Origin: Flavobacterium sp. HJJ | GTDB taxonomy: Bacteria; Bacteroidota; Bacteroidia; Flavobacteriales; Flavobacteriaceae | Assembly: GCF_015351475.1 (NCBI RefSeq) | Contig: NZ_JADKPR010000004.1 | Span: 1-64,000, forward strand | DNA length: 64,000 bases | Direction: 5' to 3' | Shown: positions 1 to 64,000 of the stretch, piece after piece | Position numbering within the stretch: position 1 is the first letter of the stretch | Layout of the letters: every line of letters begins with the position of its first letter | Notes under the pieces: model-generated | Told to the model about the DNA's origin: nothing | Database searches by the model: none | The model's input: only the letters and a program-made list of their open reading frames with translations | Translations under genes and position numbers: made by a program

Positions 1-10
1 GAAAAATTTT

Positions 11-48
11 ACTCTACATTTGTAGAGTAAAATCTATAAATGTAGAGT
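11..48. promoter_or_regulatory. Paired BlaI/MecI-type operators
   Basis: Positions 11-28 form a perfect palindrome with 8-bp arms, ACTCTACA-TT-TGTAGAGT. A second, imperfect copy lies at 31-48 with its centre exactly 20 bp further on. The TACA/TGTA core is the known BlaI/MecI recognition pattern. A repressor of that family is encoded two genes downstream, so these are probably its autoregulatory operators. The second copy ends 6 bp before the first start codon. The promoter itself probably lies partly outside the window. Confidence 0.75.
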
Positions 49-54
49 TGAAAA

Positions 55-480
55 ATGAAAAACCTTTTTGTAATATTCTTATTCGGAGTTTTATTTTCTG
101 CCTGTAAAAACACTTTAATTAATCAAAAGATTAATAAGAGAAAAGAAGGTGTTTGGATTCAAGAATATTCGGAAGATAATCTTCATTACAAATCTTACGA
201 ATATTATAAAAATGATATACCAGTAAAAAAGTGGAAATCTTATATCAATAATAAAATTTATAAAACGGAGAAATATAAAAACGGTGTTTGTATTGTAAAA
301 TATTATCATGAAAACGGAAAGCTTCAATCTAAAGGAAAAACTAAAATTGAAACTGATTCAGTCGAAACACATTGGTTTTATTTTGGAGAATGGCAATTCT
401 ATTCCGATAAAGGGAAATTAACTGAAATCAAAAAGTATAATAAAGGAGAATTAATCTCCGAACAAAGTGTAAAAAAATAA
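55..480 (+). CDS. MORN/YwqK-like lipoprotein, first gene of the BlaI-type operon
   Basis: This 141-residue protein has a lipoprotein signal with lipobox FSAC, so the mature protein would begin at Cys17. The rest contains repeats of the form YYxNGKLxxxG and GEWxFYxxxGKL, which resemble the MORN-like repeats of YwqK-family proteins. Such proteins are often annotated as antitoxins, but the biochemical role is generally unknown. It lies 17 bp upstream of the BlaI-like repressor and directly behind the paired operators, so it is probably the first gene of the regulated operon. A role in envelope-stress sensing or protection is inferred only from context. The start at 55 is the only one that gives a complete signal peptide. 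Confidence 0.75.
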   Translation: MKNLFVIFLFGVLFSACKNTLINQKINKRKEGVWIQEYSEDNLHYKSYEYYKNDIPVKKWKSYINNKIYKTEKYKNGVCIVKYYHENGKLQSKGKTKIETDSVETHWFYFGEWQFYSDKGKLTEIKKYNKGELISEQSVKK

Positions 481-497
481 CTCTTAAAAAATAAACC

Positions 498-869
498 ATG
501 CAGCTATCCAACTCAGAAGAACAATTAATGCAGCATCTCTGGAAGCTTGAAAAAGCATTCATGAAAGATTTGCTCGAAGCACACCCAGATCCAAAACCAG
601 CCACAACAACTGTTGCCACATTGTTAAAAAGAATGATTGATAAAAAATTTGTTGCTTACAACGAATTTGGTAATTCGCGCGAATATTATCCATTGGTCAA
701 AAAAACAGATTATTTCTCCAAACACGTCAACGGATTGATTAGTAATTTCTTTAACAATTCGGCTTCACAATTTGCTTCCTTCTTCACTACCGAAACGAAT
801 TTATCTACATCGGAACTAGAGGAACTCAGAAAAATTATTGATGGTGAAATTCAAAAAAAGAAAAAATGA
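498..869 (+). CDS. BlaI/MecI/CopY family transcriptional repressor
   Basis: This 123-residue protein has the winged-helix fold of the BlaI/MecI family. The N-terminus (SNSEEQLMQHLWKLEKAFMK) and the recognition region (TTTVATLLKRMIDKKF) match the family, as does its length. Family members bind TACA/TGTA palindromes as dimers and are inactivated by proteolysis triggered by a cognate M56 membrane peptidase. That partner is the next gene, whose ATG overlaps this stop codon (ATGA), so the two are translationally coupled. The matching operators lie at 11-48. The inducing signal is unknown. In Bacteroidota such pairs often have no link to beta-lactamases, and no beta-lactamase is visible here. Confidence 0.9.
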   Translation: MQLSNSEEQLMQHLWKLEKAFMKDLLEAHPDPKPATTTVATLLKRMIDKKFVAYNEFGNSREYYPLVKKTDYFSKHVNGLISNFFNNSASQFASFFTTETNLSTSELEELRKIIDGEIQKKKK

Positions 870-2596
870 CAGCCTTTTTAATTAAATCTTCCATCAGCCT
901 GCTGGCTCTTCTTATCTTTTATCATTTGGTATTAGAAAAAGAAAAAATGAACCAATTCAATAGGTTTTACTTGCTATTTGGCATTGTATTTTCTTTTATA
1001 GTTCCATTCGTAACTATTGAGGTTATTGATAAATCTGCAGATACATTAATGCAAACGAATGCCGTCATGACTGGAGAAGCAGCAATAGTAATCATGCCGG
1101 AAACCGTCAATTACACAGCAATTATAATTTGGAGCATATATAGTTTGGTCACTCTGTTATTGCTGTTTCGTTTTATGAGAAACATTCTAAAAATAAATTC
1201 CAAAATAAAATCGAACACCATTATAGATTATAAAAATGCAAAACTAGTTTTACTCAAGGAAAAAACCTTGCCACATACTTTCTGGAACAGCATCTTTATC
1301 AACGAAACCGATTACCGAAATAGAAAAATTGAAGCTGAATTATATACACACGAATTGATACACGTAACTCAAAAACATACTTTGGATGTTTTATTTATTG
1401 AAATATTGAAAACGCTGTTTTGGTTTAATCCAATTTTTATTTTCTACAAAAAAGCAATACAGCTTAATCACGAATTTCTGGCCGATGAGAAAGTAGTATG
1501 CGCCCATGATAACGTCCCGTTTTATCAAAATTTATTACTATCGAAAGCAAACGAGAACCAACCTTTTTATTTAGCCAGTAATTTAAACTATTCTATAACC
1601 AAAAAACGATTAATTATGATGACAAAAACCGTTTCTAAAACAAGAATTACTTTAAAAAAGTTGACATTACTACCATTGTTTTCTGGAATTATCCTCTTTT
1701 TATGTATTGAAACCATCGCTCAAGGAAAATCTATTTTAGCTAATTTGGATAGCAAAGAAAAACCTGCAGATTCTCTGGAAAAACATAGAGATTCTTATTT
1801 TGCAGGAGTTCGGGTAATTATTACAGATAAATTGCGAAAAGTAAAAATTGACAAAATGTATGAAGAACTCACTTTAGAAGAAAAGAAAACATATCTGAAC
1901 GAAGTTTCCACACTAATTAAACCATTCGAAAAAAAATCTCCAACAAAAAAAGAACTTGAAGATTTTAAAAACTCAAAAAAATATGCCATCTGGATTGATA
2001 ACAAACACATATCCAATTCAATATTAAACAATTATTCAACTGGCGATTTTGCCTATTATTCTGGAAGTAATGTTCTTAATAATGCTAGAAAAGCAAAGTT
2101 TCCACAGCCTTTTCAATTCCATTTATATACTTCCAAATATTTTGATGAAAATCTAAAAAACAGCCATCTAAAATTTGGTGGAAGCACTATAAAAATAAGT
2201 ATTCCAGAGAACAAAGAGAATCTTAAAAAAAATCCTGTTTACAAAACAGATTCAGTAAAAAAACAAGATGAAATAGTACACAGCCTTCCTGAAGTAGACA
2301 AAGAACCAGAGTTTCCAGGTGGAATTGAAAAGTTTTATCAATTTATAGGTGAGAATTTTAAACTGCCAAAAACAGCAGATGAAGCTAAACTTAAAGGGAA
2401 AATTTATACAACATTTGTAATAGAAAAAGACGGTTCATTATCGGATATAAAAGTGACATTAGATATTGGATATGGAACATGGAAAGAAACTCTTAGAGTT
2501 TTAAAATTATGTCCGAATTGGAATCCAGGAGAAATCAATAACAAACCGGTTAGAACATTATACAGCTTACCAATAACTATTCAAAGCGCCGATTAA
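866..2596 (+). CDS. BlaR1-like M56 membrane metallopeptidase with C-terminal TonB-like domain
   Basis: This 576-residue protein has N-terminal transmembrane helices (about residues 5-22, 35-52 and 88-105). The zinc-peptidase motif HELIH is near residue 162, and NHEFLADE, the third-ligand region, is near 203. Another membrane segment lies near 270-285, followed by a periplasmic part of about 290 residues. The last 100 residues (EPEFPGGIEKFYQFIGENF through the PVRTLYSLPITI end) form a TonB C-terminal-like domain. In the BlaR1/MecR1 model the peptidase senses an outside signal and causes inactivation of the repressor encoded just upstream. M56-TonB fusions are common in Bacteroidota. The TonB domain replaces the penicillin-binding sensor of classical BlaR1, so the ligand is probably not a beta-lactam. 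Confidence 0.88.
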   Translation: MTAFLIKSSISLLALLIFYHLVLEKEKMNQFNRFYLLFGIVFSFIVPFVTIEVIDKSADTLMQTNAVMTGEAAIVIMPETVNYTAIIIWSIYSLVTLLLLFRFMRNILKINSKIKSNTIIDYKNAKLVLLKEKTLPHTFWNSIFINETDYRNRKIEAELYTHELIHVTQKHTLDVLFIEILKTLFWFNPIFIFYKKAIQLNHEFLADEKVVCAHDNVPFYQNLLLSKANENQPFYLASNLNYSITKKRLIMMTKTVSKTRITLKKLTLLPLFSGIILFLCIETIAQGKSILANLDSKEKPADSLEKHRDSYFAGVRVIITDKLRKVKIDKMYEELTLEEKKTYLNEVSTLIKPFEKKSPTKKELEDFKNSKKYAIWIDNKHISNSILNNYSTGDFAYYSGSNVLNNARKAKFPQPFQFHLYTSKYFDENLKNSHLKFGGSTIKISIPENKENLKKNPVYKTDSVKKQDEIVHSLPEVDKEPEFPGGIEKFYQFIGENFKLPKTADEAKLKGKIYTTFVIEKDGSLSDIKVTLDIGYGTWKETLRVLKLCPNWNPGEINNKPVRTLYSLPITIQSAD

Positions 2597-2610
2597 TAAT
2601 TTCAAAATAA

Positions 2611-2634
2611 AAACCGCATTTCTTAATGCGGTTT
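2611..2634. terminator. Hairpin terminator after the BlaI operon
   Basis: A perfect 10-bp stem (AAACCGCATT / AATGCGGTTT) has a 4-nt loop. Read on the minus strand it is followed by a T-rich run, so it may act in both directions between the convergent genes. Confidence 0.75.
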
Positions 2635-2655
2635 GCCTAAAAAAATAAAAATCTA

Positions 2656-2816
2656 AGAGCCTGTTTAAATTTTATTTTTGAGATTTATTATTAGATGATT
2701 TTTGAGTGAAACTAGGCAAATTTTATAAAATAGCAGAGCTATTGTATGAAAATTTAACGAAGTTGTAGCCAAAAATCGTAATAAGAGAGCCAATAAATAA
2801 AACTTAAACAGGCTCT
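2656..2816. mobile_element. 161-bp MITE-like inverted-repeat element
   Basis: The ends AGAGCCTGTTTAA and TTAAACAGGCTCT are inverted. The match extends to about 22 bp with one or two mismatches. The interior has no ORF worth calling. No clean target-site duplication is visible. It sits between convergent genes. It could be a non-autonomous transposable element or a large palindromic repeat. Confidence 0.5.
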
Positions 2817-2820
2817 AAAA

Positions 2821-4191
2821 TTAATTAAAAACCTTGTCAGGATTATATCCCACATAAGACTTCGCCTGTTCATGGAACACAACACCATATTCTTCCAGTT
2901 CTTTCAAAATTGGAAGATACACTTCTTTCTTAATAGGAAGCTGTACTCCAGGAGTAGTGATTTTACCATTCAAAATTAGCAGAGTCGCCATTGCAACCGG
3001 CAATCCAACAGTTTTTGCCATAGCTGTATAAGTCTGGTCTTCGCCTATGCAGACCATTTTGGAATCGATCTGCTTTTCTTCCCCGTTGAGGACAAAACCG
3101 AATTTGTGGTACATTACAATCATATCTTTATCCTTAGGCTGTAAAGTCCAGCTGTCGGTGAGGATTTTTTCAAGAATCTGGGCAGGAGTAGCATCTTTCA
3201 TCCCCACTTTTTTATTGGGGTTAAACAAATCCAGTTCCAGCAGTTTATCCCACATAATATCGTCCTGGTCAATTTTCAGAATCAACCGCATTTTTATTTC
3301 CACCGAATCCGTAGGATGATAAGGAAGGAAGGAATTCACAAACTGCCGATAACTCATGTTCTCCGAATCTTCCATAATATAGCTGTCGTCCGTCATACCC
3401 AGCTGTACAAACATATTCCAGGCTTTGGAAAAACCAACTCTCCGAATGGTTCCTCTATACAAAGTAAGCGCATCGTCAAGACCATAAACACTGCGGTATT
3501 TAAGCGAATCTCTATTGGAATACGCTTCAAATTTCCCATAACCTTCCACTTCAAGAAATTCGGTTCTGCGAAACAGATTCACATACGGAATGTATTTATA
3601 CGCCCCTTCCTGAATAAATTTTGCAGCTCCGCCCTGTCCTGCCAACACCACATTTCTTGGCGCCCATGTAAATTTATAATTCCACAGATTATTATCAGAT
3701 TCTGGTGCTACAAGTCCGCCGCAGAAAGATTCAAACAAAAGTATTCTGCCACCTTTTTCCCTTATCTCATCAATAGTCTTCATCGCACTCATGTGATCAA
3801 TTCCTGGATCGAGTCCAATTTCATTCATGAAAATCAAATTATTAGTTTTAGCCGCTTCATTTAATTCCTGCATGGCATCACTAATATATGATGCAGTAAC
3901 AAGGTGCTTTTTATACGCAATACAATCCCTTGCTACTTCTATATGCAGATGGGCCGGCAGCATCGAAATCACAATAGCTGCTTTTTGAATAGCATTTCTC
4001 CTTTGGTTTTCATCAAATATATCAAGAGCAATTGGAGTTGCATTGGGATGATTATTAGTCTTTTTTTGGGCTAAAGCCAAAGATAAATCCCCAATAATAA
4101 CATGCAGCTTCTCCTCTTCCGATTTGTTTAAAAGGTATTGAATCAAAGATGAAGCAGATCTTCCTGCTCCTATAATTAGAATTGTTCTCAT
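2821..4191 (-). CDS. Saccharopine dehydrogenase family protein (saccharopine reductase-like)
   Basis: This 456-residue protein opens with a Rossmann NAD(P)-binding motif, IIGAGRSASSLIQYLL, followed by the saccharopine-dehydrogenase substrate core (NEIGLDPGIDHMSAMKTI, and GLVAPESDNNLWNYKFTWAP near residue 170). Length and architecture match the saccharopine-forming C-terminal type found in bacterial and eukaryotic lysine metabolism. The likely reaction is conversion between saccharopine and 2-aminoadipate semialdehyde plus glutamate, with NAD(P). No other lysine-pathway gene is adjacent, so the physiological role (lysine catabolism or another opine-type reaction) is inferred. It is divergent from the DUF423 gene, with a 288-bp AT-rich spacer. 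Confidence 0.8.
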   Translation of the reverse strand: MRTILIIGAGRSASSLIQYLLNKSEEEKLHVIIGDLSLALAQKKTNNHPNATPIALDIFDENQRRNAIQKAAIVISMLPAHLHIEVARDCIAYKKHLVTASYISDAMQELNEAAKTNNLIFMNEIGLDPGIDHMSAMKTIDEIREKGGRILLFESFCGGLVAPESDNNLWNYKFTWAPRNVVLAGQGGAAKFIQEGAYKYIPYVNLFRRTEFLEVEGYGKFEAYSNRDSLKYRSVYGLDDALTLYRGTIRRVGFSKAWNMFVQLGMTDDSYIMEDSENMSYRQFVNSFLPYHPTDSVEIKMRLILKIDQDDIMWDKLLELDLFNPNKKVGMKDATPAQILEKILTDSWTLQPKDKDMIVMYHKFGFVLNGEEKQIDSKMVCIGEDQTYTAMAKTVGLPVAMATLLILNGKITTPGVQLPIKKEVYLPILKELEEYGVVFHEQAKSYVGYNPDKVFN

Positions 4192-4450
4192 AGCTGTTTA
4201 ATTCAAAATCCAAAGCGGACATTACAATTTTGATAAATAAGATATTTTTATCTTTATTTAAAACATCTGATTTTACAAAAATATAACACAAATATATATT
4301 ATTGTTGCATTTATAACAAATGATTTTGGCATTTTATTTATTTCAATTAAAAACATTCAAATCAAACGATAATAAAATCAATCGGGCTTAAATATTAAAA
4401 ACTACTGCAAAAGTCATATAAAAAATGCAGTCATTTTAAAATATATGAAA

Positions 4451-4458
4451 TACTTTTG
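4451..4458 (+). promoter_or_regulatory. Candidate -7 promoter element for the DUF423 gene
   Basis: TACTTTTG matches the Bacteroidota -7 consensus TAnnTTTG and lies 21 bp before the start codon. I do not see a clear TTG at the -33 position. Confidence 0.5.
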
Positions 4459-4479
4459 CCATACTTTAAATAAAAAGAA

Positions 4480-4881
4480 ATGGATAAGAAAATAATTTCT
4501 ACAGCAGCGGTTTTTGGAATGATTGCGATAATATTGGGTGCTTTTGGTGCTCACGGACTAAAAAATGTTCTCACTGTTGGACAGCTTACCACATTTGAGA
4601 CTGGAGTAAGGTATCAAATGTATCATGCTCTGTTTTTATTGTTTATTGGAACAACTTCTATAATTAACCAAAAATTAAAAAAAACCATCCTCAATCTGAC
4701 GATTCTGGGAGTTTTATTTTTTTCAGGTTCCATCTATCTTTTAGCCACCAATTCATTGATGCCAATCGACTTTAAGGTAATTGGCTTCATAACACCTATC
4801 GGCGGATTATTTCTTATTTCTGCATGGTTCGTTTTGTTATTTGACTTAATTAAGCCTTTAAAAAAGAAAAATAAATTATAA
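4480..4881 (+). CDS. DUF423 family membrane protein
   Basis: This 133-residue, very hydrophobic protein has four predicted membrane helices. It shows the DUF423 hallmark near the N-terminus, GAFGAHGLKNVL, followed by QTY-like GVRYQMYHALFLL. The family is widespread and functionally uncharacterised. It is followed after 65 bp by pckA, which has its own -7 element, so the two are probably separate transcription units. Confidence 0.88.
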   Translation: MDKKIISTAAVFGMIAIILGAFGAHGLKNVLTVGQLTTFETGVRYQMYHALFLLFIGTTSIINQKLKKTILNLTILGVLFFSGSIYLLATNSLMPIDFKVIGFITPIGGLFLISAWFVLLFDLIKPLKKKNKL

Positions 4882-4902
4882 TGCAGTTATAAAAATAAAT
4901 TA

Positions 4903-4910
4903 TACTTTTG
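4903..4910 (+). promoter_or_regulatory. Candidate -7 promoter element for pckA
   Basis: TACTTTTG fits TAnnTTTG and lies 36 bp before the pckA start. No good TTG is visible at the usual -33 distance. Confidence 0.5.
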
Positions 4911-4946
4911 CAGTGAAATAAAACACACTCAAAAAAATTTATTTTT

Positions 4947-6548
4947 ATGGACAACTACGCTTTGTTTACGAAATCGATTTCGTTAAAAGAACTAGAAATT
5001 GAAAATGCTGCAGTTCAGTATCAGCTAAGCCCGAATGAGTTACATGATATTACGATTAAATCAGGACAGGGACTCGAAAACAATACGGGAGCATTGGCAA
5101 TTAATACTGGGGAGTTTACCGGGCGTTCTCCACAAGATCGTTTTATCGTTAAAGACAGCATTACGGAGGATAAAGTATGGTGGGGAAACATAAACATTCC
5201 TTTTGAACCAAGCGCTTTTGATGCACTTTATAAAAAAGTAACAGCTTATTTATCCGGAAAAGAAATCTATGTTAGAGATTCTTATGTCTGCGCCGACACC
5301 AATTACAGATTAAATGTACGTGCAGTTACCGAAAGAGCTTGGGCAAATTTATTCTGTCACAACATGTTTTTGAGACCGGCTAATGACGAATTAGAAAACT
5401 TCACTCCCGAATGGACAGTAATCTGTGCTCCCGGATTTCATGCTGATCCTGCAGTTGACGGAACACGACAAGGTAATTTTGCAATACTAAATTTTACAAA
5501 AAAGATTGCTCTGATTGGAGGAACAGGCTATACCGGCGAAATGAAAAAAGGAATCTTTTCAGCATTAAATTTTATCCTGCCTGTGTTCAAAAACACGCTT
5601 CCAATGCACTGCAGTGCTAATGTTGGAGAAGATGGTGATACCGCAATATTCTTTGGATTATCAGGAACAGGGAAAACAACTTTATCAGCAGATCCGGACA
5701 GAAAACTTATTGGTGATGATGAACACGGATGGACCAATGAAAATACTGTTTTCAATTTTGAAGGCGGCTGTTATGCCAAAGTAATCAATCTTACCGAAGA
5801 AAATGAGCCGGATATTTTCAGAGCCATCAAAAAAGGAGCAATTCTAGAAAATGTAGTTTTCAAATCAGGCACCAATGAAGTTGATTTTGAGGATATTTCG
5901 ATTACACAAAATACTAGAGTCAGCTATCCTATTGAGCATATCGAAAATATTCAGCCGGGATCTATTGGCAAAAATCCAAAAAACATCTTTTTCCTAACTG
6001 CTGATTCATTTGGCATTCTGCCTCCAATTTCAAAACTGACTGCTGGACAGGCCGCTTATCATTTTATATCAGGCTACACCGCCAAAGTAGCTGGAACAGA
6101 AGCAGGAGTAACGGAACCTCAGCCTAATTTTTCAGCCTGTTTTGGCGCACCTTTTATGCCTTTGCATCCAACAAAATATGCTGAAATGCTGAGTCAAAAA
6201 ATGAAAGACGCTAATGTAAAAGTGTGGCTGATCAACACAGGCTGGACTGGCGGACCTTATGGAACCGGAAGCCGAATGAAACTGAAATATACCCGTGCCA
6301 TGATTACGGCCGCTTTGAAAGGGGAATTAGATTCTGTAGAATTTATGAACCATGACGTATTTGGAATCGCAGTTCCTCAGTCTTGCCCAAATGTTCCAAA
6401 CGAAATCCTAAATCCAAGAAATACTTGGGAGAATACAGATTTATACGATACAAAAGCTGTTGAATTGGCTCATAAATTCGAAGCTAATTTTGCAAAATTT
6501 GCAGCATTTGCCAATGCTGAAATATTAGCAGGCGCACCGATTGCATAG
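4947..6548 (+). CDS. pckA: Phosphoenolpyruvate carboxykinase (ATP), with altered 3' end
   Basis: This 533-residue enzyme converts oxaloacetate plus ATP to phosphoenolpyruvate, CO2 and ADP in the cytoplasm, the entry step of gluconeogenesis. The ATP-type PEPCK signatures are present: the Walker A motif GLSGTGKTTLSADP near residue 237, the preceding HCSANVGEDGDTAIFFGL region and the DDEHGW metal site. The protein is full length. The last codons are unusual. It ends in AEILAGAPIA, while a second version of the same 3' end, ending in AEILAGAPITK, lies 3.1 kb downstream. The terminus was therefore probably replaced or separated when DNA entered at this point. The change affects only the last residues, so activity is probably intact. 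Confidence 0.96.
   Translation: MDNYALFTKSISLKELEIENAAVQYQLSPNELHDITIKSGQGLENNTGALAINTGEFTGRSPQDRFIVKDSITEDKVWWGNINIPFEPSAFDALYKKVTAYLSGKEIYVRDSYVCADTNYRLNVRAVTERAWANLFCHNMFLRPANDELENFTPEWTVICAPGFHADPAVDGTRQGNFAILNFTKKIALIGGTGYTGEMKKGIFSALNFILPVFKNTLPMHCSANVGEDGDTAIFFGLSGTGKTTLSADPDRKLIGDDEHGWTNENTVFNFEGGCYAKVINLTEENEPDIFRAIKKGAILENVVFKSGTNEVDFEDISITQNTRVSYPIEHIENIQPGSIGKNPKNIFFLTADSFGILPPISKLTAGQAAYHFISGYTAKVAGTEAGVTEPQPNFSACFGAPFMPLHPTKYAEMLSQKMKDANVKVWLINTGWTGGPYGTGSRMKLKYTRAMITAALKGELDSVEFMNHDVFGIAVPQSCPNVPNEILNPRNTWENTDLYDTKAVELAHKFEANFAKFAAFANAEILAGAPIA
6506..6542. repeat. Left direct repeat at the pckA 3' end
   Basis: 37 bp of pckA coding sequence match 9685-9721 with one mismatch; the first 33 bp are identical. 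With the right copy it brackets the inserted segment 6543-9684. Confidence 0.85.
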
Positions 6549-6568
6549 TTAATTTTTAATTCAATACT

Positions 6569-6604
6569 AAATGAGGCTGTCTAAAAGTATAGACGACCTC
6601 ATTT
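6569..6604 (+). terminator. Hairpin terminator after pckA
   Basis: Arms AAATGAGG and CCTCATTT with further inner pairing (TGTCT/AGAC) are followed by a T-rich run. It serves pckA and may also stop the convergent lipoprotein transcript. Confidence 0.7.
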
Positions 6605-6617
6605 TGTTTCTTTGCTC

Positions 6618-6989
6618 TTATCTTGGGTCAGTCCAAACAGTTTCTATAAATACCGCCTTATCCCAATTTAAACAAGTGCTTTTAGTACCGGCTATGCCTC
6701 CACCAAAATCACATACAGTTTCGCAGTTTTCGTTTCTAACTAAACCCAAAGGAATATCATTACCCATACTTGCAAATTGATCATCTACAATATAAACATT
6801 TTGCCCATTATATAAATATTTTTTTATGCTAGCCCTAGGATTTTCAACGGGTCTTTTCAATATCACATTAATTGAAGGAGTAAAACATTCTGGATATTTA
6901 CATTGATTTGAATTTTCTAAATTTTTACTGTCATTACTGCATTTTGTTAGCAGTGTAGCAATAAAAAATAATATTATTAGCTTTCTCAT
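6618..6989 (-). CDS. Small lipoprotein, DUF6970-like
   Basis: This 123-residue protein has a lipoprotein signal (MRKLIILFFIATLLTKC, lipobox LTKC, mature Cys17). The C-terminal part has NGQNVYIVDDQF followed by a Cys-containing CETVCDFGGGIAG segment. This spacing recalls small DUF6970-type lipoproteins of Bacteroidota. I assign the family from pattern memory only and the function is unknown. It lies inside the segment inserted behind pckA, 23 bp downstream of the M4 protease gene on the same strand, and could share its transcript. Confidence 0.6.
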   Translation of the reverse strand: MRKLIILFFIATLLTKCSNDSKNLENSNQCKYPECFTPSINVILKRPVENPRASIKKYLYNGQNVYIVDDQFASMGNDIPLGLVRNENCETVCDFGGGIAGTKSTCLNWDKAVFIETVWTDPR

Positions 6990-7012
6990 TTTATTTTTTA
7001 TACGTTAATAAT

Positions 7013-9528
7013 TTAGTTTATTATGATTTTTTGTTGTGAAACTTCTCCTTTATTGTTTATCAATAAAAGGTACACCCCTTTTTGCAGAGCAGAAATATCT
7101 AGTTGAGATTTGTTTTTTATAGTTTTCTTAGGTATTCGGGTATTTCCGGTTAAATCTTTTATTTCAACTTCAAAAATTTCTGTTTCTGTAATTGCATTTG
7201 TTTTAAAAGTGTTTTCGCTTAGATTCGATTCAGCATTAGTATTTATTTTTTCTACTGTTAAAGAATTAGAACTATTGATTGGATTAGGATAAATTATATA
7301 GGAATATCCAATAGTACAGCTGGAATTAGGATAGACAATTATCCCTCCTATTACAGACCATCCGCAACCGTTATTTACTTCAGCAAGCATTTGTCCTGCC
7401 GTATTTGTTCCAGCCGGACCAGATGGACCTGCATATATTCTATTATCTTGTTGTGAAAATATTTGCCAGTTTGCGTTTGGCATAGTCCATCGATACGTAT
7501 ATCCTGCTTTATGTCCGCCTGGAACGTTAGCATAATAATAAGCAACTGATCTACATACAGCTGAAGTACCTGTTAATGAACCTGAGTTGAATTTGCCAAC
7601 CCAAACCTCCTTATTTGCAATACTTCCGTCTGAAAAAGTTGCTTTAATGAAACCTGAGCCATCTGTGTTTGATGACTTGACAGTTATACTTGAATTGTTA
7701 GAAGAAATTATGGTAAAATTGCTAGAAGTTGACCAAACTGGTACACTACCCAGAGGAGGCAGGGGAGCAGCCAGAGAGTAAGTTACTGTATTTTCATAGC
7801 AAAGTACATAACTACCATTCAAATTATAATTAATTGTCGCATTTGAACCAACACCAACTGCATACCAAGCTTTTGCTACCGTTATTGATTCAATAGAGTT
7901 AGAACCATATAAATCTTCTGCGGCTTGAATAGTATAATTTCTTGCTTGTAAATAATTCGTAGTAGCATTGAAATATACGGTTTCGGCTCTGTAAACTATT
8001 TTAGCAGCTTTTTCTTTGCTTATGCCAACAACATTATAAAAGTTTCCAATATCATTTGTTCCTGCTTTTCCTTCGGCCAGTATATAAAACCAATGATTCA
8101 AAACACCACTGTTGGTATGTGCGTCGCCATCACTGTACCAATATGTACCAATATGTACCAATATGTACCATTGTAAGTATCCGGTTGATAAAAAGTTTTC
8201 GGGTTACTCATAGAACGCAAAGCACCACCACCAATTTTTATTTCCTCACCAATTAAATATGTTTGCTTGTTTGGATCGGCATAATATTCAATCATAGCTC
8301 CCCATATATCACTCAATCCTTCATTTATAGCCCCAGATTCACCTTCTTTAATTAAACCTGCTGTTTTGGCACATAATCCGTGTGCAATTTCGTGGCCAAC
8401 AACATCCATCGAAGTTAATGGAGAAAAAATATATGTTCCATCGCCATAAGTCATTCTTTGTCCGTCCCAAAAAGCGTTATCATTATTTGTAAAATAAGTT
8501 GGATTTATTTGTGGCAAATTAGCGTGAACATAATTTTTCAATTTAAAACCTTGATTATCTATACTGTTTCTGTTGTGTATTTGAAAAAAATAATCATACT
8601 CTTTTCCAGCTCCCCAATGAGCATCTAGTGCAGCATTATCTTTGTTGGCGTTATTGAATTCTGCTGTAGACCAATTATTATCATTATCAAGAAAGTCTAT
8701 AGCACCAGCATAATTTCCAGTATTGTTCATATTGAAGGTCTCAATACCGAGTCCACGTGAATAATCTCTTAATTTATATTGACTAATTGAGACCTGTTGG
8801 GTTTCAATAGTTCTATTTCCGCTATACTTTGTATCTGCAATACCCATTATTTTTTCAATTTGAGAGCGTTTATAAATGATATCTCCAGATTGAGCATCAA
8901 TATAAACTTCAAGTGAATCATAAGGATAACTTGCCAAAATATTAAATTTGTATGCCAAAACGGGTGTTGAATTTTCTTCAAATAAATCCTTTTCAATGAT
9001 TACTAACTCCGCTTTCGGATAATACGTAGCTTTTTCATTATTTTGCTCTTTTTTTATTAATTTTTCACTTTCTTTATCTTGCCACATATAACTTTTTGCA
9101 CCAATATTTGTCAATACGATTAATAATGCTTCATTTTCACTTAATTTAGGAGTTATATCCATATTTGAAATAGCAATGTGTTTACCCGTTATTGTTTTTA
9201 AATTACCATTTTCTGAAACTATACTCTTTATGGCATATTCAACTTTGATTCCCTTATAAAATTGTTGATATTTTTTTGACTCTAAATTATTTTGAGTTAG
9301 ATTATGCTTTGGTTCTAATTTAAAGTCATCATCGTTTTTTAAGTCAAATTGTTTTTTAAAAAAATCTTTAACCGATTTTTCATCTGAATTAATTCTTGTT
9401 ACCTTAAATTTAATATATTCCGCCTTTCCTTTAGAATTTTTAACAGAAATCTCCTCGTCTTTTACTTGTGCATAATTCATGTCGCTAAAAAATAGTGTGA
9501 CAATAAGAAATAGTATAACTTTCTTCAT
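7013..9528 (-). pseudogene. Secreted M4 (thermolysin-like) metalloprotease, frameshifted at a 10-bp tandem repeat
   Basis: Two overlapping reading frames, 9528-8098 and 8161-7013, together make one M4 protease. The first part has a signal peptide (MKKVILFLIVTLFFSDMNYA), an FTP/PepSY-type propeptide, the zinc motif HEIAH near residue 378 and NEGLSD with the third ligand near 402. It then runs out of frame at NGTYWY. The second part resumes at WYSDGDAHTNSGVLNH, which carries the catalytic His of the family, followed by C-terminal domains and a type IX secretion sorting tail ending in GEVSQQKIIIN. The frame is broken by extra copies of a 10-bp unit at 8134-8170. One copy would restore NGTYWYSDGDAH. 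As written, the encoded enzyme lacks its catalytic His and sorting signal. It may be a pseudogene, a reversible phase-off state or a repeat-length assembly error. Confidence 0.85.
8134..8170. repeat. 10-bp tandem repeat, 3.7 copies, inside the M4 protease gene
   Basis: The unit TGTACCAATA is present three times plus TGTACCA. The family-consistent reading frame needs one full copy plus the partial. Three copies add 20 bp and shift the frame; four copies would restore it with ten added residues. Confidence 0.95.
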
Positions 9529-9565
9529 AACAGATTAAAAAAATAAAATTTGTAAATGATTTACA

Positions 9566-9599
9566 CAAACATACCTTTTAAATTATAAGAAAAAAACAA
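9566..9599 (-). promoter_or_regulatory. Promoter of the M4 protease gene
   Basis: On the minus strand TTG (9599-9597), a 23-bp spacer and TATGTTTG (9573-9566) fit the Bacteroidota consensus. The -7 element is about 37 bp before the start codon at 9528. Confidence 0.6.
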
Positions 9600-9670
9600 C
9601 AAACGATGCAATAAACACAACGAATGATGCAATATTTTCTTTCATAAATTTATATTCTCTTATTTAATAT

Positions 9671-9730
9671 ATGCATTTTAAAGAATTTGCCAATGCTGAA
9701 ATATTAGCAGGCGCACCAATTACCAAATAA
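9671..9730 (+). pseudogene. Detached 3' end of pckA
   Basis: The frame reads HFKEFANAEILAGAPITK followed by a stop, clearly the C-terminus of a phosphoenolpyruvate carboxykinase. It differs slightly from the end now on pckA (KFAAFANAEILAGAPIA). It includes the right direct repeat 9685-9721. It is followed by a terminator and is probably the resident pckA tail left behind by the insertion. Confidence 0.8.
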
Positions 9731-9753
9731 AGGAAGATTACTAATTCAAAATT

Positions 9754-9781
9754 AAAAGGCTGTTATCGAACAGCTTTTTTT
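9754..9781 (+). terminator. Hairpin terminator behind the detached pckA tail
   Basis: The stem AAAAGGCTGTT / AACAGCTTTT has one bulge and a 4-nt loop, followed by T residues. It is probably the original pckA terminator. Confidence 0.7.
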
Positions 9782-9951
9782 ATACCCTGATAAAAATATA
9801 TATATATGCTCTTTCAAAATTCATCAAAATAACATCAATAATATATCATTCACTCCTAACAATTTAAGCTCTAATATCAATAAATTTTAGTGTAATATTC
9901 CTGCAGATAAATTCAGTTTAACAATAGACTATGTTTAACTATTAGGTTGCA

Positions 9952-9979
9952 TTGGCTTAACATCGCGCTTTTACATTTG
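9952..9979 (+). promoter_or_regulatory. Promoter of the TonB receptor-phytase operon
   Basis: TTG (9952-9954), a 17-bp spacer and TACATTTG (9972-9979) match the consensus. Transcription would start about 9985, which rules out the upstream ATG at 9947 and supports 9995. Three GTTTAAC/GCTTAAC direct repeats at 9916, 9933 and 9955 could be activator sites; no regulator can be named. Confidence 0.65.
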
Positions 9980-9994
9980 CAAAAAATTAATTAC

Positions 9995-12763
9995 ATGAAA
10001 AAATTTATACTTCTTTTTACATTTTCTTTTTTTCTTACTGTAACCGCAAAAGCATCGACTATTAAAGGTAATGTTTACGATTCGGAAACAGGAGAGCCTT
10101 TGGCCGGCGTTTCGATTTCGCTGACAAACAGCAAACATAATGACATTACCGGACTTGATGGTTCATTTAAACTTAACGAATTATCATCTGGAACTTATAC
10201 CATAAAAATCAGTTATGCCAGTTATCTAAGTATTTCGAAAGAAATTACAATTGATAAAGAAACTTCTCAGGATTTAAAATTTTACCTGCAAGCTGAAACT
10301 AAATCATTGCGAGAAGTCATCGTAGACAGTAAAGGCGGTGCCAGTGAAGAACATACAGCCCGAAGATTAGAAAAAGAATACAGCCAAGTTATCAATATTG
10401 TATCTGGCAAAGCAATAGAGATATCCCCAGATCTTACTGTAGCCAACGTAATTCAGCGCGTTTCGGGTGTGTCTATAGAAAGGAACAGTAATGGAGACGG
10501 ACAATATGCTATTATTAGAGGAATGGACAAACGATACAACTACACGCTGATTAATGGCGTGAAAATTCCAAGTCCTGATAATAAATACCGTTATGTTCCT
10601 TTAGACATTTTTCCTTCTGACTTACTGGACCGATTAGAAATTTATAAAACATTAACGCCAAATATGGAAGGTGATGCGATAGGCGGTGCCGTAAATATGG
10701 TAATGAAAGATGCGCCGGCTTCTAAACCGCTTTTCAGTGCTACTATTTCTGGAGGTTACAGCCAGATGTTTTTTGACAGGAAATTTATGAGTTACGGATA
10801 TGATGAGATTAACAAAAAATCTCCGTATGAATTAAATCCTAAGAGCTACGAAGCTGCTTCACAAGATTTTCCAAAAGGAACATTAGCTTACAAATACTCC
10901 AATCCTGCACCCAATTTTTTATCTAATATCTCATTAGGGAAACGATTTTTTGACAACAAATTTGGCGTGCTGATTGCGGGCAGTTTTCAAAATTCTTATA
11001 GAGGCAGTAACTCTACGCTTTACAATACCCAGCTTATTGGTACAGATGAATTTGCCAGCATTGTCAGTAAAAATTACCGTGAATATTCGGAACAGCAAAA
11101 AAGATACGGGGTACAGGGAAAGGCAGATTACCAGTTCAATTCGTCTAACAAAATTAGTTTGTACAGTGTGTTCTTGAATCTAGATAATATTCAGACTAGA
11201 AATACGCTTACTACCGATTATACCTCCGAGTATCACCCAGAAACAGGTAATGCAAAATTGCTTTACTCCACACGTACACGTTTTACCAAGCAGCAGATTT
11301 ACAACAACACTTTACAGGGAAATAATACCTTATTGAACGATAAATTTAAAATTCATTGGTCGGCAGCTTACTCTTTTGCCAGTAATCAAGTTCCAGACAA
11401 TACCAATATTAATGTTAACGGCGAAGAGAAAAATTATGTTAGTACCCGTACAAAACTGGCTATTAACCCAATCACGCATCGCTGGGAGCGCAATACGGAC
11501 GAGGATTTAGCGGGATATTTAGATTTAACATATACGCTGCCTTTATTTGACGGCAATATCGATTTTTCGGCTGGAGGTCTTTACAGAGATAAACAGCGAA
11601 GCAGTTTTTACAATAATTATACTTTGGCTCCAACAAATCCAAATGCGGCTTATGGAGTAGATTTTACGGATTATACGCAATTGGATTTAGTAGTAAGCAA
11701 TCCAACCGGAGCAGTAAGTAACTCTTTGACTTACGATGCAAGTGAAAAAACAGCTGCCGGTTACGGAATGTTTAATTATAAAACAGACAAATGGCAGGCA
11801 ATAGGAGGTGTTCGTATTGAGAATACCGACCAAGGTTATAATCTGCTTTTTCCTGCCGGAGAGCCTAGACCAATAGGAAACCAGGTTTACACCTACACCC
11901 TGCCCAGCTTAACTTTAAAATATTTCCTAAGCAATAAACAACAATTGCATGCTTCTTATTTCCGTTCGCTTAACCGACCTGGATTTTATGAAATTGTACC
12001 TAGCAAAGTCGTTAACGAAGAATATCAGGAAAGAGGTAATCCCGATTTAAAACCTGCTGTTGCTGATAATTATGATTTTAGATATGAGTTTTTCCCAAAA
12101 GCCGGATCACAATTATTTTTAGGCACTTTTTATAAAAACATTAAAGATCCTATCGAATATACCTTTTTGGCAGATGCCACCCGCGGGCAGGACACCTATT
12201 ACAGCCCAGGCAACTTTGGTACCGCAAAAAACTTCGGAATCGAATTAGATTATATCACCTATTTCAACAAAATAGGCGTCAAAGTAAACTATACCTATAC
12301 CGACTCTAAAATTACCACTCCAAAAGACCAAAAAGTATTAGACGCTAACGGAAACTTACAAAAAATATCGGTAATGCAGACTAGACCTCTTTATGGTCAA
12401 TCGGCACACATTGCCAACGCCGCTATACTTTATAATGACAGCAAAAAAGGCTGGGATGCACAGCTTTCTGTTTCATATACAGGTCCTCGCATCAATACTG
12501 TTTCTCAATTTGTTAATAATGATTTATGGCAGGAAGGATTTGTGCAAATGGATGCTTCGGTCGAAAAACGATTTAAATCAAAGTTTAGCATTTACCTAAA
12601 AGCAAATAATATCCTAAACACGCCGCACAAGTTATTCTTAAAAGGCACGAACGCAGCAAACACAAACATTGCTGAAAGTAATTTAGAATACAATGGCAGA
12701 ACACTGATAAGAGACGATTATTATGGTCAGAGTTACCTCATTGGCGTACGTTACAAATATTAG
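9995..12763 (+). CDS. TonB-dependent outer membrane receptor (phytate operon)
   Basis: From the internal ATG at 9995 this is a 922-residue protein with signal peptide MKKFILLFTFSFFLTVTAKA. A carboxypeptidase-regulatory-like domain follows (IKGNVYDSETGEPLAGVSIS, residues about 22-105). The plug carries VIVDSKGG and NVIQRVSGVSIERN, and the large beta-barrel ends in the typical aromatic YLIGVRYKY. Such receptors import scarce ligands across the outer membrane using TonB energy. The next two genes, 25 and 29 bp apart, are a beta-helix lipoprotein and a phytase, so the substrate is probably an inositol phosphate or another organic phosphate. The chosen start is set by the promoter at 9952-9979 and by the signal peptide. 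Confidence 0.9.
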   Translation: MKKFILLFTFSFFLTVTAKASTIKGNVYDSETGEPLAGVSISLTNSKHNDITGLDGSFKLNELSSGTYTIKISYASYLSISKEITIDKETSQDLKFYLQAETKSLREVIVDSKGGASEEHTARRLEKEYSQVINIVSGKAIEISPDLTVANVIQRVSGVSIERNSNGDGQYAIIRGMDKRYNYTLINGVKIPSPDNKYRYVPLDIFPSDLLDRLEIYKTLTPNMEGDAIGGAVNMVMKDAPASKPLFSATISGGYSQMFFDRKFMSYGYDEINKKSPYELNPKSYEAASQDFPKGTLAYKYSNPAPNFLSNISLGKRFFDNKFGVLIAGSFQNSYRGSNSTLYNTQLIGTDEFASIVSKNYREYSEQQKRYGVQGKADYQFNSSNKISLYSVFLNLDNIQTRNTLTTDYTSEYHPETGNAKLLYSTRTRFTKQQIYNNTLQGNNTLLNDKFKIHWSAAYSFASNQVPDNTNINVNGEEKNYVSTRTKLAINPITHRWERNTDEDLAGYLDLTYTLPLFDGNIDFSAGGLYRDKQRSSFYNNYTLAPTNPNAAYGVDFTDYTQLDLVVSNPTGAVSNSLTYDASEKTAAGYGMFNYKTDKWQAIGGVRIENTDQGYNLLFPAGEPRPIGNQVYTYTLPSLTLKYFLSNKQQLHASYFRSLNRPGFYEIVPSKVVNEEYQERGNPDLKPAVADNYDFRYEFFPKAGSQLFLGTFYKNIKDPIEYTFLADATRGQDTYYSPGNFGTAKNFGIELDYITYFNKIGVKVNYTYTDSKITTPKDQKVLDANGNLQKISVMQTRPLYGQSAHIANAAILYNDSKKGWDAQLSVSYTGPRINTVSQFVNNDLWQEGFVQMDASVEKRFKSKFSIYLKANNILNTPHKLFLKGTNAANTNIAESNLEYNGRTLIRDDYYGQSYLIGVRYKY

Positions 12764-12788
12764 TTAATCCCAAAGAAAACACATACAG

Positions 12789-14057
12789 ATGAAAACAATC
12801 TTTAAAAATCTTAACGCTGCTCTTTTATTAATCATTATAATAACTGTTGCTGGCTGCGAAAAAGCGAATAGCGACGTATATACTGATGTAGATGGAGGAG
12901 TTTCTTCGGGTGAAATCTCAGGAATCTGGCAAAAAGGAACTACACACAACATTACAGGTGACGTAATTATTCCCGAAGGAAAATCACTGACCATAGAAGA
13001 AGGTGTTACCGTAATTATGGATCCTGTGGCAAAGACCGAATTTATTGTAAAAGGTAATTTATACTCATTAGGAACCGCAGATAATCCTGTGAAATTTACC
13101 ATAGCGGAAAAAGACAGAACCGAAGAGAATAAATTTGGTAAAAAATGGGGCGGAATTTTGGCAGCTAAAACCTGCGCCGAACTCATTCTGGATCACACTA
13201 TTTTAGAATATGGAGGAAGCACAACTTCAGATGCTTCAACATCAGTAAAATTAGGTTTATACAAAGCAGTTGCCGGCGAAAACTTACCCGCTTTATGGTT
13301 TTCTAACGTAAACGGAAAATTGGTAGTAACCAATTCTATTATTAGAAATTTTCAAGAAGACTGTACTTATATCGAAGGCGGAAATATTATTTTTTCGAAT
13401 AATATTTTCTACACTACAGGCGTATCTGGCGGTGAGGCGATGAATTTCAAATCAGGCTGTTTAGTCGATGCCGCTTACAATTTAATTTATAGTGCCAATA
13501 CAAATGCTTTTAAATTATCTAATGCAGGACTTAGAAATCCACAAGCCGATATTGTTGCTTATAACAACACTTTTGTAAATACCGGCTGGCGCAGACCAAC
13601 AGCAAAAGGAGGATCAATTTGGGTCGAAAATGCTGTAGTAGCCCACATCTATAATAATTTATTTGCCAATACCCGTTTTGGTATTAAGAGAGATACTAAA
13701 AGCTTGGAAGATGCCCGATCTACAATTAGTAATAACCTTTATTATGGCTATGATCAGACAACTGTTAATCAATTTCAGCCCTCTAAAGATGTTATTGGCG
13801 GCACAAACGAAGTGAAAGGAACAGCTGCAGGCCAAAACGACCCAGGTTTTGTAAATTATCCTTTAAACAACCCTGTAAGCAGTCCTGATTTTAATACTTC
13901 TTGGGATTTTCATTTAAAATCAAATTCTATTGCTCTTGGTAAAGGAACTACTAATTTTGTTAGACATTTTAATAATCCTATCACTTTTAGCAACGGATTG
14001 GCATATGCTTCTCCGGCGCCAGCTGCTTTTATTGGTGCTTATGGCGTGGCTAAATAA
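12789..14057 (+). CDS. Right-handed beta-helix surface lipoprotein
   Basis: This 422-residue protein has a lipoprotein signal with lipobox VAGC (Cys23). The body shows repeated short strands of parallel beta-helix type: SLTIEEGVTVIMDP, AELILDHTILEYGG, GKLVVTNSIIRNF and AHIYNNLFANTRFGIKR. Such solenoids often bind polysaccharides or serve as surface-exposed partners of TonB receptors. It lies between the TonB receptor and the phytase in a tight operon, so a role in capturing or presenting the organic-phosphate substrate is plausible but inferred. No catalytic residues can be assigned. Confidence 0.75.
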   Translation: MKTIFKNLNAALLLIIIITVAGCEKANSDVYTDVDGGVSSGEISGIWQKGTTHNITGDVIIPEGKSLTIEEGVTVIMDPVAKTEFIVKGNLYSLGTADNPVKFTIAEKDRTEENKFGKKWGGILAAKTCAELILDHTILEYGGSTTSDASTSVKLGLYKAVAGENLPALWFSNVNGKLVVTNSIIRNFQEDCTYIEGGNIIFSNNIFYTTGVSGGEAMNFKSGCLVDAAYNLIYSANTNAFKLSNAGLRNPQADIVAYNNTFVNTGWRRPTAKGGSIWVENAVVAHIYNNLFANTRFGIKRDTKSLEDARSTISNNLYYGYDQTTVNQFQPSKDVIGGTNEVKGTAAGQNDPGFVNYPLNNPVSSPDFNTSWDFHLKSNSIALGKGTTNFVRHFNNPITFSNGLAYASPAPAAFIGAYGVAK

Positions 14058-14086
14058 ATCAAAAACAATTAAATCAATACCTCAAA

Positions 14087-15169
14087 ATGGTCAAAAAAAT
14101 AATACTTTCTATAAGTTTATTTACGCTTGCAGTGCTGTCTTTCAGCTGTCAAAACGATAAAAAAAATACCAAAACCGCATCCAAAAATGTAGTAAAACCA
14201 GTTTTTATTTCTGAACCCGTACAATTTGACAGTGACGATCCTGCAATCTGGATTAATAAAGCTGATGTTTCAAAAAGTCTGGTTATTGGAACTGATAAAG
14301 AAAAAGATGGAGGACTTTATGTATTTGACCTGCAAGGGAAAATACTAAAAGACAAGACTGTGAAAAATCTAAAAAGACCCAATAATGTAGATATTGCTTA
14401 CGGATTGGTGCTTAACGGAAAACCAACAGATGTTGCCATTACGACAGAAAGATTAGGTCAGGATCTTAGATTTTTTTCAATTCCGGACATGAAACCTGTT
14501 GACAACGGAGGAATCAAAGTATTTGAAAACGAAACCGAAGCAGATTACAATGCTCCAATGGGTATAGCTGTTTATACTTCAAAAGATGCAAAAATATATG
14601 CTATTGTCGGCCGCAAAACCGGACCTAAAACGGGCGGTTATCTTTATCAATATTTATTAGAGGACAACGGTAATGGAAAAGTAAAAGCCACTTTAGTTCG
14701 TAAATTTGGAGAATACAGCGGTAAAAAAGAAATAGAGTCAATTGCTGTTGATAATGAGTTAGGATATGTTTACTATTCTGATGAGCAATTTGGTGTACGC
14801 CAGTATTATGCAGATCCAGCCAAAGGAGACGAACAATTATCCTTATTTGGCACAACAGGTTTTGCCGAAGACCACGAAGGTATTTCTATTTATAAACTTA
14901 CTGATACCACAGGCTATATTTTAGTATCAGACCAAGGGGCTAACCGTTTCCAGATTTTTAGCCGTGAAGGCACAAAAAACAATCCATTTGAGCACAAATA
15001 TTTAAAGACGATAAATGTTTCAGCCACAGAAAGCGATGGTTCCGAAATAACCAGCATCCCTTTAAATTCGAACTTTAAACATGGTTTGTTTGTAGCAATG
15101 AGTACCGATAAAACATTTCATTTTTACCGTTGGGAAGATATCGCTGGTAAAAATTTAAAAATAAAGTAA
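14087..15169 (+). CDS. Beta-propeller phytase, lipoprotein
   Basis: This 360-residue protein has a lipobox (LSFSC, Cys21) and would be anchored in the outer membrane or exported. The body matches 3-phytases of the six-bladed beta-propeller family: DSDDPAIWIN near residue 49, then TTERLGQDLRFFSIPD, APMGIAVYTS, VYYSDEQFGVRQYYADP, FAEDHEGISIY and SDQGANRFQIFSRE. The acidic residues of these segments bind the calcium ions needed for hydrolysis. The enzyme would release phosphate from phytate. Gram-negative beta-propeller phytases are often encoded beside TonB-dependent receptors, as here, so the operon probably performs phytate-phosphate scavenging. Confidence 0.92.
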   Translation: MVKKIILSISLFTLAVLSFSCQNDKKNTKTASKNVVKPVFISEPVQFDSDDPAIWINKADVSKSLVIGTDKEKDGGLYVFDLQGKILKDKTVKNLKRPNNVDIAYGLVLNGKPTDVAITTERLGQDLRFFSIPDMKPVDNGGIKVFENETEADYNAPMGIAVYTSKDAKIYAIVGRKTGPKTGGYLYQYLLEDNGNGKVKATLVRKFGEYSGKKEIESIAVDNELGYVYYSDEQFGVRQYYADPAKGDEQLSLFGTTGFAEDHEGISIYKLTDTTGYILVSDQGANRFQIFSREGTKNNPFEHKYLKTINVSATESDGSEITSIPLNSNFKHGLFVAMSTDKTFHFYRWEDIAGKNLKIK

Positions 15170-15199
15170 TTTATTGCAGCCGAATTTTTCTATTCAATA

Positions 15200-15254
15200 T
15201 ATTACTGCCAATAAAAATTGACATTAGTTCTTTTTTACCTTATTGGCAGTAATA
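15200..15254. repeat. 15-bp perfect inverted repeat downstream of the phytase gene
   Basis: Arms TATTACTGCCAATAA and TTATTGGCAGTAATA are separated by 25 nt. It has no adjacent T-run, so it is an atypical terminator. It could also act as a protein-binding palindrome for the downstream DUF4407 gene. Confidence 0.6.
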
Positions 15255-15297
15255 ATTTGCTGATTTAAATACTTTTAACACAAAAGAAATTAGCGAA

Positions 15298-15331
15298 TTG
15301 AAAAACATATGGATTTTTGACCTTAAATTTG
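15298..15331 (+). promoter_or_regulatory. Promoter of the DUF4407 gene
   Basis: TTG (15298-15300), a 23-bp spacer and TAAATTTG (15324-15331) fit the consensus. The expected transcript starts near 15337, so the coding start at 15368 is used rather than 15317. Confidence 0.55.
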
Positions 15332-15367
15332 TACCAATCAAATTTATCAATCAAAAATCAATCAATC

Positions 15368-16468
15368 ATGTTAAAACAATTTTTTATCCTGTGTTCAGGC
15401 GCAGACAAACCGCTGCTGGAAGGGTGCTCCGAAGGCGAACAAACCAAATATGTTGGTATTGGTGCTACCGTTTTTTTTACTGCAGTTATGGCTTTCATAG
15501 CCAGTGCTTATGCCCTTTTTACTGTCTTCGATAATGTTATTCCTGCACTTCTTTTTGGATTCGTTTGGGCCTTACTTATTTTTAATCTGGATCGTTTTAT
15601 TGTTTCCACCATTCGAAAAAGAAACAATTTTTCTAGTGAATTTCTGCAAGCGACTCCTCGAATTCTTTTGGCCATTATCATTGCAATCGTAATTTCAAAA
15701 CCTTTGGAAATTAAAATTTTCGAAAAAGAAATCAATACGGTTTTACTGAAAGAAAAAAACGCAATGGCTTTGAATAATAAAAAAGAAGTCAGCAGTTATT
15801 TCAAATCGGATTTGGACAAAAACAAAAACGAAATCAAAAACCTAAAAACCGAAATAGCCAATAAAGAAAAAGAGGTAAATACGCTTTATCAGACTTATAT
15901 TCAAGAAGCCGAAGGAACTGCAGGAACAAAATTAATGGGCAAAGGTCCCGTGTTTAAAGAAAAAATAGCGAAACACGATTTAGCAAAAAAAGAATTAGAT
16001 ACCATTCAAAAAAACAATTTAGCCAAAATCGCTGTTCTGGAAAAAAGCACCAAAACACTGCAGACAGATTTAGACAAAAAAGTCACCGAGACACAGCCAG
16101 TTATTGACGGATTTGACGGTTTGATGGCGCGGATTAACGCTTTGAATAAACTGCCTTGGCTGCCTTCATTTTTTATAATGCTGTTGTTCCTTGCTATTGA
16201 AACTTCACCAATTATTGCAAAGTTATTATCTCCAAAAGGGGAATACGATTATAAACTGGAAGATTTAGAAACTGCGCTCAAAGCTACAATCGAACAGGAC
16301 AAATACCAACGTGAATTGCTGATAAAAACCAGTGCCTCGATGCACGATAAAGTATATGCAGATATCGCTGAGGATAAGAAACTATACGATCTGCAGCGAA
16401 AAAACGCAACGGAATTACTGGAACAGCAATCCAATAATTTTGTTGAAAAGCAAATAAAAACTTTATAG
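15368..16468 (+). CDS. DUF4407 domain membrane protein
   Basis: Starting at the ATG at 15368 the protein has 366 residues. The N-terminus (MLKQFFILCSGADKPLLEGC, then the helix pair TVFFTAVMAFIASAYALF and NVIPALLFGFVWALLIFNLD) is typical of DUF4407. Two more helices follow near residues 95-110 and 265-285. Between them lies a charged, coiled-coil-like stretch of about 150 residues that is rich in Lys, Asp and Glu. The family occurs in Bacteroidota and actinobacteria and its function is unknown. It stands alone, bounded by a promoter and a strong terminator. Confidence 0.85.
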   Translation: MLKQFFILCSGADKPLLEGCSEGEQTKYVGIGATVFFTAVMAFIASAYALFTVFDNVIPALLFGFVWALLIFNLDRFIVSTIRKRNNFSSEFLQATPRILLAIIIAIVISKPLEIKIFEKEINTVLLKEKNAMALNNKKEVSSYFKSDLDKNKNEIKNLKTEIANKEKEVNTLYQTYIQEAEGTAGTKLMGKGPVFKEKIAKHDLAKKELDTIQKNNLAKIAVLEKSTKTLQTDLDKKVTETQPVIDGFDGLMARINALNKLPWLPSFFIMLLFLAIETSPIIAKLLSPKGEYDYKLEDLETALKATIEQDKYQRELLIKTSASMHDKVYADIAEDKKLYDLQRKNATELLEQQSNNFVEKQIKTL

Positions 16469-16480
16469 ATTCTAAAGACA

Positions 16481-16525
16481 AAAGTCTTAAAGTCAAAAGA
16501 AATTAACTTCTGACTTTAAGACTTT
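16481..16525. terminator. Bidirectional terminator
   Basis: A perfect 15-bp stem (AAAGTCTTAAAGTCA and its complement) has a 15-nt loop, located between two convergent genes. Confidence 0.75.
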
Positions 16526-16550
16526 CAACATTATGACTTTCGGCTATAAA

Positions 16551-17258
16551 TTACATCTGGCTCAAAATCTCTTTTTTGAAAGCATCATATTCACCCTGCA
16601 TAATCAATCCGTTATCAAGGAGTTTTTTATAATTCTGCAATTTTGCAAAAAGTTCGTCCTGCGATAATCCGCTGTTAATTTTCTCTCTAGAAGCAGCTGA
16701 ACTTTCAGCAAAAGGTTCGGCTTGATTAGAAACAACCGGCATAATTTCGGCAAAATCAGTTACTTCTTCCGTTTCCATTTCTTCAATCAGCTCCGATTCC
16801 TGAATCAATTCTGGAACATTTTCTTCGTTAATTACTGATGCCGCTACAGGAGCTGCTGTTCCGTTTTTCAAAATATCCAATTGTTCTTTGGCAAACGTAG
16901 CAATTTTTCTAGCTTGAATTTTAGGAATATAATCGATAGAAACCTGAACCTGTGTTTTGGTCGAAAATGAAAATTCAGAACCTAAAATATTTTCTTTCAT
17001 AAACGTGCCTTCAATTTCGTCCCAGGTAAAATCGGTAAAATTCATTGAAAGCCCCATATTTTTAGGCTGACAAATAATAATTCTTTTATTGGTCACCACA
17101 ATACTATCCGGAAAAACAGTAATAGCTGGTTTTTTCTGAACGGCGATATACCCTACTTCTTCATTTTTCATCAATAAATCATTCAGTTTTGAAGTAATTT
17201 TTTCGATGGCTTTTGGATCTTGTTCTTCGTTAAGGAACTTTTTAAGATTATCAATCAT
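16551..17258 (-). CDS. PH domain (YdjM/bPH-like) and SHOCT domain protein
   Basis: This 235-residue cytoplasmic protein has an N-terminal bacterial PH-like domain (about residues 30-125, with SIVVTNKRIIICQPK and FTDFTWDEIEGTFM). An acidic, low-complexity linker follows (about 135-195). The C-terminus is a SHOCT motif (LSQDELFAKLQNYKKLLDNG, then LIMQGEYDAFKKEIL). SHOCT is a short oligomerisation motif common at the ends of bacterial proteins. No enzymatic role is expected and the partner is unknown. It is convergent to the DUF4407 gene. Confidence 0.82.
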   Translation of the reverse strand: MIDNLKKFLNEEQDPKAIEKITSKLNDLLMKNEEVGYIAVQKKPAITVFPDSIVVTNKRIIICQPKNMGLSMNFTDFTWDEIEGTFMKENILGSEFSFSTKTQVQVSIDYIPKIQARKIATFAKEQLDILKNGTAAPVAASVINEENVPELIQESELIEEMETEEVTDFAEIMPVVSNQAEPFAESSAASREKINSGLSQDELFAKLQNYKKLLDNGLIMQGEYDAFKKEILSQM

Positions 17259-17342
17259 AGTATTTTATTTGAAAGTGTCTGATGTTTTTGAACAAAAGTA
17301 ATGTCTATTTTTCTAATTGCTTCTGCTATTCTGTAAAATATT

Positions 17343-17711
17343 TTACTCTAGGTCAATAATTTCAGTTTGAATTTTCTTCGTTAAACTTTTAAAAACCAAT
17401 TCATAGGAATGATCAATTAATTCTTTCAGCAGTGCATTCGGAACATCTTGATTTACGCTAATTGTGTTCCAATGCACTTTGCTCATATGAAAACCGGGCT
17501 GTATGGCATCATATTCGGCACGCAGTTCTTGTGCACGCTCAGGATCACATTTCAGATTCATATGCGGATTTCCTTTTTCCCACTGCAATAAAGATGATAG
17601 AGCAAACATCTTTCCGCCTACTTTAAATACCAAAGTATCTTCATCAAAAGGGAAATGTTCCGTAACTCCTTTCTTGGAAAGACAATATTCGTAATACGTT
17701 TCTAAGTTCAT
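17343..17711 (-). CDS. MmcQ/YjbR family protein
   Basis: This 122-residue protein matches the MmcQ/YjbR family (CyaY-like fold). It has the N-terminal TYYEYCLSKKGVTEHFPFDE, the central LVFKVGGKMFAL and the conserved FHMSKVHWNTI segment. Members are described as possible double-wing DNA-binding proteins, with no established role. Its ATG abuts the stop of the DUF4260 gene. Together with the GNAT gene it forms a tight three-gene minus-strand unit. Confidence 0.88.
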   Translation of the reverse strand: MNLETYYEYCLSKKGVTEHFPFDEDTLVFKVGGKMFALSSLLQWEKGNPHMNLKCDPERAQELRAEYDAIQPGFHMSKVHWNTISVNQDVPNALLKELIDHSYELVFKSLTKKIQTEIIDLE

Positions 17712-18062
17712 TTATTTTCCAATTTCACCCAAGTGGGTATATTTAAAACCTGTTTCATATTTTAATCCATAACCAAACATCCTGTCCATAGACGAATGCG
17801 CAAATAAAATAACACCAATAAGCTCAACCGTTTCATTGGAACAAAAAATACCGACAAGATAAAAAACAATCGCTATGCCTCTGTGATGGGCTAAATTATA
17901 ACAAAATGCGCCAATTCTATCTCCAAAGAGATAACCTATCATAGAAAAATCAGGTACTAAAATTAAAACCAAGAACCACCACCAAGCATAGTTCAATTGG
18001 TTAAAAAAGTAAATACCGAGTACAAACAATCCTAATTCTTCGAGTTTGATAACTGTTTTCAT
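17712..18062 (-). CDS. DUF4260 family membrane protein
   Basis: This 116-residue protein has three to four membrane helices and the DUF4260 signatures FLVLILVPDFSMIGYLFG, YNLAHHRG and AHSSMDRMFGYGLKY. Family function is unknown. It overlaps the upstream GNAT gene by 4 bp (stop of one within start of the other) and is followed without a gap by the MmcQ-like gene, so the three are translationally coupled. Confidence 0.88.
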   Translation of the reverse strand: MKTVIKLEELGLFVLGIYFFNQLNYAWWWFLVLILVPDFSMIGYLFGDRIGAFCYNLAHHRGIAIVFYLVGIFCSNETVELIGVILFAHSSMDRMFGYGLKYETGFKYTHLGEIGK

Positions 18063-18469
18063 GATACTATTTTTTCCATCATTTTTTCTGGGTGCGCCAA
18101 GGCCTTAAAACCAAATTTCTCATATAAAAAATGAGCATCAGATGTAGCCAGACGCCATATTTTTACTTCCTGCAATTGCGGTTCTTTCATCATAGCGTCA
18201 ATTAAAATCGAAGAATATCCTTTTCCTCTGTGTTCTTCGGCTATAAAAACATCCATTACATAAGCAAAAACGACATAATCAGTGATAACCCTCGCAAAAC
18301 CAAATTGGACATCGTCCTTATAAATCCCAAAACAAATCGAACTATCAATTGTTTTTTGAACTTCATCAATGGTTCTTCCCGCAGCCCAATAAATATCTTT
18401 CAAAAAATCCTGGATAAAAGGAACATTTAATTGTTGTTTATCTGTAGAAACGTAAATCTTACTGTCCAT
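18059..18469 (-). CDS. GNAT family N-acetyltransferase
   Basis: This 136-residue protein has the acetyl-CoA-binding motif A of GNAT enzymes (VFIAEEHRGKGYSSILIDAM) near residue 75, preceded by the strand FARVITDYVVFAYVMDV. It ends with the usual FLYEKFGFKAL segment. The substrate cannot be deduced. It heads the three-gene unit GNAT, DUF4260, MmcQ. Confidence 0.88.
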   Translation of the reverse strand: MDSKIYVSTDKQQLNVPFIQDFLKDIYWAAGRTIDEVQKTIDSSICFGIYKDDVQFGFARVITDYVVFAYVMDVFIAEEHRGKGYSSILIDAMMKEPQLQEVKIWRLATSDAHFLYEKFGFKALAHPEKMMEKIVS

Positions 18470-18483
18470 ATTTTAAATAAAAA

Positions 18484-19536
18484 TTAAAGTCTTAATTTAT
18501 AACCGATTTTATTCACTGGCTTGCTGATAAATTTTGGCGCATCAAATCGGTAACCAAAATACAACAATCCAAACGAACCACCATTTGAAACAACCTGGTT
18601 TTTACTTTCATTATAAAAACTGGAATTGAAATTAAAGTTGACTCCAAATAGAATTCGATCCGAATTATATCCAAGTCTTAGCCCGCCAGTAAGAGTGGTC
18701 AAAAAATAATCATGCTTTTCTTTTTTTTGAATTCCTAATTCATCTGTTGTAGAATTCAGGAATTTTACTCCAAGAGCTGTTGTTAAATTAGGCGCCACAT
18801 AAAACTTTTTATGAATAATAAAATTATAAAAATAACCAATCCCCACACTTACATCATATTCATTTTGATACGTCTTTAAAATATCAGTTTCCAAAGAAAT
18901 CTTTTTATAATCATATATTAGTGTTGGGATAAAACTTCCTGCACTTTCTTTTTGCCACTCAGTAAACGATGTGATGCTTTTTAATGAAAAATTGGGATTG
19001 AAAATATACGATGTTGACATTCCGTATTTGGTTATTTTTAAATCTGGAAATTGAATATAAGGGGCAATATCAGGTTTCCAATCTGGTAAAAAATCCTGAG
19101 TGTTTGCGATATAATATCCTTTGATCCTGCTGTAATCAACCGTCTGAAGCCATTTTCCAAGAAAAAAACGAAAATTATATTCTGAAAATTTAGATTTTCC
19201 TTTTACATCTTCATCTTTATTTCCTCCTATAAACTGAGGATAAAATCCGTAACTAAAACCTATAAATTTATAATCTGCAGATAAAAACACTTTGTAATTA
19301 TTATTGGTTTCCAAATCCAGATTGCCACCATTTTTGTCTTCCAAAATTTGTGAGTCAGTTTGCGTACTAAGATTAGTTCTAATCAAAATCTCATCGGGAT
19401 AAAACACAAATTTAGAACTGTCTCGTTCTTTTTTTTGACCAAAAACAGTCCCGTTTCCTAAAAGCAAAATAGCAAAAAACAATGCTATTTTAAGCAAATA
19501 TTGGTTATGGCAACTTCTATATTTCCGTGTTTTCAA
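18484..19536 (-). CDS. DUF4421 family outer membrane protein
   Basis: This 350-residue protein has an N-terminal signal peptide (hydrophobic core ALFFAILLLGNGTVFG) and the DUF4421 opening FVFYPDEILIRTNLSTQTDS. It then shows alternating beta-strands with YKFIGFSYGFYPQFIGG and a terminal YFGYRF segment, consistent with an outer-membrane beta-barrel. No function is established for the family. It lies 10 bp after the cyclase-family gene on the same strand and may be cotranscribed with it. Confidence 0.78.
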   Translation of the reverse strand: MKTRKYRSCHNQYLLKIALFFAILLLGNGTVFGQKKERDSSKFVFYPDEILIRTNLSTQTDSQILEDKNGGNLDLETNNNYKVFLSADYKFIGFSYGFYPQFIGGNKDEDVKGKSKFSEYNFRFFLGKWLQTVDYSRIKGYYIANTQDFLPDWKPDIAPYIQFPDLKITKYGMSTSYIFNPNFSLKSITSFTEWQKESAGSFIPTLIYDYKKISLETDILKTYQNEYDVSVGIGYFYNFIIHKKFYVAPNLTTALGVKFLNSTTDELGIQKKEKHDYFLTTLTGGLRLGYNSDRILFGVNFNFNSSFYNESKNQVVSNGGSFGLLYFGYRFDAPKFISKPVNKIGYKLRL

Positions 19537-19546
19537 TCCTTAGATT

Positions 19547-20314
19547 TTACAAAATAGAATATAAAACAGGCTTGCTTGGACTCGCATCATTTTCAAAAGA
19601 AGCGATTTGAAGATTCAACAGATAACTACCGTCTTCGATTTCATCAGGAACAAAAATCATTTCAGTTATCGTACAATCTAATCGCGCATCAGGATTTAAA
19701 TCATTAACATCTTTTACTTTCCAAAAAGCTTTATGTGCCAATAATTTCCCTTCGTCATGTTCTTTGTCCACACTCGGCAAATCGATCAGCAAATGTTTGA
19801 TGCCGCTTTCGCGAATGAAATGTGCTGCATCTTCTGCCAGATAAGGCGGATTGGTATTCGAATATTTCAGTGATTTTTTTATTTTGAAATTGGGTAATGT
19901 TCGGATAATTATTGCTTCGGGAGTTTTAACGCCTAATGCTTTCTTTATCTGATTTCTCGTTATTACCAAATCTTCTCCCTGCATTTCCGGCACAACCGAA
20001 ACCAATTCAGCCAAAAAGAAAAACTGCTTCAGCCATTGATTAATGCTGTAAAAATCCCGTGTAATATGACCGAGACATTCAGTATGAGTTCCGTGTCCAT
20101 GGGGGTTAAAAAAGATATTATTAAAATTGGTCGATGATTTCCCTTCGGAAACCTTACCTATCCAATCGCCAAAAACAACAGGCTCAATTATGGGTTTTTC
20201 TAAATACCAGGCAATCGGATTTTCATCAGTATTCGTCAATGGAATTGAAATATCAATGGGTTTTGATAAATCGACTTTAAACATATTATTGTTATGTTGG
20301 ATTGATGCTTTCAT
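19547..20314 (-). CDS. Cyclase family protein (kynurenine formamidase-like)
   Basis: This 255-residue protein has the metal-binding motif of the cyclase/KynB superfamily, NPHGHGTHTECLGHI, near residue 75 and further family segments (EAIIIRTLP, HLLIDLPSVDKEHDEG). Such enzymes hydrolyse amides such as N-formylkynurenine or act as manganese-dependent cyclases and hydrolases. No tryptophan-catabolism genes are adjacent, so the substrate is unassigned. Confidence 0.83.
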   Translation of the reverse strand: MKASIQHNNNMFKVDLSKPIDISIPLTNTDENPIAWYLEKPIIEPVVFGDWIGKVSEGKSSTNFNNIFFNPHGHGTHTECLGHITRDFYSINQWLKQFFFLAELVSVVPEMQGEDLVITRNQIKKALGVKTPEAIIIRTLPNFKIKKSLKYSNTNPPYLAEDAAHFIRESGIKHLLIDLPSVDKEHDEGKLLAHKAFWKVKDVNDLNPDARLDCTITEMIFVPDEIEDGSYLLNLQIASFENDASPSKPVLYSIL

Positions 20315-20401
20315 AGTTATTTAACCGCAAGGTTTATGTTTTACTTTAGTCGAGAAGTTCGCAAAGTAATTTTACTGTATTACAAAATTAAAAACTTCCA
20401 C

Positions 20402-21772
20402 CTAATCTCCCCCGCACCCTCCACAGGAACTTCCGCAGCTTGATCCACAGCTTGATCCGCAGGAAGACGAACTGCTTGAATCTCCATAACTGCTATTATT
20501 ATTACTTTCATTTATTATGGGTGCAAATGAGCTGCCTAAATAAATACTGCCTAATAAGAAATACTGCCAATCCCAAGAACTAAAATTATTTCTTTCCGGG
20601 TATAATTGTACTAGCTTTTTATATACTTCAGGAATTATCGATTTAGTGAATTTGCTCCTTAAACTTCTTAAAAATGTAAAACTGATAAAAACTAAAATGA
20701 CCGAAATAAAAACCAATAAAAGTATTGGCTTCCCCCTTTGAAAACCAATCGCCATCCGTGAGCATCCAATTAAAAACAAACTAAAAATTACAGCACAGTT
20801 CAAAACTAATAATTTTGAAAATTGTTTAGAGTTCAAAATAATTTCATCAATATAATTTGTAGAATTCTTTATCTGAATAAAAACCGGTTTCATCTTCATT
20901 TTATTCAAAATATAAAAATATTGAATATTTTTATAGGCTTTCAGCTCATCCATTATTGCTTTATCAAATGGATTATCCTCCTCTTTGTTTTTTAAAATAT
21001 TTACCTTTTTATCAGCCGAAATAGATACAAATTCATCAACTATTAACTGATTTACATATCCATGAATTACATTGTCTAATTTTCCAGTCTGCATATAGAT
21101 TAACTCCGTTGGTGTTAAGTTGCTAAATATGGTATTAAAAGACAATTTTGTATAAAGGTTATTTAAAAAGTTTTTATTGTACTGGTTTAAAAAAAGCAAT
21201 GAGAAGATTATTATTCCGATATATCCGATTACAAAAAAAGGATTGTTTATTCTGAGATAAACAGGCTTTATAAAATAGCAAAATGGCAAAAACAGTACAA
21301 TCAATATTCCGATGCTCAATTGAAGATATTGATTATAACTATACTTTGATTCATCTAAAAGAAATGTATCAGACAAATTATCATAATTCCAAAATTCTTC
21401 AGGCTGTTTACCAAAAGATCTCTCATAAAACACTTGTGTAGATTCCTTAGCCTGAGCAAATTTTTCTTTTTCTGCTCTATTATGCGTAGATGGAATATGT
21501 TCTATTCTCTTGCCCAAAACACCACAAAACTCATTATACAATTGGGTAAAAACAAGATGCTGATGCCACACAATGTCAACAATAGCTGAGGGAGAAACCA
21601 TCACATTTGAAGCAGCTGCCAAAAACATAAATTTTTTATATTCCAAAATTGCTTTTTGGGTATAATTAATTGTCCATTTGTTTTCATAAGCTAATCTTGT
21701 AGAAAAACCGTATTCTGATATTGGAAAATCAAAATTATAGGCTTCAATTTTTGCCCAAAGGGTGCTATCCAT
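20402..21772 (-). CDS. Membrane protein with glycine-rich-domain N-terminus and Cys/Gly-rich tail (TIGR04222-like)
   Basis: This 456-residue protein begins with a soluble domain (VDIVWHQHLVFTQLYNEFCG, then HIPSTHNRAEKEKFAQAKES) that resembles the glycine-rich-domain (DUF1399-like) proteins. Helices follow near 150-168, 180-195, 325-345 and 355-370. The last 22 residues are an extreme repeat of Ser-Cys-Gly triplets ending in CGGCGGD. Cys/Gly-rich tails occur in TIGR04222-type membrane proteins, where a peptide-modification role has been suspected but not shown. It shows no obvious operon partner, although the HemW-like gene lies 19 bp upstream on the same strand. Confidence 0.7.
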   Translation of the reverse strand: MDSTLWAKIEAYNFDFPISEYGFSTRLAYENKWTINYTQKAILEYKKFMFLAAASNVMVSPSAIVDIVWHQHLVFTQLYNEFCGVLGKRIEHIPSTHNRAEKEKFAQAKESTQVFYERSFGKQPEEFWNYDNLSDTFLLDESKYSYNQYLQLSIGILIVLFLPFCYFIKPVYLRINNPFFVIGYIGIIIFSLLFLNQYNKNFLNNLYTKLSFNTIFSNLTPTELIYMQTGKLDNVIHGYVNQLIVDEFVSISADKKVNILKNKEEDNPFDKAIMDELKAYKNIQYFYILNKMKMKPVFIQIKNSTNYIDEIILNSKQFSKLLVLNCAVIFSLFLIGCSRMAIGFQRGKPILLLVFISVILVFISFTFLRSLRSKFTKSIIPEVYKKLVQLYPERNNFSSWDWQYFLLGSIYLGSSFAPIINESNNNSSYGDSSSSSSCGSSCGSSCGSSCGGCGGD

Positions 21773-21791
21773 TTTTATTATTTTAACTATT

Positions 21792-22925
21792 TCATTCCAA
21801 ATTTAAATAAAATAAATCCGAAGCAATTCCATCTGTCAGGAATTTTCCTTTTGAAGTTGGTTTCAAAATATTGTTTTCAATTGAAAGCAAGCCGTCGTTT
21901 AGATATTTCTGAGCTTGTTTACGCAAATAGTTTAAATAATCAATTCCAAATTCCGCTTCAATTCTTTCCAAAGAAACACCCCAAATTGTTCGAAGACCCG
22001 TCATAATATATTCATTGTAACGGTCGGCGATGGATAAAACTTCTATTTCATTCGGTAATTTATCTTCTTGAATAGATTTTAAATAAAGAGGATTATTGGA
22101 AACATTCCAGCTGCGGGAAACTCCGTCATAACTATGAGCAGACGGACCAATTCCAATATACTTTTTCCTCAGCCAATAAGCCGAATTGTTCTTCGAGAAA
22201 TAATTTTCCTTTCCAAAATTAGACAGCTCATAATGAATAAAATCATTTGCTTCCAATGTCTCGACTAAAATTGCAAAATGTTCCTGAGCCGATTCATCGT
22301 TAGGTTTTGCTATTTTTCCAGTTTGAATGAGTTTGTTCAAAGCTGTTTTGGGTTCGACCGTTAGAGCATAACTTGATATGTGCGGTATTCCAAAACTCAA
22401 AGCGGTTTCGATATTTTGTTTCCATCTTTCGTTACTCATTCCCGGAATTCCATATATCAGATCCAATGAAATATTATCGAAATATTGGGTTGCAAATTCT
22501 AAACATTCTTTGGCTTCCGCCGAATTATGAGCGCGATTCATCATTTTCAAATCATCTTCGAAGAAAGACTGGATTCCGATGCTTAGCCGATTAATTGAAG
22601 TCTTGGACAATTCGATTATTCGATCTCTTGATAAATCATCGGGATTGGCTTCTAGAGTGATTTCGGGATTCTCAGAAACTCTGTAGTAAGCAGATATTTC
22701 TGAAATCAAAAATCTAATATCTAAAATCTGCAATACTGAAGGTGTTCCTCCGCCGAAATAAATAGTTTCTACCACTTCGTTTTCAAACTCATTTTTACGC
22801 ATTCGGATTTCTTTGGCAATAGCCAAAACCATTTCATCTTTCTTCTTCATCGAAGTCGAAAAATGAAAATCGCAGTAATGACAAGCCTGCTTGCAGAATG
22901 GTATGTGTATATAGATTCCTGACAT
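21792..22925 (-). CDS. hemW: HemW-like radical SAM protein (coproporphyrinogen III oxidase homologue)
   Basis: From the ATG at 22925 this is a 377-residue radical SAM protein. The cluster motif CKQACHYC (Cys11, 15, 18) is followed by YFGGGTPS, LEANPDDL, SIGIQSFFEDDLKMMNRAHN and SLDLIYGIPGM, the HemN/HemW pattern. HemW proteins are usually haem chaperones rather than true oxidases. A longer ORF starts at 22970, but that would place a strong hairpin inside the coding region, so 22925 is preferred. Confidence 0.88.
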   Translation of the reverse strand: MSGIYIHIPFCKQACHYCDFHFSTSMKKKDEMVLAIAKEIRMRKNEFENEVVETIYFGGGTPSVLQILDIRFLISEISAYYRVSENPEITLEANPDDLSRDRIIELSKTSINRLSIGIQSFFEDDLKMMNRAHNSAEAKECLEFATQYFDNISLDLIYGIPGMSNERWKQNIETALSFGIPHISSYALTVEPKTALNKLIQTGKIAKPNDESAQEHFAILVETLEANDFIHYELSNFGKENYFSKNNSAYWLRKKYIGIGPSAHSYDGVSRSWNVSNNPLYLKSIQEDKLPNEIEVLSIADRYNEYIMTGLRTIWGVSLERIEAEFGIDYLNYLRKQAQKYLNDGLLSIENNILKPTSKGKFLTDGIASDLFYLNLE

Positions 22926-22933
22926 AATAAAAA

Positions 22934-22957
22934 AAGAGCAAGTTAAATCTTGCTCTT
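22934..22957 (-). terminator. Hairpin terminator immediately upstream of the hemW start
   Basis: Arms AAGAGCAAG and CTTGCTCTT have a 6-nt loop and are followed by a T-run on the minus strand. It fits as terminator of the lipoprotein gene 23044-23934 but sits only 8 bp before the hemW ATG, so it may act as an attenuator for hemW. Confidence 0.7.
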
Positions 22958-23043
22958 GAATAATTACCATTAATCTCCGATAAAATTAAAAATATCTTTA
23001 ATTTCTCTTCAGAGATTAATTTTATATTTAGGTATATTGTTAT

Positions 23044-23934
23044 TTATCTCCCTTCTTTAAACTTTCCATTTGTAATGACAATTTTTGAATTATTAACAGG
23101 ATTAGTTGCTGTCAAACTAAAAGTCCCCTCCACATAAACATCATTTACAATAGTGTAAGTTATAGTGCCTGAAACATTATAAACTACATATTCATGTGTT
23201 GCTAAATCAAATTTCATAAAAGAAATTCTGTTGTAAGAAGCATTGCTTGTAAAAGGGAATGTACCCGTTTTAACATCAGCTTTTGGAAAAACAATTCCTA
23301 AACTATATTCTCCATCATTCTCCACATTAAGTGTTGTAATTTTGTCAAAACCTATCAATTCAGTAGAACTGTCAAGCGACATACCATGCCAGTCTTTGCC
23401 ATCCAACTTTGCAAAAGTTCCCAATCCGGGAATATCAGCAGTCAAATCTTTATAAGAAACGGTAAACGAACCGCTTACTGGAATGAATTTTGTTGGATCT
23501 GTAATATAATTTGCCTCGTAATCGTATCCATGTTCATATAATTTACCCGAAAATTTTACTTTTACCGTTTTATTGGCTGTATTAAGTTCCTCTAAAGTAA
23601 AAGTAAAAGTATTAGAGGTAAAAACATCTGAAACTTCATGCTTAACTACAGAACTTGTTACTGAAGTACCATCAGTAAATCCTTCGTACAAGTTCCCATA
23701 AACATTAAATACAAAATTAACTCCAATTCCGTCAGATGTTACACCTTCAACTTGTATGTAATCATCTATTTTTTTTGCTTCCCATGAACTTACTTTTTTT
23801 GTTTCGTTATTATAAACTAAGTCAAAAGATCCGCCTGTTGTTTGATTATTATTGTCATTACTATCATCTCCCGAAGAACATGATGTGATAAGAACTGTAA
23901 ATAGAATAAAAGCAATAAATTTAATTTTAATCAT
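23044..23934 (-). CDS. Lipoprotein of unknown function (DUF6252-like repeats)
   Basis: This 296-residue protein has a lipobox (ITSC, Cys19) followed by an acidic, Asn-rich tether. It contains two similar beta-rich halves: an N-terminal half (FDLVYNNETKKVSSWEAKKI) and a second half (FAKLDGKDWHGMSLDSS), each followed by a G-I-V/N-F strand and a gain-of-mass segment ending in FSLTATNPVNNSKI. The pattern recalls DUF6252-like lipoproteins, but I am not sure. No enzymatic motif is visible. It ends before the terminator at 22934-22957. Confidence 0.65.
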   Translation of the reverse strand: MIKIKFIAFILFTVLITSCSSGDDSNDNNNQTTGGSFDLVYNNETKKVSSWEAKKIDDYIQVEGVTSDGIGVNFVFNVYGNLYEGFTDGTSVTSSVVKHEVSDVFTSNTFTFTLEELNTANKTVKVKFSGKLYEHGYDYEANYITDPTKFIPVSGSFTVSYKDLTADIPGLGTFAKLDGKDWHGMSLDSSTELIGFDKITTLNVENDGEYSLGIVFPKADVKTGTFPFTSNASYNRISFMKFDLATHEYVVYNVSGTITYTIVNDVYVEGTFSLTATNPVNNSKIVITNGKFKEGR

Positions 23935-23970
23935 TATTTAAAAAGGTTAAGTTATTTTTTACAAATATAC

Positions 23971-24525
23971 TTATTTTTTTACTCTATCTTCATTCAGTTT
24001 CACAAAAGCATCCCAGCCAGAATAGCTTTTACCCGCAACAATTTTACCCGAATTGAAAAAGTGACAAACCGCAGCCGCCAAGCCATCTGTAGAATCCAGA
24101 TTTTTAGGCAGTTCTTTTAAACCTAATAACTGCTGAAGCATTTTGGCAACTTGTTCTTTGGTAGCATTTCCGTTTCCGGTAATTGCCATTTTTATTTTTT
24201 TGGGTTCGTATTCGGTAATTGGAATATCTCTGGAAAGTCCTGCAGCCATTGCTACGCCCTGCGCTCTTCCTAATTTTAACATGGATTGTACGTTCTTGCC
24301 AAAGAAAGGAGCTTCAATCGCTATTTCGTCTGGATTGTGGGTTTCGATTAACTCGATGGTACGTTCAAAAATAACTCTCAGTTTTTGGTAATGATTGTCG
24401 TATTTGGACAGCTGCAGTTCGTTGAGCTGCAAGAATTCCATTTTCTTGTTAACAATTTTTATCAATCCAAAACCCATAATCGTGGTTCCGGGGTCTATTC
24501 CTAATATAATGCGTTCTTTTGTCAA
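23971..24525 (-). CDS. ruvC: Crossover junction endodeoxyribonuclease RuvC
   Basis: This 184-residue enzyme resolves Holliday junctions during homologous recombination, acting as a dimer with RuvAB. The acidic catalytic residues are in the expected places: LGIDPGT (Asp11), IAIEAPFF (near residue 72) and LDSTDGLAAAVCHFF (near 145). KLGRAQGVAM is also typical. Length is normal. It is encoded on its own in an 8-bp-spaced pair with the DUF1003 gene upstream. Confidence 0.95.
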   Translation of the reverse strand: MTKERIILGIDPGTTIMGFGLIKIVNKKMEFLQLNELQLSKYDNHYQKLRVIFERTIELIETHNPDEIAIEAPFFGKNVQSMLKLGRAQGVAMAAGLSRDIPITEYEPKKIKMAITGNGNATKEQVAKMLQQLLGLKELPKNLDSTDGLAAAVCHFFNSGKIVAGKSYSGWDAFVKLNEDRVKK

Positions 24526-24533
24526 AGTTTGTT

Positions 24534-24956
24534 TTATTTAGCCGAATTGCTTTCCATTTCTTCGAGCATCTTAATTATTTTATCCAATTTTTCGACTTCG
24601 ATTTTATCCAATCGAATTGCCAGTGCTTCAATTTCGAGTTTTGCATCAACATTAGTCTGATAATCCGATTGCGCCTGAATCCTGTCTCTTTCGCTCTGTC
24701 TGTTTTGCGACATCATAATAATCGGTGCAGCATAAGCAGCCTGAGTCGAGAAAAGAAGATTCAGTAATATAAAAGGATATGCATCCCAGTGATACACATA
24801 ACCAACGAGGTTCAATCCCATCCAAATCATCACAAAAATGGTCTGAAGAATAATAAACTTCCAAGATCCCATTCCCTTGGCCACCCAATCGGCCAAACGG
24901 CTCCCAAAGCCTAATGCTTCATGGTGTTTTTCGTGCCACGTTTTGTTGTTGCTCAT
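24534..24956 (-). CDS. DUF1003 family membrane protein
   Basis: This 140-residue protein shows the DUF1003 core: GSWKFIILQTIFVMIWMGLN, then DAYPFILLNLLFSTQAAYAAP and IIMMSQNRQSERDR. It has two membrane helices and a C-terminal coiled coil. Function is not established. It precedes ruvC by 8 bp on the same strand and is probably cotranscribed with it. Confidence 0.9.
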   Translation of the reverse strand: MSNNKTWHEKHHEALGFGSRLADWVAKGMGSWKFIILQTIFVMIWMGLNLVGYVYHWDAYPFILLNLLFSTQAAYAAPIIMMSQNRQSERDRIQAQSDYQTNVDAKLEIEALAIRLDKIEVEKLDKIIKMLEEMESNSAK

Positions 24957-25035
24957 TTCTTTTTAGTATTAGATTTACGAATCTCTGTTTGACTTTATGC
25001 TATCTTGTATAATAGTTTTTCCTTTACTTTGCGGT

Positions 25036-25980
25036 ATGATTTCAATACCACACAAAGCTAAACAATTCCTCGTACTTCTAGTCAAACTTTTGATTGTAGG
25101 CGGTGCCTTTTATTTTATTTACAATCAGCTAGCGAACAATGACAAACTGAACTGGCAAAAATTCTTAGTGCTGTTTCATAAGAATCAGTCGGTTTCCGGA
25201 ATCAGTTTTATTTTGCTTCTGAGTGTTTTGAACCGCTTATTTGAAATTTTAAAATGGAAATATTTAGTTTCTTATCTCCGTCCTATTTCTTTGGGCGAAG
25301 CGACCAAACAAGTTCTCGCAGGACTCACAGCGGGTCTGTTTACACCAAACGGCGTGGGTGAATATGCGGGAAAAGCATTGTATTTTGATAAAAAGGAAAC
25401 CAAAAAAATAGTGTTTCTAAACCTGATCTGCAACGGAATACAGATGATACTGACGGTTATTTTTGGAATTTTTGGACTGCTTTATTTCAATGCACAATAC
25501 AATGTGATCACTCAAAAATCTATTGCTATCCTTTTTGGAATTTGCTTTTTAGTTTCTGTCGCTTTATTTTTTTCGAAAAAAGTAAATATCAAAGGTTATT
25601 CCATTGAAAAACTGATCCATAAAATTAATGAAATCCCAAAATCGATTCATCAAAAAAATATGCTTTTGGCTATTTTGCGCTATTTGGTTTTCTCTCATCA
25701 ATACTATTTTTTGTTTCTCGTTTTTGATGTGGATTTGCCATACCTCATTTTGATGTCAGTCATAACGAGCGTTTACTTACTGGCTTCGGCTTTACCTACT
25801 TTCCAATTTTTGGATTTTGCCGTAAAAGGAAGCGTAGCCGTATATTTCTTTGGAATATTGGGCGTTAACGAGTGGGTGGTTGTCTTTGTCTCTACATTGA
25901 TGTGGTTCCTGAACGTGGTTTTACCTGTTATTTGGGGAAGCTATTATGTCTTGAATTTTAAAACAAAAACAGAGCAATGA
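25036..25980 (+). CDS. Lysylphosphatidylglycerol synthase TM-region/flippase-like membrane protein
   Basis: From the ATG at 25036 the protein has 314 residues and about eight membrane helices. The pattern matches the YbhN/AglD-like family (lysylphosphatidylglycerol synthase TM region): LIVGGAFYFIYNQL, then LNRLFEILKWKYLVS and LTAGLFTPNGVGEYAGKALY. Such proteins are thought to move or modify membrane lipids or lipid-linked sugars. Its stop overlaps the ATG of a family 2 glycosyltransferase (ATGA), so the pair probably acts together in lipid glycosylation or cell-envelope glycan export. Confidence 0.8.
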   Translation: MISIPHKAKQFLVLLVKLLIVGGAFYFIYNQLANNDKLNWQKFLVLFHKNQSVSGISFILLLSVLNRLFEILKWKYLVSYLRPISLGEATKQVLAGLTAGLFTPNGVGEYAGKALYFDKKETKKIVFLNLICNGIQMILTVIFGIFGLLYFNAQYNVITQKSIAILFGICFLVSVALFFSKKVNIKGYSIEKLIHKINEIPKSIHQKNMLLAILRYLVFSHQYYFLFLVFDVDLPYLILMSVITSVYLLASALPTFQFLDFAVKGSVAVYFFGILGVNEWVVVFVSTLMWFLNVVLPVIWGSYYVLNFKTKTEQ

Positions 25981-27074
25981 TTTTGTTTTTATTTGGCATA
26001 GCAATCCTTTATATGCTGACTATTAGCTTGCTCATTTATGGTTTTACCAAAATAAATCAATTTGAATATATTGGCTTGGCGCCAAAAACCAGCTTTAGTA
26101 TTATTGTTCCTTTCAGAAATGAAGAAGAGAATTTGCCGATTCTATTGGAAAGTATTTCAAAATTGAATTATCCGACGGATTTGTTTGAAGTGATTTTGGT
26201 GGATGATGCTTCAGATTTAAGATTTAAGATTAACGATTTAAGATTTAAGATTTCGTTGATTGAGAACATTAGAAAATCAAATTCACCAAAAAAAGATGCC
26301 ATTACAACGGCTATGGAAATTGTAAAAACCAATTGGGTCATCACCACCGATGCGGATTGTGTGGTTCACAAAAATTGGTTACTGGCATTGGACAATTTCA
26401 TTCAGCTGCATCATGTTTCAATGATTGCAGGAGCGGTTACTTATGCTTGCCAAAATTCTTTTTTGCATCATTTTCAACAATTGGATTTGGCGAGTCTGCA
26501 AGGCGCAACTATTGGCAGTTTTGGAATCGACAAAGGGTTTATGTGCAATGGAGCCAATTTTGCCTATACCAAATCATTTTTTCAAAAGTTAAACGGCTTT
26601 GAAGGCAATAATTCAATTGCGAGTGGTGATGATGTTTTTTTATTACAGAAGGCCGTAATCGAATACCCTGAAAAAGTCGTTTATTTAAAATCCAAAAATA
26701 CCATCGTTACTACAAAACCAGTCGATGATTGGAAATCGTTGTTCTACCAACGCATGCGCTGGGCTTCCAAAACCACTTCGTATCAAAGTCTTTTTGGGAA
26801 AAGGTTAGGACTAATTGTATTTTTGATGAATTTCGGATTTGTGTATTGTTTTGTGATGACTTTCTTGGGAATGCTTCCTTATTTTTTTATCGGAATGTAT
26901 TTCCTGGTTAAATTTGGAATTGATACTGTGCTAATAAATCAAACAAATAAATTTTTAACTAAACATGAAATTCGTTTTTTACTTTTAAGCAGTTTGTGGT
27001 ATCCGTTTTTCAGCACTGTCGTGGCTTTGTATTCTCTTTTTGGAAAATACGAATGGAAAGGGAGAAGATTTTAG
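25977..27074 (+). CDS. Family 2 glycosyltransferase with an internal 7-residue tandem repeat
   Basis: This 365-residue protein is a membrane-linked GT-A glycosyltransferase. The N-terminal helix is followed by FSIIVPFRNEEENLPILLES, then VILVDDAS, ITTDADCVV (the DxD metal site near residue 125), SGDDVFLLQKAV and QRMRWASK (QxxRW, near 255), with C-terminal helices. It is translationally coupled to the flippase-like gene upstream. An odd feature lies directly after VDDAS: a perfect in-frame repeat gives DLRFKIN-DLRFKIS (26214-26255). The repeat DNA resembles intergenic repeats of this genome, so it is probably an insertion tolerated in a loop. Sugar donor and acceptor are unknown. Confidence 0.88.
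   Translation: MILFLFGIAILYMLTISLLIYGFTKINQFEYIGLAPKTSFSIIVPFRNEEENLPILLESISKLNYPTDLFEVILVDDASDLRFKINDLRFKISLIENIRKSNSPKKDAITTAMEIVKTNWVITTDADCVVHKNWLLALDNFIQLHHVSMIAGAVTYACQNSFLHHFQQLDLASLQGATIGSFGIDKGFMCNGANFAYTKSFFQKLNGFEGNNSIASGDDVFLLQKAVIEYPEKVVYLKSKNTIVTTKPVDDWKSLFYQRMRWASKTTSYQSLFGKRLGLIVFLMNFGFVYCFVMTFLGMLPYFFIGMYFLVKFGIDTVLINQTNKFLTKHEIRFLLLSSLWYPFFSTVVALYSLFGKYEWKGRRF
26214..26255. repeat. Two tandem 21-bp units inside the glycosyltransferase gene
   Basis: The two units differ at two positions near the end. They are made of GATTTAAGATT blocks like those in the intergenic repeat at 33142-33175. Confidence 0.9.
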
Positions 27075-27143
27075 AATTTAGATTGTTAGATTGTTTCTCA
27101 ATATTCTTAATCTTAAACAAATCTTGTCATGAAAACGAATGCT

Positions 27144-27425
27144 CTAGCCCAGATGGAAACCTACCGTGTGGACACAAATATTTTATGTTAAAATAGCACG
27201 CAGATTGGGCAGATTATCGCTGATTTTTTGGTTGTATACTAAAAATATTATGTATAAAACTTATGTTTTTTTCAATACATTTTTTAAAAAACAACAAATT
27301 TATCGATTTAAATCCGTGTCATCTGTGGCCTATTAAAAGATGTGTCCACACGGTAGGATGGAAACGGCATCCTGTTGTCCCGGGGTTCGGGACAACAGAT
27401 ATAGTGTACAGCTGGAAATAGCTCC
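27144..27425 (+). repeat. Structured intergenic repeat, copy A (split by a MITE)
   Basis: The element starts at CTAGCCCAGATGGAAAC, is interrupted by the 196-bp insertion 27161-27356 plus one 9-bp duplication, and resumes at GGCATCCTG. Its hairpin has a perfect 11-bp stem (27372-27382 with 27388-27398) and the loop GGGTT. It ends with GGAAATAGCTCC. Copies B (48414-48500) and C (45831-45917, minus strand) share the AGCCC(C/A)GAT start and the CCG-GnGTT-CGG hairpin top with different stem sequences. Confidence 0.75.
27161..27356. mobile_element. 196-bp MITE with 9-bp target-site duplication
   Basis: Perfect 15-bp terminal inverted repeats (CTACCGTGTGGACAC and its complement) are flanked by identical 9-bp repeats GATGGAAAC at 27152-27160 and 27357-27365. 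There is no transposase. The interior carries phrases such as GCAGATTATCGCTGAT and ATCCGTGTCATCTGTGG that resemble common dispersed Flavobacterium intergenic repeats. Confidence 0.85.
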
Positions 27426-27484
27426 TTATCTAAACAATACTCAAGTTGAAAATTTATGATGAAATCTGAATTCTTAAATCTATT

Positions 27485-27961
27485 CTACTCCACTTTTAAA
27501 ATTACTGGAAGAATAAACTGAGTTTTTACTGGAATTCCCCTCTTTATTGCCGGATTGATTTTTGGGAAATCCACTAGGCGGACTTTGAGGATACTGTCAA
27601 TTTTGACTTTATCATAAGCCACAGAATCTTTCGGGAACTGCGGTTCAAATTTCATAGTTGCGTTTGGAAAAACGGTTACTTTTACTTCGATGGTGTCCAG
27701 CTCTGGATATAGCATTGCAAGTGTGTCATTGCACAGTTTTTCCTGAATTAACTGAGTCAAAACCTCAAAAAAGCATTGCTGACGCTGCTTTTTATCTTCA
27801 ATTTTATCACAGTCTACCATTGAGGGATATTCGTCAACTTCTTTCCAATTAATAGCTTTCAATTCCTTTTGCAATAATTCTTTTTCTGAAGGAATCTGCT
27901 TGTCAAAATACTGACAGGAATTAAAAAATATAAAAACTAAAAAAAGGAAATACTGCTTCAA
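27485..27961 (-). CDS. Lipoprotein with TonB-C-like end, probable TTG start
   Basis: Starting at TTG 27961 the protein has 158 residues with an ideal lipoprotein signal (LKQYFLFLVFIFFNSC, Cys16). The ATG at 28003 would add 14 residues and spoil the signal. The C-terminal half (IEVKVTVFPNATMKFEPQF, then VDFPKINPAIKRGIPVKTQF) looks like a TonB C-terminal-type domain used in small Bacteroidota proteins. Two Cys pairs in the middle (CDKIEDKKQRQQCFF) may form a disulfide. Function is unknown and it stands alone between intergenic repeats and a DUF456 gene. Confidence 0.6.
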   Translation of the reverse strand: MKQYFLFLVFIFFNSCQYFDKQIPSEKELLQKELKAINWKEVDEYPSMVDCDKIEDKKQRQQCFFEVLTQLIQEKLCNDTLAMLYPELDTIEVKVTVFPNATMKFEPQFPKDSVAYDKVKIDSILKVRLVDFPKINPAIKRGIPVKTQFILPVILKVE

Positions 27962-28073
27962 GGCTTGTTTTTTGAATGGGAATACTATTATATAAAAATA
28001 CAATTATTTTTCTCATATTCGTATATGGAATACACATTGTATTTTCGGTCTCAAAATTACTAAAAATATTTTT

Positions 28074-28574
28074 ATGGATATCCTGCTTTTGATTTTGGGT
28101 TTAGTTTGTGTTATTGTGGGAGTTTTTGGAAGTTTTTTACCAGTTTTACCGGGGCCAAGCGTCAGCTGGATCGGAATTGTACTGCTGTATTTTACAAAAG
28201 CTGTTCCTGCCAATTACTGGATTTTGGGGATTTCCTTATTGATTACGATTGTTCTGACCATTTTGGATTATGTTATCCCCGCTAAAGGAACCAAAAAATT
28301 TGGCGGAAGTTCTTATGGTATTTGGGGAACCAATATTGGATTGATTGTCGGGATTTTTGCACCCATTCCGCTGGGATTTATTATCGGACCTTTTGCAGGG
28401 GCTTTTGTTGGAGAACTTATTTATGATTACAAAGACCATCAGCGTGCTTTGAAAGCGGCTACAGGTTCATTGATAGGCTTTCTGGCTTCGTCTTTTATGA
28501 AGTTTGTTGTCTGTATGATGTATCTAGGACTGTTTCTTTGGATTGTGTGGCAGAATAGAGGCGGTTTGTTTTAA
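28074..28574 (+). CDS. DUF456 family membrane protein
   Basis: This 166-residue protein has four to five membrane helices and the glycine-rich repeats of DUF456: LGLVCVIVGVFGSFLPVLPG, then PAKGTKKFGGSSYGIWGTNI and GFIIGPFAGAFVGEL. Families of this type are conserved and uncharacterised. The start at 28074 follows an AT-rich leader. It stands alone in a short plus-strand unit. Confidence 0.88.
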   Translation: MDILLLILGLVCVIVGVFGSFLPVLPGPSVSWIGIVLLYFTKAVPANYWILGISLLITIVLTILDYVIPAKGTKKFGGSSYGIWGTNIGLIVGIFAPIPLGFIIGPFAGAFVGELIYDYKDHQRALKAATGSLIGFLASSFMKFVVCMMYLGLFLWIVWQNRGGLF

Positions 28575-28639
28575 ATTCACATTACAAAGATACGCTGCGG
28601 TGCATCTTTACTGTTTGTTCAGGGAAACACAGAATAAAA

Positions 28640-28663
28640 AAACCTTCCCGTTAAGAAAGGCTT
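28640..28663 (-). terminator. Terminator downstream of the tRNA-like remnant
   Basis: On the minus strand a 9-bp stem (AAGCCTTTC with GGGAAGGTTT, two wobble pairs) and a 5-nt loop are followed by seven T residues. Confidence 0.65.
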
Positions 28664-28687
28664 CTAACAATATTTATCTCGGTTTTA

Positions 28688-28715
28688 GAACGGGAGAACT
28701 CGAACCCGCAGACCT
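28688..28715 (-). pseudogene. tRNA 3'-end-like remnant
   Basis: The minus strand reads GGTCTGCGGGTTCGAGTTC, which resembles the T-arm of a tRNA (loop TTCGAGT). The stem is degenerate: two wobbles and one mismatch. No D-arm or anticodon arm precedes it. A terminator follows on the same strand. It may be a decayed tRNA end or an old attachment-site half. Confidence 0.3.
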
Positions 28716-28726
28716 GTATTTTAAAA

Positions 28727-28889
28727 CTATAATTCGAATTTTTTACTTTGGATTAATAATTCAATTGGTTTTCTATTGAGCTTTTTTAATAGCAGCTCTT
28801 CGATTAAAGCTTCTTTTTTAGTTTCAAACGGCATAGGATATACTAAATTCCCAAATTCCTTTGTTGGAAGTATATACTTCTGTTTTCAT
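28727..28889 (-). pseudogene. Possible frameshifted small gene downstream of ribE
   Basis: Two overlapping short frames on the minus strand could be parts of one small protein: MKTEVYTSNKGIWEFSISYA from 28889, and PFETKKEALIEELLLKKLN onward to a stop at 28727. A single base change in frame near 28830 would join them. It lies 37 bp behind the ribE stop. It may instead be noncoding. Confidence 0.3.
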
Positions 28890-28925
28890 TATGATACAGC
28901 AATCTTTGAGCAACGTTCAATCCCT

Positions 28926-29513
28926 CTATTTATCTGCATAAAGCCTAGAAACATACTTCCCAATTACATCAAATTCCAAGTTTACTTTGGTTCCCACAAC
29001 AAACGAATGAAAATTAGTATGTTCATAGGTATAAGGTATAATAGCTACACTAAAATTATTCTTACCAGAATCCACCACAGTCAGACTAACTCCGTTTACA
29101 GTAACAGAACCTTTCTCGATAGTAATATTTTTCAAAGCAGTGTCATATTCAAAAGTATACAGCCAGCTTCCTTGGGTTTCCTCAGCCACAATACAAATCG
29201 CCGTTTGATCCACATGCCCCTGCACAATATGCCCGTCCAGACGATCTCCTAGTTTCATCGCTCTTTCCAGATTAACTTTATCTCCAGCTTTCCAATCTGA
29301 AATATTAGTTTTTTTTATAGTTTCTCCAATAGCGGTAACCGTATAAAGTGTTCCTTCAATAGCTACAACAGTCAGACATATTCCGTTATGAGCAACGCTT
29401 TGATCAATTTTTAATTCATCAGCCAACACTGAATCTATAGTGATATGAATATTATCCTGCTCTTTTTTAACTTCTTGAACTTTGCCAAGTGTTTCAATAA
29501 TCCCTGTAAACAT
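28926..29513 (-). CDS. ribE: Riboflavin synthase, alpha chain
   Basis: This 195-residue enzyme performs the last step of riboflavin synthesis, dismutation of two 6,7-dimethyl-8-ribityllumazine molecules. It has the conserved start MFTGIIETLG and two lumazine-binding repeats: SVAHNGICLTVVAIEG with the preceding half, then GSVTVNGVSLTVVDSG near residue 130. HIVQGHVDQTA is diagnostic. It is divergent from pdxA with a 61-bp spacer that must hold both promoters. Confidence 0.95.
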   Translation of the reverse strand: MFTGIIETLGKVQEVKKEQDNIHITIDSVLADELKIDQSVAHNGICLTVVAIEGTLYTVTAIGETIKKTNISDWKAGDKVNLERAMKLGDRLDGHIVQGHVDQTAICIVAEETQGSWLYTFEYDTALKNITIEKGSVTVNGVSLTVVDSGKNNFSVAIIPYTYEHTNFHSFVVGTKVNLEFDVIGKYVSRLYADK

Positions 29514-29574
29514 TTCTTATTTTATTTTACTAAATTTGCAGTTCAAAATTAGCAATAAATAACTAGAGGACATT

Positions 29575-30621
29575 ATGAAAAAAGCAGAAAATATAATCGT
29601 AGGAATTTCAATAGGAGATTTAAACGGTATTGGAAGCGAAGTAATTCTAAAAACATTCGAAGACAGCCGCATGTTAGAATTATGCACCCCTGTTATTTTT
29701 GCCAATGTAAAAATTTTGTCATTTATAAGAAAGAGTTTCGAATCCACAGTTCCCTTACACGGTATCGACAAACTAGACCAAATTGTGATTGGTAAAGTAA
29801 ATGTTTTCAATCTTTGGAGAGAAGGAGTCGATTTAAACCTTGGAACCAATGACGAAAAAATAGGACAATATGCAATCAAATCATTTACTGCTGCCACCAA
29901 AGCGTTAAAAGAGGGAGATATCGATGTCTTAGTTACAGCACCTATAAATAAATACAACATTCAGTCTGAAGATTTTAAATTTCCGGGACATACTGATTAT
30001 CTAAATCAAGAATTAGAAGGCAATGCGTTAATGCTGATGGTACAGGACAATCTGAGAGTTGGTTTATTAACAGATCACGTCCCAATCAACGAAGTTGCTT
30101 CACATTTAACCGAAGAGTTAATTTTCAAAAAAATTGAAACTATAAATCAGACTCTAATTCAGGATTTCAGCATCAACAAACCCAAAATTGCAGTACTCGG
30201 CCTTAATCCTCACTGTGGTGACGGAGGCGTTATCGGAACTGAAGACGACAAAGTATTAAAGCCAGCATTGAAAAAATTATTCGACAAAGGAACATTAGTA
30301 TTTGGTCCTTTTGCCGCCGATGGTTTCTTTGGAAGCAGCCAATACGAAAAATACGACGCTATTATTGCTGCATATCATGACCAGGGATTAATCCCTTTCA
30401 AAACATTATCTTTTGGAAATGGCGTAAATTATACAGCTGGACTTAACAAAGTTAGGACTTCTCCAGATCACGGAACCGCATATGACATCGCAGGAAAGAA
30501 TAAAGCCGACTATAATTCTTTCAAAGAAGCTGTCTATCTTGCAATTGATGTATATAATTCCAGAAATCTGCATGCAGAAATCAGCCAAAAACCCCTAAAA
30601 ACAAAAGAAAAACAGTTATAA
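29575..30621 (+). CDS. pdxA: 4-hydroxythreonine-4-phosphate dehydrogenase
   Basis: This 348-residue enzyme oxidises 4-phosphohydroxy-L-threonine in the pyridoxal phosphate pathway, using NAD and a divalent metal. It has the family motifs GISIGDLNGIGSEVILKTFE, TAPINKYNI, FPGHTDYL (metal-binding His), LGLNPHCGDGG, AAYHDQGLIPFK and RTSPDHGTAYDIAGK. Length is normal. It heads the pdxA, yceD, rpmF, fabH, accB, accC cluster, though yceD has its own promoter. Confidence 0.96.
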   Translation: MKKAENIIVGISIGDLNGIGSEVILKTFEDSRMLELCTPVIFANVKILSFIRKSFESTVPLHGIDKLDQIVIGKVNVFNLWREGVDLNLGTNDEKIGQYAIKSFTAATKALKEGDIDVLVTAPINKYNIQSEDFKFPGHTDYLNQELEGNALMLMVQDNLRVGLLTDHVPINEVASHLTEELIFKKIETINQTLIQDFSINKPKIAVLGLNPHCGDGGVIGTEDDKVLKPALKKLFDKGTLVFGPFAADGFFGSSQYEKYDAIIAAYHDQGLIPFKTLSFGNGVNYTAGLNKVRTSPDHGTAYDIAGKNKADYNSFKEAVYLAIDVYNSRNLHAEISQKPLKTKEKQL

Positions 30622-30644
30622 ACAAAAAAAGGTGAATAACATTC

Positions 30645-30672
30645 TTGGATTTACAATTATTTTATATCTTTG
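30645..30672 (+). promoter_or_regulatory. Consensus promoter of yceD-rpmF
   Basis: TTG (30645-30647), a 17-bp spacer and TATCTTTG (30665-30672) match the Bacteroidota consensus closely. A transcript start near 30678 supports the yceD start at 30706. Confidence 0.75.
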
Positions 30673-30705
30673 CACTCCCGAAGTTTAGGGCAAATTGTTG
30701 TTGAA

Positions 30706-31248
30706 ATGAGCAAGACAAAAGAATATACAATCCCTTTCGTAGGATTGAAGCTAGGAAAACACAAATTTGAGTATCAAATAGATAATGCGTTCTTTGAAAT
30801 CTTTGATTATAATGAATTTCAAAATTCAGACATCAAAGTAACTGTAGTTTTAGACAAAAAAAGCAACCTGTTAGAGTTAAGTTTCAAACATGAAGGAACT
30901 ATCAATGTTCCGTGTGACCTTACAAGTGAAGATTTTGATTTACCAATAAAAGGAAAATTAAAACTAATTGTACGGTTTGGAGAAACTTTCAACAATGACA
31001 ATGAAGAGCTGCTAATACTTCCTTTTGGAGAATTTGAAATAGACATCGCTCAATATATATATGAGATGATAATACTTTCAGTTCCTCAAAAAAGAATCCA
31101 TCCCGGTATAAAGGATGGCAGTTTAAACACTGAAGCTTTGACAAAACTGAAAGAGTTAACAATTAAAGAGCAAAAAAAAGAAAAAAAAGAAGAAGAAAAT
31201 ACAGACCCGCGCTGGGACAAATTAAAGCAACTATTAACGGATAAATAA
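30706..31248 (+). CDS. YceD/DUF177 family protein
   Basis: From the ATG at 30706 this is a 180-residue protein; the upstream in-frame ATG at 30670 overlaps the -7 promoter element and is rejected. It has the DUF177 core: INVPCDLTSEDFDLPIKGKL, then the C-terminal QYIYEMIILSVPQKRIHPG and DPRWDKLKQLL. It precedes rpmF, the usual partner of YceD across bacteria, by 9 bp. Members are implicated in 23S rRNA or large-subunit maturation. The central Cys-x-Cys motif of E. coli YceD is reduced here to a single Cys. Confidence 0.9.
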   Translation: MSKTKEYTIPFVGLKLGKHKFEYQIDNAFFEIFDYNEFQNSDIKVTVVLDKKSNLLELSFKHEGTINVPCDLTSEDFDLPIKGKLKLIVRFGETFNNDNEELLILPFGEFEIDIAQYIYEMIILSVPQKRIHPGIKDGSLNTEALTKLKELTIKEQKKEKKEEENTDPRWDKLKQLLTDK

Positions 31249-31257
31249 TATAGTAAA

Positions 31258-31455
31258 ATGGCACATCCTAAGAGAAAAACCTCAAAAACAAGAAGAGACA
31301 AAAGAAGAACACATTACAAAGCTACAGTAGCTCAGATCGCTACATGCCCAATTACTGGAGAAGCACATTTATACCACAGAGCTTACTGGCATGAAGGTAA
31401 AATGTATTACAGAGGACAAGTTGTTATCGACAAATCTGAAGTAGCTCTTGCTTAA
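31258..31455 (+). CDS. rpmF: 50S ribosomal protein L32
   Basis: This 65-residue basic protein has the typical start [17 protein letters not shown] and the C-terminal [20 protein letters not shown]. It lacks the four-cysteine zinc motif; only one Cys (ATCPITG) remains, as is usual in this lineage. It is cotranscribed with yceD and followed by a strong terminator. Confidence 0.96.
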
Positions 31456-31478
31456 TACGTTTTTGTAAATTATACTAG

Positions 31479-31499
31479 AACTCTCACCTCGTGAGAGTT
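31479..31499 (+). terminator. Terminator after rpmF
   Basis: A perfect 9-bp stem (AACTCTCAC / GTGAGAGTT) with a 3-nt loop is followed by eight T residues. Confidence 0.9.
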
Positions 31500-31632
31500 T
31501 TTTTTGTTGTTTATAATTTACCCCCTCAAATAAGAAAAACTTAACAATATTAGTTTAGTTTTTTTATTGTAATTTTAGAGACTTTTAAAAATTTTGCAAA
31601 TGGCAGCATTTGCAATAAATAATCGCATATTA

Positions 31633-32631
31633 ATGAGTACAATTACAGCCGCAATTACCGCTGTTGGTGGTTATGTTCCGGATTTTGTTCTTTCCAACAA
31701 AGTTCTGGAAACAATGGTAGACACTAATGATGAATGGATAACCACACGCACAGGAATTAAAGAAAGAAGAATACTAAAAGATGCTGATAAAGGAACTTCT
31801 TTTCTTGCTATAAAAGCAGCGCAGGATTTAATCGCAAAATCAAATATTGACCCTCTTGAAATAGACTTAGTTTTAATGGCAACCGCAACTGCAGATATGC
31901 CAGTAGCCTCAACGGGAGCACATGTAGCAACATCTATAGGAGCTACAAATGCATTCTCTTATGATTTACAGGCAGCATGTTCAAGTTTCCTTTACGGAAT
32001 GTCAACTGCAGCAGCTTATATTCAATCCGGAAGATACAAAAAAGTACTGCTGATAGGTGCCGATAAAATGTCATCTATTGTTGATTACAAAGACCGATCT
32101 ACTTGTATTATTTTTGGAGACGGTGCAGGTGCAGTATTATTTGAACCTAACTACGAAGGATACGGATTACAAGATGAATACTTAAGAAGCGACAGCGTAG
32201 GCCGTGATTTCTTAAAAATACCTGCTGGCGGATCACTCTTACCAACAAGTATTGACACCGTAAATGACAACAAGCATAACATTATTCAAGACGGAAAAAC
32301 TGTTTTCAAATATGCAGTAACCAATATGGCTGATGCAAGCGAATTGATTTTAAAAAGAAACAATTTAACCAACGAAAATGTAAATTGGCTTGTACCCCAT
32401 CAAGCAAACAAACGCATCATTGATGCAACTGCCCACAGAATGAATCTGGAAGACGAGAAAGTATTGATGAATATTGAAAAATACGGCAATACTACATCTG
32501 CGACATTACCTTTAGTATTATACGATTTTGAACATCTTTTCAAAAAAGGAGATACTATCATTTTTGCTGCCTTTGGAGGCGGATTCACTTGGGGATCAAT
32601 TTACTTAACTTGGGCCTACGACAAAAAATAA
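31633..32631 (+). CDS. fabH: Beta-ketoacyl-ACP synthase III
   Basis: From the ATG at 31633 this is a 332-residue enzyme that starts fatty-acid chains by condensing acetyl-CoA (or a branched primer) with malonyl-ACP. The catalytic triad is visible: Cys in LQAACSSFLYG (near 116), His in WLVPHQANKRI (near 254) and Asn in KYGNTTSA (near 284). The ORF can be extended to ATG 31594, but the shorter form begins at the normal family position. Bacteroidota use it with branched primers for iso-fatty acids. Confidence 0.94.
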   Translation: MSTITAAITAVGGYVPDFVLSNKVLETMVDTNDEWITTRTGIKERRILKDADKGTSFLAIKAAQDLIAKSNIDPLEIDLVLMATATADMPVASTGAHVATSIGATNAFSYDLQAACSSFLYGMSTAAAYIQSGRYKKVLLIGADKMSSIVDYKDRSTCIIFGDGAGAVLFEPNYEGYGLQDEYLRSDSVGRDFLKIPAGGSLLPTSIDTVNDNKHNIIQDGKTVFKYAVTNMADASELILKRNNLTNENVNWLVPHQANKRIIDATAHRMNLEDEKVLMNIEKYGNTTSATLPLVLYDFEHLFKKGDTIIFAAFGGGFTWGSIYLTWAYDKK

Positions 32632-32653
32632 ATTAAACTAAAAAGAAAAAATT

Positions 32654-33136
32654 ATGGATTTAAAAGAAATTCAAAATCTAATTAAATTTGTAGCAAATTC
32701 AGGTGTTGCAGAAGTAAAATTAGAAATGGACGATGTAAAAATCACCATCAGAACTACTTTAGAAGGTAACGTTACCGAAGCGACTTATGTGCAGCAGTTA
32801 CCTGCCCAAAACATTCTTCCGCAAGCTGCCGCTCCACAGCAGATTGCTCCTGTTGTAGCAGCTGTTCCTGCAGCTGAACCAGTTGAGAAAAACAATTACA
32901 TTACTATAAAATCACCAATCATTGGTACTTTCTACAGAAAACCTGCTCCAGATAAACCTATGTTTGTTGAAGTCGGTAAAGCCATTGCTAAAGGAGATGT
33001 TCTTTGCGTAATTGAAGCAATGAAATTATTCAACGAAATTGAATCAGAAGTATCTGGTAAAATCGTAAAAATATTGGTAGACGATATGTCTCCTGTAGAA
33101 TTTGACCAGCCTTTATTCTTAGTAGATCCATCATAA
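32654..33136 (+). CDS. accB: Acetyl-CoA carboxylase biotin carboxyl carrier protein
   Basis: This 160-residue carrier has an N-terminal helical part (MDLKEIQNLIKFVANSGVAE), an Ala/Pro/Gln linker (about residues 48-80) and the biotinyl domain with the biotinylation site EAMKLF (Lys124). It shuttles carboxybiotin between AccC and the transferase. It follows fabH by 22 bp and precedes accC by 106 bp. Confidence 0.96.
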   Translation: MDLKEIQNLIKFVANSGVAEVKLEMDDVKITIRTTLEGNVTEATYVQQLPAQNILPQAAAPQQIAPVVAAVPAAEPVEKNNYITIKSPIIGTFYRKPAPDKPMFVEVGKAIAKGDVLCVIEAMKLFNEIESEVSGKIVKILVDDMSPVEFDQPLFLVDPS

Positions 33137-33141
33137 TTTTA

Positions 33142-33175
33142 GATTTTAGATTGCAGATTTTAGATTACTGACTGA
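33142..33175. repeat. Short intergenic repeat between accB and accC
   Basis: Blocks of TTTAGATTTTAGATT with small variation are followed by AATTATCTAATTATC and CCTAATTATCTAATTG phrases up to 33236. They resemble the GATTTAAGATT units in the glycosyltransferase gene at 26214-26255. Nothing else is visible in this 106-bp gap. Confidence 0.5.
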
Positions 33176-33242
33176 TTTTAAATCAAACTAAAAAACTAAT
33201 TATCTAATTATCAAAATTGCCTAATTATCTAATTGAAAAAAA

Positions 33243-34589
33243 ATGTTTAAAAAAATACTAATAGCAAATAGAGGAGAGATTGCGCTTCGTGTCATCCGAA
33301 CCTGCAGAGAAATGGGTATCAAAACGGTAGCTGTTTATTCTACTGCAGATGCTGAAAGCCTGCATGTGAAATTTGCTGACGAAGCTGTTTGTATAGGACC
33401 GCCTCCAAGTAACCTTTCCTATTTAAAGATGTCTAATATTATTGCTGCTGCCGAAATTACAAATGCAGATGCAATTCATCCTGGTTACGGTTTCTTGTCT
33501 GAAAACGCAAAATTTTCAAAAATCTGTCAGGAACATAATATAAAATTCATTGGTGCTTCTCCAGAAATGATTGACCGAATGGGAGACAAAGCTTCTGCAA
33601 AAGCAACAATGATTGAAGCTGGTGTTCCCTGCGTTCCTGGTTCTGAAGGAATTTTAGATTCTTATGAAGACGCGAAAGAAACTGCTGCAAAAATAGGTTA
33701 TCCAGTAATGATGAAAGCTACTGCCGGCGGCGGCGGAAAAGGGATGAGAGCTATCTGGAAAGAAGAAGAACTTTTGAAAGCCTGGGAAAGTGCCCGTCAG
33801 GAAGCGGCTGCAGCTTTTGGTAACGATGGGATGTACATGGAGAAATTAATCGAAGAGCCGCGCCACATCGAAATTCAGGTTGTTGGTGATGCTTACGGTA
33901 AAGCCTGTCACCTTTCTGAAAGAGACTGTTCTGTTCAGCGCCGTCATCAAAAATTGACTGAAGAAACTCCTTCTCCATTTATGACTGACGAACTGCGTAC
34001 AAAAATGGGTGAAGCAGCTGTAAAAGCAGCTGAATTTATAAAATACGAAGGTGCTGGAACTGTTGAATTTTTGGTTGACAAACACAGAAACTTCTATTTC
34101 ATGGAAATGAATACCCGTATCCAAGTTGAACACCCGATTACTGAACAGGTTGTTGATTATGACTTGATCCGTGAGCAGATTCTAGTTGCTGCTGGTGTGC
34201 CAATTTCAGGAAGAAACTACCTTCCGCAGTTACACGCTATCGAAGTTCGTATCAATGCAGAAGATCCTTATAATGATTTCAGACCTTCGCCAGGAAAAAT
34301 TACCACATTACATATGCCTGGAGGTCATGGAGTACGTCTAGACACTCACGTATATTCTGGTTATACTATTCCGCCAAATTACGATTCTATGATTGCTAAA
34401 TTGATTACTACTGCTCAATCACGTGAAGAAGCTATTAGTAAAATGAGAAGAGCATTAGATGAATTCGTAATCGAAGGAATCAAAACAACTATTCCGTTTC
34501 ATAGACAATTGATGGATAATCCTAAATATATTGAAGGCGATTATACAACTGCTTTCATGGATACTTTCAAAATGAATCCAGTAGAATAA
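33243..34589 (+). CDS. accC: Acetyl-CoA carboxylase biotin carboxylase subunit
   Basis: This 448-residue ATP-grasp enzyme carboxylates biotin on AccB with bicarbonate and ATP. It has the N-terminal [20 protein letters not shown], the [10 protein letters not shown] signature, the glycine loop [13 protein letters not shown] near residue 160, [19 protein letters not shown] and [19 protein letters not shown]. Length matches the family. A terminator follows. Confidence 0.97.
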
Positions 34590-34597
34590 TAATTTTT

Positions 34598-34624
34598 AAA
34601 GGCTGTCAATATTAGACAGCCTTT
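34598..34624 (+). terminator. Terminator after accC
   Basis: A perfect 10-bp stem (AAAGGCTGTC / GACAGCCTTT) with a 7-nt loop is followed by T residues. The rest of the gap to 34885 is AT-rich and I see no further feature. Confidence 0.9.
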
Positions 34625-34885
34625 TTTATTTTAAGCCCTTTTAGAATTCAAAATTCTGAAAGGGTTTCTTTTTTATGCTTTAAAGTAAACACTATTTGTG
34701 TATACTTTTTATACAGCTATCCATAGAATTATACACTTTTCATTTATTTTGAATTTTGGCATGTTTCAAAAAACCCCTTTAAAAACAAGCCCTGACAGCC
34801 TTTGATACTTTTATTTTAATTAATGGCATACTATTTTCATTATCTAAAGCGTAAACAACAATTTAAATAATTAAAATAAAACATT

Positions 34886-35182
34886 ATGAAAAATTTATTT
34901 TTATCAGCCGCAATTGCTTTAGGAAGTTTAACTTCATTTGCTTCGACTACAGCTCCAGTCACTATTGTAAAAACCATTTCTATCGGAGATGAATACACTG
35001 AAATTAAATTAGAAGAATTACCAACTGCTGTTAATGACGCTTTCAAAAAAGCATATCCAGCTGATGCAGTAATTACTAAAGCATACAAAAACGAAAAAAA
35101 GGAATACAAATTAGATATTACTGCCGGCGGGAAAACAGAAACCCTTTTTGCAAATGAAGACGGAACCTGGATTAAAAAATAA
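34886..35182 (+). CDS. Small secreted PepSY-like protein, paralogue 1
   Basis: This 98-residue protein has a signal peptide (MKNLFLSAAIALGSLTSFAS). The single domain reads EYTEIKLEELPTAVNDAFKK and ITKAYKNEKKEYKLDI, ending in FANEDGTWIKK. The layout resembles the small BLIP/PepSY-like (DUF2874-type) periplasmic domains that may inhibit or fold proteases. It is the first of three tandem paralogues, 52 and 16 bp apart. No partner protein is encoded among them. Confidence 0.8.
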   Translation: MKNLFLSAAIALGSLTSFASTTAPVTIVKTISIGDEYTEIKLEELPTAVNDAFKKAYPADAVITKAYKNEKKEYKLDITAGGKTETLFANEDGTWIKK

Positions 35183-35234
35183 TTTCACCGAGTTTTAAAA
35201 ATTTAAACAATAAACATTACTAAATACAATCATT

Positions 35235-35531
35235 ATGAAAAATTTATTTCTATCAGCCACAATAGTTTTAGGAGGTTTGGCTTCTTACGCTTCAGTTTCT
35301 CCTATTTCAAATACAATTGTAAAAGCAGTTTCCCTTCAAGAGGAATACACTGAAATAAAATTAGAGGAAGTTCCTGTTGCAGTGACCGATGCTCTTAAAA
35401 AAGCATATCCAGACGGGGTTCTTTCGAAAGCATATAAAAATGCAAAATCACAATATAAACTCGAAGTTACTGTTGGTGACAAAATAGGTTCTCTGTATGC
35501 AAATGCAGATGGGACATGGATCAAAAAATAA
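35235..35531 (+). CDS. Small secreted PepSY-like protein, paralogue 2
   Basis: This 98-residue protein is nearly the same length as paralogue 1 and similar throughout: the same signal peptide opening MKNLFLSA, the shared EEYTEIKLEEVPVAVTDALK, and the same GTWIKK end. It clearly arose by tandem duplication. The domain is of the small PepSY-like, DUF2874-type class; function is unknown. Confidence 0.8.
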   Translation: MKNLFLSATIVLGGLASYASVSPISNTIVKAVSLQEEYTEIKLEEVPVAVTDALKKAYPDGVLSKAYKNAKSQYKLEVTVGDKIGSLYANADGTWIKK

Positions 35532-35547
35532 AACAAACATTATAAAA

Positions 35548-35814
35548 ATGCTGATCTTAACAGCGGCTATTATTTTAAGATGCGCAGCAATTTACGCTGA
35601 CAGGTATACAAAGATCCAATCTGATATTGAATCTCAATACACAGAAGTCAGCGTGAATACAGTCCCTGCCACAATAAAAGCAGCCTTAGAAAAAGCATAT
35701 TCTGGCACGAAGCTTATCAAAACATATGTGAACCAGAAAAAAGAATACAAACTAGAATTATCAGTTAATAACCAGAAAGCTACTGTTTATACAGATGTTA
35801 ATGGCAACCGGTAA
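35548..35814 (+). CDS. Small secreted PepSY-like protein, paralogue 3 (diverged)
   Basis: From the ATG at 35548 this is an 88-residue protein. The longer ORF starting at 35497 lies inside paralogue 2 and is rejected. It keeps the core YTEVSVNTVPATIKAALEKA and KTYVNQKKEYKLELSV and the VYTDVNGNR end, which replaces FANEDGTW. The signal segment (MLILTAAIILRCAAIYA) is shortened, so export efficiency is uncertain. It is the most diverged member of the triplet. Confidence 0.7.
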   Translation: MLILTAAIILRCAAIYADRYTKIQSDIESQYTEVSVNTVPATIKAALEKAYSGTKLIKTYVNQKKEYKLELSVNNQKATVYTDVNGNR

Positions 35815-35852
35815 AACCATATTTGGGGGAATTGGATTTATGTTTTTGACGA

Positions 35853-35880
35853 AAAAGAGATTGTTAGGGCAATCTCTTTT
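35853..35880 (+). terminator. Terminator after the small-protein triplet
   Basis: A perfect 11-bp stem (AAAAGAGATTG / CAATCTCTTTT) with a 6-nt loop is followed by T residues. Confidence 0.88.
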
Positions 35881-35946
35881 TTTGCATAATTTTATGACAA
35901 TCCAAGTTTATTAGTGCTATTTTAGCAGAAAAGGACTAAAAAACAC

Positions 35947-37287
35947 ATGTCAAAGATATTACTAATAGAAGATGATATTTCATTCTGCAGATTATTAGAA
36001 AAATTTCTAATAAAGAAAGGATACGATGTGACCATTGCTTTTTCTGCATCCGAAGCTAGAACAGCCATCAAAAATGAATCCTTTAATCTGATTTTGATGG
36101 ACATCCGTTTACCAGATTCAGACGGAATTGGGTTAATGACAGAATTCAAAAATTCAAATCCAGAAATACCAGTTATCCTCATGACTGGATATTCGGATGT
36201 AAATACTGCCGTAAAAGCCATCAAAAACGGCGCTGCTGATTATATTTCGAAGCCTTTTAATCCAGACGAGGTTTTATTAGTCATTACAAATGCAATGCAG
36301 TCTTCACAAGAAGAAATTCCAGTCAAAGAAAAGAAAGCGATTAAAAGACAAACAGCTTCTGAAAATGAATTTGTAAAAGGTATTTCAGTTGCTTCAAAAA
36401 AATTATTAGATCATATACAGCTGGTGAGCCCAACTGATATGTCTGTTTTAATTATTGGGGAAAGCGGCACAGGAAAAGAAATTATAGCAAAAAGCATCCA
36501 TCAGCAGAGCAGCAGAAAGAACAATAATTTTATTGCTGTAGATTGTGGTGCAATACCAAAAGAATTGGCTGCGAGTGAATTTTTCGGCCATCTTAAAGGA
36601 TCTTTTACTGGAGCCATCAGCGATAAAATAGGATATTTTGAAGCAGCAAATGGAGGAACTCTTTTTTTGGACGAAATTGGAAATCTTTCTTATGAAAACC
36701 AGATCCAATTGCTGAGAGCTTTGCAAGAGCGGAAAATTAAGCCAGTTGGCAGCAACAAAGAAATTAATGTTGATATCCGAATTGTTACCGCGACGAATGA
36801 AGATTTGCGTGAAGCAGTCAAAAATGGTGATTTCAGAGAAGATTTATATCATAGAATAAATGAGTTTTCCATTCTGTCCCCTTCGTTAACAGACAGGGAC
36901 GAGGATCTAATGGTTTTTGCCGATTATTTTCTGGAGAAAGCTAATCAGCAGCTCAATAAAGAAATAATAGGCTTTTCGCCGGAAGTTGTTGCTATTTTTC
37001 AAAAATACAGCTGGCCGGGCAATCTGCGTGAACTGCAGAATTGTGTAAAACGCGCCACTCTTTTAACCCGTGGCAATTATATTGAAAGCGATGTTTTGCC
37101 TTCAGAATTTTTTCAAATACAAAAACAGCAGAGTTCAAGCGATGCTTTTTCTTTATCCGAAAATGAAAAAGAAACCATTATTAATGCCTTGTCAAAAACT
37201 CAGAATAACAAATCGGAAGCAGCAAAATTGCTAAAAATAACCCGAAAAACGCTTTACAATAAATTAAAGCAATACAATATCACTTAG
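35947..37287 (+). CDS. Sigma-54-dependent response regulator (NtrC/AtoC type)
   Basis: This 446-residue activator has three parts. A receiver domain has the phospho-acceptor in LILMDIRLPDSDG (near Asp52). An AAA+ domain has Walker A GESGTGKE near 171 and FLDEIG. A C-terminal Fis-type helix-turn-helix reads NKSEAAKLLKITRKTLYNK. The sigma-54 contact motif is GSFTGA instead of the canonical GAFTGA. The convergent hybrid kinase gene overlaps its stop, so the two are likely partners. Target genes are unknown and no sigma-54 promoter stands out nearby. Confidence 0.93.
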   Translation: MSKILLIEDDISFCRLLEKFLIKKGYDVTIAFSASEARTAIKNESFNLILMDIRLPDSDGIGLMTEFKNSNPEIPVILMTGYSDVNTAVKAIKNGAADYISKPFNPDEVLLVITNAMQSSQEEIPVKEKKAIKRQTASENEFVKGISVASKKLLDHIQLVSPTDMSVLIIGESGTGKEIIAKSIHQQSSRKNNNFIAVDCGAIPKELAASEFFGHLKGSFTGAISDKIGYFEAANGGTLFLDEIGNLSYENQIQLLRALQERKIKPVGSNKEINVDIRIVTATNEDLREAVKNGDFREDLYHRINEFSILSPSLTDRDEDLMVFADYFLEKANQQLNKEIIGFSPEVVAIFQKYSWPGNLRELQNCVKRATLLTRGNYIESDVLPSEFFQIQKQQSSSDAFSLSENEKETIINALSKTQNNKSEAAKLLKITRKTLYNKLKQYNIT

Positions 37288-39725
37288 CCCATTTCCTTAT
37301 TTAAAGCTGAAAAAAGCAAGCCGCTTTTTATTTTTAGAGAGTTCAGCAGACTTCCTAAATCCAAGACGGCTAACTCACTTTTCTCTAATAACTCCAAAAT
37401 TCTGCTTATTTCATCTGCTTCAATCTGCCGGAACATTGGTGCTATTCTGTGTGCAATTGCATTGATTTCTAAAGTGTTTTTTTCATGAACCGCATTTTCC
37501 AGATAAGCAATGTTGTTTTTACTGCTTTCAATAAATTGTTTTAAAAATACATTTAAAGCTATAGTATCGTTTCCTAAAAATTGTTTTAAGGTTTTTAAAG
37601 AATATAGTTTCGGAATTGAAATTTCCTCAGCAGTATTGATTCTAATATCTGTAAAATCTTTGTTTTGTAAAATATACTGCATGATTTCCAGCAGTACTTT
37701 TGGCGAATACGGCTTTTTGATTACGGTTGTAAATCCAGCATCGATACAATCAGAATATTCCAAATCGGCACGGCCTGTAAGTGCAATTATCGGCTGGTTA
37801 TTGTATGTGGAATAATTAGAGTTTTTTAATTTTTCAACAAATGAAAATCCATCCATTACAGGCATCTGAATATCGGTAATTATAAAATCAAAATCAGTAT
37901 TTTCGATTATTTCCAAAGCTTTGACAGCACTGTCAAATGATAAAACCGTGTGACCTTCCTGTTTTAAGACACTGCTGGTTAAATGCAGCAGATTGATGTC
38001 ATCATCAATAACTATAAAAGTATATTTTTTTGTATCGGCAAAAATTGGTTTTTCTGCTTGAGGAAAAGTGTTTACACTATTGTCAAATTGCAAAGGAAGA
38101 TTAATTATAAAAGTACTTCCTTTGCCAAACTCACTTTCCAGTTTTAAATTTCCTTCTAAAATAGTGACGATTTTTTGACAGATGGACAGCCCTAAGCCTG
38201 TTCCTCCGTATTTTTTTTCGATGTTTTCGTTGGCCTGAGTAAATTCTTCAAAGACAAATTTCTGGTTTTCTTTCTCGATTCCAATTCCAGAATCTGCAAT
38301 AGAAATGCTATAAAAACTATCGTCTGCATTTTTCCTAGCGTTGATTTTAATATATCCCTCATCTGTAAACTTATAGGCATTCCCTATAATGTTGCTCAGA
38401 ATCTGTTTGAGGCGAAACGGATCGCCTACAATTCTAGCTTGCAGATTTTCATCAATATCGATGACTAGATCAATATTTTTTTGTTTATAAACTGCCTGAA
38501 TGCTTCTGGCTGCCTCTTCGATAACTTCGGGCAATAAAAAAGGAACTTTTTCAATTGTGATTTTTCCTGCTTCTATTTGGGAAAAGTCCAATAAATCCTG
38601 AACTAACTGCGTAATGTATGTGGAAGAATCCTTAATGTTTTTGACAAAATACGACTGTTTTGTATTGACATCAGAATTGCCTAAAAGTTCAGTGTAGCCA
38701 ACAATGGTACTCAAAGGCGTTTTCAAATCATGGCTAACAGTTGAGATTAACTGTTCGCGGCTTTTTAGCAGATTTTTGGTTTTGAAATTGGCGATTTCCA
38801 GCTGTTTTTTATACAATTGTGACTTAGAATAATCGCTCACAATTAAAATCGAGAAAATCAATGTCAATACTAAACCTATTATTGCCGATGTCATTACGAC
38901 TTCGTTGACTTTTTTTAATGATTTTTCTTTAAGTGTATTGTTTTTTATAGAGCTGATAATGATTTCACGTTCAATAATCCGAAGCACTTTCCGAAGCTGT
39001 TCGGAGATAGCGATTTCATTTTTGAGCAGTTTGTTTTCCTGAAAATTTAGCGAAACCTTTTTCTTTTCCGCTTTTACTTTTACTGATGTTAAGAGCTTTT
39101 TCGAATTGGCAAGAATAGAATCCGAAGCTTTTTTGCTGAGTGTATTTGTGCTGTCGTCTGGAATGTTCTGATTAAGATAATCGACATATTTTCGGAGTAC
39201 GTTCCGCTGATAACTTCCTAATTGTTCTGGATTTTTGGCAAAATCCTTTAAAACCAGTTTACGGAGTTTGGACTCCATTCTGGTGATTTCATTAATGGCA
39301 TTATCTACTGAAACTTCATCATCGGCCTTATTTTTTATAGCTTTTAATTGACGGATATTTTTAGTTTTCTCGGACAATAAATAAGTTACACTATCCAATA
39401 AAGTCTTTTGATATTGTGTTGTAACAATTTGTTTTAGCGTATCTATTCTCGATTTTAAGGAATCGGTTTCGACAAGATAGCTTTTAAAATCTTTTTCGGA
39501 ATTTGTCTGGATTGTTTTGCGTCCTAAACTTTCAGTCTTGTAAATATTCGAGAAAAGCTTGCTGACTTTTAAAATCTTCGTTTTTTCGAAAGCAATTTTA
39601 TCTTCGAGTCTGCTGTAAACCACATTTTCAGAATATAAAACCCAGCCTACAGTAAGGACTAATGCTATCAGTGCAAGATAACCTAAAAGGACTTTAACGG
39701 GCGTATAACTTTTTTTGTTTTCCAT
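37284..39725 (-). CDS. Hybrid sensor histidine kinase with receiver and HPt domains
   Basis: This 813-residue protein has an N-terminal transmembrane helix (about 12-30), a predominantly helical extracytoplasmic sensor of about 240 residues and a second helix near 277-297. HisKA follows (STVSHDLKTPLSTIVGY, near 330), then HATPase (SDSGIGIEKENQ), a receiver (FIITDIQMPVMDGF, near 618) and a C-terminal HPt domain (AIAHRIAPMF, His near 758). It can thus run a full His-Asp-His relay. Its stop codon overlaps that of the convergent response regulator, the expected acceptor. The signal is unknown. Confidence 0.93.
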   Translation of the reverse strand: MENKKSYTPVKVLLGYLALIALVLTVGWVLYSENVVYSRLEDKIAFEKTKILKVSKLFSNIYKTESLGRKTIQTNSEKDFKSYLVETDSLKSRIDTLKQIVTTQYQKTLLDSVTYLLSEKTKNIRQLKAIKNKADDEVSVDNAINEITRMESKLRKLVLKDFAKNPEQLGSYQRNVLRKYVDYLNQNIPDDSTNTLSKKASDSILANSKKLLTSVKVKAEKKKVSLNFQENKLLKNEIAISEQLRKVLRIIEREIIISSIKNNTLKEKSLKKVNEVVMTSAIIGLVLTLIFSILIVSDYSKSQLYKKQLEIANFKTKNLLKSREQLISTVSHDLKTPLSTIVGYTELLGNSDVNTKQSYFVKNIKDSSTYITQLVQDLLDFSQIEAGKITIEKVPFLLPEVIEEAARSIQAVYKQKNIDLVIDIDENLQARIVGDPFRLKQILSNIIGNAYKFTDEGYIKINARKNADDSFYSISIADSGIGIEKENQKFVFEEFTQANENIEKKYGGTGLGLSICQKIVTILEGNLKLESEFGKGSTFIINLPLQFDNSVNTFPQAEKPIFADTKKYTFIVIDDDINLLHLTSSVLKQEGHTVLSFDSAVKALEIIENTDFDFIITDIQMPVMDGFSFVEKLKNSNYSTYNNQPIIALTGRADLEYSDCIDAGFTTVIKKPYSPKVLLEIMQYILQNKDFTDIRINTAEEISIPKLYSLKTLKQFLGNDTIALNVFLKQFIESSKNNIAYLENAVHEKNTLEINAIAHRIAPMFRQIEADEISRILELLEKSELAVLDLGSLLNSLKIKSGLLFSALNKEMG

Positions 39726-39841
39726 AAACTATATAACGCTGTTTTGGAAGCTTTAGTCCTTAGTATTTAGAAGAATTATCTTTTACACTGATGTCCCATT
39801 CCAATTATAAATAAAACCAGAAATATGAAATAGTTTTTTAC

Positions 39842-39874
39842 CTCACCCCAAGCCCTTTCCAAAGGAGAGGAAGC
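39842..39874. repeat. Dispersed CCTCACCCC...AAAGGAGAGG intergenic repeat
   Basis: The phrase includes the palindrome CCTTTCCAAAGG and resembles short repeats that recur between Flavobacterium genes. The rest of the 231-bp gap holds only the terminator below. Confidence 0.45.
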
Positions 39875-39903
39875 CAATAGTAGGTCAATTTACATTTCAA
39901 AAA

Positions 39904-39935
39904 AAAAGCCGTTTCAGATTTATGAAACGGCTTTT
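39904..39935 (-). terminator. Terminator of the C1 peptidase gene
   Basis: A perfect 13-bp stem (AAAAGCCGTTTCA and its complement) with a 6-nt loop. A T-run follows on the minus strand. Confidence 0.9.
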
Positions 39936-39956
39936 GAAGTAGTGTTTAAATTAGTT

Positions 39957-41159
39957 TTAAGCACCAATTTTCTTAACGATATCTGATGGAACCCCTCCTT
40001 TATTTACCATCAAGGAAGTGGTTTTGTATTTTACAAAATTCTTGCTCACGTATAAATATCCTTTGTAATCATTTGTAGTTCCCCAAGAATTTTTTACGAT
40101 ATAATATTCTTTGCCCATTTGATCTTTGGCAATACCTACGATATGCATGGCGTGATCATCGGTTGTTTGGTAATTGTCGAATGCTTTCTGACGAATTTCT
40201 TCAGTGATTTCCAATTCTGGTTTTGGACCGTTGAACATGTTCTCTTTTTCCTCGGCAGTCATTTCGTCAAACTTTTTGGCAGGAACGTAAGCCACCCCAT
40301 TCTTCCAGCTAAAACTTTTCTCACTCACATCTGAGGCCCAGGCTACTGTATAACCGTTTTTTAAAGCGTTGTCAATGATGGCCGTCATGTCATTCATTTT
40401 GATGTTATACACCAAATCAAATGACCAGTTATCGGGAACCATCATCATCGTTTTGGAATAATAAGGCTGATTCGCATAAGAAGCAAATTCAACATATTCA
40501 TCCGGATTTATTCCTACCACTTCTTTGGCAAAGCTTTGAGGTGTGTAGCTTTTACCTTTGTATGTGAAGTTTTCTGGAACCTGTCCCAAATAAGAATCTA
40601 TTACAGCAGCATACGCTTTTTCCCAGTTTGGAGTAAGTTCGCCGTTTGGATTTTTAACTACTGCAGTCAATACTGCTTCAGTCAATGAAGCCATTTCGGC
40701 AAATTTATTTTTGGAAGTTCCATAGTTTAAACCGGTGTAAACTGATTGAGGAACTGCTCCGTACTTTCTGTACATATTGATGACGTCATGTAATTCTCCT
40801 CCGTCGCCCAAGGTTACTGCACCATGCATACGCACGTAGTTTTTTCCTTTTTCGACATAAGCGTTTCTAGCAGAAAAAACCTGAGACAATTCTACTGGCT
40901 GTTTTCCAATTCTGATCATTTCTGATTCTAAAAAGGAATTAGTAGAATAACTCCAGCAGGTTCCTGATGAACCTTGATTTTTGATAGAAGTATTCCCTAA
41001 ATTAATTACATCGGTAAACTGGAAACTCTCAGCACTTTTTGCGCTGGCATTTACTTTCAATGAGTTGACCAACCCGTCTTGAGCAGTCATAGTGTGCATT
41101 CCAACAACTAAAGCTGTCGCAATAAAAAACGGTTTGATTGATAATTTATACATTTTCAA
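39957..41159 (-). CDS. C1B papain-like aminopeptidase (bleomycin hydrolase-like), exported
   Basis: This 400-residue protein has a signal peptide (IKPFFIATALVVGMHTMTAQ). The papain-fold catalytic residues are at QGSSGTCWSYSTNSFLESE (Cys near residue 69), DDHAMHIVGIAKD (His near 336) and YIVKNSWGTTNDYKG (Asn near 355), the C1B (bleomycin hydrolase) pattern. The N-terminal signal is unusual for this otherwise cytosolic subclass and points to a periplasmic or exported aminopeptidase. It has its own consensus promoter. Confidence 0.88.
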   Translation of the reverse strand: MKMYKLSIKPFFIATALVVGMHTMTAQDGLVNSLKVNASAKSAESFQFTDVINLGNTSIKNQGSSGTCWSYSTNSFLESEMIRIGKQPVELSQVFSARNAYVEKGKNYVRMHGAVTLGDGGELHDVINMYRKYGAVPQSVYTGLNYGTSKNKFAEMASLTEAVLTAVVKNPNGELTPNWEKAYAAVIDSYLGQVPENFTYKGKSYTPQSFAKEVVGINPDEYVEFASYANQPYYSKTMMMVPDNWSFDLVYNIKMNDMTAIIDNALKNGYTVAWASDVSEKSFSWKNGVAYVPAKKFDEMTAEEKENMFNGPKPELEITEEIRQKAFDNYQTTDDHAMHIVGIAKDQMGKEYYIVKNSWGTTNDYKGYLYVSKNFVKYKTTSLMVNKGGVPSDIVKKIGA

Positions 41160-41205
41160 ATAGGTTAAGATTTTTTAATATGTAACAAAAGACGAAATAT
41201 TGTTA

Positions 41206-41235
41206 CAAAAATATTGATTCATTTAAGATTTACAA
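41206..41235 (-). promoter_or_regulatory. Promoter of the C1 peptidase gene
   Basis: On the minus strand TTG (41235-41233), a 19-bp spacer and TATTTTTG (41213-41206) match the consensus. The -33 end overlaps the last codons of the upstream S9 peptidase gene. Confidence 0.65.
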
Positions 41236-43131
41236 GGTTTCATTAAGCCATTTGTAAAATTCTTTCTGCCAGATCTGAGCGTTCTGAGGATGCAGCACCC
41301 AGTGATTTTCTTCTGGAAAATAAAGAAATCTGCTTTTGATTCCTCTTAATTGAGCCGCCTGAAATGCTTCCTGCCCCTGACCAATTGGCACTCTAAAATC
41401 AATTCCTCCCTGAATTATTAAAATAGGTGTGTTCCAGTTTTGGACATAATTAATAGGATTGAACTTTGTGTATGCTTTTTGTGCCACAGCATTGTCTTTC
41501 TCCCAGTATGCACCGCCAAAATCCCAATTGTTGAAGAAAACTTCCTCGGTAGTTCCAAACATACTCTGAGTATTGAAAACTCCGTCATGAGCAATAAAAG
41601 TTTTAAATCTGTTATTATGGATTCCTGCTAAATAAAATACAGAATACCCTCCGTAACTAGCGCCAACACAGCCCAAACGGGTTTTATCTACATAACTCTC
41701 TTTGACAACATCGTCAATAGCCGACAAGTAATCGTCCATTACCTGTCCTCCCCAATCTTTACTGATCTGTTCGTTCCATTCCACCCCGTGTCCCTGCATA
41801 CCGCGGCGGTTTGGTGCTACAACAACGTATCCGTTAGCAGCCATTAATTGAAAATTCCAACGGAAAGAATACGATTGTGTCAATGGAGACTGCGGTCCTC
41901 CTTGGCAGAATAAAAGTGTCGGGTATTTTTTGGAAGCATCAAAATTAGGAGGAAGAATTACCCATACCAGCATTTTTTTGCCATCAGTAGTTGTTACATA
42001 ACGTCTTTCAGTTTTGCTTAATACTAATGATGAATAAGTCGCAGTATTAACATTCGTGAGCTGTTTCCAAGTATTTTTCTTTAAATTATAGGAGAATAAT
42101 TCTGCTGCGTGATTCATGTCAGTTCTTGAAACAATGATATTATCTCCTGAAAAGCCTACCAAATCACTTACATCAAAATCACCATTTGTAATTTGGTGAA
42201 CTTGAACTGCTATTCTGGTCAATCCAGGGAAATTCACTTCAAATAATTGTTTTGTTCCGTCTATTGGCGCAATAAAGTAAATTTTTCTGCCATCCTGACT
42301 CCACATAAAACTGTCTACTGTTCCGTCCCAATTTGCAGTCAGATTCATTTTCATGCCTTTGAAACTAACAATCAAATCGTTTTTGTCCGATTCATATCCG
42401 TCACGTTTCATCTGCAGCCAAGTCAAATCTCCAGAAGGAGAAAACTGTGGCGCTGTATCATAACCCAAATTCCCCTCAGATCTGTTGATCGTTTTTCCAG
42501 ATTCCAGATTGTATTCGTATATATTAGTATCTGTAGAAATCGCATATTGAGTTCCTGCTTTTTTCTTGCACACATATACAATGCTTTTACTGTCCGGCGA
42601 CCAGATATAATCTTCATCACCGCCAAAAGGTTTTTGCGGACTGTCGAAATTTTCTCCTTTTAGAATATCAATTCCTACAGCACCTTCTTTATTTTCTTTG
42701 TAAAAAACGTGATTAAATTTCCCCTCGTTCCAAGTATCCCAGTGGCGGTAATCTAAACCGTTATAGATTTGAACATTGGATTTGTCTAAATCTGGGTAAA
42801 AATCTTTCCCTAATACTTTATCGATTTTTACTTCCTCATTGTAAACAATAAATTTTCCGTCAGGAGAGATACTTTTATCAGCCAAAATCTCTTTTGTATC
42901 CTTAATTTCTACAGCAGCTCCGCCATTAATAGCTACGGTATAATACTTCGAACTGGATTTGTTTTCATCGACAGAAGGAGTTGATACTTTATAGACAGCA
43001 TTCCTGCCGTCTTTTGAAATTCCTAATGGAGAAATTCGTCCTAATTTCCAAAGTAATTCTGGAGTCATTACATTTTGAGCACTCGCGGTTAAACCCATCA
43101 TAGTTATCATTAAAAAGAGTGTTTTTTTCAT
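41230..43131 (-). CDS. S9 family peptidase (dipeptidyl/acylaminoacyl peptidase-like)
   Basis: From the ATG at 43131 the protein has 633 residues with a signal peptide (MKKTLFLMITMMGLTASAQN). A WD40-like beta-propeller fills about residues 40-370 (GKFIVYNEEVK, IWSPDSKSIVYVCKK, LTWLQMKRDGYESDKND). A C-terminal alpha/beta-hydrolase domain follows, with the catalytic Ser in GASYGGY (near 488), Asp in GGIDFRVP (near 577) and His in EENHWVL (near 609). It is probably a periplasmic peptidase that trims short peptides. The promoter position excludes the longer ORF start at 43191. Confidence 0.9.
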   Translation of the reverse strand: MKKTLFLMITMMGLTASAQNVMTPELLWKLGRISPLGISKDGRNAVYKVSTPSVDENKSSSKYYTVAINGGAAVEIKDTKEILADKSISPDGKFIVYNEEVKIDKVLGKDFYPDLDKSNVQIYNGLDYRHWDTWNEGKFNHVFYKENKEGAVGIDILKGENFDSPQKPFGGDEDYIWSPDSKSIVYVCKKKAGTQYAISTDTNIYEYNLESGKTINRSEGNLGYDTAPQFSPSGDLTWLQMKRDGYESDKNDLIVSFKGMKMNLTANWDGTVDSFMWSQDGRKIYFIAPIDGTKQLFEVNFPGLTRIAVQVHQITNGDFDVSDLVGFSGDNIIVSRTDMNHAAELFSYNLKKNTWKQLTNVNTATYSSLVLSKTERRYVTTTDGKKMLVWVILPPNFDASKKYPTLLFCQGGPQSPLTQSYSFRWNFQLMAANGYVVVAPNRRGMQGHGVEWNEQISKDWGGQVMDDYLSAIDDVVKESYVDKTRLGCVGASYGGYSVFYLAGIHNNRFKTFIAHDGVFNTQSMFGTTEEVFFNNWDFGGAYWEKDNAVAQKAYTKFNPINYVQNWNTPILIIQGGIDFRVPIGQGQEAFQAAQLRGIKSRFLYFPEENHWVLHPQNAQIWQKEFYKWLNETL

Positions 43132-43158
43132 AATTATTGAAAATATATGTTCAGTTTT

Positions 43159-43191
43159 CAAATATAGCAATATAATCTTCAATAAGAACAA
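43159..43191 (-). promoter_or_regulatory. Promoter of the S9 peptidase gene
   Basis: On the minus strand TTG (43191-43189), a 22-bp spacer and TATATTTG (43166-43159) match the consensus, 28 bp before the start at 43131. Confidence 0.65.
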
Positions 43192-43258
43192 ATGACTGCA
43201 CTTAAAAAAAACTTAAAAGAATTGAAACATTTTCTGGCCGAAAAATGGAGATAAAAAT

Positions 43259-43672
43259 TTACTGTTTATGTAGTATTTCAGCAGTAATCAGGGTGAAAAA
43301 AAAGCACAATACTAATATAATTATACTTGCAATCATTATTTTTTTTAAGAGTGATTTCTCCATTTTTTTTGCTTGAGAATCAAATGCAGATGCAGAATTA
43401 ATTTTTGAAAATGTTTCAACAGTCTGCATATACTTTATCCATCCGCCGTTCTCATAAATCTGTTTTCCTAAATCTGTCAGATCACATCTAAAACCTTGAC
43501 TGCTTTCCAGCAAAACAAGTCCTTTTTTAACTAAAATATCTGCAAAGGCTTTGGAATTTTTCAGATTAAAACCATATTCATCCTTGAAATTAATACGCAT
43601 CATATATTGGGATTTCGATGCATACAGCAGCTTCATATTAACTTCTATGAGCTCATCAATATTTTCAAACAT
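43259..43672 (-). CDS. Hypothetical protein with one C-terminal membrane helix
   Basis: This 137-residue protein has a soluble part that could form a small winged-helix-like fold (AFADILVKKGLVLLESSQGF, then DLTDLGKQIYENGGW), followed by a single C-terminal transmembrane helix near residues 110-132. I do not recognise a family. It could be a tail-anchored regulator. It is divergent to the FAD oxidoreductase gene and alone on its strand. Confidence 0.7.
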   Translation of the reverse strand: MFENIDELIEVNMKLLYASKSQYMMRINFKDEYGFNLKNSKAFADILVKKGLVLLESSQGFRCDLTDLGKQIYENGGWIKYMQTVETFSKINSASAFDSQAKKMEKSLLKKIMIASIIILVLCFFFTLITAEILHKQ

Positions 43673-43881
43673 AACAAAGTATTTTAATTTAAATTTTCAG
43701 GTTCAGATTTCATCAAATGAAAAAATCTTATTAATAAAGCCTTTATTTACGTCACAATTATAATGCCAAATTATATCACATTTGAAATAATTACGTATTT
43801 CAAAAAACTTGTATCTTCGGATGATATTAGATAGAAGGTGTTTAAAACTAAAAAAATATTTAATTTTATAAAAAAAGTCAA

Positions 43882-44994
43882 ATGCAGTTAAGCTATTGGG
43901 AAATAAAGAATTGGTTTACTAACGTAGATTTTGCCATTGCGGGAAGCGGTATTGTAGGGCTTCATACCGCATTACGCCTGCGCGAAAAGTATCCAGCCAG
44001 TAAAATATTAATACTCGAAAAAGGAATGCTTCCGCAAGGTGCCAGTACTAAAAATGCAGGATTCGCCTGTTTTGGAAGTATTTCAGAAATCATAGAAGAT
44101 TTAAAATCACATACCGAAGAAGAAGTAATTCAGCTCATTCAAAAAAGATGGAACGGACTGCAGTTATTAAGAAAAAATCTTGGTGACAACGTGATTGACT
44201 TCAAGCCTTATGGAGGTTATGAATTGTTTTTAAAAGATGATGAAAGCAGTTTTTCAGAATGCTCGAATAAATTATCTTTCATAAACGATATTTTAAAACC
44301 TTTTTTTAAAGCGGATGTTTTTGCCAAAGAAGTAGACCGCTTTGGTTTTGGAAACATCCATGACTATTTAATTTTCAATCCCTTTGAAGCTCAAATCGAC
44401 ACTGGAAATATGATGCAGGCTTTGCTGAAAAAAGCAATTTCAGAAGATATTTTAATTCTCAACCAGCAGACTCTAACTTCTTATATTGATAACGAAAACA
44501 GTGTTGAAGTTGCCTTGGGAGATTTTAGCTTCACTGCCAAAAAATTATTGTTTGCAACCAATGGTTTCGCCAACGAACTCACCAAAGGCAGTGTAAAACC
44601 CGCAAGAGCACAGGTTCTAATCACAGAACCAATTCCAAATCTTGATATAAAGGGAACTTTTCATTTGGACAGAGGCTATTATTATTTTAGAAATATTGGT
44701 GATAGAATATTGCTTGGCGGAGGCAGAAATCTGGATTTTGAAACCGAAAACACGACCGAATTCGGCCAGACAGAAATTGTGCAAAAAAAATTGGAAGACT
44801 TATTAAAAAAAGTAATTTTGCCTAACCAAGAAGTTCAGATTGAACACCGATGGAGCGGCATTATGGGCATTGGCAACAGTAAAAAACCAATTATCGAACA
44901 ACTCTCTGAAAATGTGTACTGTGGCGTTCGTCTTGGTGGCATGGGAGTAGCAATAGGCAGTTTAATAGGAACAGAATTAGCAGATTTAGCATAA
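43882..44994 (+). CDS. FAD-dependent oxidoreductase (DAO family)
   Basis: This 370-residue protein has an N-terminal FAD-binding dinucleotide fold (FAIAGSGIVGLHTALRLREK), the next strand ILILEKGMLPQGASTKNAGF, and the C-terminal VYCGVRLGGMGVAIGS typical of the D-amino-acid oxidase/glycine oxidase superfamily. The substrate cannot be named. Only 3 bp separate it from mtgA, so the two are cotranscribed, although a metabolic link is unclear. Confidence 0.88.
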   Translation: MQLSYWEIKNWFTNVDFAIAGSGIVGLHTALRLREKYPASKILILEKGMLPQGASTKNAGFACFGSISEIIEDLKSHTEEEVIQLIQKRWNGLQLLRKNLGDNVIDFKPYGGYELFLKDDESSFSECSNKLSFINDILKPFFKADVFAKEVDRFGFGNIHDYLIFNPFEAQIDTGNMMQALLKKAISEDILILNQQTLTSYIDNENSVEVALGDFSFTAKKLLFATNGFANELTKGSVKPARAQVLITEPIPNLDIKGTFHLDRGYYYFRNIGDRILLGGGRNLDFETENTTEFGQTEIVQKKLEDLLKKVILPNQEVQIEHRWSGIMGIGNSKKPIIEQLSENVYCGVRLGGMGVAIGSLIGTELADLA

Positions 44995-44997
44995 AAA

Positions 44998-45741
44998 ATG
45001 GCAACCAAAATAACACCCAAAAAAACAACAAAGAAGCCCGCAAAAAAAAAACAGGGAGGCTTTATGACTAAAGTAAAATGGTTTTTACTCAAAGTATTGT
45101 TATGGTTTTTTGGACTATCAATAGCATCTGTTGTACTTTTTAAATTCGTGCCCGTTCCATTCACTCCTTTAATGGTTATCCGTTACTTCGAAAACAATTC
45201 GGCTGATAAAGAAAATCATTTCAGCCACGATTGGGAACCCATTGATAAAATTTCGATGAACCTGCAAAAAGCAGTGATTGCAAGCGAAGACGGTACTTTC
45301 CTAACACATAACGGTTTTGATTTTATAGCTATGCAAAAAGCCTATAAAAGCAATGAACGAGGCCGAAAGGTAAGAGGCGGAAGCACTATATCGCAGCAGA
45401 CTGCCAAAAATGTTTTCCTTTGGCAGGGACGAAGCTACCTTCGTAAAGGTCTGGAAGCTTATTTTACCGTTTTGATAGAACTCATTTGGGGCAAAAAACG
45501 CATCATGGAAGTATACCTCAATAGCATCGAAATGGGCGATGGCGTATACGGCGCTTATGCCGCAACCGAGCATTGGTATCGCAGAGACGCATCCAGTTTA
45601 ACGATGCAGCAGGCCGCCGGAATCGCAGCTATTCTGCCCAATCCAAGGAAATACAAAGCAACCAGTTCCTCATCGTACATCAACAATCGAAAGACAAAAA
45701 TTGTCCGGATTATGAGACAGATCGGAAAAGTGGAATATTAA
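44998..45741 (+). CDS. mtgA: Monofunctional peptidoglycan glycosyltransferase
   Basis: This 247-residue protein has a Lys-rich N-terminus, one membrane helix (about residues 25-45) and a GT51 transglycosylase domain. The family motifs are visible: [15 protein letters not shown] with the catalytic Glu near 99, [17 protein letters not shown] near 127, and [15 protein letters not shown] near 171. It lacks a transpeptidase domain and polymerises glycan strands from lipid II. It is the second gene of a two-gene operon. Confidence 0.94.
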
Positions 45742-45745
45742 AACA

Positions 45746-45776
45746 AAACCCCAATAGCAATTAGCCATTGGGGTTT
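45746..45776 (+). terminator. Terminator after mtgA
   Basis: The stem AAACCCCAAT / ATTGGGGTTT is followed by a run of T residues. Confidence 0.85.
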
Positions 45777-45830
45777 GTTTTTTTTGGAGCAGAAAGATTA
45801 GCCATTTTCAACAAGAATCCTCTCCGTTTC

Positions 45831-45917
45831 CATTACTCCCGAGCAATAGCGAACTGACAAAGTAATCTTATAATAAGCCGAACCCCGGCTTATAAGGATT
45901 TCCATTGTAATCGGGGC
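45831..45917 (-). repeat. Structured intergenic repeat, copy C
   Basis: On the minus strand it reads GCCCCGATTACAATGGAAATC, then the hairpin stem CTTATAAGCCG with loop GGGTT and the complementary arm carrying a 3-nt bulge, then GATTACTTTGTCAGTTCGCT. It matches copy B closely outside the stem. Confidence 0.8.
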
Positions 45918-45946
45918 AAAAATCAACATTCTGCTTTTTTAAAATT

Positions 45947-48154
45947 TTAAAATTTGAACGCAACACCCAAAACAAAATTCCTTCCCAGGTTAGGTATTCC
46001 AGAAGCTGCCAATCGTGACAGATGCGGAATATACGTTTTGTTCAGCAGATTGTTTCCATTCAGATTAACGTCAAAAGCAGTTTTTCCGAGATTTACTTTT
46101 CCGCCAAAACCCATATTCAGCAAAGTGTAGCCATCCGAAGGAATATCAAAACCGCTAATTTTCTTCTGACTCAAAGTAGTTGAAACATTCAAAGTTGCAA
46201 AACTGTCCTCAAGCCATTTACCAAGTTTAAAATCGGTTTTTATTGTGTTGTCCCAGTTGTTCGCCGGAATTTGAGGCAAGTAACCTCCATCCTGCAGTTT
46301 TCCGGTTACGGTTTCAAAATTGGTTTCAAAATGCAGCCAATCCAACGGATGCGGGTGAATGTGCAGTGCAGCTTCTCCACCGTAAAGACTGGCATTGTTC
46401 TGAATATAATCATACACTTTAAAACCATCTATTTCGGCACCGCTTGGAGAGGAATAGATATAATCGCTGATATGATTGTAAAAACCGCTTACGCTAAATT
46501 CAAAATGAGTGCTTTTGTATTCCAAATCCAAATCGGTCTGGAGGTTTTGCTCAGTTTTCAAATTAGAATTTCCAATTTCATAACGAAATGTGCCTTCGTG
46601 AACACCATTGGACGAAAGTTCCGCCAGATTTGGAGCTCTAAAACCTGTTGCTGCATTTAATCGAAAAGTCAAATCTTTAGCAAAATTTGTTTTGTATCCC
46701 AATGAGGCATTGAAACTGTCATACTTTTTATCAAGTGCTTCAAAATAACCTTCTTCATCAGCAATTCCATGTTCGTCAGAAACTAAATGTCTGTTATCAA
46801 ATCGAATACCTGCCTGTAAAGAATTTGAACCCCAGCCATAAATCCCTGTTGCAAAAATCCCAAAATCATTGGTCGCTGCATTTGGAATTAAATATTCTTC
46901 CCCCAAGTTTTTATTGCTTTGGGACATTCCCTGAACGCCAACAATAGTCTCTACTTTGCCTATTGCCGGCAGATAGTATTTGACATTATAATCGAATGTG
47001 TTTAAAACCATATGAAGGACCGCCACATCACTGTCTTCAAACTCGCTCCGGTCATTTTGAATAAATCCCAAATTCACATCCATTTTTGAATTACTAAAAA
47101 ATAGCGTGTTGTTCAGAGAGAATAAATTATTGGAAACACCTTGTTTTGGGAAAGCGGTTTTTTTAGTTGTAGTTTGATCCGCAATTCCATCTTCGGGAAT
47201 TCCTAAATCCAAGTTATTGTAATTGTATCTCAAAACGCTCGAAAATTTGGCATTACTATACCCGATTCCTGCTTTGAAATCCATTTCCTGAAAACGGGTG
47301 TTAGTCACACGGTCACCATCGGGAATTTTATAATCAGATTGGGTGCTGTAAGCACCGCGGATTAAATATTTCCAATTATCAGTAGATGCTTTCAGCCCTA
47401 AAGTTGTGTTTGATCCAAGTGTATTTGAAAACATCCGCTGTCCAAAATCACCTTGAAAAGTATTGGCCAAAGCAAATTTTTCGGGATTAAAAAACAGAAC
47501 GCCGCCCAGCGCATCCGAACCATACAGTAAAGAAGCCGGACCTTTTATAACTTCAACATTTTCCACTCCGGCATCATTTAATCCCAAACCGTGTTCGTCA
47601 CCAAACTGCTGATTCTCCAATCTAATTCCTTGTGTATAAACCAAAACACGGTTACCGCTCAATCCGCGGATTACTGGTTTTCCGATTGATGTTCCCGTAG
47701 AAACCTGCGAAACTCCAGGAATTGCTGCCAAGCCTTCTATCAAAGTGGCGCTTCCTTTTTCCTGCATAGATTTCACGCTTTCGCGGTCGACTTTCATCAC
47801 GTTTTGGGACTGTAACTTGGAGAAAGGGGTGGAGACAATAACCTCGTCCATTTGAAAAGCCATTTCATCCATAACGATATCGAGTGTCTGCGTATTTTGA
47901 ACTTTTTGGATCTTTTTGTTTTGCCCCGCAAAACCTACATATGAAAACACCAGAGTTTCCTCTCCGTTTGGAAGTCCGCTCAAAGTATACATTCCGTTTT
48001 CATCTGTTTTTGCTGACTTATGCGCCTCATCAGCATAAACGACAACTCCAATTAAAGGACTGTTTTTGGTATCGGTTACTTTTCCCGTTACGGTGTTTTG
48101 TGCCTGTAAAAAAGTGGTAAGTCCTAGAAAGAGGACTAATAAATATTGTTTCAT
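45947..48154 (-). CDS. TonB-dependent outer membrane receptor, metal or cobalamin type
   Basis: From the internal ATG at 48154 the protein has 735 residues, with signal peptide MKQYLLVLFLGLTTFLQAQ. A carboxypeptidase-regulatory-like domain follows (TVTGKVTDTKNSPLIGVVV), then a plug (VIRGLSGNRVLVYTQGIRLE, then VEVIKGPASLLYGSDALGGV) and a barrel ending in FVLGVAFKF. The gene upstream encodes a small His/Cys-rich membrane protein, which suggests a metal substrate, but this is inference. A 400-bp repeat-rich spacer separates the two. Confidence 0.88.
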   Translation of the reverse strand: MKQYLLVLFLGLTTFLQAQNTVTGKVTDTKNSPLIGVVVYADEAHKSAKTDENGMYTLSGLPNGEETLVFSYVGFAGQNKKIQKVQNTQTLDIVMDEMAFQMDEVIVSTPFSKLQSQNVMKVDRESVKSMQEKGSATLIEGLAAIPGVSQVSTGTSIGKPVIRGLSGNRVLVYTQGIRLENQQFGDEHGLGLNDAGVENVEVIKGPASLLYGSDALGGVLFFNPEKFALANTFQGDFGQRMFSNTLGSNTTLGLKASTDNWKYLIRGAYSTQSDYKIPDGDRVTNTRFQEMDFKAGIGYSNAKFSSVLRYNYNNLDLGIPEDGIADQTTTKKTAFPKQGVSNNLFSLNNTLFFSNSKMDVNLGFIQNDRSEFEDSDVAVLHMVLNTFDYNVKYYLPAIGKVETIVGVQGMSQSNKNLGEEYLIPNAATNDFGIFATGIYGWGSNSLQAGIRFDNRHLVSDEHGIADEEGYFEALDKKYDSFNASLGYKTNFAKDLTFRLNAATGFRAPNLAELSSNGVHEGTFRYEIGNSNLKTEQNLQTDLDLEYKSTHFEFSVSGFYNHISDYIYSSPSGAEIDGFKVYDYIQNNASLYGGEAALHIHPHPLDWLHFETNFETVTGKLQDGGYLPQIPANNWDNTIKTDFKLGKWLEDSFATLNVSTTLSQKKISGFDIPSDGYTLLNMGFGGKVNLGKTAFDVNLNGNNLLNKTYIPHLSRLAASGIPNLGRNFVLGVAFKF

Positions 48155-48307
48155 ATAATGTATGTTATTTTCCAATCAATGATCTTTTTAAAAGACAGCA
48201 ATGATTGAAAATGTTTTGTGAATAGTTGAATTAGAGACTAAATCTCTTATTGGATTTAGCCTTTGTGGTGCTTTTTTTATTTGAAAAATTTACAAATTCC
48301 GCAATAG

Positions 48308-48348
48308 AACACGGATGACGCAGATCAAACAGATTTGCGCGGATTTAT
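48308..48348. repeat. ACGGATGACGCAGATCAAAC-type dispersed repeat
   Basis: The phrase resembles short repeats of the GGATGACGCGGAT type that are scattered in intergenic DNA of many Bacteroidota. The gap 48155-48551 also holds a weak hairpin (48236-48262) and copy B of the structured repeat. Confidence 0.4.
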
Positions 48349-48413
48349 GGATTATGCCAAAAATATTTGATAACGTTTGGCAATAATTCCAAAAATGCAC
48401 TACGACGGCTCTT

Positions 48414-48500
48414 TAGCCCCGATTGCAGCAAAAATCCTTGTGTGCCGGTGTTCGGCATACAAGATTACTTCGTCAGTTCGCTATCGCTCGGGTGCAACGG
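48414..48500 (+). repeat. Structured intergenic repeat, copy B
   Basis: It reads TAGCCCCGATTGCAGC, AAAATC, then the hairpin CTTGTGTGCCG-GTGTT-CGGCATACAAG (48438-48464, one G-T pair) and ATTACTTCGTCAGTTCGCTA. The stem differs from copies A and C while keeping its pairing. Confidence 0.8.
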
Positions 48501-48551
48501 AAAACGGAACTATTATTGCCGATAAAGCCAATTCTTTCGCTTCAAATAATT

Positions 48552-48902
48552 TTAGCGGCAGTTATGAATTGGGGGGCCGCGATGGGAATACAGACTGCCC
48601 GAAAATGAAAAAATAGATTCGGTGTATGTAAAGAAATAAGGAATATTATATTTCCCAGCGAAGAATGCATAGGAATATTTTATTGGTGTTATAAAACTGC
48701 TAAAACCAAACTGGCAAACATAACAATGGTCAAAACTATGATGCTGGTGTGTAAACTCGGCACTGGAATTATAAGTGTGATGACATTCTTTTTCGGAAAA
48801 CTTCTCTTGAAGGTGGCTTATACTATCAAAAGACTGAAACAATATTGAGAACAATATTGTAACAACTAATGAGAGATTTATTATGAGCTGTTTCCTTTTC
48901 AC
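48552..48902 (-). CDS. Small His/Cys-rich membrane protein, probable GTG start
   Basis: Starting at GTG 48902 the protein has 116 residues: one N-terminal membrane helix (QLIINLSLVVTILFSILFQS), then a His/Cys cluster (EFTHQHHSFDHCYVCQFGFS) and a Gly-Pro-Pro-containing tail. Small proteins of this kind often precede metal-related TonB receptors in Bacteroidota, so metal binding is plausible but unproven. The upstream ATG at 48923 would put the start before the promoter's -7 element, so GTG at 48902 is preferred. The transcript would be nearly leaderless. Confidence 0.65.
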   Translation of the reverse strand: MKRKQLIINLSLVVTILFSILFQSFDSISHLQEKFSEKECHHTYNSSAEFTHQHHSFDHCYVCQFGFSSFITPIKYSYAFFAGKYNIPYFFTYTESIFSFSGSLYSHRGPPIHNCR

Positions 48903-48906
48903 GCTG

Positions 48907-48934
48907 CAAAGGTAGTAAAACAAAAAAACTACAA
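48907..48934 (-). promoter_or_regulatory. Promoter of the His/Cys-rich gene
   Basis: On the minus strand TTG (48934-48932), a 17-bp spacer and TACCTTTG (48914-48907) match the consensus. The TTG lies inside the upstream terminator hairpin. Confidence 0.7.
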
Positions 48935-48952
48935 CCGTTTAAATTGTAGTTT
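48926..48952 (-). terminator. Terminator of the gluzincin gene
   Basis: The 9-bp stem AAACTACAA / TTGTAGTTT with a 9-nt loop is followed by a T-run on the minus strand. Confidence 0.75.
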
Positions 48953-48995
48953 TTGTAGTTATTAAAATGTAAAAAGAATTAAAGCAATTTTCTTT

Positions 48996-50150
48996 CTATT
49001 TTACATTATACTCTTTTATTGTCTTTATAACTAATGTTTCCACTTCTCTATAGCTCATCCCAAATTGTTTTTCTAAAACCGAATTAAAGTTTTCCTTGTT
49101 GGAATTGTACAATTTCCAAATTCCTTCTTTGCCCTGTTTTTCATAAACAAGTTTGCAAATTACTCCGCCGGTGACATATAAAATACTGTTATCAAATTTA
49201 TTCCTGATTTTAAAAGTCATTATATCATCTAATGTAATTTTTTCCTGTTTTTGAAATGTTTTTGAAACTCCTTTTAATGCTTCTTCAAAAGTTTCCTTAC
49301 TGTTTGGTCCTGCCAGCCATGTAGCTATGCCTTCAGTAATAATCATTGGGCATCCTGAAACATTATCTTTTGAAGCAGGAAATAACATATGAACAAACTC
49401 GTGTGGATAGCTCTCTTTGCCATAGGTTGTAAAAATTTCTCGAATAGAAGTCAATGTTTGCCCTCCTAAATACGACATCCAATAATCAAAATTATAAAGT
49501 TTACCCATTTCATCTGAATTCGGCAATATGTAATATGTAAAAGGTTCCACTTTGAGATTAAACTGCTTCGCTGTTTTTTCGCAAAAAGCTATCGCCTTTG
49601 ACGCTTCTTTTTTGTTGAAATCACAATCTGGATGTATTACATAATTAATAAATTTATATTGGTATTTCTCCCATTTTCGAGTGTCATAGGAAATTGTATT
49701 CTCTAATTTAAATTGCCCTGCAGCATCTCTCACAGCATACAATTTCGTAATATAATCCGGATTGAATTTTTCATCTTCAGCGTCTGGACATTTGGCAGCA
49801 AAAATAGTTTTGATTTGATATCTATTTGCTGCAATACTGTCAATTTGCAATATTTTAGGAATATCGTTAGCAAAAAACTTAATCGAATTGTTGTAAAAAA
49901 ACATTTTACCGGCGGACCTGTCGACGACCATTTTATTTTTTAAATAGTATTTCGCTTCCTTTATGTTCCAATTGGGATTTTGATAAATGCTGTCTGGTCT
50001 TGAATTAAGGTAGTTTTTGTATAGATGATATACTTGTTTTACAGATACTTTAGAGGTATCTACTCTCGCCGAAATATTTGGCACAATATTTTGTCCATTA
50101 GAAGTTACAGCAATTGAAAAAAGTAGAATTAACAACTTATAATTTTTCAT
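48996..50150 (-). CDS. Exported gluzincin-type metallopeptidase-like protein
   Basis: From the ATG at 50150 the protein has 384 residues with signal peptide MKNYKLLILLFSIAVTSNGQ. The zinc motif is SYPHEFVHMLF near residue 258, followed by ITEGIATWLAG near 285, the HExxH...E arrangement of gluzincins. The N-terminal 150 residues are mixed alpha/beta without a recognisable family. It may be a small secreted peptidase. It ends at the terminator 48926-48952, and asd lies upstream behind its own terminator. Confidence 0.75.
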   Translation of the reverse strand: MKNYKLLILLFSIAVTSNGQNIVPNISARVDTSKVSVKQVYHLYKNYLNSRPDSIYQNPNWNIKEAKYYLKNKMVVDRSAGKMFFYNNSIKFFANDIPKILQIDSIAANRYQIKTIFAAKCPDAEDEKFNPDYITKLYAVRDAAGQFKLENTISYDTRKWEKYQYKFINYVIHPDCDFNKKEASKAIAFCEKTAKQFNLKVEPFTYYILPNSDEMGKLYNFDYWMSYLGGQTLTSIREIFTTYGKESYPHEFVHMLFPASKDNVSGCPMIITEGIATWLAGPNSKETFEEALKGVSKTFQKQEKITLDDIMTFKIRNKFDNSILYVTGGVICKLVYEKQGKEGIWKLYNSNKENFNSVLEKQFGMSYREVETLVIKTIKEYNVK

Positions 50151-50207
50151 TTTATCCCAACTATATATTAACATTCTGAAGAAGTTTTCACCCGAAAATA
50201 AATAAAA

Positions 50208-50235
50208 AAACTACAACTATTTAAAGTTGTAGTTT
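50208..50235 (-). terminator. Terminator of asd
   Basis: A perfect 11-bp stem (AAACTACAACT / AGTTGTAGTTT) with a 6-nt loop and a T-rich tail on the minus strand. It is very similar to the terminator at 48926-48952. Confidence 0.88.
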
Positions 50236-50261
50236 CTTTATTTATTAATTCTAAAAATGGA

Positions 50262-51251
50262 TTAAACCAATTTTGCTGCAATTAAGTATTCTGCAATCTG
50301 AATAGTATTTGTAGCGGCACCTTTTCTTAAGTTATCGGCAACAATCCACATATTCAAAGTATTGTCCTGACTTTCGTCACGACGGATACGGCCGACGAAA
50401 ACATCATTTTTACCTTCGGCATATTTTGGCATTGGATAAGTAAAAGTATCTAAATTATCCTGAACCACCACACCGTCAGTCTGGCTCAAAATAGTTCTAA
50501 CCTCGTTTACGTCAAAATCATTGCTGAATTCAACATTCACCGCTTCGCTATGTCCGCCTACAACAGGCACACGAACCGCAGTAGCCGTTACTTTGATAGA
50601 ATCGTCGCTTAAGATTTTTTTGGTTTCTTTCACCAATTTCATCTCTTCTTTAGTGTATCCGTTATCTTCAAAAACGTCACATTGCGGGATACAGTTACGG
50701 TTGATTTCGTATTTGTAAACCATATCGCCTTTTACTCCGGCCACTTCGTTTTCGAATTGCTGAACCGCTTTTACACCAGTTCCAGTGATCGATTGGTAAG
50801 TAGAAACGATTACACGTTTTACATTATATTTTTTGTGCAATGGAGCCAAAGCCAATACCATTTGAATGGTAGAACAGTTTGGATTGGCAATTATTTTGTC
50901 CTCTTTTGTCAATTGATTGGCATTGATTTCAGGAACAACCAATTTTTTAGTTGGATCCATTCTCCAAGCTGATGAATTGTCAATAACAGTAGTTCCTGCT
51001 TCAGCAAATTTTGGAGCCCATTCCAATGAAGTTCCCCCGCCTGCAGAAAATAAAGCTATATCCGCTTTCATATCTACTGCTGTCTGCAATCCAACCACGG
51101 TATGTTTTTGCCCTTTGAATTCAATTACTTTACCAACTGATCTTTCAGAAGCTACAAGAATTAATTCTGTGTATGGAAAATTTCTTTCTTCTAATACTTT
51201 CAACATGATCTCGCCAACCATTCCGGTAGCTCCTACAACTGCTATTTTCAT
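50262..51251 (-). CDS. asd: Aspartate-semialdehyde dehydrogenase
   Basis: This 329-residue enzyme reduces aspartyl phosphate to aspartate semialdehyde with NADPH, at the branch to lysine, diaminopimelate, methionine and threonine. The NADP-binding motif is VVGATGMVGEIMLKVL, the catalytic Cys sits in IANPNCSTIQMVLAL near residue 125, and GGHSEAVNVEF carries the acid-base His. Length is normal. It has its own promoter and terminator. Confidence 0.97.
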   Translation of the reverse strand: MKIAVVGATGMVGEIMLKVLEERNFPYTELILVASERSVGKVIEFKGQKHTVVGLQTAVDMKADIALFSAGGGTSLEWAPKFAEAGTTVIDNSSAWRMDPTKKLVVPEINANQLTKEDKIIANPNCSTIQMVLALAPLHKKYNVKRVIVSTYQSITGTGVKAVQQFENEVAGVKGDMVYKYEINRNCIPQCDVFEDNGYTKEEMKLVKETKKILSDDSIKVTATAVRVPVVGGHSEAVNVEFSNDFDVNEVRTILSQTDGVVVQDNLDTFTYPMPKYAEGKNDVFVGRIRRDESQDNTLNMWIVADNLRKGAATNTIQIAEYLIAAKLV

Positions 51252-51288
51252 TCTATATATTTTTATTGTGTATTTCTATTTTGAAGGA

Positions 51289-51318
51289 CAAAAGTATGTA
51301 ATATTCAAAACAAAACAA
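51289..51318 (-). promoter_or_regulatory. Promoter of asd
   Basis: On the minus strand TTG (51318-51316), a 19-bp spacer and TACTTTTG (51296-51289) match the consensus, 38 bp before the start. Confidence 0.65.
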
Positions 51319-51415
51319 TGGTCTTCACAAAAATTAACAAATTGTTATAAATCAAACAAAGTTGTTGTTAGGCTACTGAGATACTAACCTTTTTGGAACA
51401 AAAATCACCTGCCTC

Positions 51416-53533
51416 TTATTTTGGTAATGCTGTAAATCCCATGTTATAAAGTGTAAAAGCCTGAATATCGCAGCTTTCCTGAATAGTTGCAGCCAATGAT
51501 TTTCCTGCTCCGTGCCCTGCGTTAATATCAATTCGGATTAAAACGGGATTAATTCCCGACTGTTTTTCCTGTAACTCGGCAGCAAATTTGAAACTGTGTG
51601 CCGGAACTACCCTATCGTCGTGATCGCCCGTAGTGACCATTGTCGCGGGATACTGAACACCTGATTTAACGTTAGCAACAGGCGAATAATTTTTGATGTA
51701 TTCGAACATTTCTTTACTGTCTGCCGATGTTCCATAATCGAAAGCCCAGCCTGCGCCAGAGGTAAAGGTGTGGTAGCGCAGCATGTCCATCACACCCACG
51801 GCTGGCAAAGCGACTTTCATCAGATCGGGACGCTGTGTCATGGTAGCTCCTACCAATAATCCCCCATTGGACCCGCCTCGAATGGCTAGAAAACTGGAAG
51901 AAGTGTATTTTTTTGCAATAAGAAATTCGGCAGCTGCGATGAAATCATCAAAAACGTTTTGTTTATGCATTTTAGTTCCTGCATCGTGCCATTTTTTCCC
52001 GTATTCCCCGCCTCCGCGAAGGTTGGCAACGGCATAAATTCCGCCGTTTTCCATCCAAACCGCATTGGAAACACTGAAGGCTGGCGTCAAACTAATATTG
52101 AATCCGCCATAACCGTAAAGTATTGTTGGGTTCTTACCATCGAGTTTTATTCCCTTCTTGTGAGTGATTATCATTGGGATTTTTGTACCATCCTTAGAAG
52201 TGTAAAATACCTGTGACGAAACGTAATTTTCGCTTTTAAAATCTACTTTTGGTTTTTCATAAACCGCCGATTTTCCTGATTTTGGTTCGAATGAATAAAT
52301 CGTTCCCGCAGTTACGTAATTAGTAAACGAATAATAAAGTGTTTTTTCTTCTTTTTTACTGCCAAATCCAGAAGCTGTTCCTAAGCCCGGCAACTGAATT
52401 TCGCGTACTAATCTGCCTGAATAATCGTATTGCCTCACAATCGACACGGCATCTTTCATATAATTAGCAAAAATGTAACCAGCTCCCGTCGTTGGTGTCA
52501 AAACATTTTCGGTTTCGGGAATTACGTCTTTCCAGTTTTCGGGTTTTGGACTGCTGAAATCCACACTCACGATGCGTTTGTTAGGAGCGTTCCAATCGGT
52601 TTCTATGAACAATTTACTGCCTTCGGTTTCTATAATACTGCTGTCGCTATTGAAATTATCAACTACTGTTACAATAGGACTGTTAGGCTTGGTCAGATCC
52701 TGAATGTAAAGCTCGTTTCCGTAAGTAGCATTGGATGCTGTGATTACCAGATAATGACCATCCTCGGTAACATAACCGCCCACATAACGGCGTTTTTGGT
52801 CTGCGCCAAAAATAACCTGATCATCTTTTTGCGATGTTCCTAATTTATGATAATATAATTTGTGCTGATCGGTTTTAGCTGACAGTTCACTTCCTTTTGG
52901 CTTGTCGTAACTGGAATAATAAAACCCTTCGTTCCCTTTCCAGGACACACCGCTAAATTTGATATCGACCAGTGTATCTTCCAGTTTTTTGAAACTGAAA
53001 ACATCAATCAGAATTACTTTTCTCCAGTCACTTCCGCCCTCTGAAATGGAATAGGCTGCTTTGGATCCGTCTTCGGAGAAATTTACTCCGCCCAATGATG
53101 TGGTGCCTAATTTGGAAAATGTATTTGGATCCAGGAAGATTTCTTCTTTGCCTTTGGAATCTTTGCGATACAAAACTGATTGATTCTGCAGTCCATTGTT
53201 TTTATAATAATAAATAAAATCCCCTTCTTTAAATGGTGCGCTTATTTTTTCGTAGTTCCAAAGTTTTTCGAGTCTTGATTTCAAAGCCTCTCTAAAAGGA
53301 ATTTTGGACAGATAATCATAAGTAACTTTGTTCTGTTCCTTTACCCAAGCAGCAGTTTCTGCCGATCTGTCGTCTTCAAGCCAGCGGTATGGGTCGCTTA
53401 CTTTGGTGTCAAAATACACATCGACTGTTTCGCCTTTTGCTGTTTTGGGATACGTTATTGGACTTGATTTTTGGGTCTGCCCCAAAGAAGCCATTGAAGT
53501 TGATACAGCCATCAGAAATAGGATTTTTTTCAT
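51416..53533 (-). CDS. Prolyl oligopeptidase (S9A), exported
   Basis: This 705-residue protein has a signal peptide ([19 protein letters not shown]). A seven-bladed propeller covers about residues 75-420, and the hydrolase domain has the catalytic Ser in [11 protein letters not shown] (near 555), Asp in [11 protein letters not shown] (near 637) and His in NAGHGAGKS (near 671). [17 protein letters not shown] is diagnostic for S9A. It cleaves peptides after proline. The signal peptide points to the periplasm. It is monocistronic. Confidence 0.95.
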
Positions 53534-53721
53534 TTTAAAGTTAGGTTAAGTGCCTAACAAAATAAGGAAAGTTTTTTGAGAAATTAAAGCTAAAAATTCA
53601 TTTTAACTTAATTAAAACCAAAATTCACAAAGAACAACAATGTTTTACTAAAGATATTACAGGTTTTTATTCTTTTGAACTATTAAGAAAATCAAGGAAA
53701 AATCTAGTTTTTAAACATAAA

Positions 53722-53750
53722 AAAAGACCCAAACAATGTTTGAGTCTTTT
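53722..53750 (-). terminator. Terminator of the tRNA-Ala gene
   Basis: The stem AAAAGACTCAAAC / GTTTGGGTCTTTT (one T-G pair) has a 3-nt loop and a T-run on the minus strand. Confidence 0.85.
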
Positions 53751-53751
53751 G

Positions 53752-53825
53752 TGGAGAATATCGGATTCGAACCGACCACCTCTTGCCTGCCAGGCAAGCG
53801 CTCTAGCCAAATGAGCTAATCCCCC
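53752..53825 (-). tRNA. tRNA-Ala (anticodon GGC)
   Basis: On the minus strand the gene begins GGGGGATTAGCTCA and has the anticodon arm CTTGC-CTGGCAG-GCAAG, giving anticodon GGC. The T-arm is TCGGTTCGAATCCGA, and the acceptor 3' side ATTCTCC-A pairs with GGGGGAT including two wobbles. A terminator follows. No CCA is encoded. It is a single tRNA, not part of a cluster. Confidence 0.93.
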
Positions 53826-53953
53826 AGTATGATGGCGCAAATATAACATATAATTATAGCAATATGCAAATTTCAAAAAGACTATTCTTGAAATCCAAAA
53901 ATAATACCATTTTACTTCGGTTACTTTTTTAACTTTACATCAAAATACGGCTT

Positions 53954-54712
53954 ATGCTTGCATCTGATAAAAACGGAACACTTTTAACTTCGATTGAAAA
54001 CAAAATTGCTACAGTGCAGTTTGGGCATCCAGCGAGTAATTCTTTTCCAAGAATTTTACTTGACAGATTGACCAATGAACTTACTTATTTGAGCAGTAAC
54101 GAAGACGTTTCGATAATTGTTTTAAAGAGTGAAGGAACAAGCACTTTTTGTGCAGGAGCTTCTTTTGATGAATTATTGGCGGTAAGCACCCTTGAAGAAG
54201 GAACCCGTTTTTTTTCAGGTTTTGCCAATCTGATTAATGCGATGCGTTCCTGCAAAAAAATAATTATAGGACGCATTCAAGGGAAAGCTGTTGGCGGAGG
54301 CGTTGGTATTATTGCAGCCTGCGATTATGCTTTGGCTAATCTGGAAAGCAGTATTAAATTATCAGAACTGGCTATTGGAATCGGTCCTTTTGTGATTGAA
54401 CCTGCCGTAAGCAGAAAGATAGGAAAAACGGCGATGTCCGAAATGACTTTGGCTGCTCACGAATGGAAAACGGCGACTTGGGCTTTACAAAAAGGTCTAT
54501 ATTCTAAAGTTCTGGAAACAAAAGAAGAACTTGATTTGGAAGTTGATGTTTTCTCCAAAAAACTCGCGGGTTACAATCCTGAAGCGCTTTCTGAAACGAA
54601 AAAAATATTTTGGGAAGGAACAGCACATTGGGACAAATTATTAAAAGAAAGAGCTGCAATTTCCGGCAGATTAGTACTTTCTGATTTTACAAAAAATGCT
54701 TTAATTCAATAA
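53954..54712 (+). CDS. Enoyl-CoA hydratase/isomerase family protein
   Basis: This 252-residue protein has the crotonase core: TVQFGHPASNSFPR, FCAGASFDELLAV (oxyanion-hole region near residue 68) and IGRIQGKAVGGGVGIIAACD (second half of the oxyanion hole near 110). The hydratase Glu at the second position is replaced by a Leu-containing LSELAIGI segment, so it may be an isomerase or hydrolase rather than a true hydratase. It heads a plus-strand run with three hypothetical genes. Confidence 0.86.
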   Translation: MLASDKNGTLLTSIENKIATVQFGHPASNSFPRILLDRLTNELTYLSSNEDVSIIVLKSEGTSTFCAGASFDELLAVSTLEEGTRFFSGFANLINAMRSCKKIIIGRIQGKAVGGGVGIIAACDYALANLESSIKLSELAIGIGPFVIEPAVSRKIGKTAMSEMTLAAHEWKTATWALQKGLYSKVLETKEELDLEVDVFSKKLAGYNPEALSETKKIFWEGTAHWDKLLKERAAISGRLVLSDFTKNALIQ

Positions 54713-54714
54713 AA

Positions 54715-54885
54715 ATGACAGCTGTAATTCTATTGCTTCAGAAAGTAAATATCGAAGAAAAGATTAAAAATGCTCCAGATTCCGGCTATCAGATAGGCGT
54801 TCTTATTGGCTCATATCTGCCGTTTGTCGTATTGGTTTTATTGGCTTATTGGACTTATCATCGGGCCAAAAACAGAAAAGAGTAA
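54715..54885 (+). CDS. 56-residue single-pass membrane protein
   Basis: The ORF runs from ATG 54715 to TAA 54885. It has a polar N-terminal region (LLLQKVNIEEKIKNAPDSGY), one transmembrane helix (GVLIGSYLPFVVLVLLAYW) and a basic tail THRAKNRKE-like end, so the C-terminus is cytoplasmic. It follows the crotonase gene by 2 bp, so it is probably translated in the same operon. No family is recognised. Confidence 0.65.
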   Translation: MTAVILLLQKVNIEEKIKNAPDSGYQIGVLIGSYLPFVVLVLLAYWTYHRAKNRKE

Positions 54886-54907
54886 TTCATTTCAAACCGC
54901 TTCTCTT

Positions 54908-55912
54908 TTGAAAAAAACAATTCTTTTTGGCATAATCTTCTGTTTCTTTATTTCCTGCCGGCAACAGGAACAGCCAGCGGTTTCTTTTTATTATTGGAAA
55001 ACTATTTTCAGGCTTTCGCCAAAGGAAAAAAGTACACTGACTGAAAATCAGGTCAGAAGACTGTATATCCGATATTTTGATATTGATTTGATCGGACAAA
55101 GCCGAAAACCGTTTCCTAGAACTCCAATTCGTTTTGAGGATTCAGCTTCAGGTTTTGAAATTATTCCAGTGGTTTACATCAAAAATAAGGTGATGCTGGA
55201 CAAGAATTTAAACGTGATTGATTTGGCTCAAAAAACAGACAGTTTCATAAAACAGATTAATTCCAAAAATAATATTTCAGTTCAGGAAATCCAGATTGAC
55301 TGCGACTGGACCCTGGAAAGCAAAGACAATTATTTAAGTTTTATAGAAGCTTTCAAAAAAATTTCCAATAAAAAACTCTCAGCCACCATACGCTTACATC
55401 AGATAAAATATTTCGAAAAAACAAAAATACCAAACGTGGACCGAGGCGTTTTGATGTATTACAATATGGGTAAAATTGCCTCTGATTCACTGAATTCGAT
55501 CTACGACAGAAACATAGCCAAACGCTATTTATCAAGTCTGCAAAATTATCCATTGCCAATAAACATTGCACTGCCAATTTATTCTTGGGGAATTCACATT
55601 CGGGACGGAAAAATAATTGGTCTCAGAAACAAAATTGATGTCGATAAATTAAAAAATAACAATAGTTTTGTTCTTACAAAAGAGAATTGGTTTACCGTAA
55701 AAAAATCCGCTTTTGCAGAAGGTGTTTTTTACAAGGAAAACGACCAGTTAAAAATAGAATCCATATCCAAAGATGATCTGTTTGAAATAGCAGATGATCT
55801 TGAAGAAAATACAATTCAAAATCCGAAGGAAATAATCTTTTATGATTTAGACGAATTCAATTTAAAAAACTATGATACAGCCATTTTTAAAAAAATTACT
55901 AGTTGCTTTTAG
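54908..55912 (+). CDS. Lipoprotein with TIM-barrel-like (DUF3142-like) domain, probable TTG start
   Basis: From TTG 54908 the protein has 334 residues and a lipobox (FFISC, Cys17). The reading frame also extends to an ATG at 54806, but that part overlaps the 56-residue gene. The segment VQEIQIDCDWTLESKDNYLS and the following RLHQIKYFEKTKIPNVDRGV resemble the core of DUF3142-type TIM-barrel proteins with a conserved Asp-x-Asp. Enzyme activity is unproven. The next gene overlaps its end by 41 bp. Confidence 0.6.
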   Translation: MKKTILFGIIFCFFISCRQQEQPAVSFYYWKTIFRLSPKEKSTLTENQVRRLYIRYFDIDLIGQSRKPFPRTPIRFEDSASGFEIIPVVYIKNKVMLDKNLNVIDLAQKTDSFIKQINSKNNISVQEIQIDCDWTLESKDNYLSFIEAFKKISNKKLSATIRLHQIKYFEKTKIPNVDRGVLMYYNMGKIASDSLNSIYDRNIAKRYLSSLQNYPLPINIALPIYSWGIHIRDGKIIGLRNKIDVDKLKNNNSFVLTKENWFTVKKSAFAEGVFYKENDQLKIESISKDDLFEIADDLEENTIQNPKEIIFYDLDEFNLKNYDTAIFKKITSCF

Positions 55913-58133
55913 CGCTCTGACACTTTTAGTTTACGGAACTATTTATGCCTGTTCGGATGGTGATTGGGGCTGGTCGTTTGACTCCAATTTCACTCCCGAA
56001 GCTTTTGTGGATAAGTCCTATTCTCCTTTGTTTTTATCTTCCGATGTCTTTTACGGAATAGGTTTCGATACCGAACATCTTACCAGATTTAACAGCGAAA
56101 ATATCAAAGACTGGTCAGCATATCTGGAAGACCGAATCAACGAAAAAGACTTAACCTTTTTCCTGACCGATTCCAGCAGTGCCGATGTTTCCAATTTATA
56201 TATGTATTACAAAAAAGGAAAGCCGAATAAAACATCTGAAAAATGGAGCAAAAAAATAAAGTTAGATGATGCCAAAACCAAGGATTTTCTATTCTTTTTA
56301 AATGATGCCCAAACAGTTGAAACTTATTCTACTCAGCGATTCGATTCGTGGAGTTATGACGAGACTATAAAAAACCAAGTCATATCCGATCCCAGATGGA
56401 TCAAAACATTGGAACAGAAATACAGCGACTCCAAAGATCCTTTTATAAAAAACAGATATTGGTTTTTGACTATAAAAGCAGATTTTTACAGCGACAAACC
56501 GGCAAATGGAATTACTTTCTTTAACCAGACTGAAAAATCCACACCAAAAAACACTTTGTATTACAGAGCATTAGCCTATTTGGCCGGAATTGAATACAGG
56601 CAGAAAAATTATGCCAAATCCAATTATCTATACAGCAAAGTATTCGACAAATGTCCTGCAATGCGTGTGGTTTCGGCCTATTGTTTTCATCCTAAGGAGG
56701 AAAAAGACTGGAAACAATCGCTGTCTATGACCAAAAACGATGAAGAAAAAGCCGCTCTTTGGGCGATTCAAGGTTATTATAATGACGAAGAAAAAGCCAT
56801 TGCCGAAATCTATAAACTACAGCCAAAAAGTCTGCATATCGATTATTTATTGACCCGATTAATCAACAATCAGGAAAACAAAATAGATAAATCTTTCAAA
56901 GACAAAACCGTTCTTGAAAACAAAAAAAGAACTAAAGACAGCATACGCAAATCGACTATTGATTTGGTTACCAAAATTGCACAGTCCAACAAAACTTCAC
57001 AGCCCTATTTATGGAATATTGCTGCTGGTTACCTAGAAACTCTAAATGGAGATTTCAAACAAGCCGACAAAGATTTTGATGATGCCGAAAACAAAATGCC
57101 AAAAACACCTTTAGCAATCAGTCAGATCCGCTTATTGCGATTAGTAAATAATCTCAGCAAAATAGACAAGTTAACTCCCGAAAACGAAAAAACAATCCTT
57201 GCCGATCTGTCTTGGTTATATTTAGAACTGCCCAAAAACCCAATAGATAATTTCAGGTATGAAAATGCTGCGGCTTGGAGCCAAAACTATTTGGCTGCAT
57301 TATACCGCGCACAAAAAAATACGGTAATGGCAGAAATTTTCAACCATGATTCTGGTTTTTATGATAATGAAAAACAGCTGCTCGATATGAAGGCTTTTTT
57401 GTCAAAAACCAACAAAACCGAAATCGAAAAAATTGGTGTTTCTATCTATTCCTTAAAACTGGATGACATCAACTATTTTCAAGCGGTAAAAGCCACTTTC
57501 AATAACAAAATTCCTGAGGCTATCGCTTTCATGAAACAATCGGATAAGCTGCAAAACACAGTTTTTTATGGCAATCCATTCCTCGGAAACATCAAAGACT
57601 GTCATGACTGCGACCATCAAGCGCCGCAGAAAAAGAAATACACCATGCTTGATTTTCTTATGATTATTCAAAAATTACAAGATAATATTGACAAACAAAC
57701 CGATGTCTATAGCAACAGTGGTATACTCGGAAATGCTTTTTACAACATTACGCATTTTGGCAACGGACGTATATTCTATGAAGGAAATATTGCAGGATAC
57801 GGTTCAACCCCTGATTTTTTCAGAGAGCCAATTATGAAAATGATTACCGACTGTTCTTTGGCGAAAGCCTACTATCAAAAAGCATTTGCATCGTCCAAAA
57901 ACAACGAACAAAAAGCCAAAACTCAATATATGATTGCCAAATGCGAACGCAACGATTATTATAACAAAAAATACTATTCGCTTAATTTGTCAACTTGGGA
58001 TATTCAGGACGACAAGACTAATTTTATCGCTTGGCAGGGTTTCAAAAATCTGAAAGCTAATTATTCAAAAACCAAATATTATAAAGAAATCATCAACGAA
58101 TGCGGGTATTTCAGAACCTATGTTCAGAAATAA
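55872..58133 (+). CDS. Large exported protein of unknown function, probably TPR-like
   Basis: This 753-residue protein has a hydrophobic signal segment (FLKKLLVAFSALTLLVYGTI) followed by Cys in YACSDGDWGW. The rest is long and mostly helical, with patterns such as ALAYLAGIEYRQKNYAKSNY, AAGYLETLNGDFKQADKDF and SLAKAYYQKAFASSKNNEQK that look like degenerate tetratricopeptide repeats. I do not recognise the family. Its start overlaps the upstream lipoprotein gene by 41 bp, so the two are coupled and probably act together at the cell surface. Confidence 0.65.
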   Translation: MIQPFLKKLLVAFSALTLLVYGTIYACSDGDWGWSFDSNFTPEAFVDKSYSPLFLSSDVFYGIGFDTEHLTRFNSENIKDWSAYLEDRINEKDLTFFLTDSSSADVSNLYMYYKKGKPNKTSEKWSKKIKLDDAKTKDFLFFLNDAQTVETYSTQRFDSWSYDETIKNQVISDPRWIKTLEQKYSDSKDPFIKNRYWFLTIKADFYSDKPANGITFFNQTEKSTPKNTLYYRALAYLAGIEYRQKNYAKSNYLYSKVFDKCPAMRVVSAYCFHPKEEKDWKQSLSMTKNDEEKAALWAIQGYYNDEEKAIAEIYKLQPKSLHIDYLLTRLINNQENKIDKSFKDKTVLENKKRTKDSIRKSTIDLVTKIAQSNKTSQPYLWNIAAGYLETLNGDFKQADKDFDDAENKMPKTPLAISQIRLLRLVNNLSKIDKLTPENEKTILADLSWLYLELPKNPIDNFRYENAAAWSQNYLAALYRAQKNTVMAEIFNHDSGFYDNEKQLLDMKAFLSKTNKTEIEKIGVSIYSLKLDDINYFQAVKATFNNKIPEAIAFMKQSDKLQNTVFYGNPFLGNIKDCHDCDHQAPQKKKYTMLDFLMIIQKLQDNIDKQTDVYSNSGILGNAFYNITHFGNGRIFYEGNIAGYGSTPDFFREPIMKMITDCSLAKAYYQKAFASSKNNEQKAKTQYMIAKCERNDYYNKKYYSLNLSTWDIQDDKTNFIAWQGFKNLKANYSKTKYYKEIINECGYFRTYVQK

Positions 58134-58180
58134 TTTTAGAATTGGGACTGTCAACAATTTGTCCTAATCAGATCTTGGAG

Positions 58181-58252
58181 ACCTGTTAGGTATGAATTTA
58201 TTAACATCTCGGGATAAATAAAATACCTAACAGGTTGAAAAAACCTGTTAGG
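58181..58252. repeat. Palindromic repeats ACCTGTTAGG with hairpin
   Basis: ACCTGTTAGGTA (58181-58192) and its complement (58224-58235) frame a further hairpin CCTAACAGGTT-GAAAA-AACCTGTTAGG (58226-58252). It lies between convergent genes and may terminate both. The three copies allow alternative pairing. Confidence 0.65.
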
Positions 58253-58262
58253 ATAAACGAAA

Positions 58263-58946
58263 TCAGGAATGTGCCATCGCCATACAAACAATGCTAATCT
58301 TGGCTCCAGGAATTTTTAATAACGCTTTCGAACAGGCCTCAAGAGTGGCTCCGGTGGTCAAAACATCATCAATTAAAAGATAATGTTTATTAGCATCTTT
58401 TTCTGAAAAAGTAACATCAAAAATAGTTTCAATCCCTTCAGTTCTTCCCAAAAAACTTTTCTTTGATTGCGTTTTAGAATATACTTTCCGCTTTAAAATG
58501 GAATCATTCAGCGGAATTTTAAAATTTTCGGACAAAGCCATCCCAAAATTCGTAACCTGATTATAACCCCGTTCTTTCATTCTCTTTTTATGCAATGGCA
58601 CAGGAATAATAGCATCTACATTATTCATTATAGAATTGTCTTTCAAATCGGATGCGTACCATTCGCCCAAAAAAGTACCAATTTCTTCATGACCTTTGTA
58701 TTTCAAACCGTGAATCATTTCCTGAACCATTCCTTTTTTATGAAAAAATAAAAATGCTGAAACATGTTCGACCGCTACCCTGCCATAAAACTTTTTAAAA
58801 GACTCATTTTCAGGATTTAAATGATGATTCGTTACGGGCAGTTCATGCCTGCAGGACGTACAGATTATGTATTCGTTACCGCCTATAAATGATTTACAGC
58901 CAGCACAAACCTTTGGGAAAAACAAATTTATCAGGGAATTAAACAT
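58263..58946 (-). CDS. ComF family protein (phosphoribosyltransferase-like)
   Basis: This 227-residue protein has an N-terminal four-Cys zinc-finger motif (CAGCKSFIGGNEYIICTSC) and a C-terminal PRPP-binding loop, YLLIDDVLTTGATLEACS, near residue 187. RGYNQVTNFGMALSENFK is typical of ComF/GntX proteins, which are linked to DNA uptake in competent bacteria. The name comF is used only in a family sense. It is divergent from glyS with a 96-bp spacer. Confidence 0.9.
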   Translation of the reverse strand: MFNSLINLFFPKVCAGCKSFIGGNEYIICTSCRHELPVTNHHLNPENESFKKFYGRVAVEHVSAFLFFHKKGMVQEMIHGLKYKGHEEIGTFLGEWYASDLKDNSIMNNVDAIIPVPLHKKRMKERGYNQVTNFGMALSENFKIPLNDSILKRKVYSKTQSKKSFLGRTEGIETIFDVTFSEKDANKHYLLIDDVLTTGATLEACSKALLKIPGAKISIVCMAMAHS

Positions 58947-59028
58947 AAAAAAATTGATTTATCCATAAAAATAAGAAAACCTCCTCTTCAAACTTCATTT
59001 TTTTTCTTTTTTTAATTTCCCTTTTTAT

Positions 59029-59036
59029 ATTTTTGC
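59029..59036 (+). promoter_or_regulatory. -7 promoter element of glyS, close to the start codon
   Basis: TATTTTTG ends 6 bp before the ATG at 59043, so the mRNA would have little or no leader. No TTG is visible at the -33 distance. Confidence 0.5.
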
Positions 59037-59042
59037 ACCACT

Positions 59043-60581
59043 ATGGCAAAACAAGAAGATTTATTTAAGAATGTAGTTTCGCATGCAAAAGAATACGGAT
59101 TTATTTTTCCGTCAAGCGAAGTGTACGATGGTTTAAGTGCAGTATATGACTACGCACAAAACGGAGTAGAATTAAAAAAGAACATACGCGAATATTGGTG
59201 GAAGTCGATGGTTCAAATGAATGAGAACATCGTAGGACTGGACGCGGCTATATTGATGCATCCAACAACTTGGAAGGCATCTGGTCACGTGGACGCTTTC
59301 AATGACCCATTGATAGACAACAAAGATTCTAAAAAAAGATATAGAGCTGATACTTTAGTCGAAGATTATGCTGAAAAGTTAAATCAGAAGGCTGTAAAAG
59401 AAATTGAAAAAGCAAAGGCTCGTTTTGGAGACGCTTTCAATGAGCAGGAATTTATTACCACAAATGCACGTGTTGTAGAATATCTTTCTAAGAAAAAAGA
59501 AATTCTGGAAAGACTTGCAAAAGGTATGAGCGAAGATTTACAGGATGTAAAAGCTTTAATCGAAGAATTAGAAATCGCTGATCCTGAAACTGGTTCAAGA
59601 AACTGGACTGATGTAAAGCAATTCAACTTGATGTTCGGAACCAAATTAGGAGCTTCCGCAGATTCTGCAATGGATCTGTATTTACGTCCGGAAACGGCTC
59701 AGGGGATTTTTGTAAACTTCTTGAATGTACAGAAATCAGGAAGAATGAAAGTTCCTTTTGGAATTGCACAGACTGGAAAAGCGTTCAGAAACGAAATCGT
59801 AGCGAGACAGTTCATCTTCCGTATGCGTGAGTTTGAACAAATGGAAATGCAGTTTTTTGTGCGTCCAGGCGAAGAAATGCAATGGTACGAGCACTGGAAA
59901 ACCACTCGTTTGAACTGGCATTTATCCCTAGGTTTAGGAAAAGAAAACTATCGTTTTCATGATCACGAAAAATTAGCGCACTATGCAAACGCTGCAGCAG
60001 ATATTGAATTTAATTTTCCTTTTGGTTTCAAAGAATTAGAGGGTATTCACTCTCGTACAGATTTTGACTTAAAAGCGCACGAACAATATTCAGGAAGAAA
60101 ACTTCAGTATTTTGACCCTGAACTGAATGAAAACTATGTTCCTTATGTAGTGGAAACTTCGGTAGGACTGGACAGAATGTTCTTGGCGATTTTCTCTACT
60201 TCATTAAAAGAAGAAACATTGGAAGACGGTTCGACTAGAACAGTTTTAAAATTACCAGCAGTTTTAGCTCCAACAAAAGCAGCTGTCTTGCCATTAATTA
60301 AAAGAGACGGATTACCTGAAATTTCCAAAAAAATCATCGATGATTTAAAATGGGATTTCAATGTGTCTTATGATGAAAAAGATGCTGTAGGGAGACGTTA
60401 CAGAAGACAAGATGCTTTAGGAACTCCTTTCTGTATCACAGTAGATCACCAGACTATCGAAGATCAGACTGTTACTATCCGCCATAGAGATACAATGAAA
60501 CAAGACCGCGTAGCGATCTCTGAATTAAAATCAATTATCGAAAATGAAGTTTCGATGAAAAACTGGTTAATGAAAATGTAA
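59043..60581 (+). CDS. glyS: Glycyl-tRNA synthetase (dimeric type)
   Basis: This 512-residue class II synthetase charges tRNA-Gly. It is the single-chain alpha2 type, not the alpha2beta2 type. It has motif 2 in PFGIAQTGKAFRNEIVARQF near residue 240, SSEVYDGLSAVYDYAQNGVE at the N-terminus, YVPYVVETSVGLDRMFLAIF (motif 3 region near 368), and a C-terminal anticodon-binding domain starting about 405 (LKLPAVLAPTKAAVLPL). Confidence 0.97.
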   Translation: MAKQEDLFKNVVSHAKEYGFIFPSSEVYDGLSAVYDYAQNGVELKKNIREYWWKSMVQMNENIVGLDAAILMHPTTWKASGHVDAFNDPLIDNKDSKKRYRADTLVEDYAEKLNQKAVKEIEKAKARFGDAFNEQEFITTNARVVEYLSKKKEILERLAKGMSEDLQDVKALIEELEIADPETGSRNWTDVKQFNLMFGTKLGASADSAMDLYLRPETAQGIFVNFLNVQKSGRMKVPFGIAQTGKAFRNEIVARQFIFRMREFEQMEMQFFVRPGEEMQWYEHWKTTRLNWHLSLGLGKENYRFHDHEKLAHYANAAADIEFNFPFGFKELEGIHSRTDFDLKAHEQYSGRKLQYFDPELNENYVPYVVETSVGLDRMFLAIFSTSLKEETLEDGSTRTVLKLPAVLAPTKAAVLPLIKRDGLPEISKKIIDDLKWDFNVSYDEKDAVGRRYRRQDALGTPFCITVDHQTIEDQTVTIRHRDTMKQDRVAISELKSIIENEVSMKNWLMKM

Positions 60582-60602
60582 TCACATCAAATCAGGATAA
60601 AA

Positions 60603-60630
60603 AAAATGCTTCTCAATCGAGAAGCATTTT
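60603..60630 (+). terminator. Terminator after glyS
   Basis: A perfect 12-bp stem (AAAATGCTTCTC / GAGAAGCATTTT) with a 4-nt loop. Confidence 0.9.
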
Positions 60631-60637
60631 TTTATAA

Positions 60638-61207
60638 TTAAAATCGGTATCCCATAGAAAAACTGTCGAGTCCTACTATCTGATAATCATCTTCATAATA
60701 ATCATTATTAGTATCGTTTGAACTATTAAATAAATTTCTTCCAACACCGCCGTTTAGTTCAAATACAAAACCTTTTTTAGTCACCCATTTACCGCCTAAA
60801 CCAAATCCTAGAGCAAAATCAGTAACTACCTTATCTGGGAAGCTCATCGTAGACACTCCTGTGCTAAAATCGTACACATTATAACCTTCCATCTCATAAG
60901 CATTAAGTATCCCAAATCCTTCAACAAAAAATCCTGATGCAGGTTTTTTTCCAAAATAAAATCGATAATAAGGCACAGCACTAAACTTAACATCGATATC
61001 CTTATCAAAACGTGGAAATAAAGCTAATCCCAATCCGGACTCATCATTCAGCAATCGCTCATAAGTAACCTCAAATGCACCTGCAATTAACTTACTGCAT
61101 TAATTTTTTATTTCATTTCTATTAGTAGAAGAAACTGGTTCTTTCTCCTGACTGTAACCACAGAAACTTATTGTCAAAAACAGCAAAATTAAAATCTTAG
61201 TATTCAT
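60638..61207 (-). pseudogene. Outer-membrane beta-barrel protein (DUF3575-like), disrupted near the N-terminus
   Basis: The frame starts with a signal peptide (MNTKILILLFLTISFCGYS) at 61207 and reaches an in-frame TAA at 61102-61100. It then resumes in the same frame with KLIAGAFEVTYERLLN, a short beta-barrel and a typical FSMGYRF end. Shifting one base between about 61090 and 61110 would give EIKINAV-KLIAG, the normal layout of the family. The sequence therefore shows two compensating single-base indels. The longest intact ORF (61054-60638) lacks the signal peptide. It may be a pseudogene or result from sequence error in the A-run. Confidence 0.75.
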
Positions 61208-61514
61208 ATGTCGCTTTTATTAATGATTGTTAGTAAATTTTATATCTTAATTTCACCACAGTCTTTTGCAATAAACATTTTTTGTCAAAATCGCTTTTTG
61301 CTCATTAAAATTCCAAAAAAGACTAACTGCTCTTTTTTTAATTTAAAAATTCCTACAAAGAAGATTGATTATTTAATAAAAAACAAACAAATTTAAAAAT
61401 AAATTAAACTAAGACAATTTAAGAACAGCACTTACAAAAACCTACATACTTAATTAACAGATATATAGATAAAATATTTATACTATTTTGAACCAAATTA
61501 TAATAAAAAAATCA

Positions 61515-61522
61515 TAACTTTG
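61515..61522 (+). promoter_or_regulatory. Candidate -7 element for the LytTR gene
   Basis: TAACTTTG fits TAnnTTTG, with a TTG 24 bp further upstream (61488-61490). It lies about 130 bp before the start, in an otherwise featureless AT-rich gap (61208-61654). Confidence 0.4.
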
Positions 61523-61654
61523 AGAGTTTCTATTTTATATTTTGCAATTATCATCATTTTTTAAATTTGAATTATTCTTTTGAAATCTGCACTTTTGATG
61601 TAGAAATCACAAACATTAAGAATAAAATTAAGTATTAAAATTAAGTCCCAAAGA

Positions 61655-62464
61655 ATGAATTACACCTACATTATTATTGATGACGATTCGGAAAGCGTTT
61701 TGAGAACGAAGGCAATTGCCAGCGAATTTTCAGAATTAAGTTTTCTTGCCTCCACTGATAATTATGCAGACGGCGTGAATCTAATTTTAGAACATATGCC
61801 AAGGCTCATATTTTTAGAAATAGATCCAATTGACAAAAACAGTAATTTATCATTACAGTTAATAAACGGATTATTAATGTATTTAAAAGAATTACCAAAA
61901 ATTGTTATTACAACCAAGAAAAAAGATTTTGCTTTTGACTGCATAAAATATGAAGTTGTAGATTATTTATTAAAACCATTATTAGTAATTGATTTTGTAA
62001 AACTGGTTCACAAACTGAATAAAATAAACACAGAAAACGAAATAGTTCTTGTTCAGAACCCAAGTTCTCAGGAAAAACAGAATCTGGAAAAAATTGAATC
62101 TAGGAATAGTAAAAAATCATTCATCTTATGTGTCAAATCATATGGCGATCATAGATACATTGATTCTGATGAAATCTGCTATTTTCAAGCCGATAATAAT
62201 TCTACAGATATCCATTTAAAAAATGGGGAAATGGTAACGGCTTTCAAAACGCTGAAACATTTTGAAAGTGTATTGACAAACCCTTTCGTTCGAATCCATA
62301 ATAGTTATATAGTAAACCGTAATTTTATTTCTAGAATCCATACAGGAAACTCTTTGTGTTATATAAAAAAAACTACGATAAAACTTCCTTTTTCTAAGTC
62401 ATACAAAAGCAATATTGACTTTATAATTAGTGAATTTGCAAATGAAAATTATATAGAAACTTAA
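61655..62464 (+). CDS. LytTR family response regulator with atypical receiver
   Basis: This 269-residue protein has an N-terminal receiver-like domain (YIIIDDDSESVLRTKAIASE) and a C-terminal LytTR DNA-binding domain (about 165-262, with DEICYFQADNNSTDIHLKNG and VRIHNSYIVNRNFISRIHTG). The receiver keeps the two acidic residues and the LKP lysine loop (VDYLLKPLL), but the phospho-acceptor position reads LIFLEIDP, with Glu in place of Asp. It may thus be always on, or controlled without phosphorylation. It is followed by a small exported repeat protein and a TPR lipoprotein. Confidence 0.88.
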   Translation: MNYTYIIIDDDSESVLRTKAIASEFSELSFLASTDNYADGVNLILEHMPRLIFLEIDPIDKNSNLSLQLINGLLMYLKELPKIVITTKKKDFAFDCIKYEVVDYLLKPLLVIDFVKLVHKLNKINTENEIVLVQNPSSQEKQNLEKIESRNSKKSFILCVKSYGDHRYIDSDEICYFQADNNSTDIHLKNGEMVTAFKTLKHFESVLTNPFVRIHNSYIVNRNFISRIHTGNSLCYIKKTTIKLPFSKSYKSNIDFIISEFANENYIET

Positions 62465-62638
62465 AAAATAGCCGTTCACATAGAATTGCTATCCATTCAC
62501 TATCAGACGAATACCATTGACCATAAACAGCTGTTTTTAAATTGTTTATCCAGGCTTACTGTTTAGTTTTACTAAAGAATTCCAACACAAACGGAATCAA
62601 AAAAGTAAAAAATAACAACAACATAAAGCCCAGAAATC

Positions 62639-62887
62639 ATGAAAAAAGCTGTCTTAACAATCGGATTATTTACATTAGTATTAGTATCAACTTCATTCAC
62701 TTCTCCTCAAAATTCAACAACTGTAATTGATGACTCTTCAGTAATCACTTCTATCGATGGAACAGGCGGACAATCAAGCGGTGATAACAGAAAAGTAGAT
62801 TATACCGGTGCCTCTTTAAAAAATCAAATTGTTGAAATTGATGGAACTGGAGGACAATCAAGCGGAGACAATAGAAAAGTAGACTAA
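62639..62887 (+). CDS. Small exported protein with two identical 16-residue repeats
   Basis: This 82-residue protein has a signal peptide (MKKAVLTIGLFTLVLVSTSF) and two exact copies of IDGTGGQSSGDNRKVD: residues 39-54 and 67-82, the second ending exactly at the C-terminus. The DNA of the two copies differs at seven codons, and all seven differences are synonymous. It is followed by a terminator and preceded by a LytTR regulator. The layout suggests an exported peptide precursor, but no family is recognised. It could also be a small surface or matrix protein. Confidence 0.7.
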   Translation: MKKAVLTIGLFTLVLVSTSFTSPQNSTTVIDDSSVITSIDGTGGQSSGDNRKVDYTGASLKNQIVEIDGTGGQSSGDNRKVD

Positions 62888-62900
62888 AAATACAAAACAT

Positions 62901-62936
62901 AAAAAAAGGCTGTCAAAAAATTGACAGCCTTTTTTT
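62901..62936 (+). terminator. Terminator after the repeat protein
   Basis: The stem AAGGCTGTCAA / TTGACAGCCTT with a 4-nt loop, flanked by A and T runs, is very strong. It separates the small gene from the TPR gene. Confidence 0.92.
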
Positions 62937-62952
62937 ATACAAAAAGATTTAG

Positions 62953-62960
62953 TATTTTTG
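62953..62960 (+). promoter_or_regulatory. -7 element of the TPR lipoprotein gene
   Basis: TATTTTTG fits TAnnTTTG and lies 20 bp before the TTG start. The only nearby TTG (62921) is too far away for a good -33. Confidence 0.5.
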
Positions 62961-62980
62961 ATACAATTCAAAATTCGAAA

Positions 62981-64000
62981 TTGAAAAAAAATTACTACAT
63001 ATTGCTCTTTTTTTTAGCAATTTTTATGGGTTGCACTAATAAAAACAAATCCAGAAAAAATATTGTATCCTCTGAAGACAGCCTAACCACCTATCTGTCT
63101 CTAGCCAATGATAACAACGTAACTAAAGAATTAAAACAAAAATACACCCGCAGAGCCTTTGATATAATAATTAATCAAAAAGATGATTCAATTAATAAAG
63201 TCAATCTTTTCAAAGTAGCCAACCGCTATTATAATATGAATGACTGGGAAAGATATTTTGAAATATCTAAACTTATTTTAGAGCGGTCAAACAACAGCCT
63301 AGATACAGTACATGCAGCCAAAGCATATGTATATCTGGGGGATTATTATCAAAAAAAATCCATTTCTGACAGCGCTTTTTATTGCTATTATAAAGCTGAA
63401 AAATTTTATCTCAAACTTAATGACAATTATAACATTGCCAAAACACGAATGAGTAAAGCCAACCTGAGATTCAGTGAAAATGATTTATTCGATAGCGAGA
63501 TTACTATTTTTAAAGCTTTACGGATTATAAAACAAATAAAAGCAGACGATTTATTATACCAGTCTTACAATCTTTTAGGAATTTTATACAATGAAAGGGA
63601 AGAATACAGCAAGTCCTTAGAATTCCATAACAAAGCTTTGGCGAGTTTAGACGGAAATACAATACCCGCAGAATTTCAGTCGAAAGCCACTTCTCTAAAC
63701 AATATTGGTTATGTATATTTAAACTTAAAAAAATATGAGCAAGCCAAGAATTATTTTAAAGAAGGATTAAAACAAGAAAACCTATTTGTCGAAAAAGCGT
63801 CTTTATATGCTATGCTGCTGGATAATCTGGCTTATGCCAAATTTAAACTTAAAGAGACAAAAGAACTCCCTAATATGTTTTATTCAGCATTAAAAATTAG
63901 GGATAGCTTACATCTTACTTCAGGAATAATTATCAATAAAACACACTTGTCAGAGTACTACGCATTTCAAAAAGATACTTTAAAAGCAATTCAATATGCA
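62981..64000 (+). CDS. TPR lipoprotein, 3' part missing (probable LytTR/kinase partner)
   Basis: From TTG 62981 the frame stays open to the end of the window (340 codons). No in-frame ATG lies upstream. The lipoprotein signal is KKNYYILLFFLAIFMGC (Cys18), followed by tetratricopeptide repeats: SYNLLGILYNEREEYSKSLE and SLNNIGYVYLNLKKYEQAKN among others. In Flavobacteriia such proteins often end in a histidine-kinase or LuxR-type domain, but that part lies beyond the window, so this cannot be decided here. Position and orientation suggest a link with the LytTR regulator and the repeat peptide. Confidence 0.75.
   Translation, partial: MKKNYYILLFFLAIFMGCTNKNKSRKNIVSSEDSLTTYLSLANDNNVTKELKQKYTRRAFDIIINQKDDSINKVNLFKVANRYYNMNDWERYFEISKLILERSNNSLDTVHAAKAYVYLGDYYQKKSISDSAFYCYYKAEKFYLKLNDNYNIAKTRMSKANLRFSENDLFDSEITIFKALRIIKQIKADDLLYQSYNLLGILYNEREEYSKSLEFHNKALASLDGNTIPAEFQSKATSLNNIGYVYLNLKKYEQAKNYFKEGLKQENLFVEKASLYAMLLDNLAYAKFKLKETKELPNMFYSALKIRDSLHLTSGIIINKTHLSEYYAFQKDTLKAIQYA

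Follow-up and report, generated by a model that had tools for sequence, protein, structure and literature searches.

A candidate polymorphic peptide-signalling cassette built around a TPR sensor kinase in Flavobacterium

Organisation and distribution of the cassette

The window (the whole stretch of 64,000 nucleotides that was analysed) lies on contig 4 of the source genome of Flavobacterium sp. HJJ (G000), which comprises 5.05 Mb in 92 contigs. At its end we found a cassette of four genes that encode a LytTR regulator, a small peptide precursor of 82 residues, a TPR sensor kinase cut by the edge of the window and, beyond that edge, a response regulator (Table 1). A preliminary description of this DNA had proposed a cassette made of a LytTR regulator, an exported repeat-peptide precursor and a TPR receptor, and comparison with other genomes supports this proposal. 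Of about 130 loci fetched, 128 contain both the LytTR and the TPR kinase genes, and in all 128 a homologous precursor is encoded between them. The gene order glyS - LytTR - precursor - TPR kinase - response regulator - thiL was observed in the first 20 loci checked, as far as the stretches reach.

Good-scoring precursor matches were obtained in Flavobacterium only (100 related genomes searched), the named relatives of the LytTR protein belong nearly all to this genus, and of 399 genomes of the genus only 169 have a close LytTR. The cassette itself contains no gene for a dedicated protease or exporter.

Table 1. Features of the cassette. Positions refer to the window unless a contig (C4) is given.
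Feature	Position	Strand	Basis or remark
LytTR-family DNA-binding regulator, degenerate receiver (Glu55 in place of the acceptor Asp)	61655..62464	+	Pfam LytTR, E 1.8e-15
Probable LytTR operator, direct half-sites ATTCACTATCA (62495-62505) and ATTGACCATAAA (62516-62527)	62495..62527	+	Alignment of 121 intergenic regions, several columns invariant
TAGTTTTAC, candidate -7 promoter element (Bacteroidota type, TAnnTTTG-like)	62564..62572	+	Conserved block in 121 intergenic regions
Peptide precursor gene, 82 aa	62639..62887	+	ORF; homologue in 128/128 loci with LytTR and TPR kinase
Sec-type signal peptide MKKAVLTIGLFTLVLVSTSFT, no lipobox	62639..62701	+	Near-constant in 128 precursors; cleavage site putative
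Repeat unit 1, IDGTGGQSSGDNRKVD	62753..62800	+	
Repeat unit 2, IDGTGGQSSGDNRKVD again, 7 synonymous differences, abuts the stop codon	62837..62884	+	
Intrinsic terminator AAAGGCTGTCAAAAAATTGACAGCCTTTTTTTATAC between precursor and kinase	62905..62940	+	
TPR sensor histidine kinase, TTG start; the first 340 of its 681 aa lie in the window	62981..64000	+	TPR_12, HisKA_3, HATPase_c
NarL-type response regulator, outside the window	C4:65026-65721		ATG overlaps the kinase stop codon (TAATG)

Precursors and their peptide units

The small gene encodes, as first described, a signal peptide and two identical units, the second of which forms the C-terminus. Across the 128 precursors the signal peptide hardly varies (F11 in 89%, L13 in 94%, T18 in 96%, S19 in 99% and F20 in 97%), and the C-terminal 14-mers comprise 116 distinct sequences among 128 species. 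The tails carry species-specific units in one to six copies, usually flush with the C-terminus and ending in [K/R]-x-D, for example (IIGGNATGGNMKLD)x6, (LVGGASAGGNKKVD)x4 and (IDGGSRQIKTDN)x4. Two to six copies were detectable in 83 precursors (the last one flush with the C-terminus in 66 of them), and one or none in the other 45; the final residue is D in 113 of the 128 precursors and the end conforms to [K/R]-x-D in 112. The repeat itself, which the preliminary description expected homologues to conserve, is not clear in 45 of 128 precursors, which in part counts against that description, although these keep the LytTR and TPR neighbours; most of them still carry the [K/R]-x-D end, and each holds two candidate ligand segments.

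The peptides are hydrophilic and rich in Gly, Ser and Asn, with Cys in only four of the 128 precursors and none in that of the window. The window precursor gave no Pfam or NCBIfam match above cut-off and no match to the AgrD family, and no credible Pfam or NCBIfam family was obtained for its relatives within the cassette. Matches to Flg_bb_rod (in one precursor) and to a zinc ribbon (in another genus) concern very short stretches of repetitive sequence and were taken as chance, and the ComC model reached E 0.043 in one relative only, below its cut-off. Two precursors (L047 and L159) have an extra C-terminal tail past the unit (DKVKDWWNGL and DKISDWWNRL), and in L159 a second precursor gene lies alongside.

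The two 48-bp copies in the window differ at seven bases in seven codons, all synonymously, an outcome with P = 1.5e-5 for seven random base changes. Between unit copies of the same gene, over the 83 repeat-bearing precursors, pS was 0.37 and pN 0.049, which gives a pN/pS of 0.132 (bootstrap 0.10-0.16); the corresponding ratio of the window LytTR gene against its nearest relative was 0.058. As neighbouring genes thus show similar ratios, we kept the all-synonymous argument apart from the main evidence. Taken alone, these differences are weak evidence: they testify to purifying selection of the ordinary kind, and the strong selection on the peptide claimed in the preliminary description goes beyond them. 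That description also argued against recent duplication. Recent tandem duplication or gene conversion can be discarded as the full cause of the repeats in most repeat-bearing genes, given the many synonymous differences between copies whose peptide was kept. The unit is thus held constant inside a gene, in contrast to its almost complete change between species.

TPR sensor kinase and response regulator

Extension of the sequence past position 64000 completed the TPR protein to 681 residues (G000:C4:62981-65023 plus the stop codon, ending at C4:65026; full protein in locus L032). The neighbours named in the preliminary description were correct as a LytTR and a TPR protein; the latter, then taken for a plain surface lipoprotein, is a membrane sensor histidine kinase with a lipobox. 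Its architecture consists of the lipobox, the TPRs, a transmembrane stretch near residue 420, and the HisKA_3 (Pfam E 1.5e-6) and HATPase_c (E 1.4e-10) domains. The lipobox Cys18 is present in all 128 kinases and the phospho-His487 in 127, and the phospho-acceptor Asp of the response regulator is kept in 126 of 126; the combination of HisKA_3 and HATPase_c with a conserved His and a partner receiver Asp is that of a two-component system of the NarL/UhpB type. The TPR part would accordingly be periplasmic, in a kinase lipid-anchored in the membrane and coupled to the response regulator.

The TTG at 62981 is probably the kinase start, judging from the relatives, where TTG was assigned in 120 of 128 cases, 108 of these without a nearby in-frame ATG. 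A weak start that is conserved in this way might serve to limit the amount of receptor. At one locus (L075, genome G196) the kinase frame stops early, leaving an ectodomain of about 144 residues in the frame taken, possibly by a frameshift.

An AlphaFold2 model of the ectodomain (pLDDT 90.4) has LGN, Rap-Phr and kinesin light chain among its structural neighbours. The Rap-pheromone complexes 4gyo, 6t46 and 8rtc match it with a TM-score over the query of 0.54-0.57, and many other TPR proteins match equally well or better. Because TPR folds match so broadly, these matches support peptide binding weakly.

LytTR regulator and intergenic elements

The LytTR regulator reported upstream of the precursor was confirmed by its Pfam domain (Table 1). 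The Response_reg match in the same protein fell below the Pfam cut-off, and 125 of 126 orthologues have Glu where the acceptor Asp is expected, so that the protein is probably not a standard phospho-switch.

The consensus of the 121 aligned LytTR-precursor intergenic regions reads ATTsACTATCA, TTnACCATAAAC and then TAGTTTTAC. The ACYAT cores of the two half-sites lie 21 bp apart, and LytTR operators are typically direct repeats about two helical turns apart; we infer that LytTR binds here. With no mismatch allowed, the operator pattern occurs once in the 5.05-Mb genome, at this very site. A genome-wide search with the pattern for a LytTR regulon gave no second convincing site, and a control match of similar quality arose. 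The TAGTTTTAC block, by its sequence, may act as a promoter element. Between precursor and kinase, a terminator-like site occurs at the same place in 126 of 128 loci, against 9 of 128 after shuffling; since the precursor has its own terminator and this is conserved, it is probably a separate transcript.

Covariation of the unit with the TPR ectodomain

The link between precursor and receptor assumed in the preliminary description is strongly supported, as the unit both coevolves and recombines with the TPR ectodomain. In distance comparisons over about 125 loci, the unit and the ectodomain remained correlated when the kinase domain, LytTR and response regulator were taken into account (partial Mantel r 0.32, p 0.001). 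The controls showed no such relation, either for the unit against the kinase domain (partial Mantel r -0.004) or for the signal peptide against the ectodomain (r 0.017). A weaker residual correlation between LytTR and the unit (0.16, p 0.001) is not fully explained. Among sister pairs, the distance between units increased with the ratio of ectodomain to background distance (rho 0.49, p 7.5e-4).

Per column, coupling to the unit exceeded 0.15 at 41 ectodomain positions, against two in the signal-peptide control, while the kinase domain gave 11 such columns for the unit and for the signal-peptide control alike. It peaked at ectodomain residues 272, 240, 263, 237, 234, 205 and 198. On the AlphaFold2 model, where placement was judged from helix boundaries only, most of the top-coupled residues fall on or beside the A helices of three consecutive TPRs, with a spacing of about 35 residues. 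In TPR proteins the A helices line the concave groove.

By eye, units of the type GG(S/T)R..K(T/S)D(N) go with the receptor letters G/S-T-I-L-I-D-D, and units of the type NQS.GxDKKVD go with R272. On the tree, 5-6 of 7 independent pairs showed the link between D-K-K and R272 in one direction, and none showed it reversed (median p 0.03). The GG(S/T)R..K(T/S)D class has only one or two origins on the tree, so that coupling at the level of residues is partly clade-driven.

Mosaic blocks between species

In sister pairs with changed units, the LytTR protein, the signal peptide, the kinase from about residue 400 to 680 and the response regulator are mostly about 87-98% identical, against 38-75% for the mature peptide, and kinase residues 1-400 lie far below these flanks. 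For example, between L144 and L149 identity is 96% in LytTR, 92% in the signal peptide and 97% in the response regulator, against 49% in the mature peptide and 61-74% in kinase residues 1-400, with an ectodomain pS of 0.76 against 0.08-0.22 in the flanks. In three sister pairs the pS of the block was 0.73-0.76, against 0.08-0.34 in the flanks. Such high synonymous divergence within the block indicates exchange with a diverged allele and not mere selection for change. The weakest example is L102/L104, whose units differ by one residue and whose mature regions are 84% identical, and the divergent block is absent from the unit-identical pairs L113/L121 and L116/L117. The reverse case was also found: the distant pair L107/L141 has a common unit and 92-98% nucleotide identity over kinase residues 1-360, against mostly 60-82% in the flanks.

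Movement of signal and receptor as one block would be difficult to account for if the two had no functional link. The signal and the sensor domain of its receptor have diversified jointly while their flanks stayed conserved and, as far as sequences can tell, this variation is the pattern of a pherotype cassette, that is, one that sets the specificity of both signal and receptor.

Related loci with other TPR kinases

Divergent TPR kinases (26-45% identical) of Flavobacterium and other Flavobacteriales are also preceded by a small exported ORF, at most 500 bp upstream, in 32 of 41 cases against 1 of 229 control genes, and the tails of these precursors are short and conserved.

Individual loci differ in their arrangement. 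At three of them (L171, L172 and L174, in G032, G012 and G023), two adjoining and otherwise unlike precursors stand right before the TPR kinase and have their last residues in common; the shared ends are of the TPxxIIKRD type, as in GTPLVIIIKRD and RTPIIIIKRD. At L203 and L204 (G354 and G317), four to five tandem genes for small lipoprotein-like precursors lie before a divergent TPR kinase, with variable middles and the end ETDPxIIPKKD or nearly so (TDPVIIPKKD, TDPIIIPKKD). Repeating the unit within a gene and repeating the gene itself both look like means of raising the peptide dose. In another genus (L214, G502), a precursor with about six CDDCAHDSDDRETLA repeats, Cys-rich and unlike the Flavobacterium units, has a LytTR gene on one side and a TPR kinase on the other. 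The source genome itself encodes a second TPR kinase (L163, G000:C27:8189-9754), preceded by a small lipoprotein-like ORF that ends in QTPLPPPKH.

Proposed mechanism and alternatives

We suggest, with a probability of roughly 0.7, that the cassette serves peptide signalling as a polymorphic pheromone system. The mechanism would comprise five steps: (i) the small precursor, by its Sec signal peptide, is very probably exported to the periplasm; (ii) proteases might then free a peptide of 14-16 residues ending in -D, its several identical copies raising the dose; (iii) this peptide would bind to the lipid-anchored kinase encoded next to it, in the concave groove of the TPR ectodomain, a step for which coevolution argues strongly; (iv) from what is known of these families and from the conserved His and Asp, the kinase would phosphorylate the NarL-type response regulator whose gene directly follows its own; and (v) LytTR may control expression of the precursor gene by binding the direct repeat that precedes it. 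In groove binding, the -D end may resemble the EEVD ends that carboxylate-clamp TPRs bind.

In its fullest form, which we hold to be about an even bet, this proposal describes a dedicated pheromone system of Bacteroidota with true pherotypes: a multi-copy precursor gives rise to a peptide ending in -KVD, which passes through the outer membrane and is sensed by a TPR kinase in the periplasm. Flavobacteriaceae would then have a larger class of small exported precursors, each with a short conserved C-terminal tail and placed directly before a TPR kinase, and the cassette would be one of its branches.

The best-surviving alternative, which we still regard as unlikely, is periplasmic self-sensing, in which the precursor reports export or periplasmic proteolysis to the kinase of the same cell, as a ligand-receptor pair with no signal between cells. 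The precursor carries a Sec signal, the cassette has no outer-membrane export gene and the TPR receptor, by its predicted topology, faces the periplasm, so that the loop could run within one cell. Yet whole specificity blocks are exchanged and the units are hypervariable, and a private sensor has no obvious gain from joint swaps of ligand and receptor. We prefer communication between cells because the simplest reason for such diversity is to tell a cell's own signal from those of its relatives.

Two further explanations are far less probable. Multi-copy core peptides and fast diversification are known from bacteriocins, some of which induce themselves through a two-component system, and the repeats might be antimicrobial (bacteriocin or RiPP-like) peptides sensed by a kinase that regulates their production or immunity; this is hardly to be expected of a cassette without any gene for a modifying enzyme, an ABC exporter or immunity, and of hydrophilic peptides outside any credible family. 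Equally improbable is hitchhiking with the ectodomain by a small envelope protein that has unstable repeats and no relation to the regulators around it: one recombination tract can indeed carry both neighbours, but the signal peptide in the same gene is uncoupled from the ectodomain and the kinase domain in the receptor's own gene from the unit, the strongest coupling is confined to the TPR A helices, the repeat peptides are kept identical despite synonymous change, and small exported ORFs recur before the divergent TPR kinases.

If peptide signalling is the right reading, a large environmental genus communicates in a code that is diversified and specific to each species. Since genomes reveal the sequences of both ligand and receptor, synthetic 14-16-mers allow a direct test of specificity; the coupled residues offer ready predictions of how the TPR groove reads the peptide, and the mosaic blocks are a natural experiment on the movement of signalling specificity between species.

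Comparison with known systems

A literature search returned no description of this system, nor of peptide communication in Flavobacterium or other Bacteroidota; subscription journals and preprints lay mostly outside its scope, hence novelty is unproven. Among layouts known from elsewhere, precursors of the yeast alpha-factor type also carry several identical peptide copies in series behind a signal peptide, but their sequences are unrelated, the KEX2-like paired-basic spacer has no counterpart here, and the receptor here is a bacterial kinase. FimS/FimR and other TPR histidine kinases of Bacteroidota share the combination of TPRs with a histidine kinase; the NCBIfam FimS model matched kinase residues 83-239 with E 3e-6, far under its curated cut-off, and no score came near that cut-off.

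The RRNPP(A) regulators (Rap, NprR, PlcR, PrgX, Rgg) use a TPR groove as peptide receptor, as is proposed here, and the ectodomain model matches Rap-pheromone complexes. They are, however, cytoplasmic, with an HTH or Rap effector, and read peptides that are re-imported, whereas the TPR part here follows a lipobox (its Cys in 128/128) and precedes a transmembrane HisKA_3/HATPase_c kinase.

Kinase-based peptide quorum sensing is well known in Gram-positive bacteria. The agr system (AgrBDCA, in Staphylococcus and other Firmicutes) resembles the cassette in its exported peptide, histidine kinase and LytTR-type regulator, and in the joint variation of signal and receptor sensor as specificity groups between conserved flanks. 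It differs in that the Flavobacterium cassette has no AgrB membrane peptidase among its neighbours (glyS, LytTR, precursor, TPR kinase, response regulator and thiL) and, with Cys so rare in its precursors, no sign of a cyclic thiolactone; its sensor is a TPR domain and not an AgrC-type transmembrane sensor, and its LytTR, in which Glu replaces the acceptor Asp, is unlikely to act as cognate phospho-receiver. ComCDE and ComQXPA (Streptococcus, Bacillus) share with it a polymorphic peptide and a co-varying kinase sensor domain on a conserved kinase core. They differ by a double-glycine leader or an isoprenylated ComX, where the cassette has a Sec-like leader and no cognate ABC transporter/peptidase, and by the multi-copy units and Gram-negative host found here. 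Taken together, the cassette is real and probably a new polymorphic peptide-signalling system, based on a kinase and belonging to none of agr, Com or RRNPP.
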